The notes under the pieces are model-generated. The model did not search any database, had not been told where the DNA came from, and was given only the letters and a program-made list of their open reading frames with translations. A stretch of 64,000 bases of DNA from Clostridium sp. 'deep sea' (GTDB taxonomy: Bacteria; Bacillota; UBA994; PWPR01): assembly GCF_014931565.1 (NCBI RefSeq), contig NZ_CP063353.1, positions 1,984,001 through 2,048,000 on the forward strand, given 5' to 3'. This document shows, piece after piece, positions 1 through 64,000 of the stretch; position 1 is the stretch's first letter; each line of letters opens with the position of its first letter. Both the position numbers and the translations under genes were made by a program.

Positions 1-417
1 GTTACTAGTATTAACCGAGCGACCTGCCTTAGAAACAAATTTAGTTATAACATTTAAGAGTTTTTCAGTGCTTTCGAAGGTCTCTGGATACCTTGTTAAT
101 ACTCCCTTTTTTTCAATAAAAATATTTTGATAACCGTTTATCATTATTTCTGTTATATCACTATCTGCAATTAGTTTATCTATTAAACTTAAACCTCTAA
201 TTGAGTTATAAATGTCTGTTTCTATTGAACTTCTTTCTACAAAGTTTAATTTAGATAAATAGATAAATAGCTCTATGTTATTTGCTTTAGCTTGTTTTTT
301 TTGGGCAATCATTTCAGTTATAATTTCGTGTTTAAGCTCTTCTTCACTCATGGCTAATACATAAGAACGATCCTGTAGTATCTTAGCTACTCTTGTAATA
401 AATTTTGATTTAATCAT
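1..417 (-). CDS. cpaF: CpaF/TadA-type pilus secretion ATPase, N-terminal part (cut by window edge)
   Basis: Reading the minus strand from an ATG at 415-417 gives 139 codons with no stop before the window edge, so only the N-terminus is present. It contains the stretch LIADSDITEIMINGYQNIF followed by IEKKG, typical of the N-terminal domain of CpaF/TadA ATPases that power Tad/Flp pilus or type II-like secretion. The Walker motifs would lie beyond the edge. It follows the CpaE-like gene by 9 bases in the same direction, the usual order in tad operons. Family assignment is firm. Whether it assembles a pilus or another secretion fibre cannot be told from this fragment. Confidence 0.85.
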   Translation of the reverse strand, partial: MIKSKFITRVAKILQDRSYVLAMSEEELKHEIITEMIAQKKQAKANNIELFIYLSKLNFVERSSIETDIYNSIRGLSLIDKLIADSDITEIMINGYQNIFIEKKGVLTRYPETFESTEKLLNVITKFVSKAGRSVNTSN

Positions 418-426
418 TTATTTAAC

Positions 427-1464
427 CTAGCTATTAATGTTAATTGTTATATTATTGGCAATATGTTCTATTAACTCTAAGGGGTTATTAAAATGCACTT
501 TAGAAACAGTAGCTATAATAGGAATATCATAAAATTGCGGAATATTATCTTGTAAACTTTTGTTATAAACTAACCTAAGCTTGTGTTTATATTGCTCATA
601 GATAAAGCCACTATTTTTAAATATTTTAAACTTGGTATCCGATACATGATTATTTTCATTAACAACTACAATTTGGTTAGCTATATCAAAAATACTAAGG
701 TAGTTTTGATTTATATAACTAGAGCAATCAATAATTAGGTAGTCACAGACCATTGTAGTAGCTAATATGTTTATTAACTGTAGCAAGTCCTCTGTTGTTA
801 AGGCCTCTAAATCGAGCAAGCTATCTACATCATTTATATAATAAATACCAGTATTAGGATCTTTTCTTTTTAAAGCCTCTGCTTTTAAAGCTGCATTTTT
901 ATTGTTTTTTAAAACCATAAAAAGCTCACTTAAACCCCCACTTTGATTAGTATTTAAATAAACACCTGTAGATGGATAGTTTTCTAAGTTTAAATAAAAA
1001 GCTTTTTTGCCAAGTAAAGTAAACTTTCTTGCTAAAGAGATTGCTATTGTCGATTTTCCAACCCCTCCAGAGGCAGAGTAAACACAAATAATTTGGCTCT
1101 TGTTATTGTTTATATGTAGGTTATTTGGATTAACCTCCGAATAAAGGCTATATATTTGTTTAATTATATTTGAAACACGCTGATATTTATTAATTAAATT
1201 TATGTTTTGTGCTATTTCGGAATTTAATATCTCACTATTATGTGATAATAAAGCAACTAGTTTAATATTATTAATGTTTAGTTTTTCTGTATAAAATTCT
1301 TCACAAAGCAATAGTATATCTATATTATTTTCACTGAGATAGTTTACTAATAAATTAAGATCAGTAATTACTTTTATGGTAAATTTACTATTAGTACTTT
1401 GAACAATTTTTGAGCTTAATCTTGATGAATATTCAGCATCACAGTCTGCAATAACTAATTTCAC
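427..1464 (-). CDS. cpaE: CpaE-like pilus assembly ATPase
   Basis: This 345-residue protein has a receiver-like N-terminal part (about residues 1-105) and a MinD/ParA-type ATPase domain. Its deviant Walker A SASGGVGKST lies near residues 130-139, and a later LIIDC strand carries the usual Asp. CpaE proteins act in assembly or polar placement of Tad/Flp pili on the inner face of the membrane. The start is a GTG preceded by AGGAG with 8 bases of spacing. It is directly upstream of cpaF, so the two are probably co-transcribed. The ATPase call is certain. The CpaE name rests on the domain pair and the neighbour. Confidence 0.85.
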   Translation of the reverse strand: MKLVIADCDAEYSSRLSSKIVQSTNSKFTIKVITDLNLLVNYLSENNIDILLLCEEFYTEKLNINNIKLVALLSHNSEILNSEIAQNINLINKYQRVSNIIKQIYSLYSEVNPNNLHINNNKSQIICVYSASGGVGKSTIAISLARKFTLLGKKAFYLNLENYPSTGVYLNTNQSGGLSELFMVLKNNKNAALKAEALKRKDPNTGIYYINDVDSLLDLEALTTEDLLQLINILATTMVCDYLIIDCSSYINQNYLSIFDIANQIVVVNENNHVSDTKFKIFKNSGFIYEQYKHKLRLVYNKSLQDNIPQFYDIPIIATVSKVHFNNPLELIEHIANNITININS

Positions 1465-1921
1465 TAAACCATCTCCTAAAATTAAAATATACTAAAATAG
1501 ACATTATAAATTTATACATTTTTATTATTTTTACCTTTATACAATAAATAATATGTTAATTGTATATGAATTTTACTGAAAACTCAACCTTTTTTTTACA
1601 TAGAAATTTAATTTAGTAATTAAAGATTTCATTTATATTTTAAAGGCATTATTGCTTTACATAATTATTTATTATATTTACACCTTATATGACTTGTTTA
1701 TTGTAATTTTATTTATATTATATTATGTTTTAATTTTTACTATTATCTTACAAAAGAAACCCATTGTTATAACATAAATTTATTATTGCGAAAGGCACAG
1801 TGGAAAAATAAAAAAGTTATCAAAACCAAGTTAAGGCATTCATGATTTAAGCTAATAGAATGGTTAATTAACTGCACAAGGTATCTTGCCTTATGGTTAC
1901 AGTTTATTGTTAATGCACTAT
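1465..1921. other. AT-rich intergenic region upstream of cpaE
   Basis: About 460 bases lie between the pilus operon start and the terminator of the ABC exporter. The sequence is very AT-rich. No open frame with a ribosome site and no recognisable RNA gene or known riboswitch consensus was seen. It should hold the promoter of the pilus operon, but I could not identify a convincing -35/-10 pair. Confidence 0.4.
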
Positions 1922-1965
1922 ATAAAAAATAGCCAGCAAATAAAAAAAATTTATTTGCTGGCTAT
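1922..1965 (-). terminator. Intrinsic terminator of the radical SAM/ABC exporter operon
   Basis: A 16-bp perfect stem (1929-1944 with 1950-1965) has a 5-base loop. Read on the minus strand it is followed by a run of U (complement of 1923-1928). It lies just past the stop of the ABC exporter. Confidence 0.85.
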
Positions 1966-1983
1966 ACCCTTACTGTGAATATA

Positions 1984-3672
1984 TTATAGCTTATCTGCTG
2001 CACAAAAACTGTTATTATTAGTTTTAGACTTACTTATTACTTGCTGTTTATCTAAATCTATAATAACATCACACATATCAAATACTTTGTTTTTATGAGA
2101 TATAATAAATACAATTTTATTATGATAATACTGTTTTATATTACTTAATAGTGTTTCCTCAGTTTTAGAATCTAGGGCACTATTCATTTCATCTAATATA
2201 AGAACGTCACTATCCTTAAGTATTGATTGAGCTAGAGATATAAGTTGTTTTTCACCACCAGATAAATTTAAGTTTTTTTCGTTAACAATTGTTTCATAAC
2301 TATGTTTAAGTTTTATAACTTTTTTATGTAATCCTATTGCCTTAGATACTTGATAGGCTTCTTTTTTTTCGACCCTTCCAAAACATGTTAAATTGTCTAT
2401 AATAGATCCCTTAAACAATTTCACATCTTGTAAAACATAAGATATTCTATTTAAGATACCAGCTTCACTAAATTTGTTAATATTGGCGTCATTCATAAAA
2501 ACATTGTCTACTTTAAAAAATCCACATATTAAGTATGTTAAGGTAGTTTTACCTGTTCCATTGCCACCTCTTATACCTATAACATCTCCACTCTTTGCTA
2601 CAAAAGAGATATTATTAAGTAATCTTTTTTTTTGTCTTATAAATGTAACATTTTTAAACTCTATTTTTTTAATTTTATCTATATCACTTAAACTACTACT
2701 ATTTAAGTTAGTTTCAAAATGATTAAGAAAATCAGAAATACGGGAGAATGAGGTCTCTATGTCTTTTAGTAATATATCTATTTCAATAAGTCGCATAAGT
2801 CTATTAGATAGCTGAATTGAATAGCTATATAACGAAAAAATAGATCCAATACTAATTCTATTATATATATGTAAGATACCTCCAACTATTAATGATGATA
2901 TCCTAAATAATGAAGATAAAAAAAAGCTAATATTTTTAATAATACTAGAGACAATTTTTATTTTCATGTGATTTTTTAGATTTTCTTGATTTTTGTTTTT
3001 AAGAATTGAGACTGATCTACTCTCTAGAGACAATACTTTTACTGTAAAGAAGTTAGCAAGATAATTTTTTATCTCCTTTAGTAAATTTTCTTCGGAATTT
3101 TTATATAGCTTATAGTATTTTTTTAAAGGCTTTGACATTATTCGTTGAAAAATGCCAATTAAAATAAAAATTGATAAAACTATTAATGATAACTGTAAGT
3201 TAATCAATAACATTACTACAATAGTTACTATGGTGTGTAGCAATAAATCTATAAATGTAATCATACTTGAAAATATTTTTTCTATTCTTTCTGTATCTCT
3301 AATGACTTTAGAGATAATTTCACCATCCTCTTTGTCTTGTATTTTAATCATTTTAGAATTAATAATTGTTTCATAGCAGTATGTTCTTATATCATTTTCG
3401 ATAGATTTATTGACCTTTTCAAATAACACCTCTAGTAAAACTGATGTAATGTTCCAAACCAAATATATAGTAATTAATATCAATAAATATCTCATTAAAA
3501 ATGTTAAATTTGTACTATTGTTTTCTAAAGATGTAATAACTCTACCTAATAAATATGGAACTGATACTACACATGTCAAAACTATTAGCTTTAATATAAT
3601 TATTAAGGATATTTTACGTTTATAAGGTTTTATAAATTTTAGTATATTATTATACAAGCTTTTGTTAAACAT
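1984..3672 (-). CDS. ABC exporter, fused membrane and ATPase domains
   Basis: This 562-residue half-transporter has an N-terminal membrane domain of about six helices (to roughly residue 310) and a C-terminal ATPase. The ATPase has Walker A GGNGTGKTT, signature LSGGEKQ and Walker B DVLILDE. It would act as a dimer in the membrane to export a substrate. There is no N-terminal C39 peptidase domain, so any exported peptide would have to be cleaved by another enzyme or exported whole. The start ATG is preceded by GAGGAG. The gene follows a radical SAM/SPASM gene by 39 bases, which suggests export of a peptide modified by that enzyme; this is inference from context. A multidrug-type exporter is the alternative. 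Confidence 0.9.
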   Translation of the reverse strand: MFNKSLYNNILKFIKPYKRKISLIIILKLIVLTCVVSVPYLLGRVITSLENNSTNLTFLMRYLLILITIYLVWNITSVLLEVLFEKVNKSIENDIRTYCYETIINSKMIKIQDKEDGEIISKVIRDTERIEKIFSSMITFIDLLLHTIVTIVVMLLINLQLSLIVLSIFILIGIFQRIMSKPLKKYYKLYKNSEENLLKEIKNYLANFFTVKVLSLESRSVSILKNKNQENLKNHMKIKIVSSIIKNISFFLSSLFRISSLIVGGILHIYNRISIGSIFSLYSYSIQLSNRLMRLIEIDILLKDIETSFSRISDFLNHFETNLNSSSLSDIDKIKKIEFKNVTFIRQKKRLLNNISFVAKSGDVIGIRGGNGTGKTTLTYLICGFFKVDNVFMNDANINKFSEAGILNRISYVLQDVKLFKGSIIDNLTCFGRVEKKEAYQVSKAIGLHKKVIKLKHSYETIVNEKNLNLSGGEKQLISLAQSILKDSDVLILDEMNSALDSKTEETLLSNIKQYYHNKIVFIISHKNKVFDMCDVIIDLDKQQVISKSKTNNNSFCAADKL

Positions 3673-3711
3673 TATGTTAGTCTCCTCAACTATAATAATC
3701 TATATTAAAGT

Positions 3712-5055
3712 TTAAGCTAAATTAGATTTTATATATTCAATTAATTTCTCCTCTACTCTAACATTCATTTTAACAACGCTTATAGGACATTTAGTGCAAT
3801 ATTCATTAGGTAACGAGTTAAGATACTCAAGATTTCTTTCTAAAATATCATTGTAGTTATCCGTTTTTATATTACCTAAACATTTAGATAATCGTTCTGC
3901 ATGACAACTACATGGGTAAACATTGCCGTTGGGTAAAATGTATATTTGGGTTGGAGAGCAGTGACACTTACTCATTTTTACATTTTTATTATATTGTTCA
4001 TTTACAAAGTTTTCAATTATCTCGTTTACAGGTTTTTTATACATGTTTTGATTAAGAGGGTTACCAAATGAGTCAAAATCAAAAAAATCAAGATTATTTT
4101 TATTTAAAAACTCTTTCCACTTATTTTCACAGTAGGGTATTGTTTTATTAATAAAAGTACTCCAATCTTCATTAGTAGGCATTAAATATCTATTCTTTTC
4201 TCCCCCTAAAGGTATTAAATGTACACTCATTAAATTTCTTATAGATTCCTCACTCATAATTTCTTGATGATCATTTAAAAAATTAATTAAAAAATCTATT
4301 AAGTCTCCAAAACCATTTACATTAATACTTGTTGCAACAACATTATAAAATATTCTTGGACTATTGCTATTTAATAATTGTTTATACCTAATTAACAGGT
4401 AAATACTGAATAATGTTCTGGTAAAAGCCCCTTCAGTTACAATATCATCAAATTTAAGTTCATCCGATACATCAAAAGATACTCTGATAGAATTTATTCC
4501 ACTATTTATAAGATCAACAACATTATCAGTATTTAATAAATGTAAGTTTGAATTTATGTTTATGTAAGTGCCCTTACTATTAAGGTAAGCTATTAAACCA
4601 TTTTTACCATACAATTTTTTTGCCCAAAGCATTGGCTCCCCACCACTAATAGAATAGTAAAAATTATTTAACACTGTATTTTTATAAAGATCATCCATAA
4701 ATTTTTTATAATCTTCTAAACTTGCTTTTTCGGATATATACTTTTGGTCACAATAAACACATCTATCTTTACCCATTAAATTGCAATCTGTAGTTAACCT
4801 AGTTCCTATAAATGTAATAATTCTGTTGTTGTTATTAAGATAATTTGACCAATCGGCTAAGATACTAAGCAGATTGTTTACATTTTTATTGCCTTTTTTT
4901 ATTTCAGTTAGTACTCTATAACCGTTCATTTTAACTAGTTTGTCTACTACCACATCAACAAGATTATTTAAGGCAGTTATATTATAGTTGCTGTTTTCGA
5001 GTGGCTTCTTTGCTTGATACTTAAATAAACCTTTATAAAAATTAGGTATTTTCAT
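3712..5055 (-). CDS. Radical SAM/SPASM domain protein
   Basis: The protein is 447 residues from the ATG at 5055. An upstream in-frame GTG at 5067 overlaps the AAGGAG ribosome site, so the ATG is preferred. The radical SAM cluster motif is an unusual C-x7-C-x2-C (C91, C99, C102), followed by an SGGEPM motif. The C-terminal third is rich in Cys (CHC, YPCSC, a later C, and CTKC), as in SPASM domains that hold extra Fe-S clusters. Such enzymes modify peptides (thioether, C-C or epimer formation) or activate sulfatases. No sulfatase is nearby, while an ABC exporter follows directly. Peptide maturation is therefore the most likely role, but the substrate is unknown. Confidence 0.88.
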   Translation of the reverse strand: MKIPNFYKGLFKYQAKKPLENSNYNITALNNLVDVVVDKLVKMNGYRVLTEIKKGNKNVNNLLSILADWSNYLNNNNRIITFIGTRLTTDCNLMGKDRCVYCDQKYISEKASLEDYKKFMDDLYKNTVLNNFYYSISGGEPMLWAKKLYGKNGLIAYLNSKGTYININSNLHLLNTDNVVDLINSGINSIRVSFDVSDELKFDDIVTEGAFTRTLFSIYLLIRYKQLLNSNSPRIFYNVVATSINVNGFGDLIDFLINFLNDHQEIMSEESIRNLMSVHLIPLGGEKNRYLMPTNEDWSTFINKTIPYCENKWKEFLNKNNLDFFDFDSFGNPLNQNMYKKPVNEIIENFVNEQYNKNVKMSKCHCSPTQIYILPNGNVYPCSCHAERLSKCLGNIKTDNYNDILERNLEYLNSLPNEYCTKCPISVVKMNVRVEEKLIEYIKSNLA

Positions 5056-5507
5056 GATTTTTTGCACTCCTTATGTTTAGCAATGTTTATATTCTCTAAT
5101 CTACAAAAGTTGAATATAATTTTGTTATCACCATTGTTTGCCTATTTATATATATACTTGAGAATTACTAATAGAACTAACAAATTAAATATCTTCCATT
5201 TTGCTAGTTAAAAAGCTAAATATGTAGAAAACTATTAAATTGAGTAGGTAACAACTAAAAAATAAATTGAGAAAGAAAAGTTATTTATATGTTGGCAGTT
5301 AAACTTATTATTTTGAAGTTTTTGTAAGGTAAGAAATAAAAGGCTAGTTTAAAACTATTATTAAATTATGTGGAATGGGTTTCTATATTATTCTGTGTTA
5401 TAGCAAATATATTTTATAGAAGTTATTTAATACAATTCACCAAATGAGGGTTTGTACATATTATACAGTAGGTATGTCTTATTTAAGGCACCAAAGGAGG
5501 GATAGCT
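5056..5507. other. AT-rich divergent intergenic region
   Basis: This 450-base gap lies between the radical SAM gene (minus) and the small Cys-rich gene (plus). I looked for a precursor peptide on both strands. The only frames are 11-26 codons long and lack ribosome sites, for example a 12-codon minus-strand frame ending about 20 bases before the radical SAM start. It presumably holds the two divergent promoters. Confidence 0.4.
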
Positions 5508-5699
5508 GTGAATACTTTTTGTAAATATATTAGAGAAGCAGGCTTGATGGAGCTAGAATTATATAAAAAATATAAAATTTTAGCAAGAACAGCTCCTAAC
5601 ATTAGAGTTCGTCGTTTAATGTGTTATTACGCTAAAAATAGCTTATGCAAATATTATTGCGATAAAAAAATATATGAGAGATACTGTTTACTTCAATAG
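5508..5699 (+). CDS. Small Cys-rich, basic protein of unknown function
   Basis: This 63-residue protein starts at GTG with a near-perfect ribosome site (AAAGGAGG, 7 bases away), which makes it a convincing gene despite its size. It has five cysteines (C5, C39, C47, C51, C59), many Tyr and Lys/Arg, and no signal peptide. I do not recognise the family. It lies divergent from the radical SAM/ABC exporter pair. It could be a substrate or accessory of that pair, or simply an independent small protein; nothing in the sequence decides this. It lacks an obvious leader/core division such as a GG cleavage site. Confidence 0.7.
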   Translation: MNTFCKYIREAGLMELELYKKYKILARTAPNIRVRRLMCYYAKNSLCKYYCDKKIYERYCLLQ

Positions 5700-5743
5700 T
5701 TAAAAAGAGGTCGCAATTATAGTGATAAACTAAAAATAGACGA

Positions 5744-5781
5744 CAAAAAAAGGTACTATGATACAATTATCATGGTACCTT
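5744..5781 (-). terminator. Terminator of the SLH protein gene
   Basis: A 14-bp stem (5750-5763 with 5768-5781, one wobble) has a CAAT loop. Read on the minus strand it is followed by six or more U. It follows the SLH gene and may also stop plus-strand transcripts from the small Cys-rich gene. Confidence 0.8.
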
Positions 5782-5830
5782 AAGTATTAATACATGAAGT
5801 TCAATAAAGCACTAAAATATCCCTAAGATA

Positions 5831-8314
5831 TTAGTCAGCCTTTATCATCCAGTCGTTTACATCATTCCATTCTACATAGCCCTCTGCAGTTTTGTCTAAC
5901 ACTAGTTTATAAATATATATTATGCCATTACTTTTTTGCTGAATTATGTAAACACTGTCTCCTTTTAAATGAATAAAACAGCCAATTTCTCCATCTGTTA
6001 TACTAGATATTTGCTCTCTTAATAGTTGACTGCCTTTATGAAATGCTAAAGATCCCGCAATACAAGAGTCTTTAAATAAGCTAGGATATCTTTGTGAGAG
6101 CTTACTTTGCTCCTGACTTGGGTAGTAAATATAATCATTTATATCAAGCTTAAGTTCCTTAACCATAACATTTGTGTACTGTTTGGGAGCAGCAAATATC
6201 TCGTACTCTTGTTGTGGAAGTAGCTGCTGAATACTCCATACGGGAAAAACTTTAGTGCTATTTTTGCTTTCATACATATACATTTCTTTATTAAACAAGT
6301 ATGCTGTTTTTTTGCCATTGATTAATTTGCAAATTGCGTATGCTTTACTGCCATCTTTTTTTATTAATACACTAGGGTAATTATCATCATATTTATCCTG
6401 AATATCATAAGCTCTATCTACTGCTTTAAGCAATTTTTCACCTAAATCCCAGGTTTCATTAACTAATGGGCCTGCCTGATTGTAAGCAAATACAGAACTT
6501 TTTTCATAAGGATAGTACACATAATCTGAGCTATTTATTTTTAAATCATCAATTATACTTTGATCTTCGTAGGGTATTTTAGCTACTTGCTGTTTATATT
6601 CTGGATAAACCATTTTAGAAATCCACTTATCACTATCTTCTGAATACGTATACTTTATAACTATTAACTTATTGGGGTTATCATTTTGGGTAGTTACCCC
6701 ATAAGCTTCAGATGAATTTTTATGAATAAAATAGGATGGATAAAAGCTACCCACTCCTCCCCTTTTCGAAAGGTTCATTTTTGTCATCTCTAAACTCATT
6801 ATTTTTGATGGATTAACTACTAGAGCTGGTAATTGAGATTTTGTAAAATCCAATGGAGCATATAAATAATTATTTTCATCTATTTTAAGCTGCTTAAATA
6901 TTTCACTAATGTTATTGCCAAAGATGTTAAATTTGCTACTCGCAGATTTAAGTTCTGTTTTTATTTCTTTAATTTTCCATTTATTATCAATATCTTTTTG
7001 GATTTTTAACACTTGATAATATCCATTGTTTTTTATATTAATAGCATATATACAGCTTTTATCTTTAGCTATCCAGTAGGCAAAGGGTTTATCACCTGCA
7101 TTATAATATTGGTATTGTAGTTCTACTAAATTGTCCTTTATTGAACAATATTCATCGCTGTTATACTGCTTTAAAGGTTCTGCGTTTTTAGTGAGTAAAT
7201 CATTTAAGTGGTCGGGTGCATATACATTGTAGGTATTAAAATTAAGGTGTAATTCATTGGCCATGGGCATATAGGCCTTTAGTTGTTCTGTAAGCTCTAA
7301 TTGTTTTTGCTTCTGCTTTTCTTGTTTTAGCTTAGCTATTTCCTTAGATCTATCATAATATAAAACCTGCTCTATATTTGCTACCACCAAACTATTATCT
7401 TCTTTGTAGATTCTGCTTTTATATACAACATAGTCTTGATTTAAGTTTAACATACCATAGTATATATGAGTTGTTTGCCTATCAATCCAAATATTGGGTG
7501 GCATAGGTCTATCCTTGTTCTGCATGTTTTTATCTGCACAATCCTCAATACGTTTGACTATACATTTACCTAAATCGGGGTTGCCTAAATTAGAAGGGGT
7601 TCTCCCAAGAATTAGGTCTGATGAATTTGTTGAATCATAATAATAGTACTTTTGGACATTAAGTTTAAGTAGTTTAAATATATCTTTACTGGTATCATTT
7701 TGATACATATTTAACATTGATCCAATAAACTTTTCTCTAACTAAATCTTGTATAAAAGTAAGAGCCATTAACCTTGTAATGGGCTTATCTTCCTTGATAT
7801 ATGCCTCCCACAGGATATTTTCTTTTACTAAGGTATTTAGCTGACTCCTTAACTGCTCATTGATATTTGGTAAATCTTTTATATTTGCTAAATAATCTTT
7901 ATTGGCGGGTTTAAAACCATAAAGCTTATACAGCATAGGTGTTATTGTAAGGTAAGTAAGCGCTTCATTGCCATTTAGTTTTTCTTCATTATACAAGTAT
8001 TTATTTGCAACAGCTGTTTTAACTTCTTGATAAAACCAGTCTGTCTCTGCTACGTCTGTAAAAGTAATAAAGGCAGAGCCTTTTAATTCTAAAGCTCTGT
8101 TAATCATGGTTATAAACTCTGCCTTTGTAATCTTTTCATTAAGTCTTAAAGTGTTATCTTGATAACCTTGTACTATACCAAGTTGGTTCCAAATTAAATA
8201 TGTATCTTCCTGATCTTTTTCAATATCGCTAAATGCAAATGCCCTAAGTGCTGGCAATATTGTTAGCAATAATAGTGCCACTATTAGTAAACTAAGCAAT
8301 ATTTTTTTTATCAT
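5831..8314 (-). CDS. SLH-domain surface protein
   Basis: This 827-residue protein has an N-terminal signal peptide (a basic start, then a long Leu/Ile/Val-rich segment ending near residue 26). It is followed by two clear and one weaker S-layer homology modules (about residues 28-180, with FSDIEKD and FTDVAETDWFY). SLH modules bind pyruvylated secondary wall polymer, so the protein should sit on the cell surface. The remaining 640 residues show no domain I recognise. They contain repeated blocks of the type LKINSSDYVYYP / LKLDINDYIYYP / LKIDENNYLYAP, suggesting several related modules in a Tyr- and Lys-rich surface domain. CsaB, encoded at 22.5-23.6 kb, would make its anchor. The start has a GAGGTG site. 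Confidence 0.88.
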   Translation of the reverse strand: MIKKILLSLLIVALLLLTILPALRAFAFSDIEKDQEDTYLIWNQLGIVQGYQDNTLRLNEKITKAEFITMINRALELKGSAFITFTDVAETDWFYQEVKTAVANKYLYNEEKLNGNEALTYLTITPMLYKLYGFKPANKDYLANIKDLPNINEQLRSQLNTLVKENILWEAYIKEDKPITRLMALTFIQDLVREKFIGSMLNMYQNDTSKDIFKLLKLNVQKYYYYDSTNSSDLILGRTPSNLGNPDLGKCIVKRIEDCADKNMQNKDRPMPPNIWIDRQTTHIYYGMLNLNQDYVVYKSRIYKEDNSLVVANIEQVLYYDRSKEIAKLKQEKQKQKQLELTEQLKAYMPMANELHLNFNTYNVYAPDHLNDLLTKNAEPLKQYNSDEYCSIKDNLVELQYQYYNAGDKPFAYWIAKDKSCIYAINIKNNGYYQVLKIQKDIDNKWKIKEIKTELKSASSKFNIFGNNISEIFKQLKIDENNYLYAPLDFTKSQLPALVVNPSKIMSLEMTKMNLSKRGGVGSFYPSYFIHKNSSEAYGVTTQNDNPNKLIVIKYTYSEDSDKWISKMVYPEYKQQVAKIPYEDQSIIDDLKINSSDYVYYPYEKSSVFAYNQAGPLVNETWDLGEKLLKAVDRAYDIQDKYDDNYPSVLIKKDGSKAYAICKLINGKKTAYLFNKEMYMYESKNSTKVFPVWSIQQLLPQQEYEIFAAPKQYTNVMVKELKLDINDYIYYPSQEQSKLSQRYPSLFKDSCIAGSLAFHKGSQLLREQISSITDGEIGCFIHLKGDSVYIIQQKSNGIIYIYKLVLDKTAEGYVEWNDVNDWMIKAD

Positions 8315-8439
8315 TATACTTCACCTCATAAATTATTATTAAGCTAAGTTCTTGTAATTTTAGACTAAATAATTTCTTTGTTTTAGCAAATATAGTACAC
8401 CTTTAGTATACACCACATTTTTATTTAGTTCTATGGTAT

Positions 8440-8468
8440 GAAAAAACTTGCTCAAAAAGAGCAAGTTT
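8440..8468 (-). terminator. Terminator of the tRNA-Ser/SRP RNA transcript
   Basis: A perfect 10-bp stem (8444-8453 with 8459-8468) has an A-rich loop. On the minus strand it is followed by a U run. It lies 12 bases past the 3' end of the SRP RNA. Confidence 0.88.
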
Positions 8469-8480
8469 CTTAAAATTTAA

Positions 8481-8749
8481 TGCCGTGCCTTATATTCGAC
8501 AATATGCTTCCAAGTGTTACCCTAGTAGTTAGCTCGAGTCAGGCTACCCAACGGCACACAAGAGGGTTCGCTTACCGCTGCTTCCTTCCGGACCTGACGG
8601 GGTTCACAAATTCTTGTTGCGTCGGACCCAACTGTCAACACTACTTGCTAGGGTCAAGCCCCACAAACATAAGCCTCAGTATAAGCATTCAGCCCTGCTA
8701 TAGCGGATTGCAGGTTCAGGGCACCGCTAACTCCCCACCTAGCACGACA
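8481..8749 (-). ncRNA. ffs: Signal recognition particle RNA, large bacterial type
   Basis: The minus strand carries the conserved SRP domain IV core GGTCCGGAAGGAAGCAGC with its flanking helix, plus a 5' Alu-type region (GGTGCCCTGAACCTGCAATC). Closing ends GTCGTGC and GCACGGC pair with each other. A length near 269 bases is right for the large SRP RNA of Bacillus and Clostridia. This RNA scaffolds Ffh for co-translational membrane targeting. It follows tRNA-Ser and tadA in the same direction, an arrangement common in this group. Confidence 0.96.
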
Positions 8750-8763
8750 AACTTTATTTTTTA

Positions 8764-8853
8764 TGGCGGAGAGAGTGGGATTCGAACCCACGGAACGTGG
8801 ATACGTTCACTCGCCTTCCAAACGAGCGCCTTCGACCTCTCGGCCATCTCTCC
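8764..8853 (-). tRNA. tRNA-Ser (anticodon GGA)
   Basis: The minus strand folds into a class II tRNA: acceptor GGAGAGA/TCTCTCC, D-arm, anticodon stem CTCGT/GCGAG with GGA in the loop, long variable arm, T-arm GGTTCGAATCC, and encoded CCA. The length of 90 bases and the long variable arm fit tRNA-Ser. Confidence 0.96.
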
Positions 8854-8896
8854 GTATCATTTAATTACATTTAAAGTTTATCTGTGAATTATTTTT

Positions 8897-9388
8897 TTAA
8901 TCATTACGCTTATTACTAAAGAATATTTTTAATAAATCACTACACTCAGTAGCTAGTATTCCACTTAAAACCTCAGTGTTATTGGGTAAATGAGGTGTTC
9001 TTATTACATCTGCTATTGAGCCAACTACCCCTGCTTTAGGGTCTTTAGCACCATACACTAACTTACCTAAACGAGATTGTACAACTGCTCCAGCACACAT
9101 AATACAGGGTTCAAGTGTAACATAGAGTGTAATATCTGTCAATCTCCAGCCTTTTATAAACGCTGCGGCTTTACGTATAACAATCATTTCAGCATGGGCT
9201 GTAGGATCTGCCTTAGTCTCTCTTAAATTATGCCCACGAGCTATTATTTTATCATTATAAACAGCTATAGCACCCACAGGCACTTCACCTATATCAGCGG
9301 CTTTTTGAGCCTCTATTAAGGCCTCACGCATATATTTTTCATGATACTTTATTTGCTCTTTGCCAATTAACACAGCATAGTTCACCAC
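8897..9388 (-). CDS. tadA: tRNA-specific adenosine deaminase
   Basis: TadA converts A34 to inosine in the wobble position of tRNA-Arg(ACG). It has the zinc deaminase motifs H-A-E (H65, catalytic E67) and P-C-I-M-C (C95, C98), within a 163-residue frame from a GTG. The first 19 residues lack similarity to the usual N-terminus, and no ribosome site precedes the GTG. The true start may therefore be the internal ATG at residue 20 (near 9331), which gives the normal MREAL start. It lies upstream of tRNA-Ser and the SRP RNA. Confidence 0.93.
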   Translation of the reverse strand: MVNYAVLIGKEQIKYHEKYMREALIEAQKAADIGEVPVGAIAVYNDKIIARGHNLRETKADPTAHAEMIVIRKAAAFIKGWRLTDITLYVTLEPCIMCAGAVVQSRLGKLVYGAKDPKAGVVGSIADVIRTPHLPNNTEVLSGILATECSDLLKIFFSNKRND

Positions 9389-9479
9389 ATTTATAAGATT
9401 ATATCAATAATTATACTATAATTATTTTGGTAATAAAAGCACCATAAACCTCTTAATTAATTAACAAAGTATTACAACT

Positions 9480-9570
9480 CGTGTTTGATTAATGTAGATC
9501 TTATTGAAAAGTTATTCCGCAGAGCCTTAGGCCTGCTAGTTTTTAATAAGATACCGGTTGCAAATTCCAG
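9480..9570. repeat. Short dispersed repeat, copy 1
   Basis: This intergenic stretch contains AGCCTTAGGCCTGCTAG followed by T-rich sequence and ACCGGTTGCAA. A diverged second copy lies at about 12190-12265, with AGCCTTCGGCTTGCTAG followed by a similar T-rich tract. Outer bases ATCTTATT and AATAAGAT can close a stem. It is non-coding. It also overlaps the place where a terminator of the downstream ABC gene would be expected. Confidence 0.5.
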
Positions 9571-9575
9571 TGTTA

Positions 9576-11246
9576 TTACAACGCAATAATTCTGTCGGCT
9601 AAACTTAGTAACCTCTCATTGCTACTATGGCTTACTAATATAATGGTTTTAGTGCCTTTTATACCACCAAGTAATTTAATTATTTTGCCTTCTGTGGAAC
9701 TATCTACACTTGATGTAATTTCATCGAGTACTAGTACGTCAGCATCCTGTACTATAGCTCTTGCTAAACTAACTCTTTGCCTTTCTCCACCTGAGAGATA
9801 CTTACCTGCTTCACCAACAGGTTTTTGTAATATATCTTCACTAAAACCCAACTGTATTAACGTATTTACAGCTAAATTACGTTTTTCAGCAGCAACCAGT
9901 TGCTTAGTTTCTGGGTATAAAACATTTTCTATTAGGCTTAAATCATGCAAAAAACTGCCCTGATTGGCATAGGTAAAAACAGTAGGTTTGGTTGAATTCA
10001 CTTTGATACTGCCATTATGGATGTTTTTAAGACCTAAAATTACTTTAAGTAAACTAGATTTACCCTTGCCACTTTCACCTTTAATTATTACAAATTCATT
10101 ATTAGCTATACTTAAGTTAAAATCTTTAAATAAGCTTGTATTGTTTACCACTAACTCAGCGTTGTTAATGTTTATTACTTCGTCAAATGTTTGTTTATCA
10201 CTAATTACTTTATACTTTTTTGCCTCATGTTCATTAAGCAAGGTACAAACCTCATTAGCCGAAACAAGGCTACGCTGTATTACTTGATAATACTTTGTAA
10301 GGTTGTTAATAGGGGCATAAAACCTTTTACCATATAGCACTATAATAGGGAATGAACCAAGGGGTATCTCCCCTCTACTAATTAGTGTTACACAGTAAAT
10401 TAATGCTAATGATACACCCGTTACTTTTAGTAAGCTTTCTATTACAAAATATAAACAAAGGGTTTTGTTAGATTTATTACTAAACTCAAAAAGCTTATCG
10501 TTAGCAGTTTTAAATAGCTTTTTTTCGTATGATTCACCTTTAAAAACCTTTATTATATCTATACCACTAACAGCTTGGTCAATAAATCTACCCATTTTAT
10601 GCTCCTGATTTATAGCCTGTTGGGAGTAAGATCTTTGCATTTTACCAGTTTTAATGCTGAATAAAAATAGCATAGGAGTAAGTGCAAGTAAAATTAAAAA
10701 AATTTTATAATTTATTAAACATATAAATACGGAAATCCAAAGTAGGTCAAATAAATCAGTCCCTAAAGAGAATAACGAGTGACTAAAAATATAATCTAAT
10801 TTGCTGACATTATTAAGTATGTTATATAAAATACTGCTTCGTTTATGATTCTCAAAATAGCTATAGTCTAATAAAAGTAACTTATTAAACATACTTTTAC
10901 GTATTTTGTTAATGATTTTATTAGCAAAAAACATTGCTAAATAACAATATAAGTTTCTTATTATAGATGAAAGCACAGAAACTAAAATATAAAGAATTAA
11001 ACAAATGATTGGTAAATTAATATTTTGAAAGATGTTACTTATATAGGTTATTAAATTTATTAACAAACCTGGGTTTTGGAGCTTTGAACCAGCTATAAAA
11101 TTAGTCAATTGACCAATAAACTGAGTAGGTATAACTGATACCAGTGAAGAAACCACCCCAAGTATTATTAATAATATAAAGAATATTGGTTTAACATTAG
11201 CCTGAGAAAACAGGGTTTTTAGGTTTTTAAGGTCTTTTTTAGTCAT
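9576..11246 (-). CDS. ABC transporter, fused membrane and ATPase domains
   Basis: This 556-residue half-transporter of the exporter type has an N-terminal membrane domain with about six helices (to about residue 330). The C-terminal ATPase has Walker A GESGKGKS, signature LSGGERQR and Walker B ADVLVLDE. The start ATG has a GGAG site. It stands alone between tadA and a repeat block, so the substrate cannot be inferred. It is only distantly similar to the exporter at 2-3.7 kb and does not look like a recent duplicate of it. Confidence 0.9.
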   Translation of the reverse strand: MTKKDLKNLKTLFSQANVKPIFFILLIILGVVSSLVSVIPTQFIGQLTNFIAGSKLQNPGLLINLITYISNIFQNINLPIICLILYILVSVLSSIIRNLYCYLAMFFANKIINKIRKSMFNKLLLLDYSYFENHKRSSILYNILNNVSKLDYIFSHSLFSLGTDLFDLLWISVFICLINYKIFLILLALTPMLFLFSIKTGKMQRSYSQQAINQEHKMGRFIDQAVSGIDIIKVFKGESYEKKLFKTANDKLFEFSNKSNKTLCLYFVIESLLKVTGVSLALIYCVTLISRGEIPLGSFPIIVLYGKRFYAPINNLTKYYQVIQRSLVSANEVCTLLNEHEAKKYKVISDKQTFDEVININNAELVVNNTSLFKDFNLSIANNEFVIIKGESGKGKSSLLKVILGLKNIHNGSIKVNSTKPTVFTYANQGSFLHDLSLIENVLYPETKQLVAAEKRNLAVNTLIQLGFSEDILQKPVGEAGKYLSGGERQRVSLARAIVQDADVLVLDEITSSVDSSTEGKIIKLLGGIKGTKTIILVSHSSNERLLSLADRIIAL

Positions 11247-11337
11247 AATAGCTCCTAAGTAAAAATCTGGACTTACTTATTCGACATAAAATAACGTTTT
11301 CATTCTTTATATTGAAAAATTTAATTTTTTAGGTGAG

Positions 11338-11668
11338 TACTTGAACGACACAGAGGTCGTTCACTACAAACAAACATATATGTATCTAAATAAACACTAA
11401 CTAAAAGCGTCTGGCTAACCTGCTGGTGGGGTCCAGAAGAGTGTCACGTTGTGACATGAAGTACCTGCGGTATGAAGTTTTGCTTCACAAAATGAAGTGC
11501 CTATCTTAACAAGCAAAACCTAAAAATCTCTAGTTTACCTCACAGTGGGGTCTGGCCTCATTTACACTAACTTAAACTTGATAATATCTATTACCTAAAT
11601 TTACATAGGAAAACTTGATATAAGCTAGAGGCCTGACACCTGTTGTAATTAAAGACCTAGTTAAGATA
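11338..11668. repeat. Long direct repeat, copy 1 (internally deleted)
   Basis: It begins with a conserved 30-base segment (TTGAACGACACAGAGGTCGT and on) that recurs at 11762 and 12412. It continues through a micro-hairpin array (11441-11505) into an inverted-ended segment that starts near GTGGGGTCTGGCCTC and ends near GAGGCCTGACACC. Compared with copy 2 it lacks about 45 bases at the end of the hairpin array. No gene of plausible length lies in it. Confidence 0.85.
11441..11505. repeat. Micro-hairpin array (ATGAAGT units), copy 1
   Basis: Short units follow one another, each being ATGAAGT or similar plus a tiny stem-loop: GTCAC-GTT-GTGAC, ACC-TGC-GGT, GAAG-TTTTG-CTTC. Both arms of each stem differ between units in a matched way, so structure is kept while sequence varies. 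The last unit is cut short. Confidence 0.75.
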
Positions 11669-12128
11669 TAAAATTACTTAATAATAGTCCATCAAGAAAT
11701 GTCTCTTATGGCAGGTCTGCTGGGTGTTTTTAATTGGAGGTTTTTTGGTGCGATTGCTGTTTACTTGAACGACACAGAGGTCGTTCACTACAAACAAACC
11801 TCAATGTATCTATATATATTTTAACTAAAAGCTGTATCGCTAACCTGCTGGTGGGGTCCAGAAGAGTGTCACGTTGTGACATGAAGTACCTGCGGTATGA
11901 AGTTTTGCTTCACAAAATGAAGTGCCTATCGGCATGAAGTGTTACTATGTAACATGATCAAAAATATACAAGGTTATTAACAAGCAAAACCTAAAAATCT
12001 CTAGTTTACCTCACGGTGGGGTCTGGCCTCATTTACACTAGCTTGAACTTAATAATATCTATTACCTAAATTTACATAGGATAACTTGATATAAGCTAGA
12101 GGCCTGACACCTGTTGTAATTAAAGACT
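11669..12128. repeat. Long direct repeat, copy 2 (fullest copy)
   Basis: It starts with a 95-base leader (near TAATAGTCCATCAAGAAATG, then TGGCAGGTCTGCTGGG) that is shared only with copy 3. It then carries the same 30-base segment, the complete micro-hairpin array and the inverted-ended segment of copy 1. Identity to copy 1 over the shared parts is nearly complete. Short plus-strand frames over copies 2 and 3 read identical peptides, but they are repeat artefacts. Confidence 0.85.
11866..11954. repeat. Micro-hairpin array (ATGAAGT units), copy 2
   Basis: This is the complete array of five units: GTCAC-GTT-GTGAC, ACC-TGC-GGT, GAAG-TTTTG-CTTC, GCC-TATC-GGC and GTTAC-TAT-GTAAC. They are joined by ATGAAGT spacers, and each stem has different but self-complementary arms. 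Confidence 0.78.
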
Positions 12129-12189
12129 AAAGTTATACAAACGGCTTGTTATAAAGGTGTTTGCTTTTCACAGAGCATATAGATAATCG

Positions 12190-12265
12190 ATTTCACAAGC
12201 CTTCGGCTTGCTAGTTTTTATGTAAGAAACGGATTACAATAGCCAGTTGTTAATACGGGACACAT
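12190..12265. repeat. Short dispersed repeat, copy 2
   Basis: It contains CAAGCCTTCGGCTTG, a perfect stem-loop, followed by CTAG and a T-rich tract. It is a diverged relative of the stretch at 9480-9570. It separates long-repeat copies 2 and 3. Confidence 0.5.
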
Positions 12266-12310
12266 CATTCGCGTACAGCCTTCCACCACGATGCAAATAG
12301 ACATTGAGAT

Positions 12311-12520
12311 ATAAGCTATAAAGTTACTTAATAATAGTCCATCAAGAAATGTCCCTTATGGCAGGTCTGCTGGGTGTTTTTAATTGGAGGTTTTTTGGTG
12401 CGATTGCTGTTTACTTGAACGACACAGAGGTCGTTCACTACAAACAAACCTCAATGTATCTATATATATTCTAACTATAAGCGTCTGGCTTTCCTCACGG
12501 TGGGATCTGGCCTCAACAGG
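12311..12520. repeat. Long direct repeat, copy 3 (3'-truncated)
   Basis: It carries the same 95-base leader as copy 2 and the 30-base segment at 12412-12449. It then jumps directly to GGTGGGATCTGGCCTC, so the hairpin array and the right half are missing. It stops about 40 bases before the hairpin downstream of tRNA-Arg. Confidence 0.82.
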
Positions 12521-12559
12521 AATAACTTTACCAAACCATAATAATAGTGAATACACAAT

Positions 12560-12581
12560 GGGGCTGTCGAATGACAGCCCC
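12560..12581 (-). terminator. Hairpin downstream of tRNA-Arg
   Basis: A GC-rich perfect 9-bp stem (GGGGCTGTC/GACAGCCCC) with a GAAT loop lies 7 bases past the tRNA 3' end. There is no U run on either strand, so termination or processing is a guess from position and strength. Confidence 0.45.
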
Positions 12582-12587
12582 GTTAGT

Positions 12588-12664
<77 letters not shown>

Positions 12665-12841
12665 ATATTTTATTTTAAGATGTGACCACGGTTTTAAACA
12701 CCCTAACAACATCCTATATAGCTACTTAAACAGTGTTACTCTATTTTTTTAAGTTGCACGTTATTTAATTAGCATATAATATTGTAAACTGCAATTGCAA
12801 TTGTGTCAATTGCACATTAAAGCTAATGTACACTAATTTGT

Positions 12842-13363
12842 TTATTTATCATACATTTGCTTTAACTTTTCAGCAGATATAAAACATTTTCTTGGTAATC
12901 GTTTTTTACCAGGCTTTTTACTACTAGAAAACGTGTCTTTAAGGGTTCTATACCAAAAGCCTTTTAGTTTAGTTATAGGGCTATTAGTTAATTTAAATGT
13001 TTGAAAACCTTTTCTGCTTATTAATGCATACAAAACTGTTTCACAATAAAAGGCTTTTATGTCTTTATACTCTTTATTTAGGGCTTTGGCTATTAGTTTT
13101 AATTCATAGTCGATAAGGTTATAGAGATTTGCCATAGAGTTATCTAAATCTATAACATGGGTATTATTCACATGCAACTCAGCCACTAAATCACCTTTTT
13201 TTATAACTGTATTATCCTTTAATAAGTACTCTTTTCCTTTATAGTTATGAATATCAATTAAAAATACTTTTTGCTCTGAGTTAGGTATCGGTTTCCAATT
13301 ATTAAACAAAGAGAACACATACTCAAATGGAACAAGTAGTGCTCTAAAAATTTTTTTACTCAT
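12842..13363 (-). CDS. YkoP-like protein paired with the deacetylase
   Basis: The protein is 173 residues from the ATG at 13363. This start overlaps the stop of the upstream deacetylase gene by 8 bases and has an AGAGAG site; a GTG three codons earlier lacks one. It is a basic protein whose central part (LIDIHNYKGKEY, then the region with LVAELHVNN) resembles the YkoP-like domain often fused to, or encoded next to, polysaccharide deacetylases. No membrane segment or signal peptide is seen. The translational overlap says it works with the deacetylase. Its biochemical role is unknown, and the family call is from memory of the pattern. Confidence 0.65.
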   Translation of the reverse strand: MSKKIFRALLVPFEYVFSLFNNWKPIPNSEQKVFLIDIHNYKGKEYLLKDNTVIKKGDLVAELHVNNTHVIDLDNSMANLYNLIDYELKLIAKALNKEYKDIKAFYCETVLYALISRKGFQTFKLTNSPITKLKGFWYRTLKDTFSSSKKPGKKRLPRKCFISAEKLKQMYDK

Positions 13364-14045
13364 AACCAACACTCTCTCTTAAGGTAACAAATTCTAGTCC
13401 TTTGTCTTTAAGCTCGGTAATGACTTGTTTAACAGATTGTATTGTGCGTAACGGAGCTTCTTTGGCTTTACTACTGTCATGTAATAAAACTATATCTCCA
13501 CCTTTTATTGTGTTTGTTAATAACTCTCTTATATCTTTTACCGAAACATATTTACTCCAATCAAAAGCATGTTTAGACCAATAAACGGCGTTTAAACCAT
13601 ACTTTTTAAGATAATAACCAGTAAACATATTAAATAATCCCCAAGGTGGTCTAAAGAACTTAGGGTCTACCCCTATATCCTGCAAAGTTTTTAGGCTTCG
13701 CTCAAAGTCTTTTTTAGTAGCTTTAGGAGTCATTAGCCAATGGCATTTATGACTATAAGAATGTAACCCAATTTCGTGACCACAGGCTTGACTCATTTTA
13801 ACTATACTTGGATTTTTAGCGGCCTTTTCACCAACCACAAAAAAGGTTGCCTTAACATCTTGTTCTGCTAATGTTTCAAGAAGTTGATATGTGTATTTTT
13901 CGTCTGGTCCATCATCAAATGTTAAAGCAATTTGCTTTGTGTTTGGTATTTTACGAATAACTCTTTTAGATAGTACTCGGTCCCAAAATGAGGGAATAAC
14001 ACTATATACCGTACTAGCTAGAATAACTGAATTCCAAATTGACAT
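13356..14045 (-). CDS. Polysaccharide deacetylase (NodB family)
   Basis: The protein is 229 residues from the ATG at 14045, chosen because GGGAGG lies 7 bases upstream. An in-frame GTG 8 codons earlier overlaps that site. It has the NodB motifs: TFDDGPD (catalytic Asp and metal Asp), the HSYSHKCHW motif with metal histidines, RPPWG, and a C-terminal LLHD. Such enzymes remove acetyl groups from wall glycans such as peptidoglycan or chitin-like polymers. The N-terminus has a hydrophobic patch that may act as a signal anchor. It is followed by a YkoP-like gene in one transcription unit. Confidence 0.92.
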   Translation of the reverse strand: MSIWNSVILASTVYSVIPSFWDRVLSKRVIRKIPNTKQIALTFDDGPDEKYTYQLLETLAEQDVKATFFVVGEKAAKNPSIVKMSQACGHEIGLHSYSHKCHWLMTPKATKKDFERSLKTLQDIGVDPKFFRPPWGLFNMFTGYYLKKYGLNAVYWSKHAFDWSKYVSVKDIRELLTNTIKGGDIVLLHDSSKAKEAPLRTIQSVKQVITELKDKGLEFVTLRESVGYE

Positions 14046-14420
14046 CCCTACACCTCCCAAATAACTCACAATATACCTAATTTATAGTGGAAAATGCCCT
14101 TTGACAATATGCATTGTATATTCTACTCTTACTATTTTTTTATGTCAATCGATGTAAGTTTTATTTGCGTTTGACATATAGTAAAATATCAATCTACATC
14201 AATTACCAATTATAGATAATTAATAATTAAACACATTTTTTTCTTTTCCTTTATTAATATGCGATAGCTTGGCAAATTATTGTTAATGATAATAATTATT
14301 ATTATGCTGCGTAGTATATTTACCCTTTTATAAGCGAGGATTAACGCTTTTTAAAAAAAAATTTTATATTATTATATTTTTTTTACTATCTCTAAGTTAT
14401 CTCAAAAGCAGTTTAAAAGT
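14046..14420. other. AT-rich intergenic region upstream of the deacetylase
   Basis: No gene is seen in these 375 bases. An A/T palindrome around 14286-14303 (AATGATAATAATTATTATT) resembles a Fur-type box, but the background is so AT-rich that I would not call it. Confidence 0.35.
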
Positions 14421-14446
14421 TAAAAGAGCCGCATAGCGACCCTTTT
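14421..14446 (-). terminator. Terminator overlapping the HAD gene stop
   Basis: An 11-bp stem (14422-14432 with 14436-14446, including G-U pairs) with a three-base loop ends in a UUUU run on the minus strand. It begins at the stop codon of the HAD gene. Confidence 0.65.
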
Positions 14447-15248
14447 ATATTAGTTTTAGTTTTTTGCAAGCTTTATAAAATCCATCATTTTGTATTGTAT
14501 CTGTTACTAAATCGGCTACCTCTTTTAGTGCATCTGGACTATTACCCATTGCTACTCCACATGCTGTACCAGTTACCATCTCTAGATCGTTGTAACTATC
14601 TCCAAAAGCTATTGTTTGATTTATGTCTTCATTAAAGTAGTTAATTACCTGTTTTATACCACTAAACTTAGAGATATCTTTGTTGAGTATCTCAAATATT
14701 TGATCGCTCCAATGTTTAATGCTTATTTTACTATTTTTATTAACGCTAATGATTTTATTTAGTTCACAGCCAAAAATCATAAAAAAGTAGTATGAACGCA
14801 TCTGATTATCTAACTGAACAATGTACTTTTCAAAACTATCAACACTGTTAGCATGTCCTGGCCTCATTTTATCTCGTATAAACAATCTTATTTCTCCAGT
14901 AGGATCATTGCTATAGATATAATCAGTATCTAAGCCATATAAGGATTTATTTTGCTTTAATAAATTATCTATAATTGGTTGTAGCTCATTTGAGTTAATG
15001 GGGTCATCATATATTACTTTGTTTTCAGCTATTACCATGTGCCCATTAAAACATACAGCATTACTAATTTTCAGTTCTTTCATTAATTTTTCAACCTGAA
15101 AATGTGATCGCCCACTAGACAAAGTGATACGGTGACCATTTTTATGTAATTGGGTTATGGCTTCATAAGAGCTAGTTGGTATATAACTTTTGTTTTTGTC
15201 GTGTACTATAAGGGTATCGTCACAGTCTATAAATATTGATTTTTTCAT
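14445..15248 (-). CDS. Cof-type HAD-superfamily hydrolase
   Basis: This 267-residue protein has the HAD nucleophile motif FIDCDDTL (first Asp the nucleophile, second the acid), LSSGR as motif II, and FGDSYNDLEM as motif IV. The insertion between them is a Cof/SPP-type C2 cap. Members dephosphorylate sugar phosphates, FMN or related small molecules; the substrate cannot be predicted. The start ATG has a CAGGT site. It is a stand-alone gene with a terminator. Confidence 0.9.
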   Translation of the reverse strand: MKKSIFIDCDDTLIVHDKNKSYIPTSSYEAITQLHKNGHRITLSSGRSHFQVEKLMKELKISNAVCFNGHMVIAENKVIYDDPINSNELQPIIDNLLKQNKSLYGLDTDYIYSNDPTGEIRLFIRDKMRPGHANSVDSFEKYIVQLDNQMRSYYFFMIFGCELNKIISVNKNSKISIKHWSDQIFEILNKDISKFSGIKQVINYFNEDINQTIAFGDSYNDLEMVTGTACGVAMGNSPDALKEVADLVTDTIQNDGFYKACKKLKLI

Positions 15249-15361
15249 TTTTTTACCTGCTTAATTTTTTAAATATAATGCATATTTACCGTAAGCTTTT
15301 ATATTTATTATTTTTATATTATAGCCTAAAATTATGTATAGTAATAGTTTTTTGCTAGATT

Positions 15362-15402
15362 AAAACAAAAAAGGTTGCCTAGAATTTTCTAGTTAACCCT
15401 TT
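15362..15402 (-). terminator. Terminator of the AroM pair
   Basis: An imperfect 13-bp stem (15370-15382 with 15389-15402, interrupted by a two-base mismatch) has an AATTTT loop. On the minus strand a long U run follows. It lies 20 bases past the second AroM gene. Confidence 0.75.
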
Positions 15403-15423
15403 AGTTTTATTATGATTATTCTT

Positions 15424-16101
15424 TTATTGATACATTTCATTTAAAATCCTGGCTAAAATTGTTCTTGGCAAAATAACAGGTTTATTAGTGATTTTTTTCA
15501 CCATATTTTTCATTTCAACTGAGTAACCTAAGCAGTTTAAATAAATTAAGTTAATCTCGTTATCCTTAAAAACTGTTACAGCTTTTGCTAAATCACTCTC
15601 TGAATCATAAGGAGAAGCAGCTACTGATATTGCAGTTATGCCTAAAGCTTTCCAGACTTTGTTGTTTTTTTCTATTTGATTTTTAGAAGGCAAGATATTT
15701 CCTATAGTTCCTTTACCTACTAAATCATATACTATACTATTTAATATTTTAGAAGGATCAATAAGGGGTATATCATGTTTAAATTCTGGAAAATCATTAG
15801 TGCATAACATTAGAATCGCTTTGCAATTATTATTTTGCAATTTATTTATACAATTTTGGACAAGTGGAAGTATTTTTTGCTCCGATAATGTTACCGATTT
15901 ACCATCACGCATGCGTGAAACCAATACCTTACAATGTTTAGTTGGCGCAAATTTTTCAGTAATTTCATCATATGAATAATTGTCTACTGCTCCACATTCA
16001 ACTATTTCGATATGCGGGTTTAATATACTGCTTATATCCCCTGTAATATCTACTCGTGGTGTTTGGCCAATAGTAATAGCTCCAATTCTAATTTTCTCCA
16101 T
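15424..16101 (-). CDS. AroM family protein (second of a tandem pair)
   Basis: This 225-residue protein starts with the AroM signature IGAITIGQTPRVD and has the conserved LMLCTNDF and VAASPYDSE blocks. AroM proteins belong to the Asp/Glu racemase-like fold. Their reaction is not established, though they often lie near peptide or amino-acid catabolic genes. It follows a paralogue by 23 bases and shares the same layout, so the two arose by duplication. In this copy the cysteine of the middle block is followed by TND rather than TGI. Start ATG with AGGAG. Confidence 0.88.
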   Translation of the reverse strand: MEKIRIGAITIGQTPRVDITGDISSILNPHIEIVECGAVDNYSYDEITEKFAPTKHCKVLVSRMRDGKSVTLSEQKILPLVQNCINKLQNNNCKAILMLCTNDFPEFKHDIPLIDPSKILNSIVYDLVGKGTIGNILPSKNQIEKNNKVWKALGITAISVAASPYDSESDLAKAVTVFKDNEINLIYLNCLGYSVEMKNMVKKITNKPVILPRTILARILNEMYQ

Positions 16102-16124
16102 ACCTAATCTCCTATTCGTTGGTA

Positions 16125-16790
16125 TTATAAATCTTCTAAAATCCTACCTACCATTGTACGTGAACATAAGACTGGGCGTCCAGTGATTTTTCTTACATGT
16201 TGTTTCATATCCTGTGAAAAACCAATGCTATCTAGTATTATTATTGACACATTTGTCTCTACTAATATTTGTGAAGCTTTTTCAATATCTGTTAAATCAC
16301 CGTATGGAGACGCAGCCACAATAACTGTTTGAATTTTGCGATTTATCCATTGGTCTTTACATAGATTAATTTGACTCTGTTCAGATACAATTACACCAAT
16401 GGGGCCATTTTCAATTAACTCACTGGTTATGCTTCTTAACAAAGTACAAGGTTTAAACAATGGAACACTGTGTTCATAATGCGGAAATATACCTGTACAT
16501 AAAAGAATTATAGCATCACAACCATTTTGCTCGAGTTCAGTTATACAGCTTTGAATTAAACTATGTATTTTATCTCTACATACTCGTATTTGTCTACCAT
16601 CTTTCATTTTAGTTACTAGGGTAAAACTATTTTCATTAGGAGAAAACTTTGTTATTACTTCCTCGTAGGTAAAAGGGTCAAGTACTCCTCTTTCCATATG
16701 TACAAACTTTTGTTTGCATTTACTGAAAATTTCAGATGTAACATCTGGTCTTGGAGACTGACCTATAGTAATCATCCCAACTTTTTTCAC
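16125..16790 (-). CDS. AroM family protein (first of a tandem pair)
   Basis: This 221-residue paralogue of the next gene has the signature VGMITIGQSPRPD, ILLCTGIFP and VAASPYGD blocks. The start is GTG with GAGGAG 11 bases upstream. The conserved LLCTG cysteine is of the type that acts as acid/base in Asp/Glu and hydantoin racemases. This copy keeps the full motif, while its partner has LCTND. The pair may therefore work on different substrates or form a hetero-oligomer, which is inference only. Confidence 0.88.
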   Translation of the reverse strand: MKKVGMITIGQSPRPDVTSEIFSKCKQKFVHMERGVLDPFTYEEVITKFSPNENSFTLVTKMKDGRQIRVCRDKIHSLIQSCITELEQNGCDAIILLCTGIFPHYEHSVPLFKPCTLLRSITSELIENGPIGVIVSEQSQINLCKDQWINRKIQTVIVAASPYGDLTDIEKASQILVETNVSIIILDSIGFSQDMKQHVRKITGRPVLCSRTMVGRILEDL

Positions 16791-17053
16791 TTTCTTTTTG
16801 ACTCCTCTCAGGATTATCCCTGTTTAATAGAAAAAAAACTATCAACTTACATAAATTAATGTATAATTTTAATACTTTTATTTAAGATATTATTCTTTAA
16901 CAAAAGTTTAAAAGAACAATTTTAAACAACCTTGCCATTAAAGAATTATACACCATTACTACATGTAAGTTGAAGTATTTTTTTTAATATTGTAACTTTT
17001 TTTGCTAATTTTTTATATATTTTATGAAAAGATACTTTAAATTTAGTTTGTAT

Positions 17054-19027
17054 TTATAGTTTTTTTAAATTTTCTAAATTTTCACCCAATATATAATGAC
17101 TAAACCAAATTAAATTTTGATGCATTATAGCTCTATTTAACCCTGGCTTATTTGGACCATGAGCCATATCCTTAAATACTATTAACTTACTCTCTACCTT
17201 CATATCTTGCAAACCACGATATAACTCATAGGCATTAGCAACGGGTACTCTGTGATCTGAGTCACCATGCTGTATTAAAGTAGCAGTACAAGCAGTTTTA
17301 AGATAAGTCATGGGAGCAGTTTTCTGATATATTTCTTTATCTAGCCATGGATTAAAGCCTAAGTAGCTTCTTGTGAATAGAGGAATGTCTGTTTGAACAT
17401 AATAGGTTTTCCAATCACTTACACCAGCACCAACTGAAATGGCTTTAAATCTATTGCTATACGTTGAGCAAAAGGCTGATATGTATCCACCTTGACTCCA
17501 ACCCATTACCCCAACTCTGTCTTTATCTGCATAGCCTTGCTCTATTAAGTAATCTACTCCAGAGATAATATCATCATAATCTCCAAAACCTAATTTACGA
17601 AAGTTAGCAGTTTCAAACTGCTTTCCGTAGCTAGTACTTCCACGATAATTGGGCTCTAAAACTATAAATCCTTTTTCAATAAATTGCTCTATTGGATAAA
17701 GTCTATTAATTGCCTGTACTTTAAATGATGCCCACCTTGGTCCTCCATGGATATTTAACAATAAGGGATATATTTTATTGCTATCAAAGTCTTCAGGCAG
17801 AGTTAAAACTCCTCCTATTTCAATGCCCTCGGAGTTTTGCCAACTAATATGCTTTTTAATACACATTTTACGACCTGTAAACACCTGTGAGAAATTACTT
17901 AATTTTTCGTCATTTAAGTAAAGTTCAAAGGCTTGAGTTGAGTTGGCTTTGATATAACAAATATAATTACCACACTTAGATGATGAAGCATCTCTTACAT
18001 ATAAATCATCATCTCCATAAAGGTTTTGAATTTCACCTTGTTCGTTCATTTTAGCTAATATGTAGTTGGCCTTGTATTGGTACTTTATTAATATGCTCTT
18101 TTCATTCCATGATATTGGATAAATGTTTAAATCAGAATTTTTTAAGGGTTGTATTAGCTGTTCAGTTTTTAAGTTGTAGATACATAAATTGTACTCATCA
18201 ATATTATTATTATAGTATTCTTTTTCTTTTACAGATAATCTCAAGAGCAACTGTTCACTATCTGGAGAAAAGAGCAATGTAGTTCCAACTATATTATTTA
18301 ACTTTAACTCTTTACTCTCTTCTGTTTTTAGGTTCTTAATTACTATTTGAAAGTTTAAATACTCTTCTACAAGTGGAGTAGGTGTTTTAGTATAAGCAAT
18401 TAAGTTGTTATTATTCGCTATTACAAATTCTCTTATGTAAAACTCTCCACTAACTATTTTTTGATACTCACACTCTTCTTTCTCCTCATTTTGCTTAACT
18501 TTTTTAGGAGATTTATTAAAGTTATTTGGTTTAAAATCTACTACATAAAGGCTATTAAAAGTATGCTCTTCATTGATGTATAAAAATTCACCATAGGTTT
18601 TATTTCGTTCTTCAATTTCTTTTGCTTTTTTATTGTCTGCTAAAAAGTATAATTTATCTCCTGTAGGTGACCACTTAACATTAGAAACACTTTCATGTGA
18701 TTTTGTTAATTGATAACAGCTAAAGTCCTCGGTATTAAATATGAAAATTTGTGTTTTTTTCTTATCTTTTTCACCTTTTGAAGCTAAAAAAGCCAAAAAC
18801 TGACTATTTGGAGACCAAGTAATGCCTCCAGAAACTGGTTCGCAAAATATTTTTACTGATTTTTTAAGACTTTTTTGATAAAGCCATAGTTCTTTATTGT
18901 ATTGGTTTTGATCCCAATCTGTGGTGTTTTTTATGTAAGCAATATTTTCACCATTATTGCTAACGGCTGATGTAAGTAAAGTTGGTAAAGATATAACCTC
19001 TTCAATTGTTAGGTATGATTTTTTCAT
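17054..19027 (-). CDS. S9 family (prolyl oligopeptidase-type) peptidase
   Basis: This 657-residue protein has an N-terminal beta-propeller (WD40-like repeats such as GGITWSPNSQFLAFLAS and NVKWSPTGDKLYFLA) and a C-terminal alpha/beta-hydrolase. The nucleophile elbow is GWSQGGY, the acid Asp is in HGDSDHRVP and the His in DMAHGPN. Acylaminoacyl-peptidase and related enzymes of this type cleave short peptides in the cytoplasm. There is no signal peptide. The start ATG has GGAGG 6 bases upstream. It fits with the other peptide-degrading genes in the window. Confidence 0.93.
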   Translation of the reverse strand: MKKSYLTIEEVISLPTLLTSAVSNNGENIAYIKNTTDWDQNQYNKELWLYQKSLKKSVKIFCEPVSGGITWSPNSQFLAFLASKGEKDKKKTQIFIFNTEDFSCYQLTKSHESVSNVKWSPTGDKLYFLADNKKAKEIEERNKTYGEFLYINEEHTFNSLYVVDFKPNNFNKSPKKVKQNEEKEECEYQKIVSGEFYIREFVIANNNNLIAYTKTPTPLVEEYLNFQIVIKNLKTEESKELKLNNIVGTTLLFSPDSEQLLLRLSVKEKEYYNNNIDEYNLCIYNLKTEQLIQPLKNSDLNIYPISWNEKSILIKYQYKANYILAKMNEQGEIQNLYGDDDLYVRDASSSKCGNYICYIKANSTQAFELYLNDEKLSNFSQVFTGRKMCIKKHISWQNSEGIEIGGVLTLPEDFDSNKIYPLLLNIHGGPRWASFKVQAINRLYPIEQFIEKGFIVLEPNYRGSTSYGKQFETANFRKLGFGDYDDIISGVDYLIEQGYADKDRVGVMGWSQGGYISAFCSTYSNRFKAISVGAGVSDWKTYYVQTDIPLFTRSYLGFNPWLDKEIYQKTAPMTYLKTACTATLIQHGDSDHRVPVANAYELYRGLQDMKVESKLIVFKDMAHGPNKPGLNRAIMHQNLIWFSHYILGENLENLKKL

Positions 19028-19317
19028 TTTAGTCCTCCATTGTGTTTGTTTTTAAATGGCCCATAAGTAATATACGTTTTTGTTGTAATTTTCTCCTTTA
19101 TTTTTACATAAGATATTATTATTTTTTTTGCTATTTATATTTAGATTTAATATAAACTACTTTTTTTGGATTAATTATAATAATTAATTTAGCTAATTAC
19201 AAAATGCTTATTCAGTTAATACTAAAATTAGCTAAGATGCTTTTGCTTTTTTTAGCTAATTATTATATAATTATTAATTTTTTAGCGTACTTAAAGTTTA
19301 AAAGGACTATCTGAGTA
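19028..19317. other. AT-rich intergenic region upstream of the S9 peptidase
   Basis: About 290 bases of very AT-rich sequence contain several TTAGCTAAT-like words but no frame with a ribosome site. I see no structured RNA. It presumably contains the peptidase promoter. Confidence 0.35.
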
Positions 19318-19354
19318 GCAAAAAAGGATATTGCATTTATGCAATATCCTTTTA
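19318..19354 (-). terminator. Terminator of the PspC/transketolase transcript
   Basis: A perfect 14-bp stem (19323-19336 with 19341-19354) has a short loop, with a U run on the minus strand. It lies immediately after the PspC gene stop. Confidence 0.88.
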
Positions 19355-19355
19355 G

Positions 19356-19898
19356 TTAGTGTATTCTTTCTGGCATTACAAGCCAAGCTATTATATAAAC
19401 AATAAATCCTGATCCATACGCCAGTATTAACAATAAAGCTACAATCCTTATTATTGTGGGATCAACTTTAAAATATTCTCCCAAACCACCACATACACCC
19501 GCTACTACTTTATTTTTGTTGGATCTATATAGTTTTTTATCTGGGTTATAGTTATAACCATTGTTATCACTGTTATATTCATTATATTCATGATCGTTCT
19601 TTTCTTGGGTATCGTAATAACTGTATCTAGTTTGATCATAGCTATATCTATTTTCGGTTTTATTTTCTTCTATGATAGTTCTTTTCTTGGTAATATCTCC
19701 TTGACGTGCTCCCCTAGGTTTATCTGGCACAATTACTGCCGCCAAGATATAGAACACCAGACCTGTTCCTAATGCAAATGCTGCAAAAACAAATCCTAGT
19801 CTTACTATAGCGCTATCTATTCCAAAATACTCCGCTACCCCGCCACAAACACCAGCGATAACTTTATCGTTATTAGACTTATAAAGGCGCTTATTCAT
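19356..19898 (-). CDS. Protein with two PspC domains
   Basis: This 180-residue protein consists of two copies of the PspC domain (about residues 1-58 and 120-178). Each starts with LYRSN-x-KVVAGVCGGLGEYF-like sequence and contains a hydrophobic membrane segment. They are joined by a charged linker rich in Tyr, Asn and Glu. PspC proteins are membrane proteins linked to envelope stress responses. The tandem arrangement means the two membrane segments could form a hairpin. Start ATG with GAGGGG. It follows the transketolase genes by 22 bases and shares their terminator. Confidence 0.9.
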   Translation of the reverse strand: MNKRLYKSNNDKVIAGVCGGVAEYFGIDSAIVRLGFVFAAFALGTGLVFYILAAVIVPDKPRGARQGDITKKRTIIEENKTENRYSYDQTRYSYYDTQEKNDHEYNEYNSDNNGYNYNPDKKLYRSNKNKVVAGVCGGLGEYFKVDPTIIRIVALLLILAYGSGFIVYIIAWLVMPERIH

Positions 19899-19920
19899 TT
19901 AAACCCCTCTCTTTTTGCTG

Positions 19921-20856
19921 TTATTTTCTGTTTATTACTTTTTTAACTGCCTCAATGATATCTGTTGCCATTAAATTATATTCAACTAGTAGCTCATTGG
20001 GACTACCTGACTGACCAAATCTATCTCTAACACCAACCATTTGTACTGGTACTGGTTTTTGCTCTGCTAGAAGTGTTGCTACGGCACTACCTAAGCCACC
20101 TATAACACTATGCTCTTCAGCAGTTACAATTGCTCCTGTTTCCTCTGCTGCTTTTATTACAGCGCCTATATCTAGGGGTTTAACAGTGGTCATATCTAGT
20201 ACTCTTACTTTAATTCCTGTTTTAGCTAACTGTTTACTAGCCTCTACTGCTTGCTGAACCATTAAACCACAAGCAATAATAGTAGCGTCATGTCCATTAG
20301 CTAATTGTTTGGCCTGACCAATTGCAAAAAATTCATCATCATTATATATTGTTTCAACACTTGGTCTACCTAATCTAATATAAACAGGACCATCAAATTC
20401 ATAAGCTAATTTAATCATTTTTTTAGTTGATACTCCGTCTGCAGGAACCAATACTGTCATATTAGGAATAGCTCGCATAATAGCGATATCTTCTACAGAC
20501 TGATGCGAACCTCCATCAGGACCTACAGTTACACCTGAATGAGTAGCTGCGATTTTTACATTTAAATTTGGGTAACATACTGAGTTCCTAATTTGCTCAA
20601 AGGCTCTACCTGTTGCAAATAATGCAAAAGAACTAACAAAAGGCACTTTACCTGCTGCCGCTAAACCTGCAGCAACACCAATCATATTAGCTTCAGCAAT
20701 TCCTGTACTAAAAAAACGATTAGGAAACTCTTTTTTAAATAAGGCTGTTTTAGTTGATTTAGATAAATCCGCATCTAGAACAATTATATTCTCATGGTTT
20801 TTACCAAGCTCAACTAGGGCCTTACCATATGCTTCTCTGGTAGCCATTTTACTCAT
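19921..20856 (-). CDS. Transketolase, C-terminal subunit
   Basis: This 311-residue protein carries the pyrimidine-binding and C-terminal domains of transketolase, including TGIAEANMIGVAAGLAA, with the Glu that activates thiamine diphosphate. It pairs with the N-terminal subunit encoded just upstream, overlapping by 8 bases. Such split transketolases are common in Clostridia and archaea and act in the non-oxidative pentose phosphate pathway. The chosen start (ATG, then a second ATG three codons later) has GGGGG upstream. Confidence 0.94.
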   Translation of the reverse strand: MSKMATREAYGKALVELGKNHENIIVLDADLSKSTKTALFKKEFPNRFFSTGIAEANMIGVAAGLAAAGKVPFVSSFALFATGRAFEQIRNSVCYPNLNVKIAATHSGVTVGPDGGSHQSVEDIAIMRAIPNMTVLVPADGVSTKKMIKLAYEFDGPVYIRLGRPSVETIYNDDEFFAIGQAKQLANGHDATIIACGLMVQQAVEASKQLAKTGIKVRVLDMTTVKPLDIGAVIKAAEETGAIVTAEEHSVIGGLGSAVATLLAEQKPVPVQMVGVRDRFGQSGSPNELLVEYNLMATDIIEAVKKVINRK

Positions 20857-21679
20857 GTTTTTTACCCCCTAATTCGTTTAAAGCCTGTGTAACTTGTTCA
20901 GTAGATGGTGCATTACCATGCCAACCAGCTTCATTCTCCATAAAGCTAACACCCTTACCTTTAATGGTGCTTGCAATAATGATAGATGGTTTATCTTCTA
21001 CTAATTTTGCTTGATTAACAGCATTACAAATCTGCTCAAAATCATGTCCATTTATTTCTAAAACATGCCAACCAAATGAGCTCCATTTTTCTGGTAATGG
21101 GTCTATTCCCATAACATCCTGAACTTTGCCATCAATTTGCAAACCGTTAAAATCTAAAAATACTATTAATTTACCTAATTTATTATGTGAAGCAAACATT
21201 GCAGCTTCCCAAATTTGACCCTCTTGAACTTCTCCATCTCCAAGAATAGAATATGTATAATATTCTTTGTTATCAATTTTGCCTGCTAATGCCATTCCTA
21301 CAGCAGTAGATAAGCCTTGACCTAATGAGCCAGTAGACATCTCTACACCTGCAAGTTTCTTCATATCTGGATGTCCCTGTAATGGGCTACCTAGTTTTCT
21401 TAAGGTTTTAAGTTCCTTAATATCAAAGTATTCACGCATAGCCAAAGCTGAATACAATACTGGTGCTGCGTGTCCCTTGCTTAATACAAACCGATCTCGC
21501 TCTGCCCACTCTGGTTCTTGAGGTTTAATATTCATTAACTTAAAATAGAGCGCTGTAACTATATCTGCTGAAGATAATGAACCACCAGGATGACCTGACC
21601 CTGCTTCGCCAATCATTGATACTATATTACGACGCATCTCTTGGGCTATATCCATAAGCTTTTCGTTTTGATAACTCAT
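20849..21679 (-). CDS. Transketolase, N-terminal subunit
   Basis: The 276-residue protein binds the thiamine diphosphate phosphates, with SGHPGGSLS, a GDGEVQEGQ motif and the metal-binding Asn in DFNGLQIDG. The ATG at 21679 is preferred over one 15 codons earlier because GGAGG lies in front of it. It makes one enzyme with the downstream C-terminal subunit. Confidence 0.94.
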   Translation of the reverse strand: MSYQNEKLMDIAQEMRRNIVSMIGEAGSGHPGGSLSSADIVTALYFKLMNIKPQEPEWAERDRFVLSKGHAAPVLYSALAMREYFDIKELKTLRKLGSPLQGHPDMKKLAGVEMSTGSLGQGLSTAVGMALAGKIDNKEYYTYSILGDGEVQEGQIWEAAMFASHNKLGKLIVFLDFNGLQIDGKVQDVMGIDPLPEKWSSFGWHVLEINGHDFEQICNAVNQAKLVEDKPSIIIASTIKGKGVSFMENEAGWHGNAPSTEQVTQALNELGGKKHE

Positions 21680-21739
21680 TGAACATCCCTCCATTAGTTT
21701 ATTTTTACGTATATAAGTTAACATACTTACTTAAGTTCT

Positions 21740-22483
21740 TCAATGATTTCCAAAAAACTTATCTTTAATTATGGATAATCCAAACTTAGGCAAAGCAGTT
21801 GCCCTACCTATTCTTTTAGGGTCTGTTACCAATCTATAAGCCCATTCCATGCCCATTTTCTGCCAACGCTCTGGGGCTCTTTTTAATACACCTGCTAAAT
21901 GATCAAAGCTTCCACCTAATCCAATAGCAACCTTTACTGGTAACTTAGCTAAGTTTTCATTTATCCAATACTCTTGAGTTGGACAACCTAAACACACTAA
22001 TAGTAAATCTGGCTCTAAGGCTTTTATATCATTAATTATTTCAACTTCTAATTCTTTATCAAAATAACCATCAGAATAACCTTTAATAACTACACCCGGA
22101 TACAATCTTTTTATTTCAAAGGTAGCCGCTGACACTACCTCTGGCTTGGCTCCTAATAGATATACTGATTTTTCAGTATTGTTCATTAAGCTAAATAACT
22201 CATGCATTAAATCATAACCAGTAACTCGCTCAGGTAGCGAGTCTCCCAGTATTTTAGAGGCCCACACTACTCCTATACCGTCAGCAGTAACTAGGGAAGC
22301 CTTTTGTAAAATTCGCTTTAGTTTTAAATCGCTCTTGGTTTTATATAGTACTTCACTATTGGCTGTAACTATATGCTGGCGCATTTTGCCCTCATTTATC
22401 CAAGAGTTGATTAATTGTGCTGTATTCTTCAGCGTGCTCTTATAAATTGGAATATCACTAATTATACATACGTCTTTAATCAT
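21740..22483 (-). CDS. WecG/TagA/CpsF family glycosyltransferase
   Basis: This 247-residue protein has the family motifs VTADGIGVVWASKILG and CLGCPTQEYWI. Members transfer N-acetylmannosaminyl or similar residues to a lipid-linked sugar in wall teichoic acid or secondary wall polymer synthesis, at the inner membrane face. The gene overlaps the end of csaB by 8 bases, so the two are translationally coupled. This places it in assembly of the pyruvylated wall polymer. Confidence 0.92.
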   Translation of the reverse strand: MIKDVCIISDIPIYKSTLKNTAQLINSWINEGKMRQHIVTANSEVLYKTKSDLKLKRILQKASLVTADGIGVVWASKILGDSLPERVTGYDLMHELFSLMNNTEKSVYLLGAKPEVVSAATFEIKRLYPGVVIKGYSDGYFDKELEVEIINDIKALEPDLLLVCLGCPTQEYWINENLAKLPVKVAIGLGGSFDHLAGVLKRAPERWQKMGMEWAYRLVTDPKRIGRATALPKFGLSIIKDKFFGNH

Positions 22484-23594
22484 TACAATCCCCCAACGCT
22501 AAACTTGTTGCAATTTGAATTGCCTGCCATGCCTCTTGCTGTAGTTGTGTTGCTTTCTCAATAACTTGTTGTTTATTACCCTCAACATCATTAAGTATTT
22601 TACCCAAATTCTCAACAATTTTACTTGCTTTTAAATCTTTAGTAGTTCCTATTGCTGTTTTAGCAAGCCTCTCTAAAAAGGCGTCAATTTTAGGGTCATA
22701 ACTTATACCTATGATGTTTACTCCTTGGCGGGCAGCAAATATTAATGAATGTAATCTCATGCCTATCATTACATCTAGTTGCTGACAAATTCCTAGTAAC
22801 TCATCTGCGCGATATTGGTTCTGCAAAATATAAACATGGCTATACTCATTCATTAAATTACTTACTTGCAAAACAACCTCATAATCTCTGCTATGTTCAA
22901 ACGGTAAAAATATTATTTGGGCATTATATTTTTTAATTATTTCATCTAGTGCCTTGGCAATTTCTTTAACATAGTGTTCTTGGCCTTGCCAAGGCCTTAC
23001 AGACACTCCAATCCATGGTCCATTTTCATTAAATGGTATATGCTCTTCTATTAATATCTCTTTAACCCGTTGTTTTGCTACAGGCTGTAAAAAAAACACA
23101 GGGTCAGCTGTTAGTCTAACATTAGATAAACCAATTTCATGTAAGAGGTCCGCAGATTGCTGATCTCTTACAGTAATACTATTTACCCCAGTTAATGTTC
23201 TTTTAATCATATTCGCAAGCATTTTGCTATTAACAGGCCCTACTCCTTGAGAAAAGAACATAATAGGAACTTTCATTAGCTTTGCCATTTTTATTATACT
23301 TAAATAATATGGAATGGTTAAAGAGCCAGTTGCGTCTTGCAACAGGCTGCCTCCACCACTTATTAATAAATCTGCTTTATTTAACTCAAACATTAAGCGA
23401 GTATAGTTTACCCGACTAAGTGCTCTAACATTATACAGTTTTCTTGTCTCTTCTGGATTGCCCGATAAAACCACCAAGTCAACATTAGGAATAGTTTGTT
23501 TTAAACCATCTATTATTGAACACAAAATAGCTTCATCTCCAGCATTATTAAATCCATAATAACCTGATAGTAATATTTTAGTCAGATTAATCAC
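22476..23594 (-). CDS. csaB: Polysaccharide pyruvyl transferase CsaB
   Basis: This 372-residue protein has the N-terminal GYYGFNNAGDEAIL motif, SGGGSLLQD, and the C-terminal GMRLHSLIFAARQ motif, all typical of CsaB. CsaB adds ketal pyruvate to secondary wall polymer, which SLH-domain proteins need for anchoring. The SLH protein at 5.8-8.3 kb is a likely client. The start is a GTG within a GAGGTG sequence, so the exact start is uncertain by a few codons. Confidence 0.93.
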   Translation of the reverse strand: MINLTKILLSGYYGFNNAGDEAILCSIIDGLKQTIPNVDLVVLSGNPEETRKLYNVRALSRVNYTRLMFELNKADLLISGGGSLLQDATGSLTIPYYLSIIKMAKLMKVPIMFFSQGVGPVNSKMLANMIKRTLTGVNSITVRDQQSADLLHEIGLSNVRLTADPVFFLQPVAKQRVKEILIEEHIPFNENGPWIGVSVRPWQGQEHYVKEIAKALDEIIKKYNAQIIFLPFEHSRDYEVVLQVSNLMNEYSHVYILQNQYRADELLGICQQLDVMIGMRLHSLIFAARQGVNIIGISYDPKIDAFLERLAKTAIGTTKDLKASKIVENLGKILNDVEGNKQQVIEKATQLQQEAWQAIQIATSLALGDCND

Positions 23595-23603
23595 CTCAAT
23601 AAC

Positions 23604-25618
23604 TTATTCAATAGCCTCGAAAATACCTGTTTTTGATATTAATTCATAAATAATAATAAAAATAGCACTTACAATAATACCAACCCAAATACCATTAAAG
23701 CTTGTTAACAAAGCCATCCATAAAGGTTTATGCAGGTGGGCAAAGGTATTAACCATAGACGCTAAACCTATTGAACCAATAGTTAATGGTATTAAAATAT
23801 GTTTCTTTTTCATCTGTAACCAAGCAGCTAGAACTATCATGGGAATTCCTAATGCAAATTCTTTAAACCTAGGTCTGGCAACTAGTATTCTCTGCAACAC
23901 TGCTCTAATTTTAAGCTCTATTCCAGAAACTCCAACCGAGGGATTATTGCCAGATCTTATTACTAACAAACCTAAAGCAATTACAGCAATGCCAGCTAAA
24001 AGAGCATGGTACATTTTTATATTCATGTTTAGCAAATTTGCTATATTGTTTTTTGTATCATTATCGAGTACTAATATTAAGAATGTTAAGGGTATAGGCA
24101 TAAGTAATGCTATTTTAACCATGGGGAATACATCAATTGATGTCATAAATCTTAAGGTTGCTAGAGAACCATGTACATATATTCCACCCATTAGGGTTAT
24201 GCCAAATACCACTAAGAGTTTTTTAATTAACCCTAGTTTACTTTGCACATTGTTCATCCACAAAAATCCTACTACAATTGCTAAAGTAGGAAAAACAATA
24301 GCAGCTGTTAAGGCAACTATTTTTTGCATTAGGAGATGGTAAGATGTTAAGACAAAGCTTGCACCTAAAACTCCAACAATGCCTATAATTAATAATATAA
24401 ATGTAAGTTTTTGGGCATTTTTAAATACCTGTAAAAATAATAGCAAAAAGGCACAACCTACGCCTATACTTATTAAAGCAAGCACCCATTTAGGTAAAGT
24501 TAATCTACCTGGTACAGCTGAAATAGAACTATTACTTTTTGAAATAGCTGTAAGTTTACTAAAGTACTCTTTATTAAATTCTATTGATTTAGAAAAAGGT
24601 CTTATATAAAAGATATGAACGTTGCGATCATTATAAGCAAGCCGATATCTTTCAACTACATTATGCATAACTGCATCGTTAGCTACGCTATTATATCGCT
24701 CTTTCCATTCATCGTTACTAATGCTATGAACCCTTGCTAAATTGTATTTAAGGTAGGTAGCTAGTTTTTTATCTCCTTTAATTGTTGCCATTTCAACATG
24801 ACCATACAGAGGAAAACTGTTTTTATCACTGTCTTTTGTTTGTAGTTGCTCTGCTGTGAGAGATAAAAATCCTTCGCCACTGCCAACAGGCATTCCCAAT
24901 ATTCCTTCTTTACCAGCAAAAATTATTGTTTTAGCACTAAATTCAGTTTTCATGTATTCAAAGTAATTTATAAATGCTTGTTTATCTTCTTTACTATAGG
25001 CAGCATTAAAGGGCCGGGGTACAATATTGAAGCTGTTAGCTTTAAGTGTTTTTATTGTTTTGGGGTCAAATCCTAACCCATTAATAGGTAAAGCTTTAGA
25101 GTTTTTTATTTCAATAATAGCTTTGTTATTATCTATATCATGTTTGGTAACCCTTTTATCTCCATATTTATTTAACCCTGCAGTATACAACTCTTTAGCT
25201 CTTTGCTCAGAGGCAACTAACAAGTAGATGTTTTCTTCAATAATATTGGACTTAGTTAAATATTGTGTAAAAGCATTATTGTTTAGATTTAGGTTAATTT
25301 GCTTTAATAAATCAAAACCCAAATGTGCTGAAACCTGTTCGTCTTCACTAAAGAATCCTTGTAAGCCATCTTTTTTGTCGTTATATAATGGCAACTCAGT
25401 GATAGCTACAAAGTTAATATTGCTGTCTTTGGCTGCAATTAAGATATCCTCAAGGGCATTACCAGTACTATTACTGTAATCTACCAATGAGTCATAATCT
25501 AAGACTGCAAGTAAATTTTTATCCTTAACCTGTTGCACATAATCTTGTGAGGTTAATACTAAAGCCGCTATCAGACCTAATATAACCCCCGCAAGTAATA
25601 TTTTTTAAGTGATTTCAT
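23604..25618 (-). CDS. DUF5693 membrane protein with apparent frameshift near its start
   Basis: The main frame (from 25538 down) encodes about 644 residues: an extracellular-looking domain of about 345 residues and then 8-9 membrane helices. DUF5693 proteins are regularly encoded upstream of csaB. The natural start is almost surely the ATG at 25618, with AAGGTG in front. It reads MKSLKK and must then pass into KILLAGVILGLIAALVLTS, a signal-anchor helix, to join the main frame. The run of A at 25601-25606 (plus strand T) is one base too short, so the frame breaks and hits a stop. It is either a sequence error, slippage correction or a real mutation. Without it, translation would begin at a GTG lacking the first helix. 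Confidence 0.82.
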
Positions 25619-25638
25619 TTTTAGTTCACCTTATTCTC

Positions 25639-26388
25639 TTAGTTTAATGCTGAATTAGAAGTAATATTTATTCCATCTTCTTTCACTACTACACTATTTA
25701 TGTAAATAGGAGGATTAGTATTATTAAATAGTATTGTTTTTGTATACATTACCTCTAATTGATTTATTACCTCTTCTGGTATCTGTTTATCTGTTGCTAT
25801 TTCAAAATCATAAGCAGAAGCCTGCAGTGATGACCAATCTTTGTTAGTTAATTTTAGTTTAAACTTAATTGGTAGATTTAACTCTTTTTGAGTGCCTGAT
25901 ACCCCAGAAATCTGCAAATAGCCGTCTCTACCCTGAACTGTCATTTCATTAAGGCTTTTATATAGACCCTGCAATAATTTAGCCATATCGCTTATAGCTA
26001 CATTCATATCAAGGGTTATAACAGGGCTATCTTTTAGCTCTATTTTGTGCTGTTTGAGGGTTTTAAATATATCTATTTGCCCTTTGTCTGCTTTTAAAGA
26101 GTAGCTTTTGACCGTTAAATTTCCAACCATTAAATTTGAGCCATTAATTTCAAAACTATTGAATTTACCAGCTAATAATTGAAAAGTATTGGCTTTTAAA
26201 TCTACGTTATTAGTAGTATCAGCATTAATAAATTTATTTATGTTTTTAGACAAATACATCTCTGCTGCAATAGGTGGCACAAACCATATTAGTACTATTA
26301 CTGCAACTACAGAACATAATATCCAAGTAGTGGCTTTACTCTTTTTATTTAGTTTTGGCTCTGCTACTTGTTTAACACTATCATTCAT
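25639..26388 (-). CDS. DUF2993 (LmeA-like) lipid-binding membrane protein
   Basis: This 249-residue protein has one N-terminal membrane segment (about residues 19-45) and a DUF2993 domain outside the membrane. The latter shows the pattern LLAGKFNSFEINGSNLMVG, then SYSLKADKGQIDI. Relatives such as mycobacterial LmeA bind phospholipids. Start ATG with AGGAGG. It lies between prfB and the wall-polymer genes, which fits an envelope role, but no specific function can be given. Confidence 0.8.
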   Translation of the reverse strand: MNDSVKQVAEPKLNKKSKATTWILCSVVAVIVLIWFVPPIAAEMYLSKNINKFINADTTNNVDLKANTFQLLAGKFNSFEINGSNLMVGNLTVKSYSLKADKGQIDIFKTLKQHKIELKDSPVITLDMNVAISDMAKLLQGLYKSLNEMTVQGRDGYLQISGVSGTQKELNLPIKFKLKLTNKDWSSLQASAYDFEIATDKQIPEEVINQLEVMYTKTILFNNTNPPIYINSVVVKEDGINITSNSALN

Positions 26389-26407
26389 TTTATGGCCTCC
26401 TACTTTA

Positions 26408-27530
26408 TTAATTAGGCTTTGTTTTATTTTGTGTTTTCCATTTTAGGTAACCAGCTATAAACTGTGATACATCTCCATCCATCACAGCATCTGTGTTACC
26501 AGTTTCTATATTGGTTCTATGGTCTTTTACCATTGCATAGGGGTGAAATACATAAGATCTAATTTGATTACCCCAAGCAATATCGCTCACCTCTCCGCGC
26601 ATTTTTGCTAAAGCCATTTCCTGCTCTTGTAGCTCTTTTTCATATAGCTTTGACTTTAAAAATCTCATAGCTGTATTTTTGTTAGAATGCTGTGATCTTT
26701 CATTTTGGCACTGCACTACAATACCCGAAGGTAGGTGGGTTATTCTAATAGCTGACTCTGTTTTATTAACATGTTGCCCACCTGCTCCACTAGCCCGATA
26801 GGTTTCAATTCTTAAATCTTCTGTTTTTATTTCTATGTTTATATCATCATCTAGTTCAGGCATAACCTCTACTGAAGCAAATGAAGTATGTCTTCTACCT
26901 GAGGAATCAAAAGGTGATAATCTAACTAAGCGATGAACTCCACGTTCAGCTTTTAAATAGCCATAGGCATTATTTCCTTTAATAAGTAACGTGGCATCTT
27001 TTATGCCGGCCTCTGGATCTGGTTGATAATCCCAAAATTCTACTTTGAAGCCTTGCTCTTCAGCCCATCTGGTATACATTCTTAATAACATTGCCGCCCA
27101 ATCCTGAGATTCAGTGCCACCTGCACCAGGATGCAGGCTAAGAATCGCATTGTTATGATCATACGGCTCGGTTAATAAAACAGCTAACTCAGCTTTATTT
27201 AAGTCTACTTCTATGGAATTTAACAAAGCTGTTAAAGTATGTTCTATTTCTTCCTCGGGCTCATCTATATAAAACTGCAAGTATTCCTTGGCATCATTAA
27301 TTTTGGTTTCAAGATCTCTGTAAATAGCAATATTAGCTTTAGTATTGCTCACTGCTTGAGTTGTTTTAAGAGCCTGTTCTTGTTTATCCCAAAAACCTAC
27401 TTGACTCATTTGCTCTTCCAACTTTTTTAGATTAGCTACTAAAGAAGGAAAGTCAAAGTAACTCACCAATTTCTAATAACTTTGATTCAAACCCTTCTAG
27501 CTGTTTTATAACTAGCGATGTTTCAATCAT
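26408..27530 (-). CDS. prfB: Peptide chain release factor 2, with programmed +1 frameshift
   Basis: RF2 ends translation at UGA and UAA. The gene starts at the ATG at 27530 (AGAGGTGA in front), reads 25 codons, reaches CTT TGA C, and continues in the +1 frame with DFPSLVANL through the rest. The product is about 370 residues and contains GGQ ([13 protein letters not shown]). The frameshift site is the classic autoregulatory one: low RF2 slows termination at the internal UGA and allows shifting. It lies directly downstream of secA, an order common in Firmicutes. Confidence 0.95.
27452..27458 (-). promoter_or_regulatory. prfB programmed +1 frameshift site CTTTGAC
   Basis: Minus strand CTT TGA C follows a GGTGAG sequence that can act as the internal Shine-Dalgarno stimulator at 3 bases spacing. 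The internal UGA is recognised by RF2 itself. A full-length RF2 is read only after the ribosome slips from CUU to UUU. Confidence 0.93.
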
Positions 27531-27558
27531 GTAATCACCTCTTTATTACATCTTTAAT

Positions 27559-30045
27559 TTATTTACCACAACACTTTTTATATTTTTTACCACTGCCACA
27601 TGGACATGGATCATTTCTGCCAATTTTCTTTCCAGTTTTTACAGGCTTCTTTGGGGCATTTGTTTGATCATTTGTTATATGTCTTTGTACACGTGGTTTA
27701 TTTTGAACTTGTACATGGAAAATATTTTTAACTGTGTCATCCTTAATTTCTGATATTAAATTTTGAAACATATTATAGCTCTCGCTTTGATACTCCATTA
27801 AAGGATCTTTACCACCATAAGCTCTTAATGATATACCCTGACGTAATCTTGTCATGGCATCTATATGATCCATCCATTTTCTATCCACAACCCGTAACAT
27901 AACAATGCTTTCAACTCTCCGCATTATCTCAGAACCAAACTCTTGCTCTCGTTCATTATAAAGCTCTTCAGTTTTAGCTATTACAGTTTCCTGAAGCTCT
28001 TGTTTGCTCATTTTTTTAAACTGCTCTATCATGTTAGGAAATGTGGGGAAGTATTCATTTAGTCTTTTTTGTAAATAATTAAAGTCTTCATCTTTAGCTG
28101 CATTAATATCGCTGCAGTAGGTATTAATAGCTTCAACTACTATATCACTAATCATAGCTAATATTTGCTCTTTAAGATTCTCGTTTTCAAGCACCTTACG
28201 ACGCTCAGCATAAATAACTTCACGCTGTTTATTCATTATGTTGTCGTACTCTAAAACACTCTTACGAATACCATAGTTTCTGCCCTCAACTCGCTCTTGA
28301 GCTCGCTCTATAGCTCTATCTAAAAACTTATGCTCAAGGGCTACATCCTCATCCATACCCAATTTATCTATTAAACCTGCTACGGTATCAGAAGCAAATA
28401 ATCGCATTAAATCGTCTTCTAGAGATGTATAGAATTGCGAAGAACCTGGGTCACCTTGGCGCCCTGATCGTCCCCTTAACTGGTTATCTATACGGCGAGA
28501 TTCATGTCGTTCTGTTCCAATAACATGAAGACCTCCTACCTCTTTTACACCCTCGCCTAGTTCTATATCTGTTCCTCTACCAGCCATGTTTGTGGCTATA
28601 GTTACTGTATTTTTTTGTCCTGCGTCTTTTACTATTTCTGCCTCTTGCTCATGGTATTTGGCATTTAGTACCTTGTGTTTAACACCCTTTTTTTTGAGCA
28701 TACTACCTAGTAATTCGGATTTTTCAATTGAAACAGTACCTACTAGTACTGGTTGTCCAAGCTTGTTTCTTTCTATTATATCTCTAATAACAGCATTAAA
28801 TTTTGTCTGTTCATTACGATATATTTGATCTTGCATATCATCACGAATCATTGGTTTATTGGTTGGTATAACTACTACATCCATACCATATATTTTTGCA
28901 ATTTCATCTTCTTCAGTTTTTGCTGTACCTGTCATACCAGCTAGCTTTTCATACATTCTAAAATAGTTTTGGAGAGTTATAGTTGCCAAAGTACGGCTCT
29001 CTTTTTCAACCTTTACTCCCTCTTTAGCCTCAATGGCTTGATGTAATCCATCGCTGTATCTTCTACCTATCATTAAACGTCCTGTAAAATCATCTACTAT
29101 AATGATTTCGTTATCTTTAACAATATAATCACGATCACGTTTCATGAGCTCTTTAGCTCTCAAAGCGTTATTTAACTTATGGCTGAGTTCCATATGCTGC
29201 TGCTCATATAGGTTATCTACCCCAAGCTTACGCTCTGCTAAAGCAATTCCTACCTCTGTTAAGGTAACAGAACGGGCTTTTTCATCAACTTCATAGTCTC
29301 TGTCTATTTTTAAAACTCTAGCAATCTGTGTAAACTTTCGGTACTCAGATACAGGTGCTTCTTGAGGCCCTGAAATAATTAATGGGGTACGGGCTTCATC
29401 AATTAAAATACTATCTACCTCATCAATTAAGGCAAAATGTAAATCTCTTTGAACTAAATCTTCTAGATGAACAGCCATGTTATCTCTTAAATAATCAAAG
29501 CCATACTCATTGTTAGTACCAAAAGTTATATCGCTATTATAGGCTTGTCTTCTGCTGGCTGAATCTCTTACTTCAGCAATAACTAAACCAACACTTAAAC
29601 CTAAAAATCTATAAACATTACCTACCCATTCGCTATCACGTTTGGCAAGATAATCATTAACTGTTACAACATGAACCCCTTTTCCTTGTAAGGCATTTAA
29701 GTATACAGGCATAGTTGCAGTTACGGTTTTACCTTCGCCAGTACGCATCTCTGTTACTCTACCTTGATGTAATGCAATACCACCTAAAACCTGTACATCA
29801 TAGGGGTACATGCCTACTACTCTTTTATCGGCTTCTCTAATAACAGCAAAGGCCTCTGGTAAAATATCATCTAAGCTCTCACCTTGACTTAATTTGTTTT
29901 TAAAGTAAGGTGTTTTTGCTTTTAACTCATCATCACTTAGTGACTTCATTTCCTCTGCAAAGTCATTAACTTTATCAACTATTTTTTGTAATTTTTTAAG
30001 CTCTTTTGCATTAAAATCAATAAACTTACTAATAAACTTCTTCAT
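27559..30045 (-). CDS. secA: Protein translocase ATPase SecA
   Basis: This 828-residue SecA has Walker [12 protein letters not shown] near residue 100, Walker [16 protein letters not shown] near 205-220, and the second nucleotide domain with GRGTDIELG and RGRSGRQGD. It ends in the zinc-binding SEC-C motif ([16 protein letters not shown]). It drives export through SecYEG. Its length is normal. Start ATG with GAGGAG. The following prfB gene begins 28 bases past the stop. Confidence 0.98.
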
Positions 30046-30064
30046 TTACTGCTCCTCTTTTATT

Positions 30065-31441
30065 TTATTTTGTAAACTCTAATTGCCATCCATTATTTTC
30101 CATTTTCTTAATAGTGTTAATTGGAGCTGCAACATGCATTTTCCAACCCTCTTCTACAATTTGATTAGGGCGTGGATTTAAAAAAGTAAATGCTCTATGC
30201 TCTGGGGTTGAATTTCTTGTTAGTCCGTAAACTTGCGTTTTAGCTGGCATTGTTTTAAGAATTGCTGCAAACTCTTTGTTTTTTAGGCTATTAGGAATTA
30301 TTATTGAATACAGCTTATTTTTGCTGTATCTTAGCTTATCTTCATAAAGCAATGTGTCAATAATTGCCCACATTCCTCCTGCTACCAATGAATGACCACC
30401 AACAACAATGGGAATTGGGGCATTTTTTACTGCCATTGTAAATTGCCTTGCCCACTCATTTTCTATTTTTTCTGGCATTAGTAAATCTGCATAAAATCTA
30501 TCGTTATCCGATAAATGCATTTTTTTATGGGCAAACAAAACTCGGGTATCTATAAATGCTACCTTTGCTAAACTAGCTAAGTAGTTAAAGAACTCTTGCT
30601 CTCCCTTTAGCTCCATAAGATGCCCTAGTAAAGAAGTAACCATATTCTTTTGCATTCTACCTAAAGACTTCATACCACGTTCTTCAGAATAAACGCGTAA
30701 CCGACAACGTACATTGGTATTTAATTGAGTAATAACAGGCGAACCAATACGTCCACTCATTAATACATCTGTATAGGGTACAGCTAAAGTATATTTAGCT
30801 TTAATTAAATGTGATGAATCATACTGAATATGTTTAAATGCCTGCTTTGTATGTTTACCTAGTGCTGGGTGAATAGACAAAACCAACATATCTGTAGGGG
30901 TATCTATATCAAAGTGTATACCTGTTGAATGAGGCATCAAAACCTTATTTAAACCTACGTTTCTTAGCATATTTGCTAAAGGGTTATCACTTTGGGGTAA
31001 GTGTGGTAATTTGTTTATTATATCAGCAGGAGAAAACACCATTAAATCAGCTGATTGAACATTATTTGTTAAAACCATGCCTGGGTTTTCTAACACTTGT
31101 TTTGAAAAATCAGACATTTCCTTTACTGTTAATAATGGTCCTGCAGCCCCTCCTATATAAAACACGCTCGTTAAATTATATTTATTTATTATGTTTTTAA
31201 GTCGAGTACCAAAATGATACACTCCAAAGTCAAAATCAACTACTACATTTTTATCTTGTAAAGCCTTTTTAAGCTCTGGATAATTTGTAGCTACAATTAC
31301 TTTATCTATTTCATCAACCTGCAAAAAACGCTCTACATTATCTAGTACCATAGCTTGTCTTAACTTTACTAAATCATGCTCAATCTCGCTACTTGGTTTT
31401 CCACCCTCAAAAATTACAGCGGTTACTTTTTTATCTATCAT
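30065..31441 (-). CDS. Unknown protein with NTP-transferase-like N-terminal part
   Basis: This 458-residue protein has an N-terminus that resembles GT-A/MobA-like nucleotidyltransferases: VTAVIFEGGKP near the start, a DKVIVATNYPEL strand, then an FYIGGAAGPLLT segment in place of the usual DxPL/V loop. The typical LAGGxSxRMG loop is not intact, so activity is doubtful. The C-terminal 260 residues, with VVGGHSLVAGGMWAIIDTL, are not recognised. It has a good ribosome site (AGGTGG) and lies 19 bases upstream of secA, so it is probably co-transcribed with it. I cannot assign a function. Confidence 0.6.
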   Translation of the reverse strand: MIDKKVTAVIFEGGKPSSEIEHDLVKLRQAMVLDNVERFLQVDEIDKVIVATNYPELKKALQDKNVVVDFDFGVYHFGTRLKNIINKYNLTSVFYIGGAAGPLLTVKEMSDFSKQVLENPGMVLTNNVQSADLMVFSPADIINKLPHLPQSDNPLANMLRNVGLNKVLMPHSTGIHFDIDTPTDMLVLSIHPALGKHTKQAFKHIQYDSSHLIKAKYTLAVPYTDVLMSGRIGSPVITQLNTNVRCRLRVYSEERGMKSLGRMQKNMVTSLLGHLMELKGEQEFFNYLASLAKVAFIDTRVLFAHKKMHLSDNDRFYADLLMPEKIENEWARQFTMAVKNAPIPIVVGGHSLVAGGMWAIIDTLLYEDKLRYSKNKLYSIIIPNSLKNKEFAAILKTMPAKTQVYGLTRNSTPEHRAFTFLNPRPNQIVEEGWKMHVAAPINTIKKMENNGWQLEFTK

Positions 31442-31641
31442 TACCGCACCACCTACGTAAATATCTTATCTTTTATTGTACCATAAATTGATTTAAAACT
31501 AATAATTGCTTGCAAATAATTATAAAATCATAATAATTTTAACTAACAGCCTTATTTAACTTTATGGAATTTTTTATTATGAGAAAATTTACTGTACCTT
31601 GTACAAAGACTAATAGAAGGCAAATTATATTTATATAATGT

Positions 31642-31670
31642 AAAAAGAACCTCTAAAGAGGTCCTTTTTT
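31642..31670 (-). terminator. Terminator of hpf
   Basis: A stem of about 11-13 bp (AAGGACCTC paired with GAGGTTCTT plus A/U extension) with a short loop is followed by a U run on the minus strand. It lies about 35 bases past the hpf stop. Confidence 0.85.
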
Positions 31671-31703
31671 ATATTTAACTCATTAAAATAAGTTTTTTAC
31701 TTA

Positions 31704-32231
31704 TTATTGGGGCTCTATTAAACCAAAGTTTCCATCTTTTCTTTTGTATAACACATTTACTTCATCTGTTTCACTGTGCCTAAATACAAAGAAATTGTGG
31801 CCGAGTAATTCCATTTGAAGAATAGCTTCTTCTACGTTCATTGGTTTAACTGAAAATCTTTTTGTTCTTACAACCTTTAATTCTTCTGCATCATCATTGC
31901 CATCATCTGAAACAAATAATGGCGCGTTGCCTTGCTCTCTCATTTTCCTATTAAGGCGGGTTTTATATTTGTGGATTTGTCTTGCTAGTTTATCAACAAC
32001 AGAATCTATTGTTGAATACATATCTGTTGTTTTATCTTCGCTTCGTAAAATCATGCCGCCTATAAATAATGTTACCTCTACAATATGATAACCTCGCTGT
32101 ACCTCTAAAGTTACATTTGCCTCTGGCTCACTCTGCTGAAAGTATTTATCTAGCTTACCTAGTTTCTTGTGCAAAGCGTCGCGGAGAGCATTTGTAATCT
32201 CAATTTGGCGTCCTGTAACATGCATTTTCAT
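31704..32231 (-). CDS. hpf: Ribosome hibernation promoting factor, long form
   Basis: This 175-residue protein has an N-terminal S30AE domain (about residues 1-100, MKMHVTGRQIEITNALRD) and the C-terminal dimerisation domain (about 118-175, VRTKRFSVKPMNVEEAILQM). The long form joins 70S ribosomes into inactive 100S dimers in stationary phase. Start ATG with AAAGGAG. A single-gene unit with its own terminator. Confidence 0.96.
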   Translation of the reverse strand: MKMHVTGRQIEITNALRDALHKKLGKLDKYFQQSEPEANVTLEVQRGYHIVEVTLFIGGMILRSEDKTTDMYSTIDSVVDKLARQIHKYKTRLNRKMREQGNAPLFVSDDGNDDAEELKVVRTKRFSVKPMNVEEAILQMELLGHNFFVFRHSETDEVNVLYKRKDGNFGLIEPQ

Positions 32232-32320
32232 GATACCAGCTCCTTTATATATATCTATAATACTATTTACCCAAAAACCCAGTTAGCTAAACAGTATATA
32301 TAGCAATTTCAAAAATAAGT

Positions 32321-32791
32321 TTAAAAAAACTGCCACAATGGTTTTCTAAAATAATTATCTTGTTCTCTTTTATGCTCTAATAATAATTTATAGTGCCATT
32401 TGGATTTAATATTTATACGGCTGAAAATCTCATTGCTTTTACTGCCTACCCCTATCATAAAACCTATTTTTTCACTTATACATCTCATTAAGGTGTTTAT
32501 TGCCACTAAATCACCCTGTATAAAAACGGTTTGAAGTTGGTAATAATTAAATTTTTTTACAGGTAACCGCTCTACCAAAGAAATTATCATTACTCTGTGT
32601 GCCGCAATTTGCTCAAAATAAACATGCTGATGAGAAAATAATTTTAAAGATTTTACTGTTTCCTGTTCTTTAAACTTACTAATTATATTCAAACTCTCGT
32701 TAATTAATGCAGCATATAAAGCATCGATTTTTAATAAATGATATTTTACATTTTGCAGTACTATTTTATTTTCATTCTTTTCTGAAATCAT
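32321..32791 (-). CDS. Hypothetical 156-residue protein downstream of comF
   Basis: Not recognised. It is predicted to be mostly helical, without signal peptide or membrane segment, and has a basic, aromatic C-terminus (DNYFRKPLWQFF). The ribosome site is AGGT and the spacing to comF is 13 bases, so it belongs to that transcript. In many Firmicutes comF is followed by flagellar genes flgM/flgN. The length and helical nature would allow a distant FlgN-like chaperone, but no motif supports that. Confidence 0.55.
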   Translation of the reverse strand: MISEKNENKIVLQNVKYHLLKIDALYAALINESLNIISKFKEQETVKSLKLFSHQHVYFEQIAAHRVMIISLVERLPVKKFNYYQLQTVFIQGDLVAINTLMRCISEKIGFMIGVGSKSNEIFSRINIKSKWHYKLLLEHKREQDNYFRKPLWQFF

Positions 32792-32804
32792 TTTGAGACC
32801 TGCT

Positions 32805-33533
32805 TTACTTAAGTAATGTAGTAGCTATAGTTAATGCTCTAACCCTCTTAACACCACATTTTTTAAGTACCACAGCACATTCATTAAGCGTACTTCCGGT
32901 AGTAATTACATCGTCAACTAAAACAATGTTTTTGTTGTTAAGAGCAGTAAATATATTTTTGCTTGCAGTAAATTGTCCTTTTACTGCGTTTAAACGTTTT
33001 TTGAGGTTATAAGTAGATTGCGCAGGTGAATTGTTTTTGCGTATTAAAAGGTCTGCCCAACTTAGTTGTGAGTTTTTACTTAGTGCTTCGCATAATACTT
33101 GAGATTGATTATAACCTCTGGTCTTAACTTTATTAGGATGCAGTGGAACAGGAACTAATATATCATTACCTATAGCATTTACTAAATCCATTTCACTCAT
33201 CATTATTTTTGCTATTTCATACGCAATACCAGAATACTTTTTGTATTTAAACAGGTGAATTAATGTTCGTAAATGAGCTTCATAGATTCCAAAACTTAGT
33301 ACCTGCGAAAACTGGTACTCTCTATTTTTGCAATGAGTACAATAAGTGTTACTAGCTAAAGGTCTGCCACAATTACTACAAAGAGGGGGGTATACCCTCT
33401 TTACTTTATCATAACATTTTTCACAAATATATAAACCACTTTTTTGGTGTTTTTCATTACAGATTAAACAGCTACGAGGTCTTGGGAAAACCATTTGTCG
33501 ACAATATCTTATAAATTTATTTAGTTGGTTCAT
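32805..33533 (-). CDS. comF: ComF family protein
   Basis: The product is 242 residues from the ATG at 33533; a TTG three codons earlier is less likely. An N-terminal zinc finger region has four CxxC-type pairs (CLIC, CEKC, CSNC, CTHC). The C-terminal phosphoribosyltransferase-like domain has VLVDDVITTGST. ComF acts in DNA uptake for natural transformation, probably with the ComFA helicase, though many carriers are not known to be competent. It overlaps the end of pxpC by 17 bases, an unusual coupling of unrelated functions. Confidence 0.93.
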   Translation of the reverse strand: MNQLNKFIRYCRQMVFPRPRSCLICNEKHQKSGLYICEKCYDKVKRVYPPLCSNCGRPLASNTYCTHCKNREYQFSQVLSFGIYEAHLRTLIHLFKYKKYSGIAYEIAKIMMSEMDLVNAIGNDILVPVPLHPNKVKTRGYNQSQVLCEALSKNSQLSWADLLIRKNNSPAQSTYNLKKRLNAVKGQFTASKNIFTALNNKNIVLVDDVITTGSTLNECAVVLKKCGVKRVRALTIATTLLK

Positions 33534-34557
33534 CTTTATCAAAGAGAGTAGTTTGGTATATAACGTTATTAATATACATTCTATAGGCTTTGTTGGCCTC
33601 TGGTAAACTGGCTCTATGCTCTATAAGTTGTTTTAAATGTTTTTGTAACACAAAATAGTTATCTCGTGCTTGATCTAAAGTTATCCAGTTAAACTCAACG
33701 GTATTGCCAGGCTTTAGCTGAGCCAATTTTGGCAAGTCTGAGTGGGCAACTTTTGCAATTTTAGGATAGCCTCCAGTGGGCTGACGATCTGCCATCATTA
33801 CAATTGGTAGTCCACCTCTGGTTATTTGCATGGCTCCATAAGGTATTCCATCTGAAATCATAGGTTTACTATTTAAAAGCTCTAACTTTACACCCTCAAA
33901 GCGAAGTCCCATTCTATCACTTTTTGCGCTTAATGTATAGCTACTATTTGTTAAACTTTGCTGAGTATCCTCACTGAAGTAATTAATTTGAGGTCCTTCA
34001 ACAATATTTATTATATTATTTTTTGGATCATTATTAGTGTATTTTAAAACACTACTCTCTGGAACTTTTAGTGTTTTAATAGGGTAAATACTACATGTTA
34101 AAGGAAGCTCATCATTTACCTTTAATTTATGATCACTATCTCCAAATTGAATTGGTAAATAAGTTGATCTGCTTTCAAGTATTTTGGGTACATTAATACC
34201 TCCTGCTACAGCCACGTAGGCTCTAACACCAAATGTTATTGTTGTTAAGTCAAGAACGTCTCCAGCTTTTATTACAATAGTGGTGTAAGTAGGTACTTTA
34301 TATCCATTTAGTTTAGCATCAACCTCGGCTCCTGTAATAGCTACTAACGTATTTGAGGTAAACTCTAAAATTGGTCCACTCCAAGTACACTCAAGTACTG
34401 CAAGGTCTAAATTATTGCCTACTAAAACATTGGCAACCTGAAACGCTTTATAATCCATAACACCACATGCCGGAATACCCAAATGCTGAAGCTGTGAACG
34501 ACCATTATCTTGAACTGTTGTTAAGAGTCCTGGTGACTTTATTATAATTTTTTTCAT
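33517..34557 (-). CDS. pxpC: 5-oxoprolinase subunit C / biotin-dependent carboxyltransferase family
   Basis: This 346-residue protein of the KipA/PxpC family has the family features PGLLTTVQDNGR near the N-terminus, the DGIPYGAMQITRGGLPIVMM block, and ADRQPTGGYPKIA. With PxpA and PxpB it opens 5-oxoproline (pyroglutamate) to glutamate using ATP. It overlaps pxpB by 4 bases (ATGA). No pxpA gene (LamB/YcsF family) lies in the window, so function as oxoprolinase needs pxpA elsewhere in the genome. Confidence 0.93.
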   Translation of the reverse strand: MKKIIIKSPGLLTTVQDNGRSQLQHLGIPACGVMDYKAFQVANVLVGNNLDLAVLECTWSGPILEFTSNTLVAITGAEVDAKLNGYKVPTYTTIVIKAGDVLDLTTITFGVRAYVAVAGGINVPKILESRSTYLPIQFGDSDHKLKVNDELPLTCSIYPIKTLKVPESSVLKYTNNDPKNNIINIVEGPQINYFSEDTQQSLTNSSYTLSAKSDRMGLRFEGVKLELLNSKPMISDGIPYGAMQITRGGLPIVMMADRQPTGGYPKIAKVAHSDLPKLAQLKPGNTVEFNWITLDQARDNYFVLQKHLKQLIEHRASLPEANKAYRMYINNVIYQTTLFDKDEPTK

Positions 34558-35285
34558 TTAATCTCACCTGCAACTATTTGAATTTGATAATCACCATTAG
34601 CAACTTCTTTTACTATGTTATTATATTGCTGTTGGTTGATGCTTTTAAATTTTATATTGTCTCCAGACTGTAAAAGAACAGGATTTGTAAGTTTTGAATC
34701 AAAAAGAGGCACTGGGGTGTGCCCAATAATTCGCCACCCTCCAGGACTAGTTGTGGAATAAATGCCTGTTTGTTCACCACCAATTGCCACTGAACCTGCT
34801 GGTACTTTAGTACGAGGCTGCTCTAAACGAGCAGTTGCTAAACGTGAGTCTAAACCTCCCATATAGGGGTAGCCAGGATTAAAACCTAACATATATACTC
34901 TGTATTCTCCATTTTCATGAATATCTACTACTTGTGAAACTGTTAATTTGTTGATTTTGGCAACATCCTCTAAATCTGGACCATGTTCTCCACCATATAA
35001 AACTGGTATAATAACTAACCTACTATTCTCAGTTGATTTACTTTGAGTATTAGGAAGTACTTGTTTAATATTTTCGGTTAACTTACTTGTGGTCCATACT
35101 TCTGGGTCAAAATGTACGAGCAGTGAGCGATAGGTTGGGGTCATGGCAATGATTCCCTGCCACTTTTTTGATTTTATAGTTTGCCATAGTTGAGTTACAG
35201 CTTCATTTATAACAGGGTCAATTTTGTTTTCATATTCAATCAATAAATAATTAATGCCAATAGGGGCAATTCTTTGTGGATGCAT
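34554..35285 (-). CDS. pxpB: 5-oxoprolinase subunit B
   Basis: This 243-residue protein of the KipI/PxpB family has LGFNPGYPYMGGLD and the PRTKVPAGSVAIGGEQTGIY block typical of the allophanate hydrolase subunit 1 fold. It works with PxpC, encoded directly downstream. Start ATG with GAGGTG. The pair is preceded by a 270-base AT-rich gap and is probably the first gene of the transcript that continues into comF. Confidence 0.94.
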   Translation of the reverse strand: MHPQRIAPIGINYLLIEYENKIDPVINEAVTQLWQTIKSKKWQGIIAMTPTYRSLLVHFDPEVWTTSKLTENIKQVLPNTQSKSTENSRLVIIPVLYGGEHGPDLEDVAKINKLTVSQVVDIHENGEYRVYMLGFNPGYPYMGGLDSRLATARLEQPRTKVPAGSVAIGGEQTGIYSTTSPGGWRIIGHTPVPLFDSKLTNPVLLQSGDNIKFKSINQQQYNNIVKEVANGDYQIQIVAGEIK

Positions 35286-35507
35286 CGTAACACCTCTTTA
35301 TTGAATTATTACTAGTATAACGACAATATCACAGTATTTATTGCAAATCAAGAGTTTGATTAAATAGCAGGTAGTTAGTAAATAAATAGCTGTTTTTTGA
35401 ATAAGTCAGTGCTAAATTAAAGTTACAACTACATGGCTTTGTTTACGAATAGGGTAAATTATTAACAATCACTTAACATTTAATTATTTAATATAATAAA
35501 AGCCTTG

Positions 35508-35544
35508 TTAACAAAATGCTGCCTGCATTATGCAGACAGCATTT
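35508..35544 (-). terminator. Terminator of the amidohydrolase/M42 transcript
   Basis: A 14-15 bp stem (35514-35528 with 35530-35544, one mismatch at its centre) is followed on the minus strand by UUUUGUU. It lies 14 bases past the stop of the last amidohydrolase gene. Confidence 0.82.
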
Positions 35545-35557
35545 ATATTTATTTTAT

Positions 35558-36709
35558 TTATGATTTATAAACAATTTCTCCATTAATAAGGGTGTACTCT
35601 ACCTTACTCATTAATTGTAATGGGTGGTTATCCATAATTACTATATCTGCATCTTTACCAGTCTCTAAACTACCAATTCTATTGCTTAAACCCATTATTT
35701 CAGCAGCATTGATAGTAATTGATTTTAGAGCCTCTTGCATGCTTAAGCCCTCACGCACTGCTAAAGCTGCACACATAGGTAATAAGTAAATTGGTTGATT
35801 TGGATGGGTTGTAGTTAGCGCTATTTTAACCCCCTCATCAACTAATATTTTAGGGGTAGCCATATTAAGATTAGCTGTTTCAACCTGCCAGCGAGCACTC
35901 CATATAGATCCAAAGACAACTGAAATTTTATATTTTTTTAGATATTTTGCTACTTTATAGGCCTCATAGGCATGAACTAAAACCATATTAACATTAAATT
36001 CGTTTGTTATGCGAATAGCTGTCATAATATCATCTGCTCTATGGGCATGTATATGTAATGGAACTTCTTTTTTAATTACTCTCACTAAAGCTTCCATTTT
36101 TAAATCTCGCTTAGGCATTTTGCTGTCGTCTTCTTTACCCTTTTTTAGCTTTTTAAGATAATTAGAAGCTTTAAGTAGGTTTTCACGAAGCAAAGCCGCA
36201 GTACCCATACGAGTTGAAGGAATTTTTTTACCACCAAAAATATTCTTAGCATTTTCTCCTAAGGCAACTTTTACACAGGTATCTGTTATATACATTTCAT
36301 CAGCAAGATACCCCGCTAGTTTAAATGCACTGCCAATCCCACCAAATACATTTACATCACCTGGAGTTACATTTGAAACAGTAACACCAGCCTCTCTGGC
36401 CTCTTTTAAGGCAACATCAAGGGGGTTAAAACCATCTACAGGGCGAAGCTGTGGAACAACGGCCTCAGTTTGCTCTATGTGATCGGCTCCCTCCCAGCGT
36501 ATTCCGCCTTCTTTTAGACCAATATTTGTATGAGCATCTATTAAGCCTGGTAATACATATTTTCCGGAGGCATCAATAACTTTTGCATTTTTAGGGATAG
36601 TTACATTTTTACCAATTTCTTTAATTTTACCGTTTTCTATTAAAATAGCACCATTTTCAATTACACCATTGGTGATTGTAAGAAGTTTTCCATTTTTAAT
36701 TACTAACAT
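35558..36709 (-). CDS. Amidohydrolase-family paralogue with missing metal ligands
   Basis: This 383-residue protein belongs to the amidohydrolase superfamily and is a tandem paralogue of the upstream gene. Where the partner has the metal motif HAH, this copy has HTN. Where the partner has the conserved Asp in TDHP, this copy has TTHP. The EHATEAH block is changed to VHAYEAY. The usual binuclear metal site therefore cannot form and classical hydrolysis is unlikely. The fold, length and reading frame are intact and the ribosome site is strong (GGAGG), so it is expressed as a protein. It overlaps the upstream stop by 1 base. It may form a heteromer with the active copy. Confidence 0.9.
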   Translation of the reverse strand: MLVIKNGKLLTITNGVIENGAILIENGKIKEIGKNVTIPKNAKVIDASGKYVLPGLIDAHTNIGLKEGGIRWEGADHIEQTEAVVPQLRPVDGFNPLDVALKEAREAGVTVSNVTPGDVNVFGGIGSAFKLAGYLADEMYITDTCVKVALGENAKNIFGGKKIPSTRMGTAALLRENLLKASNYLKKLKKGKEDDSKMPKRDLKMEALVRVIKKEVPLHIHAHRADDIMTAIRITNEFNVNMVLVHAYEAYKVAKYLKKYKISVVFGSIWSARWQVETANLNMATPKILVDEGVKIALTTTHPNQPIYLLPMCAALAVREGLSMQEALKSITINAAEIMGLSNRIGSLETGKDADIVIMDNHPLQLMSKVEYTLINGEIVYKS

Positions 36710-37908
36710 TAGTTAATACCTCCCTTGCAGCAGCCAGAGTCTTGGCTATATACAATTTCACCATCAATAAATGTGTATTTAACTTTAGACATAATATCAA
36801 AGGGGTGATGGGTCCACACTGCTAAGTCAGCATCCTTACCAATATCAATACTACCAACTCTATCACCTACGCCACAAAGCTGAGCTGGATTAATAGTAAT
36901 AGCTCTTAAAGCTTGCTCTTCAGTCATGCCATGTTTAACACAAAAAGCGGCACATAAATGAAGGTGATGAACTGGTATAATGGGGTGGTCTGTCATCAAG
37001 CTAACAGGAACACCTTTACTTGCACATATACCTGCTGTTTTTAATGAACGATCAGTAAGCTCAACCTTAGAGCGAGTGGTAATAGAAGGACCCACAACAA
37101 TTGGTATTTGATTTTCAGCTAAAAAATCCGCTATTTTATGGGCTTCGGTTGCATGTTCTATGCTAACCTTTATATTAAACTCTTTACTAATACGCACTAC
37201 TGTTACAATATCATCATGACGATGACAGTGAACACGTAAAGGGATTTCTCTGTTTAATACCTTGCCAATAGTCTCTAAACCTAAATCGCGATCTGGCATT
37301 TTATCTTCATCATCGCCAGCTTTTTCAATCTTTTTTAAATACTCTTGGGCTTTTATTAATGCCTCACGCATAACTGCTGCCACACCCATACGAGTCATGG
37401 GCATGCTTTCTTTCTCCTGACCATAACAACCTTTAGGGTTTTCACCAGTAGCGGCTTTAAGCCCACTTGGCTCTAGCATGATCATTTCATCTATTATATT
37501 ACCAGAGGTTTTCAAGGTAACACCGTGTCCACCTATTACGTTAGCACTACCAGGGGCATCCCAAATTGTGGTTATACCACCAGTTAAGGCATCACGCATA
37601 CCTATACCCTCGGGGTTAATGGCATCTACAGCTCTTACGTGGGCTGTTACAGGGTTGGTCATTTCATTACAATCCATACCCTCCATGCCTAAACCCTCTT
37701 CCCAAATCTCTACATGAGCATGGGCATCAATAATGCCTGGGGTTACAATCATACCTTTAACATCAATTATTTCAGCATCTTTAGGAATCTCTACATTAGT
37801 ACCAAAAGCAGCAATTTTACCGTTTTTTATTAATACTGTTCCGTTTTCAATAACTCCATTAGTTATAGTAAATAAATTACCATTAATAATTGCCTTTTTA
37901 TTTTTCAC
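36709..37908 (-). CDS. Amidohydrolase (imidazolonepropionase-like)
   Basis: It is about 399 residues from the GTG at 37908, which has GGGAG 8 bases upstream; another GTG two codons earlier sits too close to that site. The superfamily metal and catalytic residues are present: DAHAHVEIWEEG near residue 60, HCHRHDD, EHATEAH and MTDHP. The substrate is unknown; relatives are annotated as imidazolonepropionase-like or dipeptidase-like. It starts 20 bases after the M42 peptidase, which points to breakdown of peptides or cyclic amides. Confidence 0.92.
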   Translation of the reverse strand: MKNKKAIINGNLFTITNGVIENGTVLIKNGKIAAFGTNVEIPKDAEIIDVKGMIVTPGIIDAHAHVEIWEEGLGMEGMDCNEMTNPVTAHVRAVDAINPEGIGMRDALTGGITTIWDAPGSANVIGGHGVTLKTSGNIIDEMIMLEPSGLKAATGENPKGCYGQEKESMPMTRMGVAAVMREALIKAQEYLKKIEKAGDDEDKMPDRDLGLETIGKVLNREIPLRVHCHRHDDIVTVVRISKEFNIKVSIEHATEAHKIADFLAENQIPIVVGPSITTRSKVELTDRSLKTAGICASKGVPVSLMTDHPIIPVHHLHLCAAFCVKHGMTEEQALRAITINPAQLCGVGDRVGSIDIGKDADLAVWTHHPFDIMSKVKYTFIDGEIVYSQDSGCCKGGIN

Positions 37909-37928
37909 TCTCACAACTCCCTTTTAAA

Positions 37929-38963
37929 CTATAGTGTAAAATCACCATTATGAGCTGTTTCTAAAAACTTAGTTAAAAGTTTTATGCAATTTTCTAAGTC
38001 TTTTTTGTCGGCTGTTTCATTTACGGTATGTACATAACGTGTTGGCAAAGAAATAGTGATTACGGGGCAACCAGACTGAGCTTTTTCTATAGCTCCAGCA
38101 TCGGTACCACCACGGGGTAAGATTTCCATTTGATATTTAATATCTTCTTTTTCAGCTAAATCACGCATGAAATCAACTAATTTGTAGTTAGAAATTGAAG
38201 CAGAATCACGAAGTTTAATTGCTGCACCCTCACCTAAAGCTGTAATTCTGGAATGATCAGGAGTTCCAGGTATATCTACAGCTAAAGTTACATCTAAAGC
38301 AACACCAATATCAGGTTTGTTTAAAAAAGCACTTGCTACTGCGCCGCGTAAACCAACCTCTTCTTGCACTGTTGCTACAGCATAAATATCTGCTTCATTA
38401 TTTTTTACATTTCTTAAGGCTTCTAACATAATGTAAACACCAGCACGATCATCTAAAGCCTTAGAGCATAATAAATTACCCATCTCCATAAAACCACGGT
38501 CTAGGGTAACAAAATCACCAATTCTAACAAACTTTTCAACTTCTTCCTTGTTTAACCCTAGGTCAATAAAAAACTCTCCGAGTGTTGGAGTTTTCTTTTC
38601 TCCACTAGAGATATGGGTGGGTTTAATACCAGGCATTAAAACACCGTTTAGGTCTTTTCTACCGTGTACTACAACACGTTGAGCAATAAGGTTTCTGGGA
38701 TCAAAACCACCCATAGGCTGGATTCTGATAAAACCTTTATCATCTATGTAACTAACCATAAAACCAATCTCATCCATATGACCAGCTACCATTATTTTTT
38801 TATTGCCTTTACCTTTTTTAATTCCAATAACATTACCAATAGTATCTACAAACATTTCATCTACTAGGGGGGCCATCTCTTGTTTAACTAACTCTCTAAC
38901 ACGTTCTTCTCTCCCTGGAGTACCAGGTGTTTCACATAATTTTTTCAATAACTGTAATGACAT
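37929..38963 (-). CDS. M42 family metallopeptidase (glutamyl/cellulase-type aminopeptidase)
   Basis: The protein is 344 residues from the ATG at 38963, which has GGAG at proper spacing; a frame extension of 17 codons upstream has no such site and crosses a terminator. It has the M42 metal and catalytic residues: AGHMDEIGFMVS, KALDDRAGVY, QEEVGLRGA, and RGGTDAGAI. These enzymes form large tetrahedral dodecamers in the cytoplasm and trim peptides made by proteases. It heads an operon with two amidohydrolases. Confidence 0.95.
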   Translation of the reverse strand: MSLQLLKKLCETPGTPGREERVRELVKQEMAPLVDEMFVDTIGNVIGIKKGKGNKKIMVAGHMDEIGFMVSYIDDKGFIRIQPMGGFDPRNLIAQRVVVHGRKDLNGVLMPGIKPTHISSGEKKTPTLGEFFIDLGLNKEEVEKFVRIGDFVTLDRGFMEMGNLLCSKALDDRAGVYIMLEALRNVKNNEADIYAVATVQEEVGLRGAVASAFLNKPDIGVALDVTLAVDIPGTPDHSRITALGEGAAIKLRDSASISNYKLVDFMRDLAEKEDIKYQMEILPRGGTDAGAIEKAQSGCPVITISLPTRYVHTVNETADKKDLENCIKLLTKFLETAHNGDFTL

Positions 38964-38979
38964 TAGTTTCACTCCTTTT

Positions 38980-39012
38980 ATTAAAATAGCCATCAACAAA
39001 TTTGCTGATGGC
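38980..39012 (-). terminator. Terminator between the small membrane protein and the M42 peptidase
   Basis: A 12-bp stem (38989-39000 with 39001-39012, one wobble; no unpaired loop beyond the inner A/T pairs) is followed on the minus strand by UAUUUUAAU. It lies past the membrane-protein gene and just before the M42 ribosome site. Confidence 0.65.
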
Positions 39013-39056
39013 ATATTGTTCCGTATTTAACTTAATACTGTTAAATATCTTAGTGA

Positions 39057-39560
39057 TTAGAAACCTGGACCTTCAATATTATCTATAACCCAATCGGTTG
39101 TTCCAACTGGATCAATATATTTTTGACGCCTTACAACCGTAAAAGTATAATATTCATCGTTAATTAAAATAACTCTTACATACATCCTTTTACTTTTACC
39201 ACTAATTTCAGCATTAACTTTAACTGTTTCTTCTGGACTCCACTGAACTAGTATTAATACCTTTGGGCTGCGTAAAAAGTTCTTGCTTAAATAGGGTCTA
39301 ATTACTTCAAATTTTTTATTTCTCTCATACCTATAACAAGCATTTATTACACCGTTTACGGGTTGTTCAGGGGTGCTATTAGATAAAAAGGCTAATAAAA
39401 CTGGTATGAATACAATAACTATTACTATGGGATACAAACTAGCCGTATCTAAAATATCCTCAGCCGAATTGCTGTGCCAAGAACTATTAAATACAGCTAC
39501 TCCTATTGCCATAAGGAGTATTATAAGTAATAATATATGCCCTGCTCCCCTTCTGGTCAT
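39057..39560 (-). CDS. Hypothetical membrane protein with two helices
   Basis: The protein is 167 residues from the ATG at 39560, with AGGAG 8 bases upstream; a GTG three codons before it lies inside that site. Two hydrophobic segments (about residues 8-24 and 42-60) are followed by a soluble domain with a TIM44-like or NTF2-like feel: VNGVINACYRYERNKKFE, then FLRSPKVLILVQW, then ending DWVIDNIEGPGF. I do not recognise the family. It is a single-gene unit with its own terminator. Confidence 0.65.
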   Translation of the reverse strand: MTRRGAGHILLLIILLMAIGVAVFNSSWHSNSAEDILDTASLYPIVIVIVFIPVLLAFLSNSTPEQPVNGVINACYRYERNKKFEVIRPYLSKNFLRSPKVLILVQWSPEETVKVNAEISGKSKRMYVRVILINDEYYTFTVVRRQKYIDPVGTTDWVIDNIEGPGF

Positions 39561-39913
39561 CTTTCTCACTCCTAAAATTATTGAGATTTAATCAATAAAT
39601 CAATAATTTTTATAATGCAGCTAATATACATTTTTTATCTTTATTGATATAGCTAAACATCTAAAAAGTAATTAACAATATTAAGTAATGTTCTTCAGTA
39701 ATTTCTTTAACTACATTTTAACACAATCAAACAAATTACAATACCTCTATTATAAATAGAGAAACACTATTATAATAACATAGATTATATTGCTGTACTT
39801 ATTCTTCACTTATGTTGCAAAATAATATTCGTTATAAAACTCTTTTCTCCTGCTTTTAAGGTAAATATAGCATTACCTTTTACTATTACCTTTTAAATAC
39901 TAATAACTAGCTT
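39561..39913. other. AT-rich intergenic region upstream of the small membrane protein
   Basis: About 350 bases without any frame that has a ribosome site. No repeat, RNA gene or riboswitch was seen. Confidence 0.35.
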
Positions 39914-39949
39914 ATATAAAATACTGGGTAGCGTTTGTGCCACCCAGTT
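39914..39949 (-). terminator. Terminator of the flavin reductase gene
   Basis: A stem ACTGGGTAGC paired with GCCACCCAGT (39923-39932 with 39939-39948, one wobble) is followed by AUUUUAU on the minus strand. It begins 8 bases past the stop. Confidence 0.8.
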
Positions 39950-39956
39950 TATAATT

Positions 39957-40466
39957 CTACTTTTTAGTATTATAACAGTCTACAATCTCCCCGTAATACA
40001 TTACATGATAATTGCCATTTGCATAGAACTTATCTTTAACTTCCTTGCCTACACATTTAGGCTCCATAGTTTGCTGGTATACAACCTTGCACTCAAAATG
40101 CAAATCACAATCAACTATAATAGGCACATCAACTTTTTTTCCCTGCTGAATAGCAAGTTTACATTCTGCAAACTTATCATAATCACGACCAGATTTAGAA
40201 CCACAAAAACCTAAAGCTCCCTTTAACTTACCCGCCTTAGGAACGCTTACAGTAAATGTTTGTGCTTTCTCAATCAAATCATAAGTATGTCTAGAATACC
40301 TAACAGCAACCATAAGAATTGGTTTTCCCCATACAACCCCTATAGTGCCCCATCCAATTGTCATAGTGTTCTTAACGTCTTTTTCAGATACAGTCATAAA
40401 TGCTCCACCGTTACTAAGCTGACTAATCAACTGTGGAGCAAATTGACTTATGTCTTTAATTGTCAT
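39957..40466 (-). CDS. Flavin reductase-like domain protein
   Basis: This 169-residue protein is of the flavin reductase-like/FMN-binding split barrel family, with NTMTIGWGTIGVVWGKP and a VRYSRHTYDLIEKA block. Members bind FMN and reduce flavin or act as small flavoproteins in anaerobes; this subgroup often carries the LGFCGSKSGRDYDKF pattern seen here. It contains several cysteines but no iron-sulfur motif. Start ATG with GGGGGAGA. Single-gene unit. Confidence 0.9.
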   Translation of the reverse strand: MTIKDISQFAPQLISQLSNGGAFMTVSEKDVKNTMTIGWGTIGVVWGKPILMVAVRYSRHTYDLIEKAQTFTVSVPKAGKLKGALGFCGSKSGRDYDKFAECKLAIQQGKKVDVPIIVDCDLHFECKVVYQQTMEPKCVGKEVKDKFYANGNYHVMYYGEIVDCYNTKK

Positions 40467-40758
40467 GAAATATTCTCCCCCTATACCTCAAATAAACATC
40501 AATATTTTACCACAAAAAAGGGAATTTTTGCTACTTAATAATTAGTTTACGCTAACAATTAAATTTTATGCTGTACAACTTATCTAAAATCTAAATTATC
40601 CCAAAATTATAACAAGATACTCTTATATACTTAATTAATGTAGCTATTATTTATAAATTTTAGTATTATTTTGTGTTTATTCTCCCGTAATAAATACTTA
40701 ACTTACCATATTTTATACTTACATCATATCTTCAGAATTATTAGTTAATTAATGAAAA
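40467..40758. other. AT-rich intergenic region before the RAYT element
   Basis: Nothing recognisable in these roughly 290 bases, which separate the flavin reductase gene (minus) from the left end of the transposase element (plus). Confidence 0.35.
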
Positions 40759-41780
40759 GGGGTCAGGCTTTAATAATTTAAAAACTAATGCTAAAATTTT
40801 ATTGAAGAAGGTGACAAAATGGCAAGAAAACCTCGCATTCATTACAAAGGAGCTTTATATCATGTGATTTGTAGAGGGAATAATAGAGAATCAATTTTTG
40901 CAACTGAAACCGATAAACAGGATTACATATTACAGATTATTCGTTATAAAGAACGCTACAATTTTAAGCTCTATAGCTACTGCATTATGGATAACCATGC
41001 ACACTTAGTTATAGAGATAGACGAAGCCCCTTTGGCTAAAATTATGCAAGGAATACAGCAAGTATATACTCAAAGATATAACTATCGATATGACCATGTT
41101 GGACATGTTTTTCAACAACGATACAAAGCTATTTTAATAGATAAACAAGCTTATTTATTACAACTCATAAGATATGTTCATAATAACCCCGTTAAGGCTG
41201 GTTATGAAGATGGTCTAAATTATGCTTGGTGCAGCCATACTGACTATTTAAAAAGTGATAGTAGTTCATTTGTTGACTTCAACTATCCTTTAAAAATGTT
41301 TTCTCAGTATAAAAATAAGCAAATAAGCAAATATCTTAAATTTATGAATGTAACTAATGAAACTTTTGAAAAGATTTCTGAAAATGAATTAGCTCCACTT
41401 GAGTATCGCTCTTTGTTTAATACTCAAACAAAATCCATTTATTATAGTCCAGAGAGTATTGTACTAAAAATAAGAGATGTTACTGGTGTTAAGTTATCTG
41501 AGATTAGAGAAAAAAATAGAAGGCAAAAAATTGTTGATGCACGTAAACTACTGGTTTATATGCTAAGCGAATATACCTATTTAACTAGAAAAGAGATTGC
41601 CGAGTTTGTTAATGTTTCTGTAGCATCGATTTCAGTAATGCTAAACAGTAAAGAGCGTGTAAAAGAGTTAAAAAATAAGATAAAGTAAAAATTAATGTAT
41701 AGCAAACTTACATAGAGTTTTTAATATTTTGCTTTTTACATATTAATTATAGAGTTAGTTGATTTTTAAAGCCTGACCCC
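40759..41780 (+). mobile_element. RAYT (IS200-like) element with inverted ends
   Basis: The transposase gene is framed by GGGGTCAGGCTTTA at 40759-40772 and its inverted complement TAAAGCCTGACCCC near 41767-41780. These end motifs are the kind of short imperfect palindromic ends associated with REP-associated tyrosine transposases. A second, 5'-truncated copy of the right end follows (41857-41966). Confidence 0.8.
40819..41688 (+). CDS. REP-associated tyrosine transposase (RAYT)
   Basis: This 289-residue protein has a Y1/HUH domain: N-terminal MARKPRIHYKGALYHVICRG, the HUH metal pair HAHLVIE, and YVHNNPVKA with the catalytic helix region. The C-terminal extension (about residues 215-289) contains a helix-turn-helix-like segment with LTRKEIAEFVNVSVASI. 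RAYTs cut and join single-stranded DNA at palindromic elements. It reads on the plus strand against most neighbours, and the frame is intact, so the element may still be active. A weak ribosome site (GAAGGTG) precedes the ATG. Confidence 0.93.
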   Translation: MARKPRIHYKGALYHVICRGNNRESIFATETDKQDYILQIIRYKERYNFKLYSYCIMDNHAHLVIEIDEAPLAKIMQGIQQVYTQRYNYRYDHVGHVFQQRYKAILIDKQAYLLQLIRYVHNNPVKAGYEDGLNYAWCSHTDYLKSDSSSFVDFNYPLKMFSQYKNKQISKYLKFMNVTNETFEKISENELAPLEYRSLFNTQTKSIYYSPESIVLKIRDVTGVKLSEIREKNRRQKIVDARKLLVYMLSEYTYLTRKEIAEFVNVSVASISVMLNSKERVKELKNKIK

Positions 41781-41856
41781 ATTTACTTACTTAAAAAGTT
41801 GCTAATATAGTGAGTGATTTTATAATATAATTTTTGTTATTCTTAATAATATATTG

Positions 41857-41966
41857 CGTGTAAAAGAGTTATAAAATAAGGTTAGTAAAGATTGATTAAT
41901 CTATTTTCTCAACAAATTTACATAGAGTTTTTTTATATGGTTAGTTGATTTTTAAAGCCTGACCCC
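41857..41966 (+). repeat. Truncated second copy of the RAYT right end
   Basis: It begins with CGTGTAAAAGAGTTA, which matches the last codons of the transposase gene (near 41657), and goes through TTTACATAGAGTTTTT to a second TTTTTAAAGCCTGACCCC. It is thus a copy of the 3' end of an identical or sister element that has lost its 5' part. The two right ends lie about 185 bases apart as direct repeats. Confidence 0.78.
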
Positions 41967-42062
41967 ATTTGTTAATAACTTTTTGTTATTAAACAGGTGT
42001 GATGCATAGTCATACTTTTACAGTGGTAAACTATACTAAAATGACAAAAAGGAGGGTATGCA

Positions 42063-44114
42063 ATGGATATGAAGCAGAAGGCGAATAGGTTAATAAATGA
42101 AAGTTCGCCTTATCTTTTACAGCATGCTAATAATCCTGTTGACTGGTACCCTTGGGGTGAGCAGGCTTTTGCTAAGGCATTAGCGGAAGATAAGCCTGTT
42201 TTGCTTAGTTCCGGTTATAGTACTTGCCATTGGTGTCACGTTATGGCTCATGAGTCTTTTGAGAATAGGGATGTTGCAGATGTTTTAAATAAGCATTTTG
42301 TGGCAATAAAAGTAGACCGAGAAGAGCGCCCTGATATTGATAATATTTATATGACTTTTTGCCAAGCTATGACTGGTGGTGGGGGCTGGCCTTTAACTAT
42401 TTTTATGACCGCAGATCAAAAGCCTTTTTATGCTGGTACTTATTTTCCGTTAATTTCTCGTGGTAATTACCCTGGATTTATAGATTTATTGACTGAAATA
42501 AATAGGATATGGCATAACGATCGTCAGCTTTTATTAACTAGAAGTGAAGAGTTTATAAATGCTATAAAAAGAGTAATACCACAACGTAAACAAACAACTA
42601 TACCACTAAATGTTATTAATGAATCTATTCCAATTTTTGTCCGTAATTATGATAATGATTATGGTGGCTTTAGTAGTGCACCTAAGTTTCCAATGCCTCA
42701 TAGTTTAGGCTATTTAATAAATTACTCGCTACTAAATGATAAAAGTGTTTTAAAAATGGTGGATAAAACGCTGGAGTGTATGTATAGAGGTGGTATTTAT
42801 GACCATGTTGCAGGAGGTTTTTCCCGTTATTCTACAGATAATAAATGGTTAGTTCCTCATTTTGAAAAGATGTTATATGACAATGCTTTATTAGTTCCAT
42901 TGTATTCACTAATGTTTAATATCACTAATAAGTTTTATTTTGCTGAGGTGGCCAAAGAGACTATCAATTATTTATTAAGAGACATGCTCTCACCTGAAGG
43001 AGCTTTTTATACTGCTGAAGATGCTGATAGTGAGGGAAGTGAAGGTTTATTTTATGTTTTTACTAAAGATGAATTGTTTGCTAACCTACCTAAAGAAGAG
43101 GCTTTATTATTTTGTAAACACTTTAATATTACTGACAAGGGTAATTTTGAAGGTAAGAGTATTGCTAATTTAATAAATAATAAGGTTTTATTAAGTACAA
43201 ACACCGAACATGGACAGCTAATTAGTGAGCTAAAGGTTAAGGTAAGAAGATATCGTGGTAATAGACCAAGACCACATCGTGATGAAAAGTTACTTGCAGG
43301 GTGGAATGGTTTGTTAATTGCAGCTTTAGCTATTGCTGGTAGAATTTTTGATAGACCAGATTACTATGCTAAGGCTAACAAGTGTTATGAGTTTATTAAA
43401 AAAAATATGTGTCCCGACGGGAGACTATTTGGCTCATATTGTAATGGCAAACTAGGTTCTTTAGCTGTTTTAGACGATTATGCCTATTTAATACATGGCT
43501 TACTAGAGCTTTTTGCCTCCACAGGAAATGCTCAGTTACTTAAAGATGCCAGGCACCTAACAGAGAATGTTTTTATGTTATTTGGTGATAGTGATGAGGG
43601 TGGCTTTTATTTTTATGGTACCGATAGTGAGCAGTTGGTTTTACGCCCCAAAGAGAGCTACGATGGAGCATTACCTTCGGGAAACTCAATAATGGTTCAA
43701 AATTTACTTACCTTAAGTAATATTAAAAGAGAGCCATATTATAAAGACATAGCGACAAAAAGCATTAAAACCTTTGCAAATGAGCTAAAAAATAATCCTT
43801 TAAGTCACAGCTCTTGGCTTAATGCAATTATGCTTTTTGAGAAACAACCTATTCATGTGGTAATTTCAAGTATGTCTGCTGTTGATGCTGCTGAGTTAGA
43901 CAGGGTAGTAGATGGTAATTATTACCCATTTTTATCTGTTGTAAAACACCGCGGAGATCTTAATCTGGAGAGTGAATTACCCTACTTAAAGGACTATGCT
44001 GTTGGAGCAAAACCAGTTGCTTATGTTTGCTCTGATACACAGTGTTATCAACCCATTGATTCTCCAGAGAGTTTAAAACAGTTATTAGATAAGCTTTATT
44101 TTGGTAATAGTTAA
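42063..44114 (+). CDS. YyaL-type thioredoxin-domain protein (DUF255)
   Basis: This 683-residue protein has an N-terminal thioredoxin-like DUF255 domain (about residues 1-165) with the STCHWCHVM motif, followed by a six-hairpin glycosidase-like (alpha/alpha toroid) domain. The family (YyaL, eukaryotic SPATA20) is conserved, but its reaction is unknown. Start ATG with AAAGGAGGG and good spacing. It is plus-strand and stands alone between the RAYT element and a duplicated repeat. No frame defects. Confidence 0.93.
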
Positions 44115-44207
44115 AAGACTAAGAACGAGAGTAATAATATTTGAAGATTTCAATATTTTTTATAAGCTGTGGGTAAAAAGTAAACTGTAATGTTTAAAAT
44201 GGTACTT

Positions 44208-44390
44208 ATAATATACTTGTTTCTTTTTTTATTGCCACAAAGACTCAGAACACAAAGGGTTTTAATTATAGTTTTATAAATGACACCTACAGATAGAATT
44301 AGGTTAAAACATAATTTAGCTTAATATAGCGGTACGCATGCAATGCGTACCCTACCTGAATAATCCATACGTTATACTTGTTTGTTTAAT
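44208..44390. repeat. 183-bp intergenic repeat, copy 1
   Basis: It begins at ATAATATACTTGTTTC, passes through ACTCAGAACACAAAGGGTTT, and ends near CCATACGTTATA. It contains a perfect hairpin GGTACGCAT-GCA-ATGCGTACC. A copy with about 95 percent identity starts at 44427. No coding potential. Confidence 0.88.
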
Positions 44391-44426
44391 GTTATATACT
44401 CAACAGCTTTTATTATGACACATACA

Positions 44427-44609
44427 TAATATACTTGTTTCTTTTTTTATTGTCACAAAAGACTCAGAACACAAAGGGTTTTAATTATAGTTTTATAAAT
44501 GACACCGACAGATAGAATTAGGTTAAAACTTAATTTAGCTTAATACAGCGATATGCATACAATGCGTACCCTACCTAAATAATCCATACGTTATATCTGT
44601 TTGTTTAAC
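44427..44609. repeat. 183-bp intergenic repeat, copy 2
   Basis: Direct repeat of the unit at 44208 after a 36-base spacer. The hairpin here is decayed: the left arm reads GATATGCAT while the right arm ATGCGTACC is unchanged. This suggests copy 1 is the better preserved. Confidence 0.88.
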
Positions 44610-44627
44610 TTTATAAAGTAGGCTTAT

Positions 44628-45458
44628 TTAATAGTAATATATGCCACTAGCTATTTTATTTACTGCTCCTGTCATTAAGATTCCTTTTTCTTTTGAATAT
44701 TGTATTGTTAGCAAGCCCCCATGCATGGTAACTAATACTTCGTTATTTAGTTTACCTGTTAGTACACCAGCTACTACACTGGCACAAGCTCCAGTTCCAC
44801 AGGCTAGTGTTTGACCAACCCCACGCTCCCATGTTATTTGTTTTACTTCATTTTTATTAATTATTTCAACAAAGTTAGCATTTATTTTTTGAGGGAACAT
44901 ATTATGATTTTCGATCTGGCTGCCTATTTTTGCTATATTGATGTTAGCTAAGCTCTCTACAAATATTACTGTGTGTGGGGTCATTGTATTTAGTACAGAG
45001 ATATTTAGCTTTGTATCATTTAGTTGTAGAGGTATATTTAATAAATCTTGTTTATCTGACAAAGCAGGTATTTGTTTAGGGCTCAGTAAAGGCTGCCCTA
45101 AGTTGGCTGTAATAGAATTATTTTTATTAATGTTCATATGCAGGTCACCGCCTGCTGTTTGTAAAGTAAATGTTTTTTTATTAATGATTTGTTGCTCTGT
45201 TACATAGTGTGCAATACATCTACTGGCATTGCCGCACATCGGAGCCTCTCCACCATCGGCATTAAAGAACTCCATTTTTATATCACTAGCTTTTGACAAA
45301 ACAGCCATGCCATCTGCACCAATGCCAAAGTTACGATTACATACTTTTTGAGCCAGTTCATTGTAATTTAAGTTTAACACTTGCTCTTGCTCAAAAAAGA
45401 TAAAATCGTTTCCTAAGCCTTGATATTTCACAAATTTTAGCTCTTTTTTTTCACTCAT
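44628..45458 (-). CDS. dapF: Diaminopimelate epimerase
   Basis: This 276-residue enzyme converts LL- to meso-diaminopimelate for peptidoglycan and lysine synthesis. Both active-site cysteines are present, in MCGNASRC and ACGTGACAS. N-terminal VKYQGLGNDFIFF is typical. Start ATG with AGGTG. It follows a pyruvate-kinase-C-like gene by 11 bases. Confidence 0.97.
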   Translation of the reverse strand: MSEKKELKFVKYQGLGNDFIFFEQEQVLNLNYNELAQKVCNRNFGIGADGMAVLSKASDIKMEFFNADGGEAPMCGNASRCIAHYVTEQQIINKKTFTLQTAGGDLHMNINKNNSITANLGQPLLSPKQIPALSDKQDLLNIPLQLNDTKLNISVLNTMTPHTVIFVESLANINIAKIGSQIENHNMFPQKINANFVEIINKNEVKQITWERGVGQTLACGTGACASVVAGVLTGKLNNEVLVTMHGGLLTIQYSKEKGILMTGAVNKIASGIYYY

Positions 45459-45469
45459 AATTTCACCTT

Positions 45470-46021
45470 TTATTTTTTTATTTTAGTTGGCTTACATATT
45501 AGTTCTTTCATTTCAGTGTCATAGTATTGCTGAGAATGGGCTGGTCTAATAATCCAAGCTGTATCTGCTCCCCTACCAGAGCCACCTATAACAATTATAT
45601 CTTCCCCAAAAGGTATTAAGCCAGCATCAAGTGCCATTGTTGCTATTTCTGCACATACTTTTGTTCCTTGACCAAACATTCTTAATGTGTAGGCAGTTAT
45701 GCTCTGAATACCATTGCCCCCAAATTTTCTTAAGGCCGCTCTTTCAATTCCCCCCATTAAATGAGTAGTTGTCAGTAGTTTTACTCCAGCCTTTTTTAGT
45801 TCTATTCTCTTTTGCTCACCCATTTCATCACAGCCAGGTTCTCTAAAGCCTACTTGGTGAGTAACACAAACGAGATTAAGTTTGCTATCTATTAAATATT
45901 TTAATGTATAGCCCGTGTTTGATGATACCACTATATGTTTTATTCCAGTCTCTTGAGCTTTTTTTAAAGCTAGTTCACAGGTTTTTTGGGTATTTAGTTT
46001 GCCAGGCTCTTTAAAATACAT
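45470..46021 (-). CDS. Pyruvate kinase alpha/beta-domain-like protein
   Basis: This 183-residue protein corresponds to the stand-alone form of the pyruvate kinase C-terminal domain, with HIVVSSNTGYTLKYL and the GGSGRGADTAWIIRPA block near the end. The catalytic barrel is absent, so it is not a pyruvate kinase. Stand-alone members are common in Clostridia and archaea, without a known reaction. Start ATG with AGAGGAGG. Lies between the helicase pair and dapF and may be co-transcribed with both. Confidence 0.87.
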   Translation of the reverse strand: MYFKEPGKLNTQKTCELALKKAQETGIKHIVVSSNTGYTLKYLIDSKLNLVCVTHQVGFREPGCDEMGEQKRIELKKAGVKLLTTTHLMGGIERAALRKFGGNGIQSITAYTLRMFGQGTKVCAEIATMALDAGLIPFGEDIIVIGGSGRGADTAWIIRPAHSQQYYDTEMKELICKPTKIKK

Positions 46022-46026
46022 TTCTA

Positions 46027-47559
46027 TTACTCCTCCTCTATCATTGTACTAAAGGGAATACTATCACTTGTAAATATTTGCTGATAGGGCATATAGCCTA
46101 GTTTTTCAAGTTTATTTATCAACTTATCATGGTCTTTCCGATTAATTACAATTGTATTTTCATTTATTAAACCGTGAATATAAGTAGCTAACTCAGGTGT
46201 GTACATCAGCTGTTTGGCAATGTTTTTATCTTTACAACAAATTAAAAGGGTATCTAATATATAAACTTTACCAAATTTATTACCCCAATCCTTTAATACT
46301 TGTATTAGATTATGAGGGATTTCTGTTACACTATATTTTTTTAAAAATTGCATTATATTCTTGAGTTTATGGCCTCTTAATAATGCATTATAAACTGAAT
46401 CTTTGGTAATTTTATAGTGATACATTTCTTTACCACCAGAGTCTTCACAAAAACATGCTAATTGCCAATGAACTTTAAAATCAGCATGCAAAGATATTAG
46501 TATCTCTAAATTAGGCTGTGTTATAAAGCTAGTTTCTGCAAACCAATTTAGATTATTACTGTTTAGGTTTTTAAGAAATTGGTGATTTACCTTTATTAAA
46601 TTTGTGTTTATATCAGTATACAATATTCCTAAATAACTTAGTTCGTTTATAGCCTTTACGAGCCATTCATTTTCTTTACTATTTACAGGGTTTATGCCAC
46701 CATTTTCTTGATAGATGTTTCTTAACTGTTCTAATGTTAAGGTATAATTAGGTACGGTATTAAGTAGTGCTAAAAGCACAGCATTAGCTACCCTAGTTGA
46801 AGCATTAACGGGGTATTTAAGTATCCAATATTTTAAGATATGTTGCCATGCTGATACAGGGTTTTGTTCATGCCAGTTAAGTCCCTTTTCAGTTAATTTA
46901 ACCTCACCCTTATTAACAATTGCTAGTTCACTATTAATTACATATTTATAAATAAAATCTACTTTGCTTCCTATATTAAATTCATTTTTGGTTTCATTTA
47001 CTTGTAATTGATTGTTTAATTTATGAAGATCAGTTTTATAAAAACTATTGTTATTTGTTATTCTTATTTTGGTTTTATTAAGGCTATCCAAAAACCTTAG
47101 TATATCTTTAAGTAGTATTTCTCCTCCAGTAAACAAATAGTGCTCGCCTTCATTTGTTAAGCTTAGGTTGTTGTCTTTAACTATTTTAATAAGTATATCT
47201 TGAATTTCACTAGGTATATAGTATTGATGTTTTCTGTTTATATATATTAACCCTCTGCTTTGTAAGTTAACTAGTATTTCTAACTTAAAGTCAAAATAAT
47301 AATTAAGGTAACTTCTCCAGTGGCGGTAATCAAAGTAATACTCAATGTTTTGAGTTAAAGCTATTGCCTTTAATAAGCTACTCTCCAATTGAGGTAGATT
47401 AATAATTATTTTATTCACTTTTTGAGGGTCTCTTAGGCAATTATATAAACCCTGATATAATCTGTTACCAGCAAACTCTAAATGCTCTAGCTGATAGTAT
47501 TTTGCCATTCTACGCCAGTGAGTTATTCCAGCGTCTTGCAACGCCTCTGTGAGTTTCAT
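46027..47559 (-). CDS. Helicase-associated protein, partner of XPB
   Basis: The protein is 510 residues from the ATG at 47559. This start has AAGG 7 bases upstream, unlike the ATG 7 codons earlier. It resembles proteins with the helicase-associated/XPB-Ssl2-like N-terminal domain, rich in predicted helix pairs and winged-helix-like segments. The C-terminus contains INRKDHDKLINKLEKLGYM, as in that family. There are no Walker motifs, so it is not itself a helicase. It follows the XPB gene by 13 bases. A two-subunit DNA-unwinding or repair unit is the natural reading, but the function is not established. Confidence 0.75.
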   Translation of the reverse strand: MKLTEALQDAGITHWRRMAKYYQLEHLEFAGNRLYQGLYNCLRDPQKVNKIIINLPQLESSLLKAIALTQNIEYYFDYRHWRSYLNYYFDFKLEILVNLQSRGLIYINRKHQYYIPSEIQDILIKIVKDNNLSLTNEGEHYLFTGGEILLKDILRFLDSLNKTKIRITNNNSFYKTDLHKLNNQLQVNETKNEFNIGSKVDFIYKYVINSELAIVNKGEVKLTEKGLNWHEQNPVSAWQHILKYWILKYPVNASTRVANAVLLALLNTVPNYTLTLEQLRNIYQENGGINPVNSKENEWLVKAINELSYLGILYTDINTNLIKVNHQFLKNLNSNNLNWFAETSFITQPNLEILISLHADFKVHWQLACFCEDSGGKEMYHYKITKDSVYNALLRGHKLKNIMQFLKKYSVTEIPHNLIQVLKDWGNKFGKVYILDTLLICCKDKNIAKQLMYTPELATYIHGLINENTIVINRKDHDKLINKLEKLGYMPYQQIFTSDSIPFSTMIEEE

Positions 47560-47572
47560 TTTACTACCTTCT

Positions 47573-49267
47573 TTAATCATTATTTAAAACTACCGCTAAG
47601 TCTTTGGGTTCTAAGATATAGTATTTATAGCCCTGCTCAGTTAAAAATAGTTGTCTATTCATGGCAAAATCCTGCTCAGTGCTATCACGGCTTACTAAGG
47701 TATAAAAAGAGGCTTGAATCTCTTCTTCATTTGGTCTTAAAAGTCGACCCAGTCGCTGGGCTTCTTCTTGTCTTGATCCATATGAACCAGAGACCTGTAT
47801 TGCCACAGAGGCTTCTGGTAAATCTATGGCAAAGTTAGCCACTTTTGATACAACTAATACAGTTATTTCTCCAACTCTAAACTTCTGGTAGTATTCTTCT
47901 CTTTGCCAATTAGGTGTTTTACCAGTTATAAGTACTGCCTCAAGCTCTTTTGAAATTTGTTTTAGCTGACTAATATATTGTCCAATTACTAGTATTCTCT
48001 CACTGCTATGTTTAGCTATTAGTCTTTTTATTATAGGTATTTTAGCATAGTTTTCAGCTGCAATTCTAAACTTTTTTCTTTTATCAGCAACTGCATATTT
48101 TAGTTTGAGTTCATCATCCATAGATATTCTTATTTCATAACACCTTGCAGTAGCTATATATCCTTGGCGCTCTAAATCGCTCCATGGTGCATCATATCTT
48201 TTAGGACCTATTAAACTATAAACATCGTCTTCACAGCCATCTTCACGCACTAACGTAGCTGTTAGACCCAGTCTTCTCCTAGACTGTAACTCTGTAGTTG
48301 CTCTAAAAACTGGTGCCGGTAATAAATGCACCTCATCATATATTATTAGGCCCCAGTCATGTTCATCAAATAACTGCATATGTTTAAATTTTTTATCTTT
48401 TTGACTGCGCCAGGTTAATATTTGATATGTGGTTATTGTTACTGGTTTTATTTCTTTTTTTTCTCCAGTATATTCTCCTATTTCATCAATTGTTAGGTTC
48501 GTTTTATCTAGCAATTCATTTATCCATTGTCTCACGGCCACTATTCCAGTTGTTATTATTAAGGTATATGTTTTAGTTTGGGCCATAACTCCCATACCAA
48601 CAACTGTTTTGCCAGCCCCACAAGGTAGTACTACAACTCCGTTGCCACCTCTGGCAGTTCCATTAAGATAAAATGCTGCAATGCTTTGTTTTTGGTACTC
48701 TCGCAACTGCATGTCCTTGCCATTAAGGGTCTTTTGGCGAATACATATATCTAAAGGTTCTCCGTAAGAGTATCCTGCTAAATCTTCTACAGGATATTTA
48801 ATTTTAATTAAGGCTTGTTTTAGTCTTCCTCTTGAGTTTTCTTGTATCTTTATTTCAGTACTTGAAACACGTTCAGCCAAATAACTTACCACAGATTGAT
48901 GACTACTAATTTCTGCTATTACAGTTGCGTCTTCTATTTTTAATAGATAGTCATTATTTTTTTTTATAAGTTTAATTTGTCCATATCTTTTTGCATAGCT
49001 TAATATCTCAAAAATTATGTTTTGGGGTATATCAAATTTAACATATTGGTTTAGACCTTCAATTATTTCTTTACCACTCATTCCTGCAGCTACCGCATTC
49101 CAAACAGACAAAGGTGTTATTCTGTAGCTATGAATATACTCTGGACTTTTAACAAGCTCTGCAAAGCTACTTAAAAAATCTCTAGCTTCAGTAAATAGCT
49201 GATGTTTAACTTCTAGTAAGATTGTTCTATCACTCTGTACAACAAGTGGATTTGTTGGTTTATACAC
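47573..49267 (-). CDS. XPB/ERCC3-type DNA repair helicase
   Basis: This 564-residue SF2 helicase of the XPB family has an N-terminal damage-recognition-like domain (about residues 1-185). Motif I is VLPCGAGKTVVG, the DExH box is IIYDEVHLL, motif III is GLTATLVRED, and motif VI is QRLGRLLRP. The RED motif (VREDG) seen in XPB proteins is present. XPB opens DNA around lesions in archaea and eukaryotes; bacterial versions unwind 3' to 5'. Start GTG with GGGGG at 7 bases. No Bax1 nuclease gene is adjacent; the partner is the 510-residue protein. Confidence 0.95.
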   Translation of the reverse strand: MYKPTNPLVVQSDRTILLEVKHQLFTEARDFLSSFAELVKSPEYIHSYRITPLSVWNAVAAGMSGKEIIEGLNQYVKFDIPQNIIFEILSYAKRYGQIKLIKKNNDYLLKIEDATVIAEISSHQSVVSYLAERVSSTEIKIQENSRGRLKQALIKIKYPVEDLAGYSYGEPLDICIRQKTLNGKDMQLREYQKQSIAAFYLNGTARGGNGVVVLPCGAGKTVVGMGVMAQTKTYTLIITTGIVAVRQWINELLDKTNLTIDEIGEYTGEKKEIKPVTITTYQILTWRSQKDKKFKHMQLFDEHDWGLIIYDEVHLLPAPVFRATTELQSRRRLGLTATLVREDGCEDDVYSLIGPKRYDAPWSDLERQGYIATARCYEIRISMDDELKLKYAVADKRKKFRIAAENYAKIPIIKRLIAKHSSERILVIGQYISQLKQISKELEAVLITGKTPNWQREEYYQKFRVGEITVLVVSKVANFAIDLPEASVAIQVSGSYGSRQEEAQRLGRLLRPNEEEIQASFYTLVSRDSTEQDFAMNRQLFLTEQGYKYYILEPKDLAVVLNND

Positions 49268-49285
49268 GCGTTATCCCCCATAATA

Positions 49286-49331
49286 TTAATAGTAGCATCC
49301 TGCTATTATTGTACAGCAGATGCTACTATTA
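49286..49331. terminator. Long hairpin between the zinc-ribbon gene and the XPB gene
   Basis: TAATAGTAGCAT pairs with ATGCTACTATTA, with an inner CTGCT/AGCAG stem and one bulged base. The U run after it on the minus strand is poor, so it could be a terminator of the zinc-ribbon gene or a small palindromic element. Confidence 0.5.
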
Positions 49332-49357
49332 TAAAAATTTTTTAGTTAAAAAATTAG

Positions 49358-49804
49358 CTAGTCTTTTATTAAGATTCCGCATTCTGGACAATATTTGCTA
49401 TCTTCTGCCACTACAGCTCCACATTGGTGACAATTTTTTTGGTTTATATTATGTTTTACTTCTGTTTCATCCATACGTGAGCCACACTTGGCACAAAATG
49501 TTACATCTCTTTTTACTTCTTGCCCACAGTTCTTGCAAAGTACTACTCCTTTAACATCTAATAATTCTTTTCTTAGCTGGGCAATATTGCTTTTTATTAT
49601 ACTAATGTCTGAAAACATTACCATATAAGGTTCTTTAAACGACTCTCCATGCTGAAAGTCTTTATACATTTGTTCTCCTAACTCAGTATATATCTTACGA
49701 ATTTTATTCTCTTCACTGTTTATTTTTGCAGAAAGTTTTGTTGTTTCAACTAATTGGCCTGACATTTTACCAATATCTTTAGTTACATTACGTAAAAAAT
49801 CCAT
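49358..49804 (-). CDS. Double zinc-ribbon protein
   Basis: The protein is 148 residues from the ATG at 49804, with AAAGGTGG in front. The N-terminal 75 residues look like a coiled helical pair (TKLSAKINSEENKIRKIYTE). The C-terminal part has two CxxC...CxxC zinc ribbons: CKNCGQEV...CAKCG and CHQCGAVV...CPECG. Such proteins are common in Firmicutes next to membrane zinc-ribbon proteins, but the role is unknown. It follows the next listed gene by 29 bases. Confidence 0.82.
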   Translation of the reverse strand: MDFLRNVTKDIGKMSGQLVETTKLSAKINSEENKIRKIYTELGEQMYKDFQHGESFKEPYMVMFSDISIIKSNIAQLRKELLDVKGVVLCKNCGQEVKRDVTFCAKCGSRMDETEVKHNINQKNCHQCGAVVAEDSKYCPECGILIKD

Positions 49805-49833
49805 ACAAACCACCTTTACTATATTTATTGTTA

Positions 49834-50298
49834 TTATTTACCCAAAAAGCTCTTTACTATAACTCTATAAAAATCCTTAGTTTTTAGGTATACCGTTTTT
49901 AAATTATATTGAGTTATTACAATAAATATTAATATAGTTAACATAGTTACAATTACAAATATTTTTTTAGCAGTGTTTCTTAGCTCATATTCATTTTTCA
50001 TGTTAAATATATAAACAGGTAACAATACTAGGTTTAAAATCGGTATTATACTTATTATTATTAGCAAAATATACTTATTTTTATCACTTACTAAACTAGG
50101 ATCTGGGGAAATTATTATTTTTTTTGAAATTGCAGTTTTATTTTCAATAGCTCTAACCTCATTGTATGTTTCTTCAACTACTTTAGTTGTAGCTATTTCT
50201 TTTTGAACTTGTTTATCTTTTATAAGTAATTCTCCACATGATGGACATGTTTTTTCTGACTCTAATAACAAAACACCACAATTAAAACATGTTTTCAT
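49834..50298 (-). CDS. Zinc-ribbon membrane protein
   Basis: The product is 154 residues from the ATG at 50298, chosen because GGGGG is upstream; the longer frame has no site. It starts with a zinc ribbon (CFNCGVLL...CPSCGELL) at residues 3-22. A Lys/Glu-rich linker follows, then two membrane segments (about 74-95 and 105-130). The soluble zinc ribbon would face the cytoplasm. It is likely expressed with the downstream double zinc-ribbon gene. Function unknown. Confidence 0.78.
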   Translation of the reverse strand: MKTCFNCGVLLLESEKTCPSCGELLIKDKQVQKEIATTKVVEETYNEVRAIENKTAISKKIIISPDPSLVSDKNKYILLIIISIIPILNLVLLPVYIFNMKNEYELRNTAKKIFVIVTMLTILIFIVITQYNLKTVYLKTKDFYRVIVKSFLGK

Positions 50299-50521
50299 AT
50301 TTATTCCCCCAGTAATAAACAACTCTCTAATAATAATGGTAGCATTTTTAAGACCCAAGTAAAAGTATAAGCTTTAATTTTTATTTAGTTTTTATAACAT
50401 TAGTGTAGCAATAAAATAATGAATTAACTCTCTGTTGTTTAATGGCTAGTGCCTTTTATAAGATATATTAATTATATTATTTTGGCGAAACATCTAATTT
50501 AGTCTTGTTCTGTCTATAAGC

Positions 50522-50547
50522 AAAAATCATTCCTAAGAATGATTTTT
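50522..50547 (-). terminator. Terminator of the nucleotidase gene
   Basis: A 9-bp stem AAAATCATT/AATGATTTT has a CCTAAG loop and lies at the stop codon of the nucleotidase gene. The downstream U run on the minus strand is part of the stem's own U tract. Confidence 0.65.
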
Positions 50548-51125
50548 TAGATTAGATATTTTGTTGATATTTTAGCTACCTGTTTAGCCACTTCTTGCCA
50601 ACTAAAAACTCTAGTTACTCGCTCTTGGGGTAAGGGTTTACGATTATAAACACAGTCCATTAACAGCACATTAATTCCACCTTCAGCCAATCGACATGCA
50701 ACATCGTAGTTATCTTCAATAAAGATTTGACAATTAAGTTCTTTGGCTTTATTTAATTTATAATGGGATCCTAATACATAAAATTCCCCAGGGAGTTTAT
50801 GTTTTTTTAACCAAACAGCTGTTGCTTCAGTTAAAAAATGTTGACGAGCAGTTATATAACATAAGTTATAATTCTCATGCCAATCATTAATTACTGTTGC
50901 TGCATCGGGCCTTATTTTTGCCTGAACATGTAGTTGAGGTCCATGTACTGAGTAGTATTTCATAAACTGATCATTATCAATTTCATAAATATCACGCCAA
51001 TCATATATATCAGATTCACCATATTTATAGTTTTTATTAAACTGCTTATTCAATTCTTCTACCCAAAAATCTGGGGCAGTTAGTGTTCCATCTATGTCTA
51101 TCCCTATTGTTGTTTTTTTATTCAT
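50547..51125 (-). CDS. 5'-nucleotidase-like HAD hydrolase (NT5C/YqfW type)
   Basis: This 192-residue protein has the HAD motifs GIDIDGTLT (both catalytic Asp), YITARQ, and a late FIEDNYDVA motif. The family comprises deoxyribonucleotidases and relatives that remove 5' phosphate from nucleotides. It overlaps the TetR regulator gene by 8 bases, so it is likely translated with it. Start ATG with AGGAAGAG. Confidence 0.85.
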   Translation of the reverse strand: MNKKTTIGIDIDGTLTAPDFWVEELNKQFNKNYKYGESDIYDWRDIYEIDNDQFMKYYSVHGPQLHVQAKIRPDAATVINDWHENYNLCYITARQHFLTEATAVWLKKHKLPGEFYVLGSHYKLNKAKELNCQIFIEDNYDVACRLAEGGINVLLMDCVYNRKPLPQERVTRVFSWQEVAKQVAKISTKYLI

Positions 51126-51729
51126 AGTCTCTTCCTATTCTGCACATACAGGTGATAATGTTATGAAGGTATTTTATATTTTCTTCGGGCTCATTAGGTA
51201 ATTTATTTGTTAATGAGAATAACATCATCATTATAGTGGGCTTCATTCTTATACTTATTGACTCAGGTATTTTTGAGCCTGTTAATTTAATACTATAATC
51301 ATCGTAGATATTCTGGATCATTGTCTCTATATTTTTAAATAATTTTTTTATTTCTTCATTTACATCTTTGTGAGAAACTAACAGTTCTTTTTTCTGAGAA
51401 AAGACTTTATACAAGTGTTTCCATCCCTGTTTTGAGTTGCCATGTAACTCTTTTTGCATGAGACGTAAAAAATTATACACACGCTGCTCTGGGTCGTCTG
51501 TTTTTTCTATCGCTTTTTTTATGCTTGCTACGGTTGTGGTTAGTTTATGCTCAAATACTGCATAAAACAACACATCTTTATTTTTATAGTAATTATAAAG
51601 AGTGCCTACTGCAATTTGAGCTTTACTGGCTATTTGACGTATATCAGTTTTTTCATAACCCTGCTCTATAAATAGCTCTGAAGCAGCATTTAATATTTTA
51701 CCCTCAATATTTTTAATGATTTTTGGCAT
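51118..51729 (-). CDS. TetR/AcrR family transcriptional regulator
   Basis: The protein is 203 residues from the ATG at 51729 with AGAGGT upstream. The N-terminal helix-turn-helix (about residues 8-55) has ILNAASELFIEQGYEKTDIR and VGTLYNYYKNKDVLFYAV. The C-terminal ligand domain is specific to a subgroup that controls lipid or efflux genes, but the ligand is unknown. It is co-transcribed with a nucleotidase gene. Confidence 0.93.
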   Translation of the reverse strand: MPKIIKNIEGKILNAASELFIEQGYEKTDIRQIASKAQIAVGTLYNYYKNKDVLFYAVFEHKLTTTVASIKKAIEKTDDPEQRVYNFLRLMQKELHGNSKQGWKHLYKVFSQKKELLVSHKDVNEEIKKLFKNIETMIQNIYDDYSIKLTGSKIPESISIRMKPTIMMMLFSLTNKLPNEPEENIKYLHNIITCMCRIGRDYE

Positions 51730-51782
51730 TCTCATACCTCTTTACTTTGTTTAATCATTACAGAAAATTAAATATAACTTTT

Positions 51783-51806
51783 AGGCAGACACTAAAGTGC
51801 CTGCCT
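51783..51806 (-). terminator. Hairpin past the glutaredoxin selenoprotein gene
   Basis: Ten paired bases, AGGCAGACAC with GTGCCTGCCT (one wobble), close a TAAA loop. It lies 18 bases past the selenoprotein stop. It lacks a U run, so termination is not certain. Confidence 0.5.
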
Positions 51807-51824
51807 TAGGTTATTGGCTTTTAT

Positions 51825-52061
51825 TTATAGCCCTAATGCTTTTCTTAAAACTGGCTCAATAAATCCATGAATAACTTCGTCACCAATTACTGTTACTGGT
51901 ACACTACGCTTTTTATAAACCTGAACTAACTCTTTTCGAGCTTCGCTGTCTTTTCGTATGTCTTTTAATAAATAATCAACCTGATTATCCGCGAAAAATT
52001 GTTTAATCGCTACACAAGCACCTCAACCATCCATTGAGTACAATACAACTTGTTTATCCAT
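51825..52061 (-). CDS. Selenocysteine-containing glutaredoxin-like protein
   Basis: An ATG at 52061 with AAGGAGAG upstream opens a 79-codon frame with one in-frame TGA (52023-52025, codon 13). Reading it as selenocysteine gives a 78-residue glutaredoxin/thioredoxin-fold protein. The active site is U13-G-A-C16, and the later RSVPVTVIGDEVIHGF block holds the cis-Pro. Family members have CxxC here, so U replaces the first Cys. The frame stays open and homologous on both sides of the TGA. It would act as a cytoplasmic thiol/selenol oxidoreductase. It has its own promoter and lies downstream of lepB and a cupin gene that follow selAB. A defined bacterial SECIS hairpin could not be proven by eye. 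Confidence 0.9.
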
Positions 52062-52106
52062 TTTAAACTCTCCTTAGATTTATTGACTACTCAACTAAAT
52101 ACGCCT

Positions 52107-52135
52107 ATTTTACAGCTAAGCAAAAAACTGCTCAA
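52107..52135 (-). promoter_or_regulatory. Promoter of the glutaredoxin selenoprotein gene
   Basis: Minus strand TTGAGC (-35) and TAAAAT (-10) are 17 bases apart, with 4 of 6 and 5 of 6 matches to the housekeeping consensus. The -10 lies about 46 bases before the start codon. Confidence 0.6.
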
Positions 52136-52219
52136 CTTCATGTGTGTAAACACTTTGAATTAGCTGCCTACCTATTATTATTATATAAAGCTTACCTTTA
52201 TATTACAATATAGAATATG

Positions 52220-52564
52220 TTAAGATTTATAGTTCGGAAAATTTGCCAATAATATTACGGGTGTTTTCTCAGTATTTTTTAAGCCATGTATTACTCCAGC
52301 GGGTGCATAAATAGTGTCTCCACATTCAAATTTTTGGTAGTCACCATTAATTAGCACTATACCATTGCCCTCTAGAATGTGAAATATCTCTAATGTTTCG
52401 TGGCTATGGGGTTTAATTTCACCATTTTCTAATACTTTAACCAATGCTGTTTTTATATTATTACTAATTGTTTTATCTACTAATGTTTTTATTTCTACAT
52501 TTACATGAGCTGGATTATCTTGATAAGTATTGTAATCTCGCTTTATAAGCTGTGTTTTTAACAT
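52220..52564 (-). CDS. Cupin domain protein
   Basis: This 114-residue single-domain cupin has motif 1 HSHETLEIFHILEGNG and motif 2 GDTIYAPAGVIHGL, with His/Glu metal ligands present. Small cupins of this kind bind metal and a small molecule or serve as sensors; the substrate is unknown. Start ATG with AAGGAT. It lies 10 bases after lepB in the same direction. Confidence 0.9.
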   Translation of the reverse strand: MLKTQLIKRDYNTYQDNPAHVNVEIKTLVDKTISNNIKTALVKVLENGEIKPHSHETLEIFHILEGNGIVLINGDYQKFECGDTIYAPAGVIHGLKNTEKTPVILLANFPNYKS

Positions 52565-52574
52565 GTTTTTATCC

Positions 52575-53159
52575 TTATCCTGTTTGAATTGTTGCCATCA
52601 TTTCTATTAATTTTGACAAAAGTGGTATTTTAGATATAAAGCCAAGCTTTGTTACCATTTTTCCATATATCTCTGTTTTAGCAACAGGACCAAATGCCCG
52701 AGAATCATGAGAATTTGCTCTATTGTCACCCATTATAAAGATGTGTTCTTGTGGAATTTGAATTTCAGAGATATTTCTATTACCAGAAAAGTATTCAAAA
52801 GGTTCAGTTACTTGTTCACCATTTATATAAGTATAACCATCAGATAATGCCAAGCTATCATTTGGTAAACCAACAACTCGCTTTACTAGCCATTTATCCT
52901 GCCATTTTACAACTGCTACATCAAACCGCTCAACTTTTTGAGTTCTTAATACTAAAACACAATCTCCTGTATGGAAATTGGGTTGCATTGATGGCCCTGA
53001 TATATAAACTATGCTTACAAATCTTGTTAAAATCAGTAGTGTTAATAGTATTACAGCCATAATTAAGTCGCCACGATTATGATTTTTAATAGAATCATAA
53101 AGCAAATAACCACTGTATACTGCTACAATAATAAACAAGATTATTCTCACTATATGCAC
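52575..53159 (-). CDS. lepB: Signal peptidase I
   Basis: The protein is about 194 residues from the GTG at 53159, which has GGGGG 8 bases upstream; the GTG at 53174 has no site. A membrane segment at the N-terminus is followed by the catalytic Ser in SGPSMQPN, the Lys in VKRVVG, and GDNRANSHDSRAFG. It removes signal peptides outside the membrane. It follows selB by about 30 bases, an unusual neighbour for it. Confidence 0.92.
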   Translation of the reverse strand: MHIVRIILFIIVAVYSGYLLYDSIKNHNRGDLIMAVILLTLLILTRFVSIVYISGPSMQPNFHTGDCVLVLRTQKVERFDVAVVKWQDKWLVKRVVGLPNDSLALSDGYTYINGEQVTEPFEYFSGNRNISEIQIPQEHIFIMGDNRANSHDSRAFGPVAKTEIYGKMVTKLGFISKIPLLSKLIEMMATIQTG

Positions 53160-53188
53160 AAAATCAACCCCCACAGTTATGTTGTTAT

Positions 53189-55093
53189 TTATCTAATTAA
53201 TTTTCTTACATTACCTTCACGTTTTGTTATTCTACTTTGATCAAATGTTTCCAATAATGGTAAGGCATATTTTCTACTAGTATTTAGTAAATTTCTATAT
53301 GTTGCTAAGTCTATACTATCATGTTCTTCAAAATATGCAACTAATATTTTAAGAGCTTTTTCATAATTTGTTTGTAACAAGTAGATGTTTTCAGTCAGTT
53401 TTATGGCTTGATTATTCCTTAACATGTTATTAAGTATTTCTTTAAGTTCATCTACTTTTACAGCCAGTTCTTCCGACATTTCATTAACTCCAAGTGGTGC
53501 AAATTGACCCTCTTGTAGTTTTTTTATAACGTTTTCATACCACCTTAAATATTTACCTGTGTACTCTACTTTAAAATTATTAAGTTTAACAAAATCTCCT
53601 GTGTCGTATATTTCTCCAGTCTCCGACAAAAGTATTATTAGCTGTTGGTATAGTTTAGCACTAGCTTTAGTTAAAAAACGTGACCTTATCTCGGCTCTAG
53701 CTGCTCCCTCTCTTAGTGGGTATTTTTTATGATAAGTGCTTAAAAATTTTATTATTTCTGCCCTTACACTATCTAATTTAGTACTTAATACTAGGTAATT
53801 AATTGAGTCAATAGATATTGGTATAATTTCCTCTGCTTCTATGAGTTCATTTATAGCCTCAGCTGCATCTCTCAAACCAGTGTTTCTTATAGCAGCCTCT
53901 CTCTCAAAAATAAGTTGATTTTCTTTTTTCAAGCTATTAATTATAATATCTGCTGATTGACCAGTTGCCTTAAGATTAAGGTCGTCTAAAACTCCTGACC
54001 TAAACCTCCGCTTTTTAGTTGGATTGGCATCTATTATATATCCCCCACCAATAGTCTCTAGGGGAGAGTATGATCTTATTACAAAGCGATCATCTCGCAT
54101 GGTTACTAGAGTCTGCTCTAATCTTATTTGCACAGGCAATTCTTCTCCTGGCCACATTTCATCTCTTTCAAAAAGTACTACTCTACCCAATACCTCTGAC
54201 GTTCCAGTGTAAAATCTTACTCTATCCCAGTGCTTTAAAGGTCTACTATTATCAGGTAAAAGCTTTAACATTACATCTAACATCATAGTGGCTCTTAGCA
54301 GCTTTTGAGGAGCTAAAACCTGTCCGCGTTGACACTCTTCAACTGTAACATCAGCTAAATTTAGGGCTACTCGCTGACCAGCAAAGGCCTCTTCGGCTTT
54401 TTTACCATGTATTTGAATATTTCTAATACGAGTTTTTTTGGATAATGGTTGTAGCTCTGCAGAGTCTCCTACTTTAATTGAGCCCTCCATTAAAGTTCCG
54501 GTAACAACTGTGCCAAAACCCTTTATTGGAAATGATCTATCTATGGGCATTCTAAAATCACACTCAGTGTCTCTGGCAATAGACTGCTCGGTTAGGATAT
54601 CTATTTGCTTTACAAGTTCATCTAAGCCTAGTGACTGTGGTGCAGACACCTGAACGATAGGTGATTCTGCTAAAAATGTATCTTTAAGCTGTTCTCTAAT
54701 TTCTTCAATAACAAGCTCACGCCACTCTTCATCTACCATATCGATTTTTGTTAAAGCAACCATACCACTTTTTATGTTTAAGAGGCTTAGGATATTTAAA
54801 TGCTCTTTTGTTTGGGGCATAATACCTTCATCAGCTGCTACTACTAACAGAACTACATCAAAACCAATAGCTCCTGCTAACATGTTTTTTATAAATTTTT
54901 CATGACCAGGAACATCTACTATTCCTGCTCGTTTTCCACTCGGTAAATCAAACCAAGCAAAGCCAATATCAATGGTTAAGCCTCTCTGTTTTTCCTCTTT
55001 TAAACGGTCTGGGTCAATACCTGTTAAAGATCTAATTAGAGTTGACTTACCATGGTCAACATGACCTGCTGTACCAACAATAACATGTTTCAA
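53189..55093 (-). CDS. selB: Selenocysteine-specific elongation factor SelB
   Basis: This 634-residue protein has the G1 loop GHVDHGKST, G3 DVPGHE and G4 TKID in an EF-Tu-like GTPase. Domains 2 and 3 follow, then a C-terminal region of winged-helix modules (about 375-634) that binds the SECIS hairpin in mRNA. It brings Sec-tRNA to UGA codons. Start ATG 2 bases after the selA stop. Its presence together with selA shows the organism makes selenoproteins. Confidence 0.97.
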   Translation of the reverse strand: MKHVIVGTAGHVDHGKSTLIRSLTGIDPDRLKEEKQRGLTIDIGFAWFDLPSGKRAGIVDVPGHEKFIKNMLAGAIGFDVVLLVVAADEGIMPQTKEHLNILSLLNIKSGMVALTKIDMVDEEWRELVIEEIREQLKDTFLAESPIVQVSAPQSLGLDELVKQIDILTEQSIARDTECDFRMPIDRSFPIKGFGTVVTGTLMEGSIKVGDSAELQPLSKKTRIRNIQIHGKKAEEAFAGQRVALNLADVTVEECQRGQVLAPQKLLRATMMLDVMLKLLPDNSRPLKHWDRVRFYTGTSEVLGRVVLFERDEMWPGEELPVQIRLEQTLVTMRDDRFVIRSYSPLETIGGGYIIDANPTKKRRFRSGVLDDLNLKATGQSADIIINSLKKENQLIFEREAAIRNTGLRDAAEAINELIEAEEIIPISIDSINYLVLSTKLDSVRAEIIKFLSTYHKKYPLREGAARAEIRSRFLTKASAKLYQQLIILLSETGEIYDTGDFVKLNNFKVEYTGKYLRWYENVIKKLQEGQFAPLGVNEMSEELAVKVDELKEILNNMLRNNQAIKLTENIYLLQTNYEKALKILVAYFEEHDSIDLATYRNLLNTSRKYALPLLETFDQSRITKREGNVRKLIR

Positions 55094-55095
55094 GT

Positions 55096-56487
55096 TTACC
55101 CCTCCATTAGTCCCTGTTTTAGAACTTCAATTAAATCAGCTTCTTCATCTGTTGCAATGGTTCTTAAATCTACTAATAAACCGTCATTTTCAATACGAGC
55201 TATTAAAGGAGTTGATCCTAACCTCAATCGTTCTTCATATTTATTTACACTCATGCGGCGTGGTGTTACAACAATACCAGCAGACGGTAACTCTTCTAGT
55301 GGCAATGCTCCGCCACCAACCTGACCAACTGTATCACATACCTGTACAAAGGCATAATCAGCTACCTCAGCTAAAATTTTATCTTTAAGCTGATTAGCTC
55401 TTTCTTTTAGCTCATTTTGATTATAATTTAACATTGTAAGAGTTGGTATTTTATTTATTGCTACTTCTTCGTCTAAATATAATTTTAGGGTTGCCTCTAA
55501 AGCAGCTAAAGTAAGCTTGTCTATTCTTAATGCTCGATTTAAGTGGTTTTCTTTCATTGCTTTTATATACCTAGATTTACCCACTATAATACCAGCTTGA
55601 GGTCCTCCTAAGAGTTTATCACCACTAAAGGTAACTACATCTACTCCAGCCCTAACTACCTCTGGTACAGTTGGCTCATAACTTAAGTTAATTTTACGTG
55701 GATCTATAAACATGCCACTACCTAAGTCATCTAATACAGGTATATCATATTTTTTAGAGAGTTTAACTAACTCGGTATTGGGCACTTCTTCAGTGAATCC
55801 TAGTATTCGATAGTTACTTGTATGCACCTTTAATATTAAGGCAGTATTTTCAGTAATAGCTCTCTCATAATCTACTAAATGGGTTTTGTTGGTAGTACCA
55901 ACTTCGTGTAAAAAACAACCACTCTGTTCCATAACAGCTGGGATTCTAAAAGAACCTCCAATTTCAATTAATTGACCTCTTGATACAATTGCTTCTTTTC
56001 CTTTAGCCATGGTGTTTAAGGCTAATAATACTGCTGCTGCATTGTTATTAACTACTAAGGCATCTTCTGCACCAGTTATTTCTTTTAGAAGCGTAACTAC
56101 ATGATCATACCTAGATCCTCTACTGCGCTTTTCCAAGCTATACTCTAGTGTTGAGTATGATGAAGCAACCTGCTCAACCTGTTGCCTTGCACTATTCGAG
56201 AGTTTGGCTCTCCCCAGGTTAGTATGTAGCACTATACCTGTACCATTTAAAACCCTACGTAGTGAATTAACCTGCTGTCTTTTTACTAAGTTTAAAAAAG
56301 TACTTATTACTGTTAATTCAACATCTTCAACTTGTTTGCCATTAAGAATATCTGTTCTTACTTGTCCTATGGCAACTCTAACAGAATCAACAACTATTTT
56401 ATGACTCAACTCATTTACCCACTGAGCAATATCTGTATTCTGTAAAAGCTCATCAACCTTGGGTAATTGACGTAGTAATTTCTGCAT
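55096..56487 (-). CDS. selA: L-seryl-tRNA(Sec) selenium transferase
   Basis: This 463-residue PLP enzyme converts Ser-tRNA(Sec) to Sec-tRNA(Sec) using selenophosphate. The PLP lysine lies in FSGDKLLGGPQAG, and the N-terminal RRVLNGTGIVLHTNLGRA block is typical. Start ATG with GGAGG. Adjacent to selB; the tRNA-Sec gene and selD were not seen in this window. Confidence 0.97.
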   Translation of the reverse strand: MQKLLRQLPKVDELLQNTDIAQWVNELSHKIVVDSVRVAIGQVRTDILNGKQVEDVELTVISTFLNLVKRQQVNSLRRVLNGTGIVLHTNLGRAKLSNSARQQVEQVASSYSTLEYSLEKRSRGSRYDHVVTLLKEITGAEDALVVNNNAAAVLLALNTMAKGKEAIVSRGQLIEIGGSFRIPAVMEQSGCFLHEVGTTNKTHLVDYERAITENTALILKVHTSNYRILGFTEEVPNTELVKLSKKYDIPVLDDLGSGMFIDPRKINLSYEPTVPEVVRAGVDVVTFSGDKLLGGPQAGIIVGKSRYIKAMKENHLNRALRIDKLTLAALEATLKLYLDEEVAINKIPTLTMLNYNQNELKERANQLKDKILAEVADYAFVQVCDTVGQVGGGALPLEELPSAGIVVTPRRMSVNKYEERLRLGSTPLIARIENDGLLVDLRTIATDEEADLIEVLKQGLMEG

Positions 56488-56589
56488 TCATCCAATCCTC
56501 CATGATTATAAATAAAAGTCGACTTTTGCTAATCTATATAATAGTTTAGTCTTTAAGCCTACTCTTAAATCACTGTGTAGCTAAAATCC

Positions 56590-56757
56590 TTATAAAACAT
56601 CACTAATTTTAAGGAGATCGCACATTCTACAGTAATTTTTATTAGTATTTAAATCAACTCGCACATATGAAACTGAAGCCACAGCTTTTAATGCATTTCT
56701 TTCTGCATTTTGGCAATATATTCAACTCATACCTGCCACATTTAATACTTTTATCAC
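56590..56757 (-). CDS. HMA-domain selenoprotein with a broken or shortened C-terminus
   Basis: A GTG at 56757 with AGGAGG 11 bases upstream opens a frame with TGA at codon 12 (56722-56724). Reading it as selenocysteine gives MIKVLNVAGMSUIYC at the start, matching the heavy-metal-associated pattern GMSCxHC with U in place of the first Cys. QNAERNALKAVASVSYVRVD then follows the HMA fold. The zero frame ends at 55 residues. After DLNTNK the +1 frame reads ITVEC and ends KDFSYTVI, as in HMA domains, so the A-run at 56636-56640 probably carries one extra base; even then about four residues are missing. It would bind a soft metal or act in redox. It has its own promoter, upstream of selA. Confidence 0.72.
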
Positions 56758-56775
56758 AGTAAAAATCACCTCCTA

Positions 56776-56791
56776 TATTAGTTAACTAATA
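56776..56791. promoter_or_regulatory. Perfect palindrome at the start site of the HMA selenoprotein gene
   Basis: TATTAGTTAACTAATA is its own reverse complement and lies between the -10 box and the ribosome site, where a repressor would block transcription. Confidence 0.5.
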
Positions 56792-56819
56792 TTATACTTT
56801 TGTTTATTTTATAAATCAA
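56791..56819 (-). promoter_or_regulatory. Promoter of the HMA selenoprotein gene
   Basis: Minus strand TTGATT (-35) and a perfect TATAAT (-10) are separated by 17 bases. The start codon lies about 34 bases downstream of the -10. Confidence 0.75.
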
Positions 56820-56847
56820 ATTAAGCTAGTTCCAGTGTGAGTTTTTT

Positions 56848-56867
56848 ATTCATAACATGTTATGAAT
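56848..56867. promoter_or_regulatory. Perfect 20-bp palindrome upstream of the patatin gene
   Basis: ATTCATAACATGTTATGAAT is its own reverse complement. It overlaps a possible upstream ATG (56862) of the patatin frame and ends 25 bases before the preferred start, as expected for an operator of a dimeric regulator. Confidence 0.5.
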
Positions 56868-56891
56868 ACTTTTATAAGCAGGTGTATACAT

Positions 56892-57747
56892 ATGAAGGCC
56901 TTAGTTTTAGGTGGCGGCGGTGCTCGAGGTGCTGCCCATATAGGAGTTTTACAGGCTCTAAGTGAAAATAATTATGAATTTAATATTGTTACTGGAACAA
57001 GTGCAGGCTCTTTGGTGGGTGGTTTTTATGCTGCAGGTTTTACACCTACTGAGATTGCTAAAATATCTAGTGAAATAAACTGGGAGATATTTAATATAAG
57101 ATGGTTTTCTTTATTAATAAATATTCTTAAAAGTGTGTTGTTTATAAAGCATGAGCCATATATTACAACTGATAGTTTAATTAATACAAAAAAATTTGAA
57201 AGAATTTTAAAAAAACATTTAGGAAACACTGATTTTAATAAGCTAAAATATGATTTTGTAACTCCCTGCAGTAGACCTCCATACTGGTGAGGTAGTTACC
57301 TTTTGCAAAGAGGGCTCTTTGAGTCGTGAAACCCCTTTATTAACAGACAAAAAACTATGGCAAGCTATGCGATCTTCAATGGCTTTACCGGTAGCTTTTT
57401 CGCCCATGGAATTTGCTCCTTGGCTTTTAACAGATGGAGGAGTAAAAGAAAATTTACCTGTAGACTTAGCAGCAGAACTTGGTGCCACAAGTGCTTTAGT
57501 GGTAGATGTCAGCCCTCCTATGCCTCCCCTAAAACACGATAATTTTATGCATATTGGTTTAAGGGCGCTAGATATTATTGGGCAAGAAAGCAATGATTGG
57601 ACTACAAAAATAAAGGTGGACATTATTCAACCTAATGTAGCAAAAATTAATACTCTGGACTTTAATAAGTTAGATGAAGCAATTGCAGCTGGTTATAAGG
57701 CTGGTTATGATTATTTAAAGCAGCATGATATGAGCAAAAAAGGCTGA
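56892..57747 (+). pseudogene. Patatin-like phospholipase, frameshifted
   Basis: The first frame (ATG at 56892, AGGTG in front) has the patatin oxyanion motif [10 protein letters not shown] and nucleophile GTSAGS. It runs to about codon 124 (57263), then hits a stop at 57290. The rest of the protein, [21 protein letters not shown] and the catalytic DGG, continues in the next frame from 57268 to the stop at 57747. One base too many, or two too few, near 57264-57268 explains this. Intact, it would be about 285 residues and act as a serine lipid acyl hydrolase (RssA-like). It is convergent with the PucR gene, with no bases between the two stops. Confidence 0.88.
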
Positions 57748-59328
57748 TTAATATTCTTTTACATTAGCAAACTTTAAACATAGGTACAGCAATATTTTAG
57801 TGTTTTGATTATTTAACTTAATGTTTAAAATTTCTTCGATTTTTTTTAATCTTTTATAGAGGGTATTTCTGTGTATAAATAAATTTTGAGAGGTCTTTAA
57901 AACATTATAATCGCTATTAATAAATTGCACTAAAGTATTAAAATATTCACATTTATTTTTAGTATCATAGTGCTTTAGTTTAACAACTATCTCCACAAAT
58001 GCCTTATTTAAATGTTTATTGTCTTTTAACTCATTAAGTAAGTTATCTACTATTAAATTTTTAAACTCATAAACTGCATTTTTATCTATTTTAGTAGCAT
58101 ACTCTATACAAAACATTGCCTCGTCATAAGCATCAGCTATACTGCTCAGGTTGTTAAATTGCTCACTAATAGCCATTATAAAGTCACAGTTAGAATATAA
58201 CGAATTAAGATCCTTGTAAATAAGGTCACATATTATTTTGTTTTCTTTATGAAGATGGATATTGTTTTCTATGCAAATTATCATTGATGAGTTTGTTATT
58301 ATATAATTATGAGGTAATTTTTCTTTTAAATATTTAGCTATGTCTGCAATATTTTTTACTAAATTTGTTTTATGGGTAAGTTTTAGTGCCCAAAGATATC
58401 TTTTTTGTTTAATATTTATATTAAAATACTCAGCTTGTTCCATTAGTTTAGACTGAGCTAATTTATTATTTATTAGTAAATCCTTGATAAAGCTCTCTAC
58501 AGTTTCATACTGTTTTTTGGGTTTACAAACATCATTCACCATTGATATTGTTAGGTAGGGAACAGTGCGATTTATTATTTTCAGCTCTAAGTCACTTATT
58601 AACTTATCGTTTAAAACGATACATAAATATCCTAGATTAGCCACTATAGTTTTTAAAGGAAATATATACGTCTGTTTATTATTGATTTTAGTTAAAAAAT
58701 AGTCATTATTATCAATTATTTTGCTATTATGTTTAATAATTTGATTTATAATGGCTTTTGTATTTATTTCATAATTGTGATTATAGTTTGCTAATACTTG
58801 GTGTTTAAGCTCCGAAACTACTATAAAAGATTCATTAAGATGTTTTGACAACAATTCTACAATATTTTTTAGGTAGTAATTTTTTTTACTCACCTTTAAT
58901 ATGTCTTCATTATACTTCATTAATCTGTAATTTATATAGTCTTCGCCACCTAATATATTACTAATAATTGGCCAAATAAAGTCGTTATAGCCCAAAAAAA
59001 TAGGTATTTCAAAAAATGGAAAATTAAGTTTATTAGCTAACTCAATTGCCTCTTTGGGAATACTTTTTAAAAACCTATCTGTTTTTATACCTAAACCTAC
59101 TGCCTGTTTTTGTTTAAGTATTTTGATTACATCAACTAACTCAATTTCTTTTTTATAGATAAAATAACCAGTAGTTATTATCAAGTCATTTTTACGAGAC
59201 CAAAGTATACCATCGGGCACCTCTAAAACACCAATATCTTTAATCTCTTCATTTAAACCCTTTTTTCCAGCCAAAAGCTTTATGTTTCTCATTTTGGAGT
59301 TTAACTCAAATACATCTTTGACCTTCAT
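57748..59328 (-). CDS. PucR family transcriptional regulator
   Basis: This 526-residue protein has an N-terminal PucR domain (about residues 1-125, KVKDVFELNSKMRNIKLLAG). The middle is a GGDEF-like or GAF-like region. The C-terminal PucR-type helix-turn-helix (about 460-515) contains LFIHRNTLYKRLKKIEEIL. PucR regulators control purine or amino-acid catabolism, usually of neighbouring genes. The DUF1177 and racemase-like genes lie directly upstream in the same direction, so they are the likely targets. Start ATG with GGTGGTG. Confidence 0.92.
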   Translation of the reverse strand: MKVKDVFELNSKMRNIKLLAGKKGLNEEIKDIGVLEVPDGILWSRKNDLIITTGYFIYKKEIELVDVIKILKQKQAVGLGIKTDRFLKSIPKEAIELANKLNFPFFEIPIFLGYNDFIWPIISNILGGEDYINYRLMKYNEDILKVSKKNYYLKNIVELLSKHLNESFIVVSELKHQVLANYNHNYEINTKAIINQIIKHNSKIIDNNDYFLTKINNKQTYIFPLKTIVANLGYLCIVLNDKLISDLELKIINRTVPYLTISMVNDVCKPKKQYETVESFIKDLLINNKLAQSKLMEQAEYFNINIKQKRYLWALKLTHKTNLVKNIADIAKYLKEKLPHNYIITNSSMIICIENNIHLHKENKIICDLIYKDLNSLYSNCDFIMAISEQFNNLSSIADAYDEAMFCIEYATKIDKNAVYEFKNLIVDNLLNELKDNKHLNKAFVEIVVKLKHYDTKNKCEYFNTLVQFINSDYNVLKTSQNLFIHRNTLYKRLKKIEEILNIKLNNQNTKILLYLCLKFANVKEY

Positions 59329-59381
59329 ATAATCACCACCAGTTAGTAATCTGAACTCAATTATAAACGATATTCTCTTTT

Positions 59382-59441
59382 AAAAAAAGAAGAGTAGTAT
59401 TACTATTTTGTTTAAGTTATAAACTAAAATAGCAATACCAC
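59382..59441 (-). terminator. Long terminator of the DUF1177 operon
   Basis: A 16-bp stem (59394-59409 with 59426-59441, two wobbles) has a loop that forms a further small stem. It is followed on the minus strand by UUCUUUUUUU. It separates the DUF1177 transcript from the pucR gene. Confidence 0.9.
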
Positions 59442-59470
59442 TTAATAGTTAAAATTATTAATACTAGGGC

Positions 59471-60400
59471 TTAGTTGCCTTTTGTTTGAAACCTCTTCAT
59501 ATCTCCATACAGTTTTTGAATAAGCTCATATTCTTGATGATCATAAAATACGCATTTTGACTCACCATAGTCTTTGGCCACCTCTAATGCAAACCTGGCT
59601 GTCATTTCTATATCAGTAATATGAGTTGCTCCAGTAGCACAACCCGCAACAGGCACCTCAGTGGTAATTGCTACCCCTATTACTGGCGCTTTAGTAGCTA
59701 CTGCTGGCTGAAGAATACTATTTAAATGGTATAAACCATTTCCGTATGGTGTAATATCTTGCTGTGATAGGGGGAATACGTATGGCATTCTGCCAGTTGT
59801 TCTCATTATTATCTCTAATATATCATTACTGACTTTTAAAATATAACCCTCTTTAACTGTATTAGATACAGCAAAGCCTCTTGTATTAATAACTTTATTT
59901 CCTTTTGTAGTATCTATTGATAATATAGCATCCATTTCGGGTGTAACTTCGTACTTATTAGATGTTTGTGAATCGATTGGTGACCCCATAAATGGTACAG
60001 GAAAATGCTCTCTGGTAGGGGCATTTGGACAAATATGGGTTGTTATAATAACATCACCTTTAAGCACATCACCATTTTTTTGCATATCTATTAACTTTAA
60101 CGCCACTGATAAAGCTGTTAAAGCACCATCTCCATCTGAAACAAATCCAATTACCTCAGGCCGTGCACCTATACCACCAAGTCTACCTGTTATACCTAGG
60201 GTTTTTGTCTCTCCTCCTGCAATTTTTCCATTGCTTCCTGCTATTGTAATTTTGATAACGTCTGTACTTCCACTTTCACCAAAAACAGTTTGAACATCTA
60301 CATCTTTTGCGCCTCTACTTTTTAATAGGTTGGCAACCTCTTCGCCACTAGCTGTTGCTTTGTCTAGTAACTCATACATCTCTAATACCTGCTTCAACAT
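59471..60400 (-). CDS. DUF1177 family protein
   Basis: This 309-residue protein has the DUF1177 pattern: ITTHICPNAPTREHFPVPFM, then a DAILSIDTTKGN segment, and GCATGATHITDIEMTARFAL. Members often occur with AroM-like and OPT transporter genes in peptide-using Clostridia. The many conserved His, Asp and Thr suggest a hydrolase or isomerase, but the reaction is unknown. Start ATG with GAGGTG. It follows a racemase-like gene by 34 bases. Confidence 0.87.
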   Translation of the reverse strand: MLKQVLEMYELLDKATASGEEVANLLKSRGAKDVDVQTVFGESGSTDVIKITIAGSNGKIAGGETKTLGITGRLGGIGARPEVIGFVSDGDGALTALSVALKLIDMQKNGDVLKGDVIITTHICPNAPTREHFPVPFMGSPIDSQTSNKYEVTPEMDAILSIDTTKGNKVINTRGFAVSNTVKEGYILKVSNDILEIIMRTTGRMPYVFPLSQQDITPYGNGLYHLNSILQPAVATKAPVIGVAITTEVPVAGCATGATHITDIEMTARFALEVAKDYGESKCVFYDHQEYELIQKLYGDMKRFQTKGN

Positions 60401-60434
60401 AAACTTTCACCTCATTATTATTTTTTATCTATAG

Positions 60435-61097
60435 TTAATTAAAATACGCTTTTTGCAAACATAATGTATTTATTGTAAAAGCCTCAGCAAAAACAGGATC
60501 TACTATGGGTAATTTAAGTTGTTTTGCTAAAATTGAGGTTATGCCTACTGTAGACATACCTGTACAAGCCAATAAAATAACCTCTGCACCTAAATGTTTT
60601 AGCTCTTTTGCAGCGATTATGATAGCCAGCTGTCCCTCTTTAGTATATAAATCGTTGGTATTTTTTACACCTTGAGGTTTAATAAATTTAATTATATTAT
60701 TTCTTAAAATATTTTTAATTGAACAGGGAGCATCCTCACGAATACCTATAATACCAATTTTTAATCCATAGTTAAAACAAAAGCTAGCTGAGGAATGGCC
60801 TGCTCCTACTATAGGTATATCAATCTTATTTTTTAATTTATTTACACAAGGGTCACCTGCACAGCTAACTACTATCCCCTGATACTTATGCTTTATATCT
60901 TCTACTATTTTTTCAATTTTCAACTCAGCTAATGCATGGCTAGCGTCATCATGCACACCATTATATTGATTAGCTATACAATATGAGGTAGTTTGTAAGT
61001 TAGGGAAATAGCTTTCTATAAGCCTTCCATGCTGATTAAGCTTTTCTTTGTCATTTAAAGTAACCACTCTTATTACAGCAATTTTAAATTTATGCAT
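60435..61097 (-). CDS. Asp/Glu/hydantoin racemase-like protein
   Basis: It is about 220 residues from the ATG at 61097, with AGAGGTG 9 bases upstream; a GTG four codons earlier sits in that site. The two catalytic cysteine motifs of the Asp/Glu racemase fold are present, CAGDPC and LLACTGMS. It is related in fold to the AroM pair at 15.4-16.8 kb. It lies upstream of DUF1177 in the same transcript, supporting a role in conversion of a D- or cyclic amino acid. Confidence 0.87.
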   Translation of the reverse strand: MHKFKIAVIRVVTLNDKEKLNQHGRLIESYFPNLQTTSYCIANQYNGVHDDASHALAELKIEKIVEDIKHKYQGIVVSCAGDPCVNKLKNKIDIPIVGAGHSSASFCFNYGLKIGIIGIREDAPCSIKNILRNNIIKFIKPQGVKNTNDLYTKEGQLAIIIAAKELKHLGAEVILLACTGMSTVGITSILAKQLKLPIVDPVFAEAFTINTLCLQKAYFN

Positions 61098-61239
61098 TAT
61101 AAATAACACCTCTAAAATTAGCCTTTGTTATTATTTAATTTATCATACTTAGCACTGTGCATGAGGCGATTATTATTCACTATATGTGTACAAAGTGCAC
61201 ATCTATACTTAGTATTAGAAATTAAAAGTTTTACTAATA

Positions 61240-61278
61240 TAAAAATCTGAAAAAATAGTACAACTATCTTTTCAGATT
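61240..61278 (-). terminator. Terminator of the ABC ATPase/gltX transcript
   Basis: A 16-bp stem AATCTGAAAA... (61244-61259 with 61263-61278, one wobble) with a short loop is followed by a U run on the minus strand. Confidence 0.88.
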
Positions 61279-61306
61279 AAACCATAAATCATATTATTAA
61301 ATTTTA

Positions 61307-62068
61307 TTAGTCTGTATTTTTTTTCAACATAACAAATGGCTGATTATATTCCTCATGTTTGGTAATAGTAACATTTACTCCATATATTTCTTTTATATTA
61401 CTCGGAGTTAATACCTCTTTAGCAGTACCATCTGCCAATATCTTACCATTTTTAAGGGCTATAATCCGATCACAGTATAAAGCAGCTAAGTTTAAGTCAT
61501 GCATAATAGCTATTATTGTTAACTCACGCTGCTTGTTTAGGCTCTCAAACACATTAAAAACATCTACCTGATGCCTAATATCTAAATCTGATGTAGGTTC
61601 ATCCATTAGCAATAATTTAGCCTCTTGAGCCAGTGCTTGGCTAATAACCACACGTTGTTTTTCTCCACCACTAAGCTCATAAAAGCCTCTATCTCTTAAA
61701 TCCCATATATTTGTATGTTGCATAAAGCCCTTAATCACCTCTAACGATTGATTAGGGTGGGCATATCTACCCAATTTAACTATATCACTGACCTTATAGT
61801 TAAAGCTTATGCTCGTACTTTGATTAACAACTGCTACTTTACGAGCCATTTCAAGATGACTTAACTTAGTAATATCAGCGTTTTCTATGGTAATACTGCC
61901 CGTTTTTAAAGGCAGTAGTTTTGTTACAGCCTTTAAAAACGTAGATTTTCCTGCTCCATTTGGTCCAATAATGCCAATACTCTCACCGTAGTTGACATTT
62001 AAACTAAAGTTTTTTAGTACTGTTTGGTTATAACCAACTGTTATATTGTCTATTTTTAAATGACTCAT
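61307..62068 (-). CDS. ABC transporter ATP-binding protein (FecE/BtuD-like)
   Basis: This 253-residue ATPase has Walker A GPNGAGKST, signature LSGGEKQRV, Walker B LLLMDEPTSDLD, and HDLNLAALYCDR. The last is typical for importers of iron chelates, haem or cobalamin. The permease and binding protein are not next to it. It starts 8 bases after gltX with no clear ribosome site, so it probably depends on coupling with gltX. Confidence 0.9.
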   Translation of the reverse strand: MSHLKIDNITVGYNQTVLKNFSLNVNYGESIGIIGPNGAGKSTFLKAVTKLLPLKTGSITIENADITKLSHLEMARKVAVVNQSTSISFNYKVSDIVKLGRYAHPNQSLEVIKGFMQHTNIWDLRDRGFYELSGGEKQRVVISQALAQEAKLLLMDEPTSDLDIRHQVDVFNVFESLNKQRELTIIAIMHDLNLAALYCDRIIALKNGKILADGTAKEVLTPSNIKEIYGVNVTITKHEEYNQPFVMLKKNTD

Positions 62069-62075
62069 TATTGAA

Positions 62076-63527
62076 TTAGGCTAAAGCAGCTTGGGCTTTT
62101 TTTATTCCTTTATTTAATCTATTAAGAGCCTCTTCTTTTCCTAATAACTCTAAAACATCATAGGCTCCACCAGGGGTTGACTCTAAACCAGATACAGCTA
62201 TTCTTAATGGCCATAATATTCTGCCAGTTTTAACTGCTAGTTCTTTTGTTGTTTGTTTGAGGGTAGCTTTTAAACTATCTTTATTCCAATCACTTAGTTT
62301 ATTTAGGGCTTCATAAGAGCTTTTTAAACTCTCTAAAGCTTCGGCTAAGCCAGTTTTAGTTTTTTCATGTTTAAACATATTAACATCAAACTCAGGCAAG
62401 TTAACTAAAAAATCAACCATATCTGGTATTTCACCTAAAACTTCTACTCTGTTATGCAGTAGCTGAGCCACCTGATCTTTATTTATTTTAGTGTCTTTAA
62501 AAACACTATTTAGATATGGCATAGCTTGTTTATTAAACTGCTCTGGGCTAAGGTTTTTAATATATACACTATTCATCCAGCGTAGTTTTTTAATATCAAA
62601 TACAGCTGGTGATTTACTTAAGCCAGCAATACTAAATTTCTCTTTAAGCTCATTTAAGCTAAATATTTCTTGCTCTGTTCCTGAGCTCCAACCCAACAAG
62701 GCTATATAGTTAACTATGGCATCAATTAAGTATCCTTTTTTATAAAAATCACTAAAGGCTGCATCACCATCACGTTTACTTAGCTTTTTGCCACCCTCTC
62801 TTATAATAGAGGTTAAGTGTACATAGGTTGGCACCTGCCAACCAAAAGCCTCATAAAGCAGGTTATACTTTGGTGAAGAAGATAAGTACTCTGTACCCCT
62901 AACTACATGGGTAATTTTCATAGCATGATCATCAATAACATTGGCAAAGTTATAAGTTGGTAGTCCATCTGCCTTTAGCAAGACCTGATCCTCAAGCTCT
63001 TCATTTGGTACTGTTATTTCGCCAAAAACGGCATCCTTAAAAGTTGTAGACCCCGTCACGGGCATTTTTTGTCTTATGACATATTCTTCGCCTGCATCTA
63101 TTCTCTTTTGGGCATCTTCTTTACTTAAATCTCGGCAGTGTCTATCATAACGCCAAACACCACCCGCCTCTTTTCGAGCCTCATTCAATCTTTCCACAGT
63201 ACAAAAACAAGGATATGCATGTCCAGACTCTACTAACTGATGCGCAAACTTTGAGTAAGTATCTTTTCTTTGACTCTGAACATAAGGTCCATAATCGCCC
63301 CCCACTTTGGGTCCTTCATCATACTCTAACCCAATCATGTCTAAGGTCTCGTAAATTACATCTAGGGCATCCTCAACATAACGACCTTGATCAGTATCCT
63401 CAATTCTTAAAATAAACTTTCCTTTGTTAACACGAGCAATTAAATAAGTATATAATGCGGTTCGCAAATTACCAATATGCATATAGCCTGTTGGACTTGG
63501 TGCAAACCTAGTACGCACTGTGGTCAT
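62076..63527 (-). CDS. gltX: Glutamyl-tRNA synthetase
   Basis: This 483-residue class I synthetase has the HIGH-like SPTGYMHIGN and KMSKS-like KLSKRDGD motifs. Charges tRNA-Glu, and possibly tRNA-Gln, with glutamate. A zinc-like CFC triad lies near residue 108. Start ATG with AGGAGG. Followed closely by the ABC ATPase gene. Confidence 0.96.
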   Translation of the reverse strand: MTTVRTRFAPSPTGYMHIGNLRTALYTYLIARVNKGKFILRIEDTDQGRYVEDALDVIYETLDMIGLEYDEGPKVGGDYGPYVQSQRKDTYSKFAHQLVESGHAYPCFCTVERLNEARKEAGGVWRYDRHCRDLSKEDAQKRIDAGEEYVIRQKMPVTGSTTFKDAVFGEITVPNEELEDQVLLKADGLPTYNFANVIDDHAMKITHVVRGTEYLSSSPKYNLLYEAFGWQVPTYVHLTSIIREGGKKLSKRDGDAAFSDFYKKGYLIDAIVNYIALLGWSSGTEQEIFSLNELKEKFSIAGLSKSPAVFDIKKLRWMNSVYIKNLSPEQFNKQAMPYLNSVFKDTKINKDQVAQLLHNRVEVLGEIPDMVDFLVNLPEFDVNMFKHEKTKTGLAEALESLKSSYEALNKLSDWNKDSLKATLKQTTKELAVKTGRILWPLRIAVSGLESTPGGAYDVLELLGKEEALNRLNKGIKKAQAALA

Positions 63528-63549
63528 AATAATCCTCCTAAGTAATTAT

Positions 63550-63999
63550 CTACTTTATACCTTGCTGTTGACAGTCATAACATAATCCATAAAATCTCAA
63601 AGAATGGTCTTTTATTAAGAATTTATTTTCTTTCATAATTCTGTCTTCAAGCTTTTCAAGCAAATCATCATTAAATTCAATAATGGCACCACAACTAACA
63701 CAGAATAAATGGTGGTGATAATGTTCCTCATCATTAATTTTTAATTCGTATCTTGCTCCTTTATCTCCAAATTCCATTTTATGAACTATGCCTAATTCTA
63801 CAAAAGTATCTAGGGTTCTATACACGGTAGCTATTCCTAAATCTGGGTAGTGTTCGTGGGTAATATTGTATAACTCCTCAACGCTCAAATGCGAATGACG
63901 ATATTCTAATAAGGTCTGTAAAATAGCTTGCCGTTGGCTAGTTAGTCTTAAATCATTTTCTTTTAGTTTTTTTCTTACACTATCTATTATTTGTTCCAT
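63550..63999 (-). CDS. Fur family transcriptional regulator
   Basis: This 149-residue protein has an N-terminal winged helix (about residues 1-80, LRLTSQRQAILQTLLE and YPDLGIATVYRTLD). The C-terminal metal domain has HYHHHLFCVSCG and CYDCQ, the structural zinc cysteines. The sequence alone does not separate Fur, PerR and Zur. The start is at the very edge, and the sequence upstream of it is missing, so a slightly longer N-terminus cannot be excluded. Confidence 0.92.
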   Translation of the reverse strand: MEQIIDSVRKKLKENDLRLTSQRQAILQTLLEYRHSHLSVEELYNITHEHYPDLGIATVYRTLDTFVELGIVHKMEFGDKGARYELKINDEEHYHHHLFCVSCGAIIEFNDDLLEKLEDRIMKENKFLIKDHSLRFYGLCYDCQQQGIK

Positions 64000-64000
64000 A

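Follow-up and report, generated by a model that had tools for sequence, protein, structure and literature searches.

A CopZ-like HMA frame with an in-frame TGA upstream of selAB, probably a decayed relic of a selenocysteine-containing family found across its class

The window, a stretch of 64,000 nucleotides from Clostridium sp. 'deep sea', carries upstream of selA and selB a CopZ-like HMA frame in which TGA occupies the codon of the first metal-binding Cys, and on balance we read this copy as the decayed, frameshifted relic of a Sec-HMA gene, coding for a CopZ-like metallochaperone. Intact HMA frames of 68–69 aa with TGA at the same codon were found in 10 of the 12 genomes of the class outside the window's family (f1), and it is very likely that this class truly has HMA proteins with selenocysteine. 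As it stands in the single assembly from which its frameshifts are known, the window copy can no longer encode a whole HMA protein. From the sequence, we infer the decoding of the TGA as selenocysteine, the metal and the function.

Two genomes of the same family serve as the nearest references, G001, the only other genome of the window's genus that was compared, and G002, from a second genus. The frame and its surroundings comprise the following features:

56590–56757, minus strand: CopZ-like HMA frame as it stands, with GTG start at 56757, TGA at 56724–56722 and TAA stop at 56592–56590; 55 codons against about 66
56722–56724, minus strand: TGA at the first metal-binding Cys codon of GMSCxxC; TGC in G001 and G002, TGA in ten other class genomes
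56767–56774, minus strand: RBS, AGGAGGTG; relatives have GGAGG-type sites
56791–56819, minus strand: sigma-70-like promoter, TTGATT-17-TATAAT; TATAAT stands at the equivalent place in G001
55096–56487, minus strand: selA (L-seryl-tRNA(Sec) selenium transferase), 463 aa, intact, directly downstream of the HMA frame
53189–55093, minus strand: selB (Sec-specific elongation factor), intact, next after selA

Read from 56757 on the minus strand, the frame begins VIKVLNVAGMSU-IYCQNAERNALKAVASVSYVRVDLNTNK, with an RBS upstream and a single TGA as codon 12, and its GM[ST]CxxC metal loop takes the form GMSU-IYC, with TGA (Sec) in place of the first metal-binding Cys. An earlier note had drawn the frame over 56565–56757 directly upstream of selA; its start, its TGA at codon 12 and its place on the same strand before selA and then selB were confirmed, but the HMA frame is not open over that whole span and ends at the TAA. 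The promoter that the note had assigned to the gene is present as a TTGATT-17-TATAAT site but is only promoter-like, and by itself it is weak evidence, since the scan found four such sites and shuffled sequence would be expected to give 2.9. A second promoter-like site (56532–56505) lies between the HMA frame and selA.

With C substituted for U, the frame matches CopZ models (NF047957, E 4e-9). Its score against PF00403 (HMA) was 15.7 bits as a single frame and 22.1 bits when read through the insertion described below, both under the gathering cut-off of 24.8, which is exceeded by the Sec relative G004 (70.8 bits) and the Cys relative G001 (56.8 bits). None of the sequences scored with NF033795 (CopZ) reached the curated cut-off of 91 bits, the values being 35.1 for the window, 71.6 for G001 and 89.2 for G006. 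A random frame, which the earlier note had named as an outcome that would undo its reading, was ruled out by the CopZ profile matches together with the syntenic orthologues, including an intact Cys orthologue within the genus.

In G001, an intact 66-aa HMA gene with the loop GMSCMHC (L006; MKKILNVTGMSCMHCQNAVVKALKAVNGVDEVFVDLNTGKVTVECQPSVKSRQLVDAIAEAGYTVI) lies between selA and the same divergent patatin gene that neighbors the window frame, and G002 has the order gltX-HMA(GMSCMHC)-selA-selB (L008). From these positions, the frame in the window corresponds by synteny to a Cys CopZ-like gene. The interval between the HMA stop and selA in G001 contains a terminator-like hairpin with a T-run (L006 1473–1498, minus strand); a terminator scan found none in the window.

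The intact relatives with TGA were identified by a DNA-level search for GM[ST]U-xx[HYND][CU] that covered 398 genomes of the phylum. Of the 12 genomes of the class that lie outside the family, eight had a match, and none of these matched the reversed control pattern. Each of the eight matches is a full-length HMA gene, about 69 codons long, with an RBS, a start 12 codons before the TGA and the TGA as the sole internal stop. When all 15 class genomes were searched with a profile, G009 and G012 (GMTU-GSC) joined them, giving the ten genomes; the metal loop in the class is mostly GM[ST]U-GHC. Downstream of the TGA, pN/pS lay at 0.15–0.50 in 36 of 36 pairs among the nine copies of the class that were compared, which indicates that purifying selection acts on translation beyond the TGA in these genes. 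The stand-alone Sec-HMA loci are as follows:

L127–L133, L148, L149, L168, L169, L089, L116 and L117: stand-alone Sec-HMA genes

Most of these genes share one neighborhood. The order csoR-HMA(U)-trxB-selA occurs in G003, G004, G005, G009, G011, G012, G013 and G014, preceded by fur and followed by selB in every case where the fetched stretch extended that far, and in G004 profiles confirmed the identities of CsoR, Fur and TrxB. In G007, fur and csoR precede HMA(U) and the contig ends right after the HMA gene, before trxB. The fur-csoR-HMA(U)-trxB-selA-selB context was thus found in nine of the ten Sec-HMA class genomes, one of them on this contig that ends before trxB. In genus g6, fur-csoR-trxB-selA lacks the HMA gene, and the Sec-HMA of G006 lies elsewhere (L089). 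The adjacency to selA, which the earlier note had wished to see checked in related genomes, is found in G001 and G002; in the class cluster trxB stands in between. Among ten loci from a SelA search across GTDB contigs, no HMA beside selA was found other than that of G001. Outside the class, most pattern matches proved on translation to be chance frames, and the only true HMA genes were those of G155 (GMTU-MHC) and G120 (GMTU-NHC), two genomes of another family in which the gene stands directly behind a heavy-metal P-type ATPase gene (by profile in G155). The total of intact homologues with TGA at this codon was 12, ten from class genomes and two from that other family. Homologues with U or C at codon 12, for which the earlier note had proposed a search, exist in both forms, Cys in G001 and G002 and TGA in the ten class genomes; Sec at the first Cys of an HMA loop is well supported for the family of genes, but the window copy itself is broken.

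In the intact relatives, SelB would read UGA as Sec with the help of a hairpin about 17–18 nt downstream, yielding an HMA protein of 68–69 aa. This Sec-HMA would probably bind Cu(I) or another soft metal via a selenolate/thiolate pair and would be controlled by the metal-sensing repressor CsoR, encoded next door. The ancestor of the window copy would likewise have had selenocysteine at its first metal ligand.

The window copy departs from its relatives in the part that follows the metal loop, where two features were recorded:

56636–56640, minus strand: A-run one base longer than in G001, which moves the HMA reading into the +1 frame
56565–56639, minus strand: decayed C-terminal half in the +1 frame, KITVECAISLKLVMFYKDFSYTVI and a stop; compared with G001, 9 nt are deleted and a pair of 1-nt gaps lies nearby

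The frame shifts after about 39 codons, about 28 codons past the TGA, and reaches a stop at codon 56, the HMA-like reading after the insertion (KITVEC...YTVI, then a stop) running on in the +1 frame down to 56565. Even when read through the insertion, three codons of helix 2 are missing. The C-terminal part scored −1.2 and −1.3 bits in the two frames against the family profile, on which intact members reach 25–36 bits, the profile being built partly from these same members. Conserved coding after the TGA is thus found in the class relatives and is absent from the window copy, with its frameshift and C-terminal decay. A programmed frameshift at the A-run was ruled out, the C-terminal part being scrambled in the +1 frame too. 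In the tree, the window HMA has a branch of 1.06 changes per column and its sister G001 one of 0.087; with the N-terminal 37 columns alone the values are 0.70 and 0. Window-unique and G001-unique changes in the HMA N-terminus stand at 6:1 (p 0.125), an asymmetry not shared by selA (25:20) or selB (47:38). Conserved residues have also been lost from the N-terminal half, namely V to E after CQNA, G to S before V, and H to Y in the metal loop.

A second gene is broken next to the HMA frame:

56893–57747, plus strand: divergent patatin-like gene, frameshifted near 57263–57268, both halves still conserved

The two halves gave a pN of about 0.25 with saturated pS against G001, and because both are still so strongly conserved, the patatin break either happened recently or is a sequencing error. 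Indel errors throughout the genome were ruled out, since among about 25 genes compared with G001 and G002 only the HMA gene and the adjacent patatin gene are broken; about 23 are whole, and the assembly is therefore not error-ridden. The same comparison bears on the idea that the window still encodes a working Sec-HMA chaperone, in which the extra base would be an assembly or base-calling error and the C-terminus merely divergent. Nothing is amiss in the promoter, the RBS, the start or the N-terminal 39 codons, and the patatin frameshift splits its gene in the way an error would, but the C-terminal score is no better through the insertion, helix 2 lacks its codons and the other genes are unbroken, and we regard a working chaperone as unlikely.

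The region after the TGA contains a hairpin that resembles a SECIS element:

56690–56709, minus strand: SECIS-like hairpin AAUGCA-GAAAGAAA-UGCAUU, its loop beginning 18 nt after the TGA

The stem has 6 bp and the loop starts with G. An equally stable hairpin at 16–20 nt, with G among the first two loop bases, follows 0.7% of the 1942 TGAs of the window, or 2.6% when the distance is widened to 14–32 nt, and dinucleotide shuffles gave p 0.035. In the intact Sec-HMAs the loop begins 17–18 nt after the TGA, as in GCGAGC-AGUU-GCUCGC (G006) and CAGCGC-AGUAACGAAA-GCGCUG (G155); the hairpins are not exceptional in f2 genera, stem and loop lengths vary between genera, and the GU in the apical loop of most relatives is absent from the window hairpin. 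As evidence for the window TGA, after which the earlier note had asked for SECIS folding to be checked, the hairpin is supportive, not decisive, because 2–4 of 52 Cys-HMA controls (about 4–6%) have an equally or more stable hairpin at the same place. Such hairpins in the controls are probably due to Ala codons at both ends of this stretch that tend to pair.

Since the nearest orthologues, G001 and G002, are Cys genes, the TGA could have arisen by nonsense mutation from Cys, and the window copy could then be an ordinary pseudogene of a Cys CopZ in a lineage that never used Sec here, the TGA being one chance nonsense change among other damage. The TGC codons of both orthologues, the frameshift, the loss of family-conserved residues from the N-terminal half as well, and the 6:1 relative-rate count all fit such a pseudogene. 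However, among the single-base routes to a stop codon in the G001 gene, only one of 14 in the first 39 codons, and one of 26 in the whole gene, gives TGA at codon 12, which is exactly the codon at which the class relatives have TGA, and the SECIS-like hairpin follows it. Because of this one route in 14 and the hairpin, an inherited Sec codon is favored, and the window TGA was probably inherited as Sec rather than gained as a fresh nonsense change; we hold the Cys pseudogene to be possible, if doubtful. Parsimony requires two changes under either ancestry, and the f1 HMAs are not firmly joined to the class Sec-HMAs in the tree, the link between them being one of synteny only.

A regulatory role for what is left of the frame was also weighed. 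The truncated Sec-ORF might act as a leader, its UGA and hairpin, 5' of selA and on one transcript with it, sensing the supply of Sec-tRNA and SelB and adjusting selAB. Autoregulation of SelB is known in E. coli and is mentioned in PMC8124441. The promoter, HMA frame, selA and selB are all on one strand, and all detected indels fall in the last third of the HMA frame, leaving the UGA-hairpin part free of them. However, the N-terminal part also evolves fast, the indels are few and their uneven placing may be chance, and the second promoter-like site separates the HMA frame from selA, and a leader of this kind is in our view quite unlikely. That the truncated ORF would have been kept as a selenium-sensing leader of selAB, its UGA and hairpin preserved and the second half of the chaperone discarded, is very unlikely. 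If true, what was once a selenoprotein gene would now regulate the genes for making selenocysteine.

The genome around the window frame has the whole selenocysteine machinery. The window itself supplies selA and selB, and the genome further has selC (75.9 bits), selD, which contains a TGA of its own (G000:C1:2714069; L027), and grdA with TGA (G000:C1:2719805; L046). Because selD and grdA carry in-frame TGA codons, the genome very likely uses selenocysteine elsewhere. It also contains another intact copA-copZ pair with Cys, and the selA-linked copy may therefore be dispensable. CopA-type ATPases of G001 (C67; L162 1525, L170) and G002 (C193; L157 1534, L171) have TGA at the first Cys of the second HMA domain, with the loops GMTU-AAC and GMTU-ASC, respectively, while the window's genome has Cys there. 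The hairpins 26 nt past these TGAs, UAGAAAG-GGUU-CUUUCUA in G001 and CGAAAG-AGUU-CUUUCG in G002, include a compensatory change.

The proposal of a new selenoprotein type in the earlier note did not stand, as HMA-domain selenoproteins are already catalogued as a kind (NCBIfam NF041115 and NF045683; review tables). Selenoprotein tables list ATPase E1-E2 (cation ATPase) with UxxC and a 'putative mercuric reductase' with UxxU, and the '(2Fe-2S) CopZ family' selenoproteins in the same tables have a different domain, cd10141 (PMC13188914, PMC9312934). No entry for a stand-alone CopZ-type UxxC protein or for a csoR/trxB/selAB cluster was found in NCBIfam and the open-access literature, and G006, the one class Sec-HMA scored against NCBIfam, fell below the cut-offs of NF041115 and NF045683. 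What appears to be new here is a class-wide set of stand-alone CopZ-type Sec proteins in a csoR-trxB-selAB cluster, absence from open-access lists not being proof. A class-wide CopZ-type selenoprotein would make the role of a selenolate ligand in the handling of copper and other soft metals testable. Within one lineage, the use of Sec would recur in HMA domains, both in the chaperone and in CopA, and close relatives would differ by Sec/Cys switches and by loss. For annotation, the window copy cautions that even a dead gene can carry TGA at a Sec-type codon.

Among the known systems, the MerT/CopZ fusion-like selenoprotein NF045683 also has a CopZ-like domain in a selenoprotein, but there the domain is fused to MerT, and no fusion exists here (13 bits against a cut-off of 375). 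The cation ATPase shares the UxxC motif in an HMA-bearing metal-transport ATPase, of which G001 and G002 also have examples, whereas its HMA is a domain of a P-type ATPase and the protein described here is a free chaperone. NF041115, the UxxU metal-binding (seleno)protein that reviews list as the 'putative mercuric reductase', is likewise a stand-alone HMA with Sec in the metal loop, but both of its Cys are replaced by Sec, while here only the first is; with UxxC rather than UxxU, and scores of 22.3 bits for the window and 57.4 for G006 against a cut-off of 95, neither is a member. While the class relatives differ from the CopZ copper chaperone (NF033795, NF047957, PF00403) in having Sec (TGA) for the first Cys, and the window copy in being truncated and below every cut-off, they resemble it in length, in the GM[ST]CxxC loop, in profile match and, among the relatives, in the adjoining gene for a CsoR-type metal-sensing repressor.
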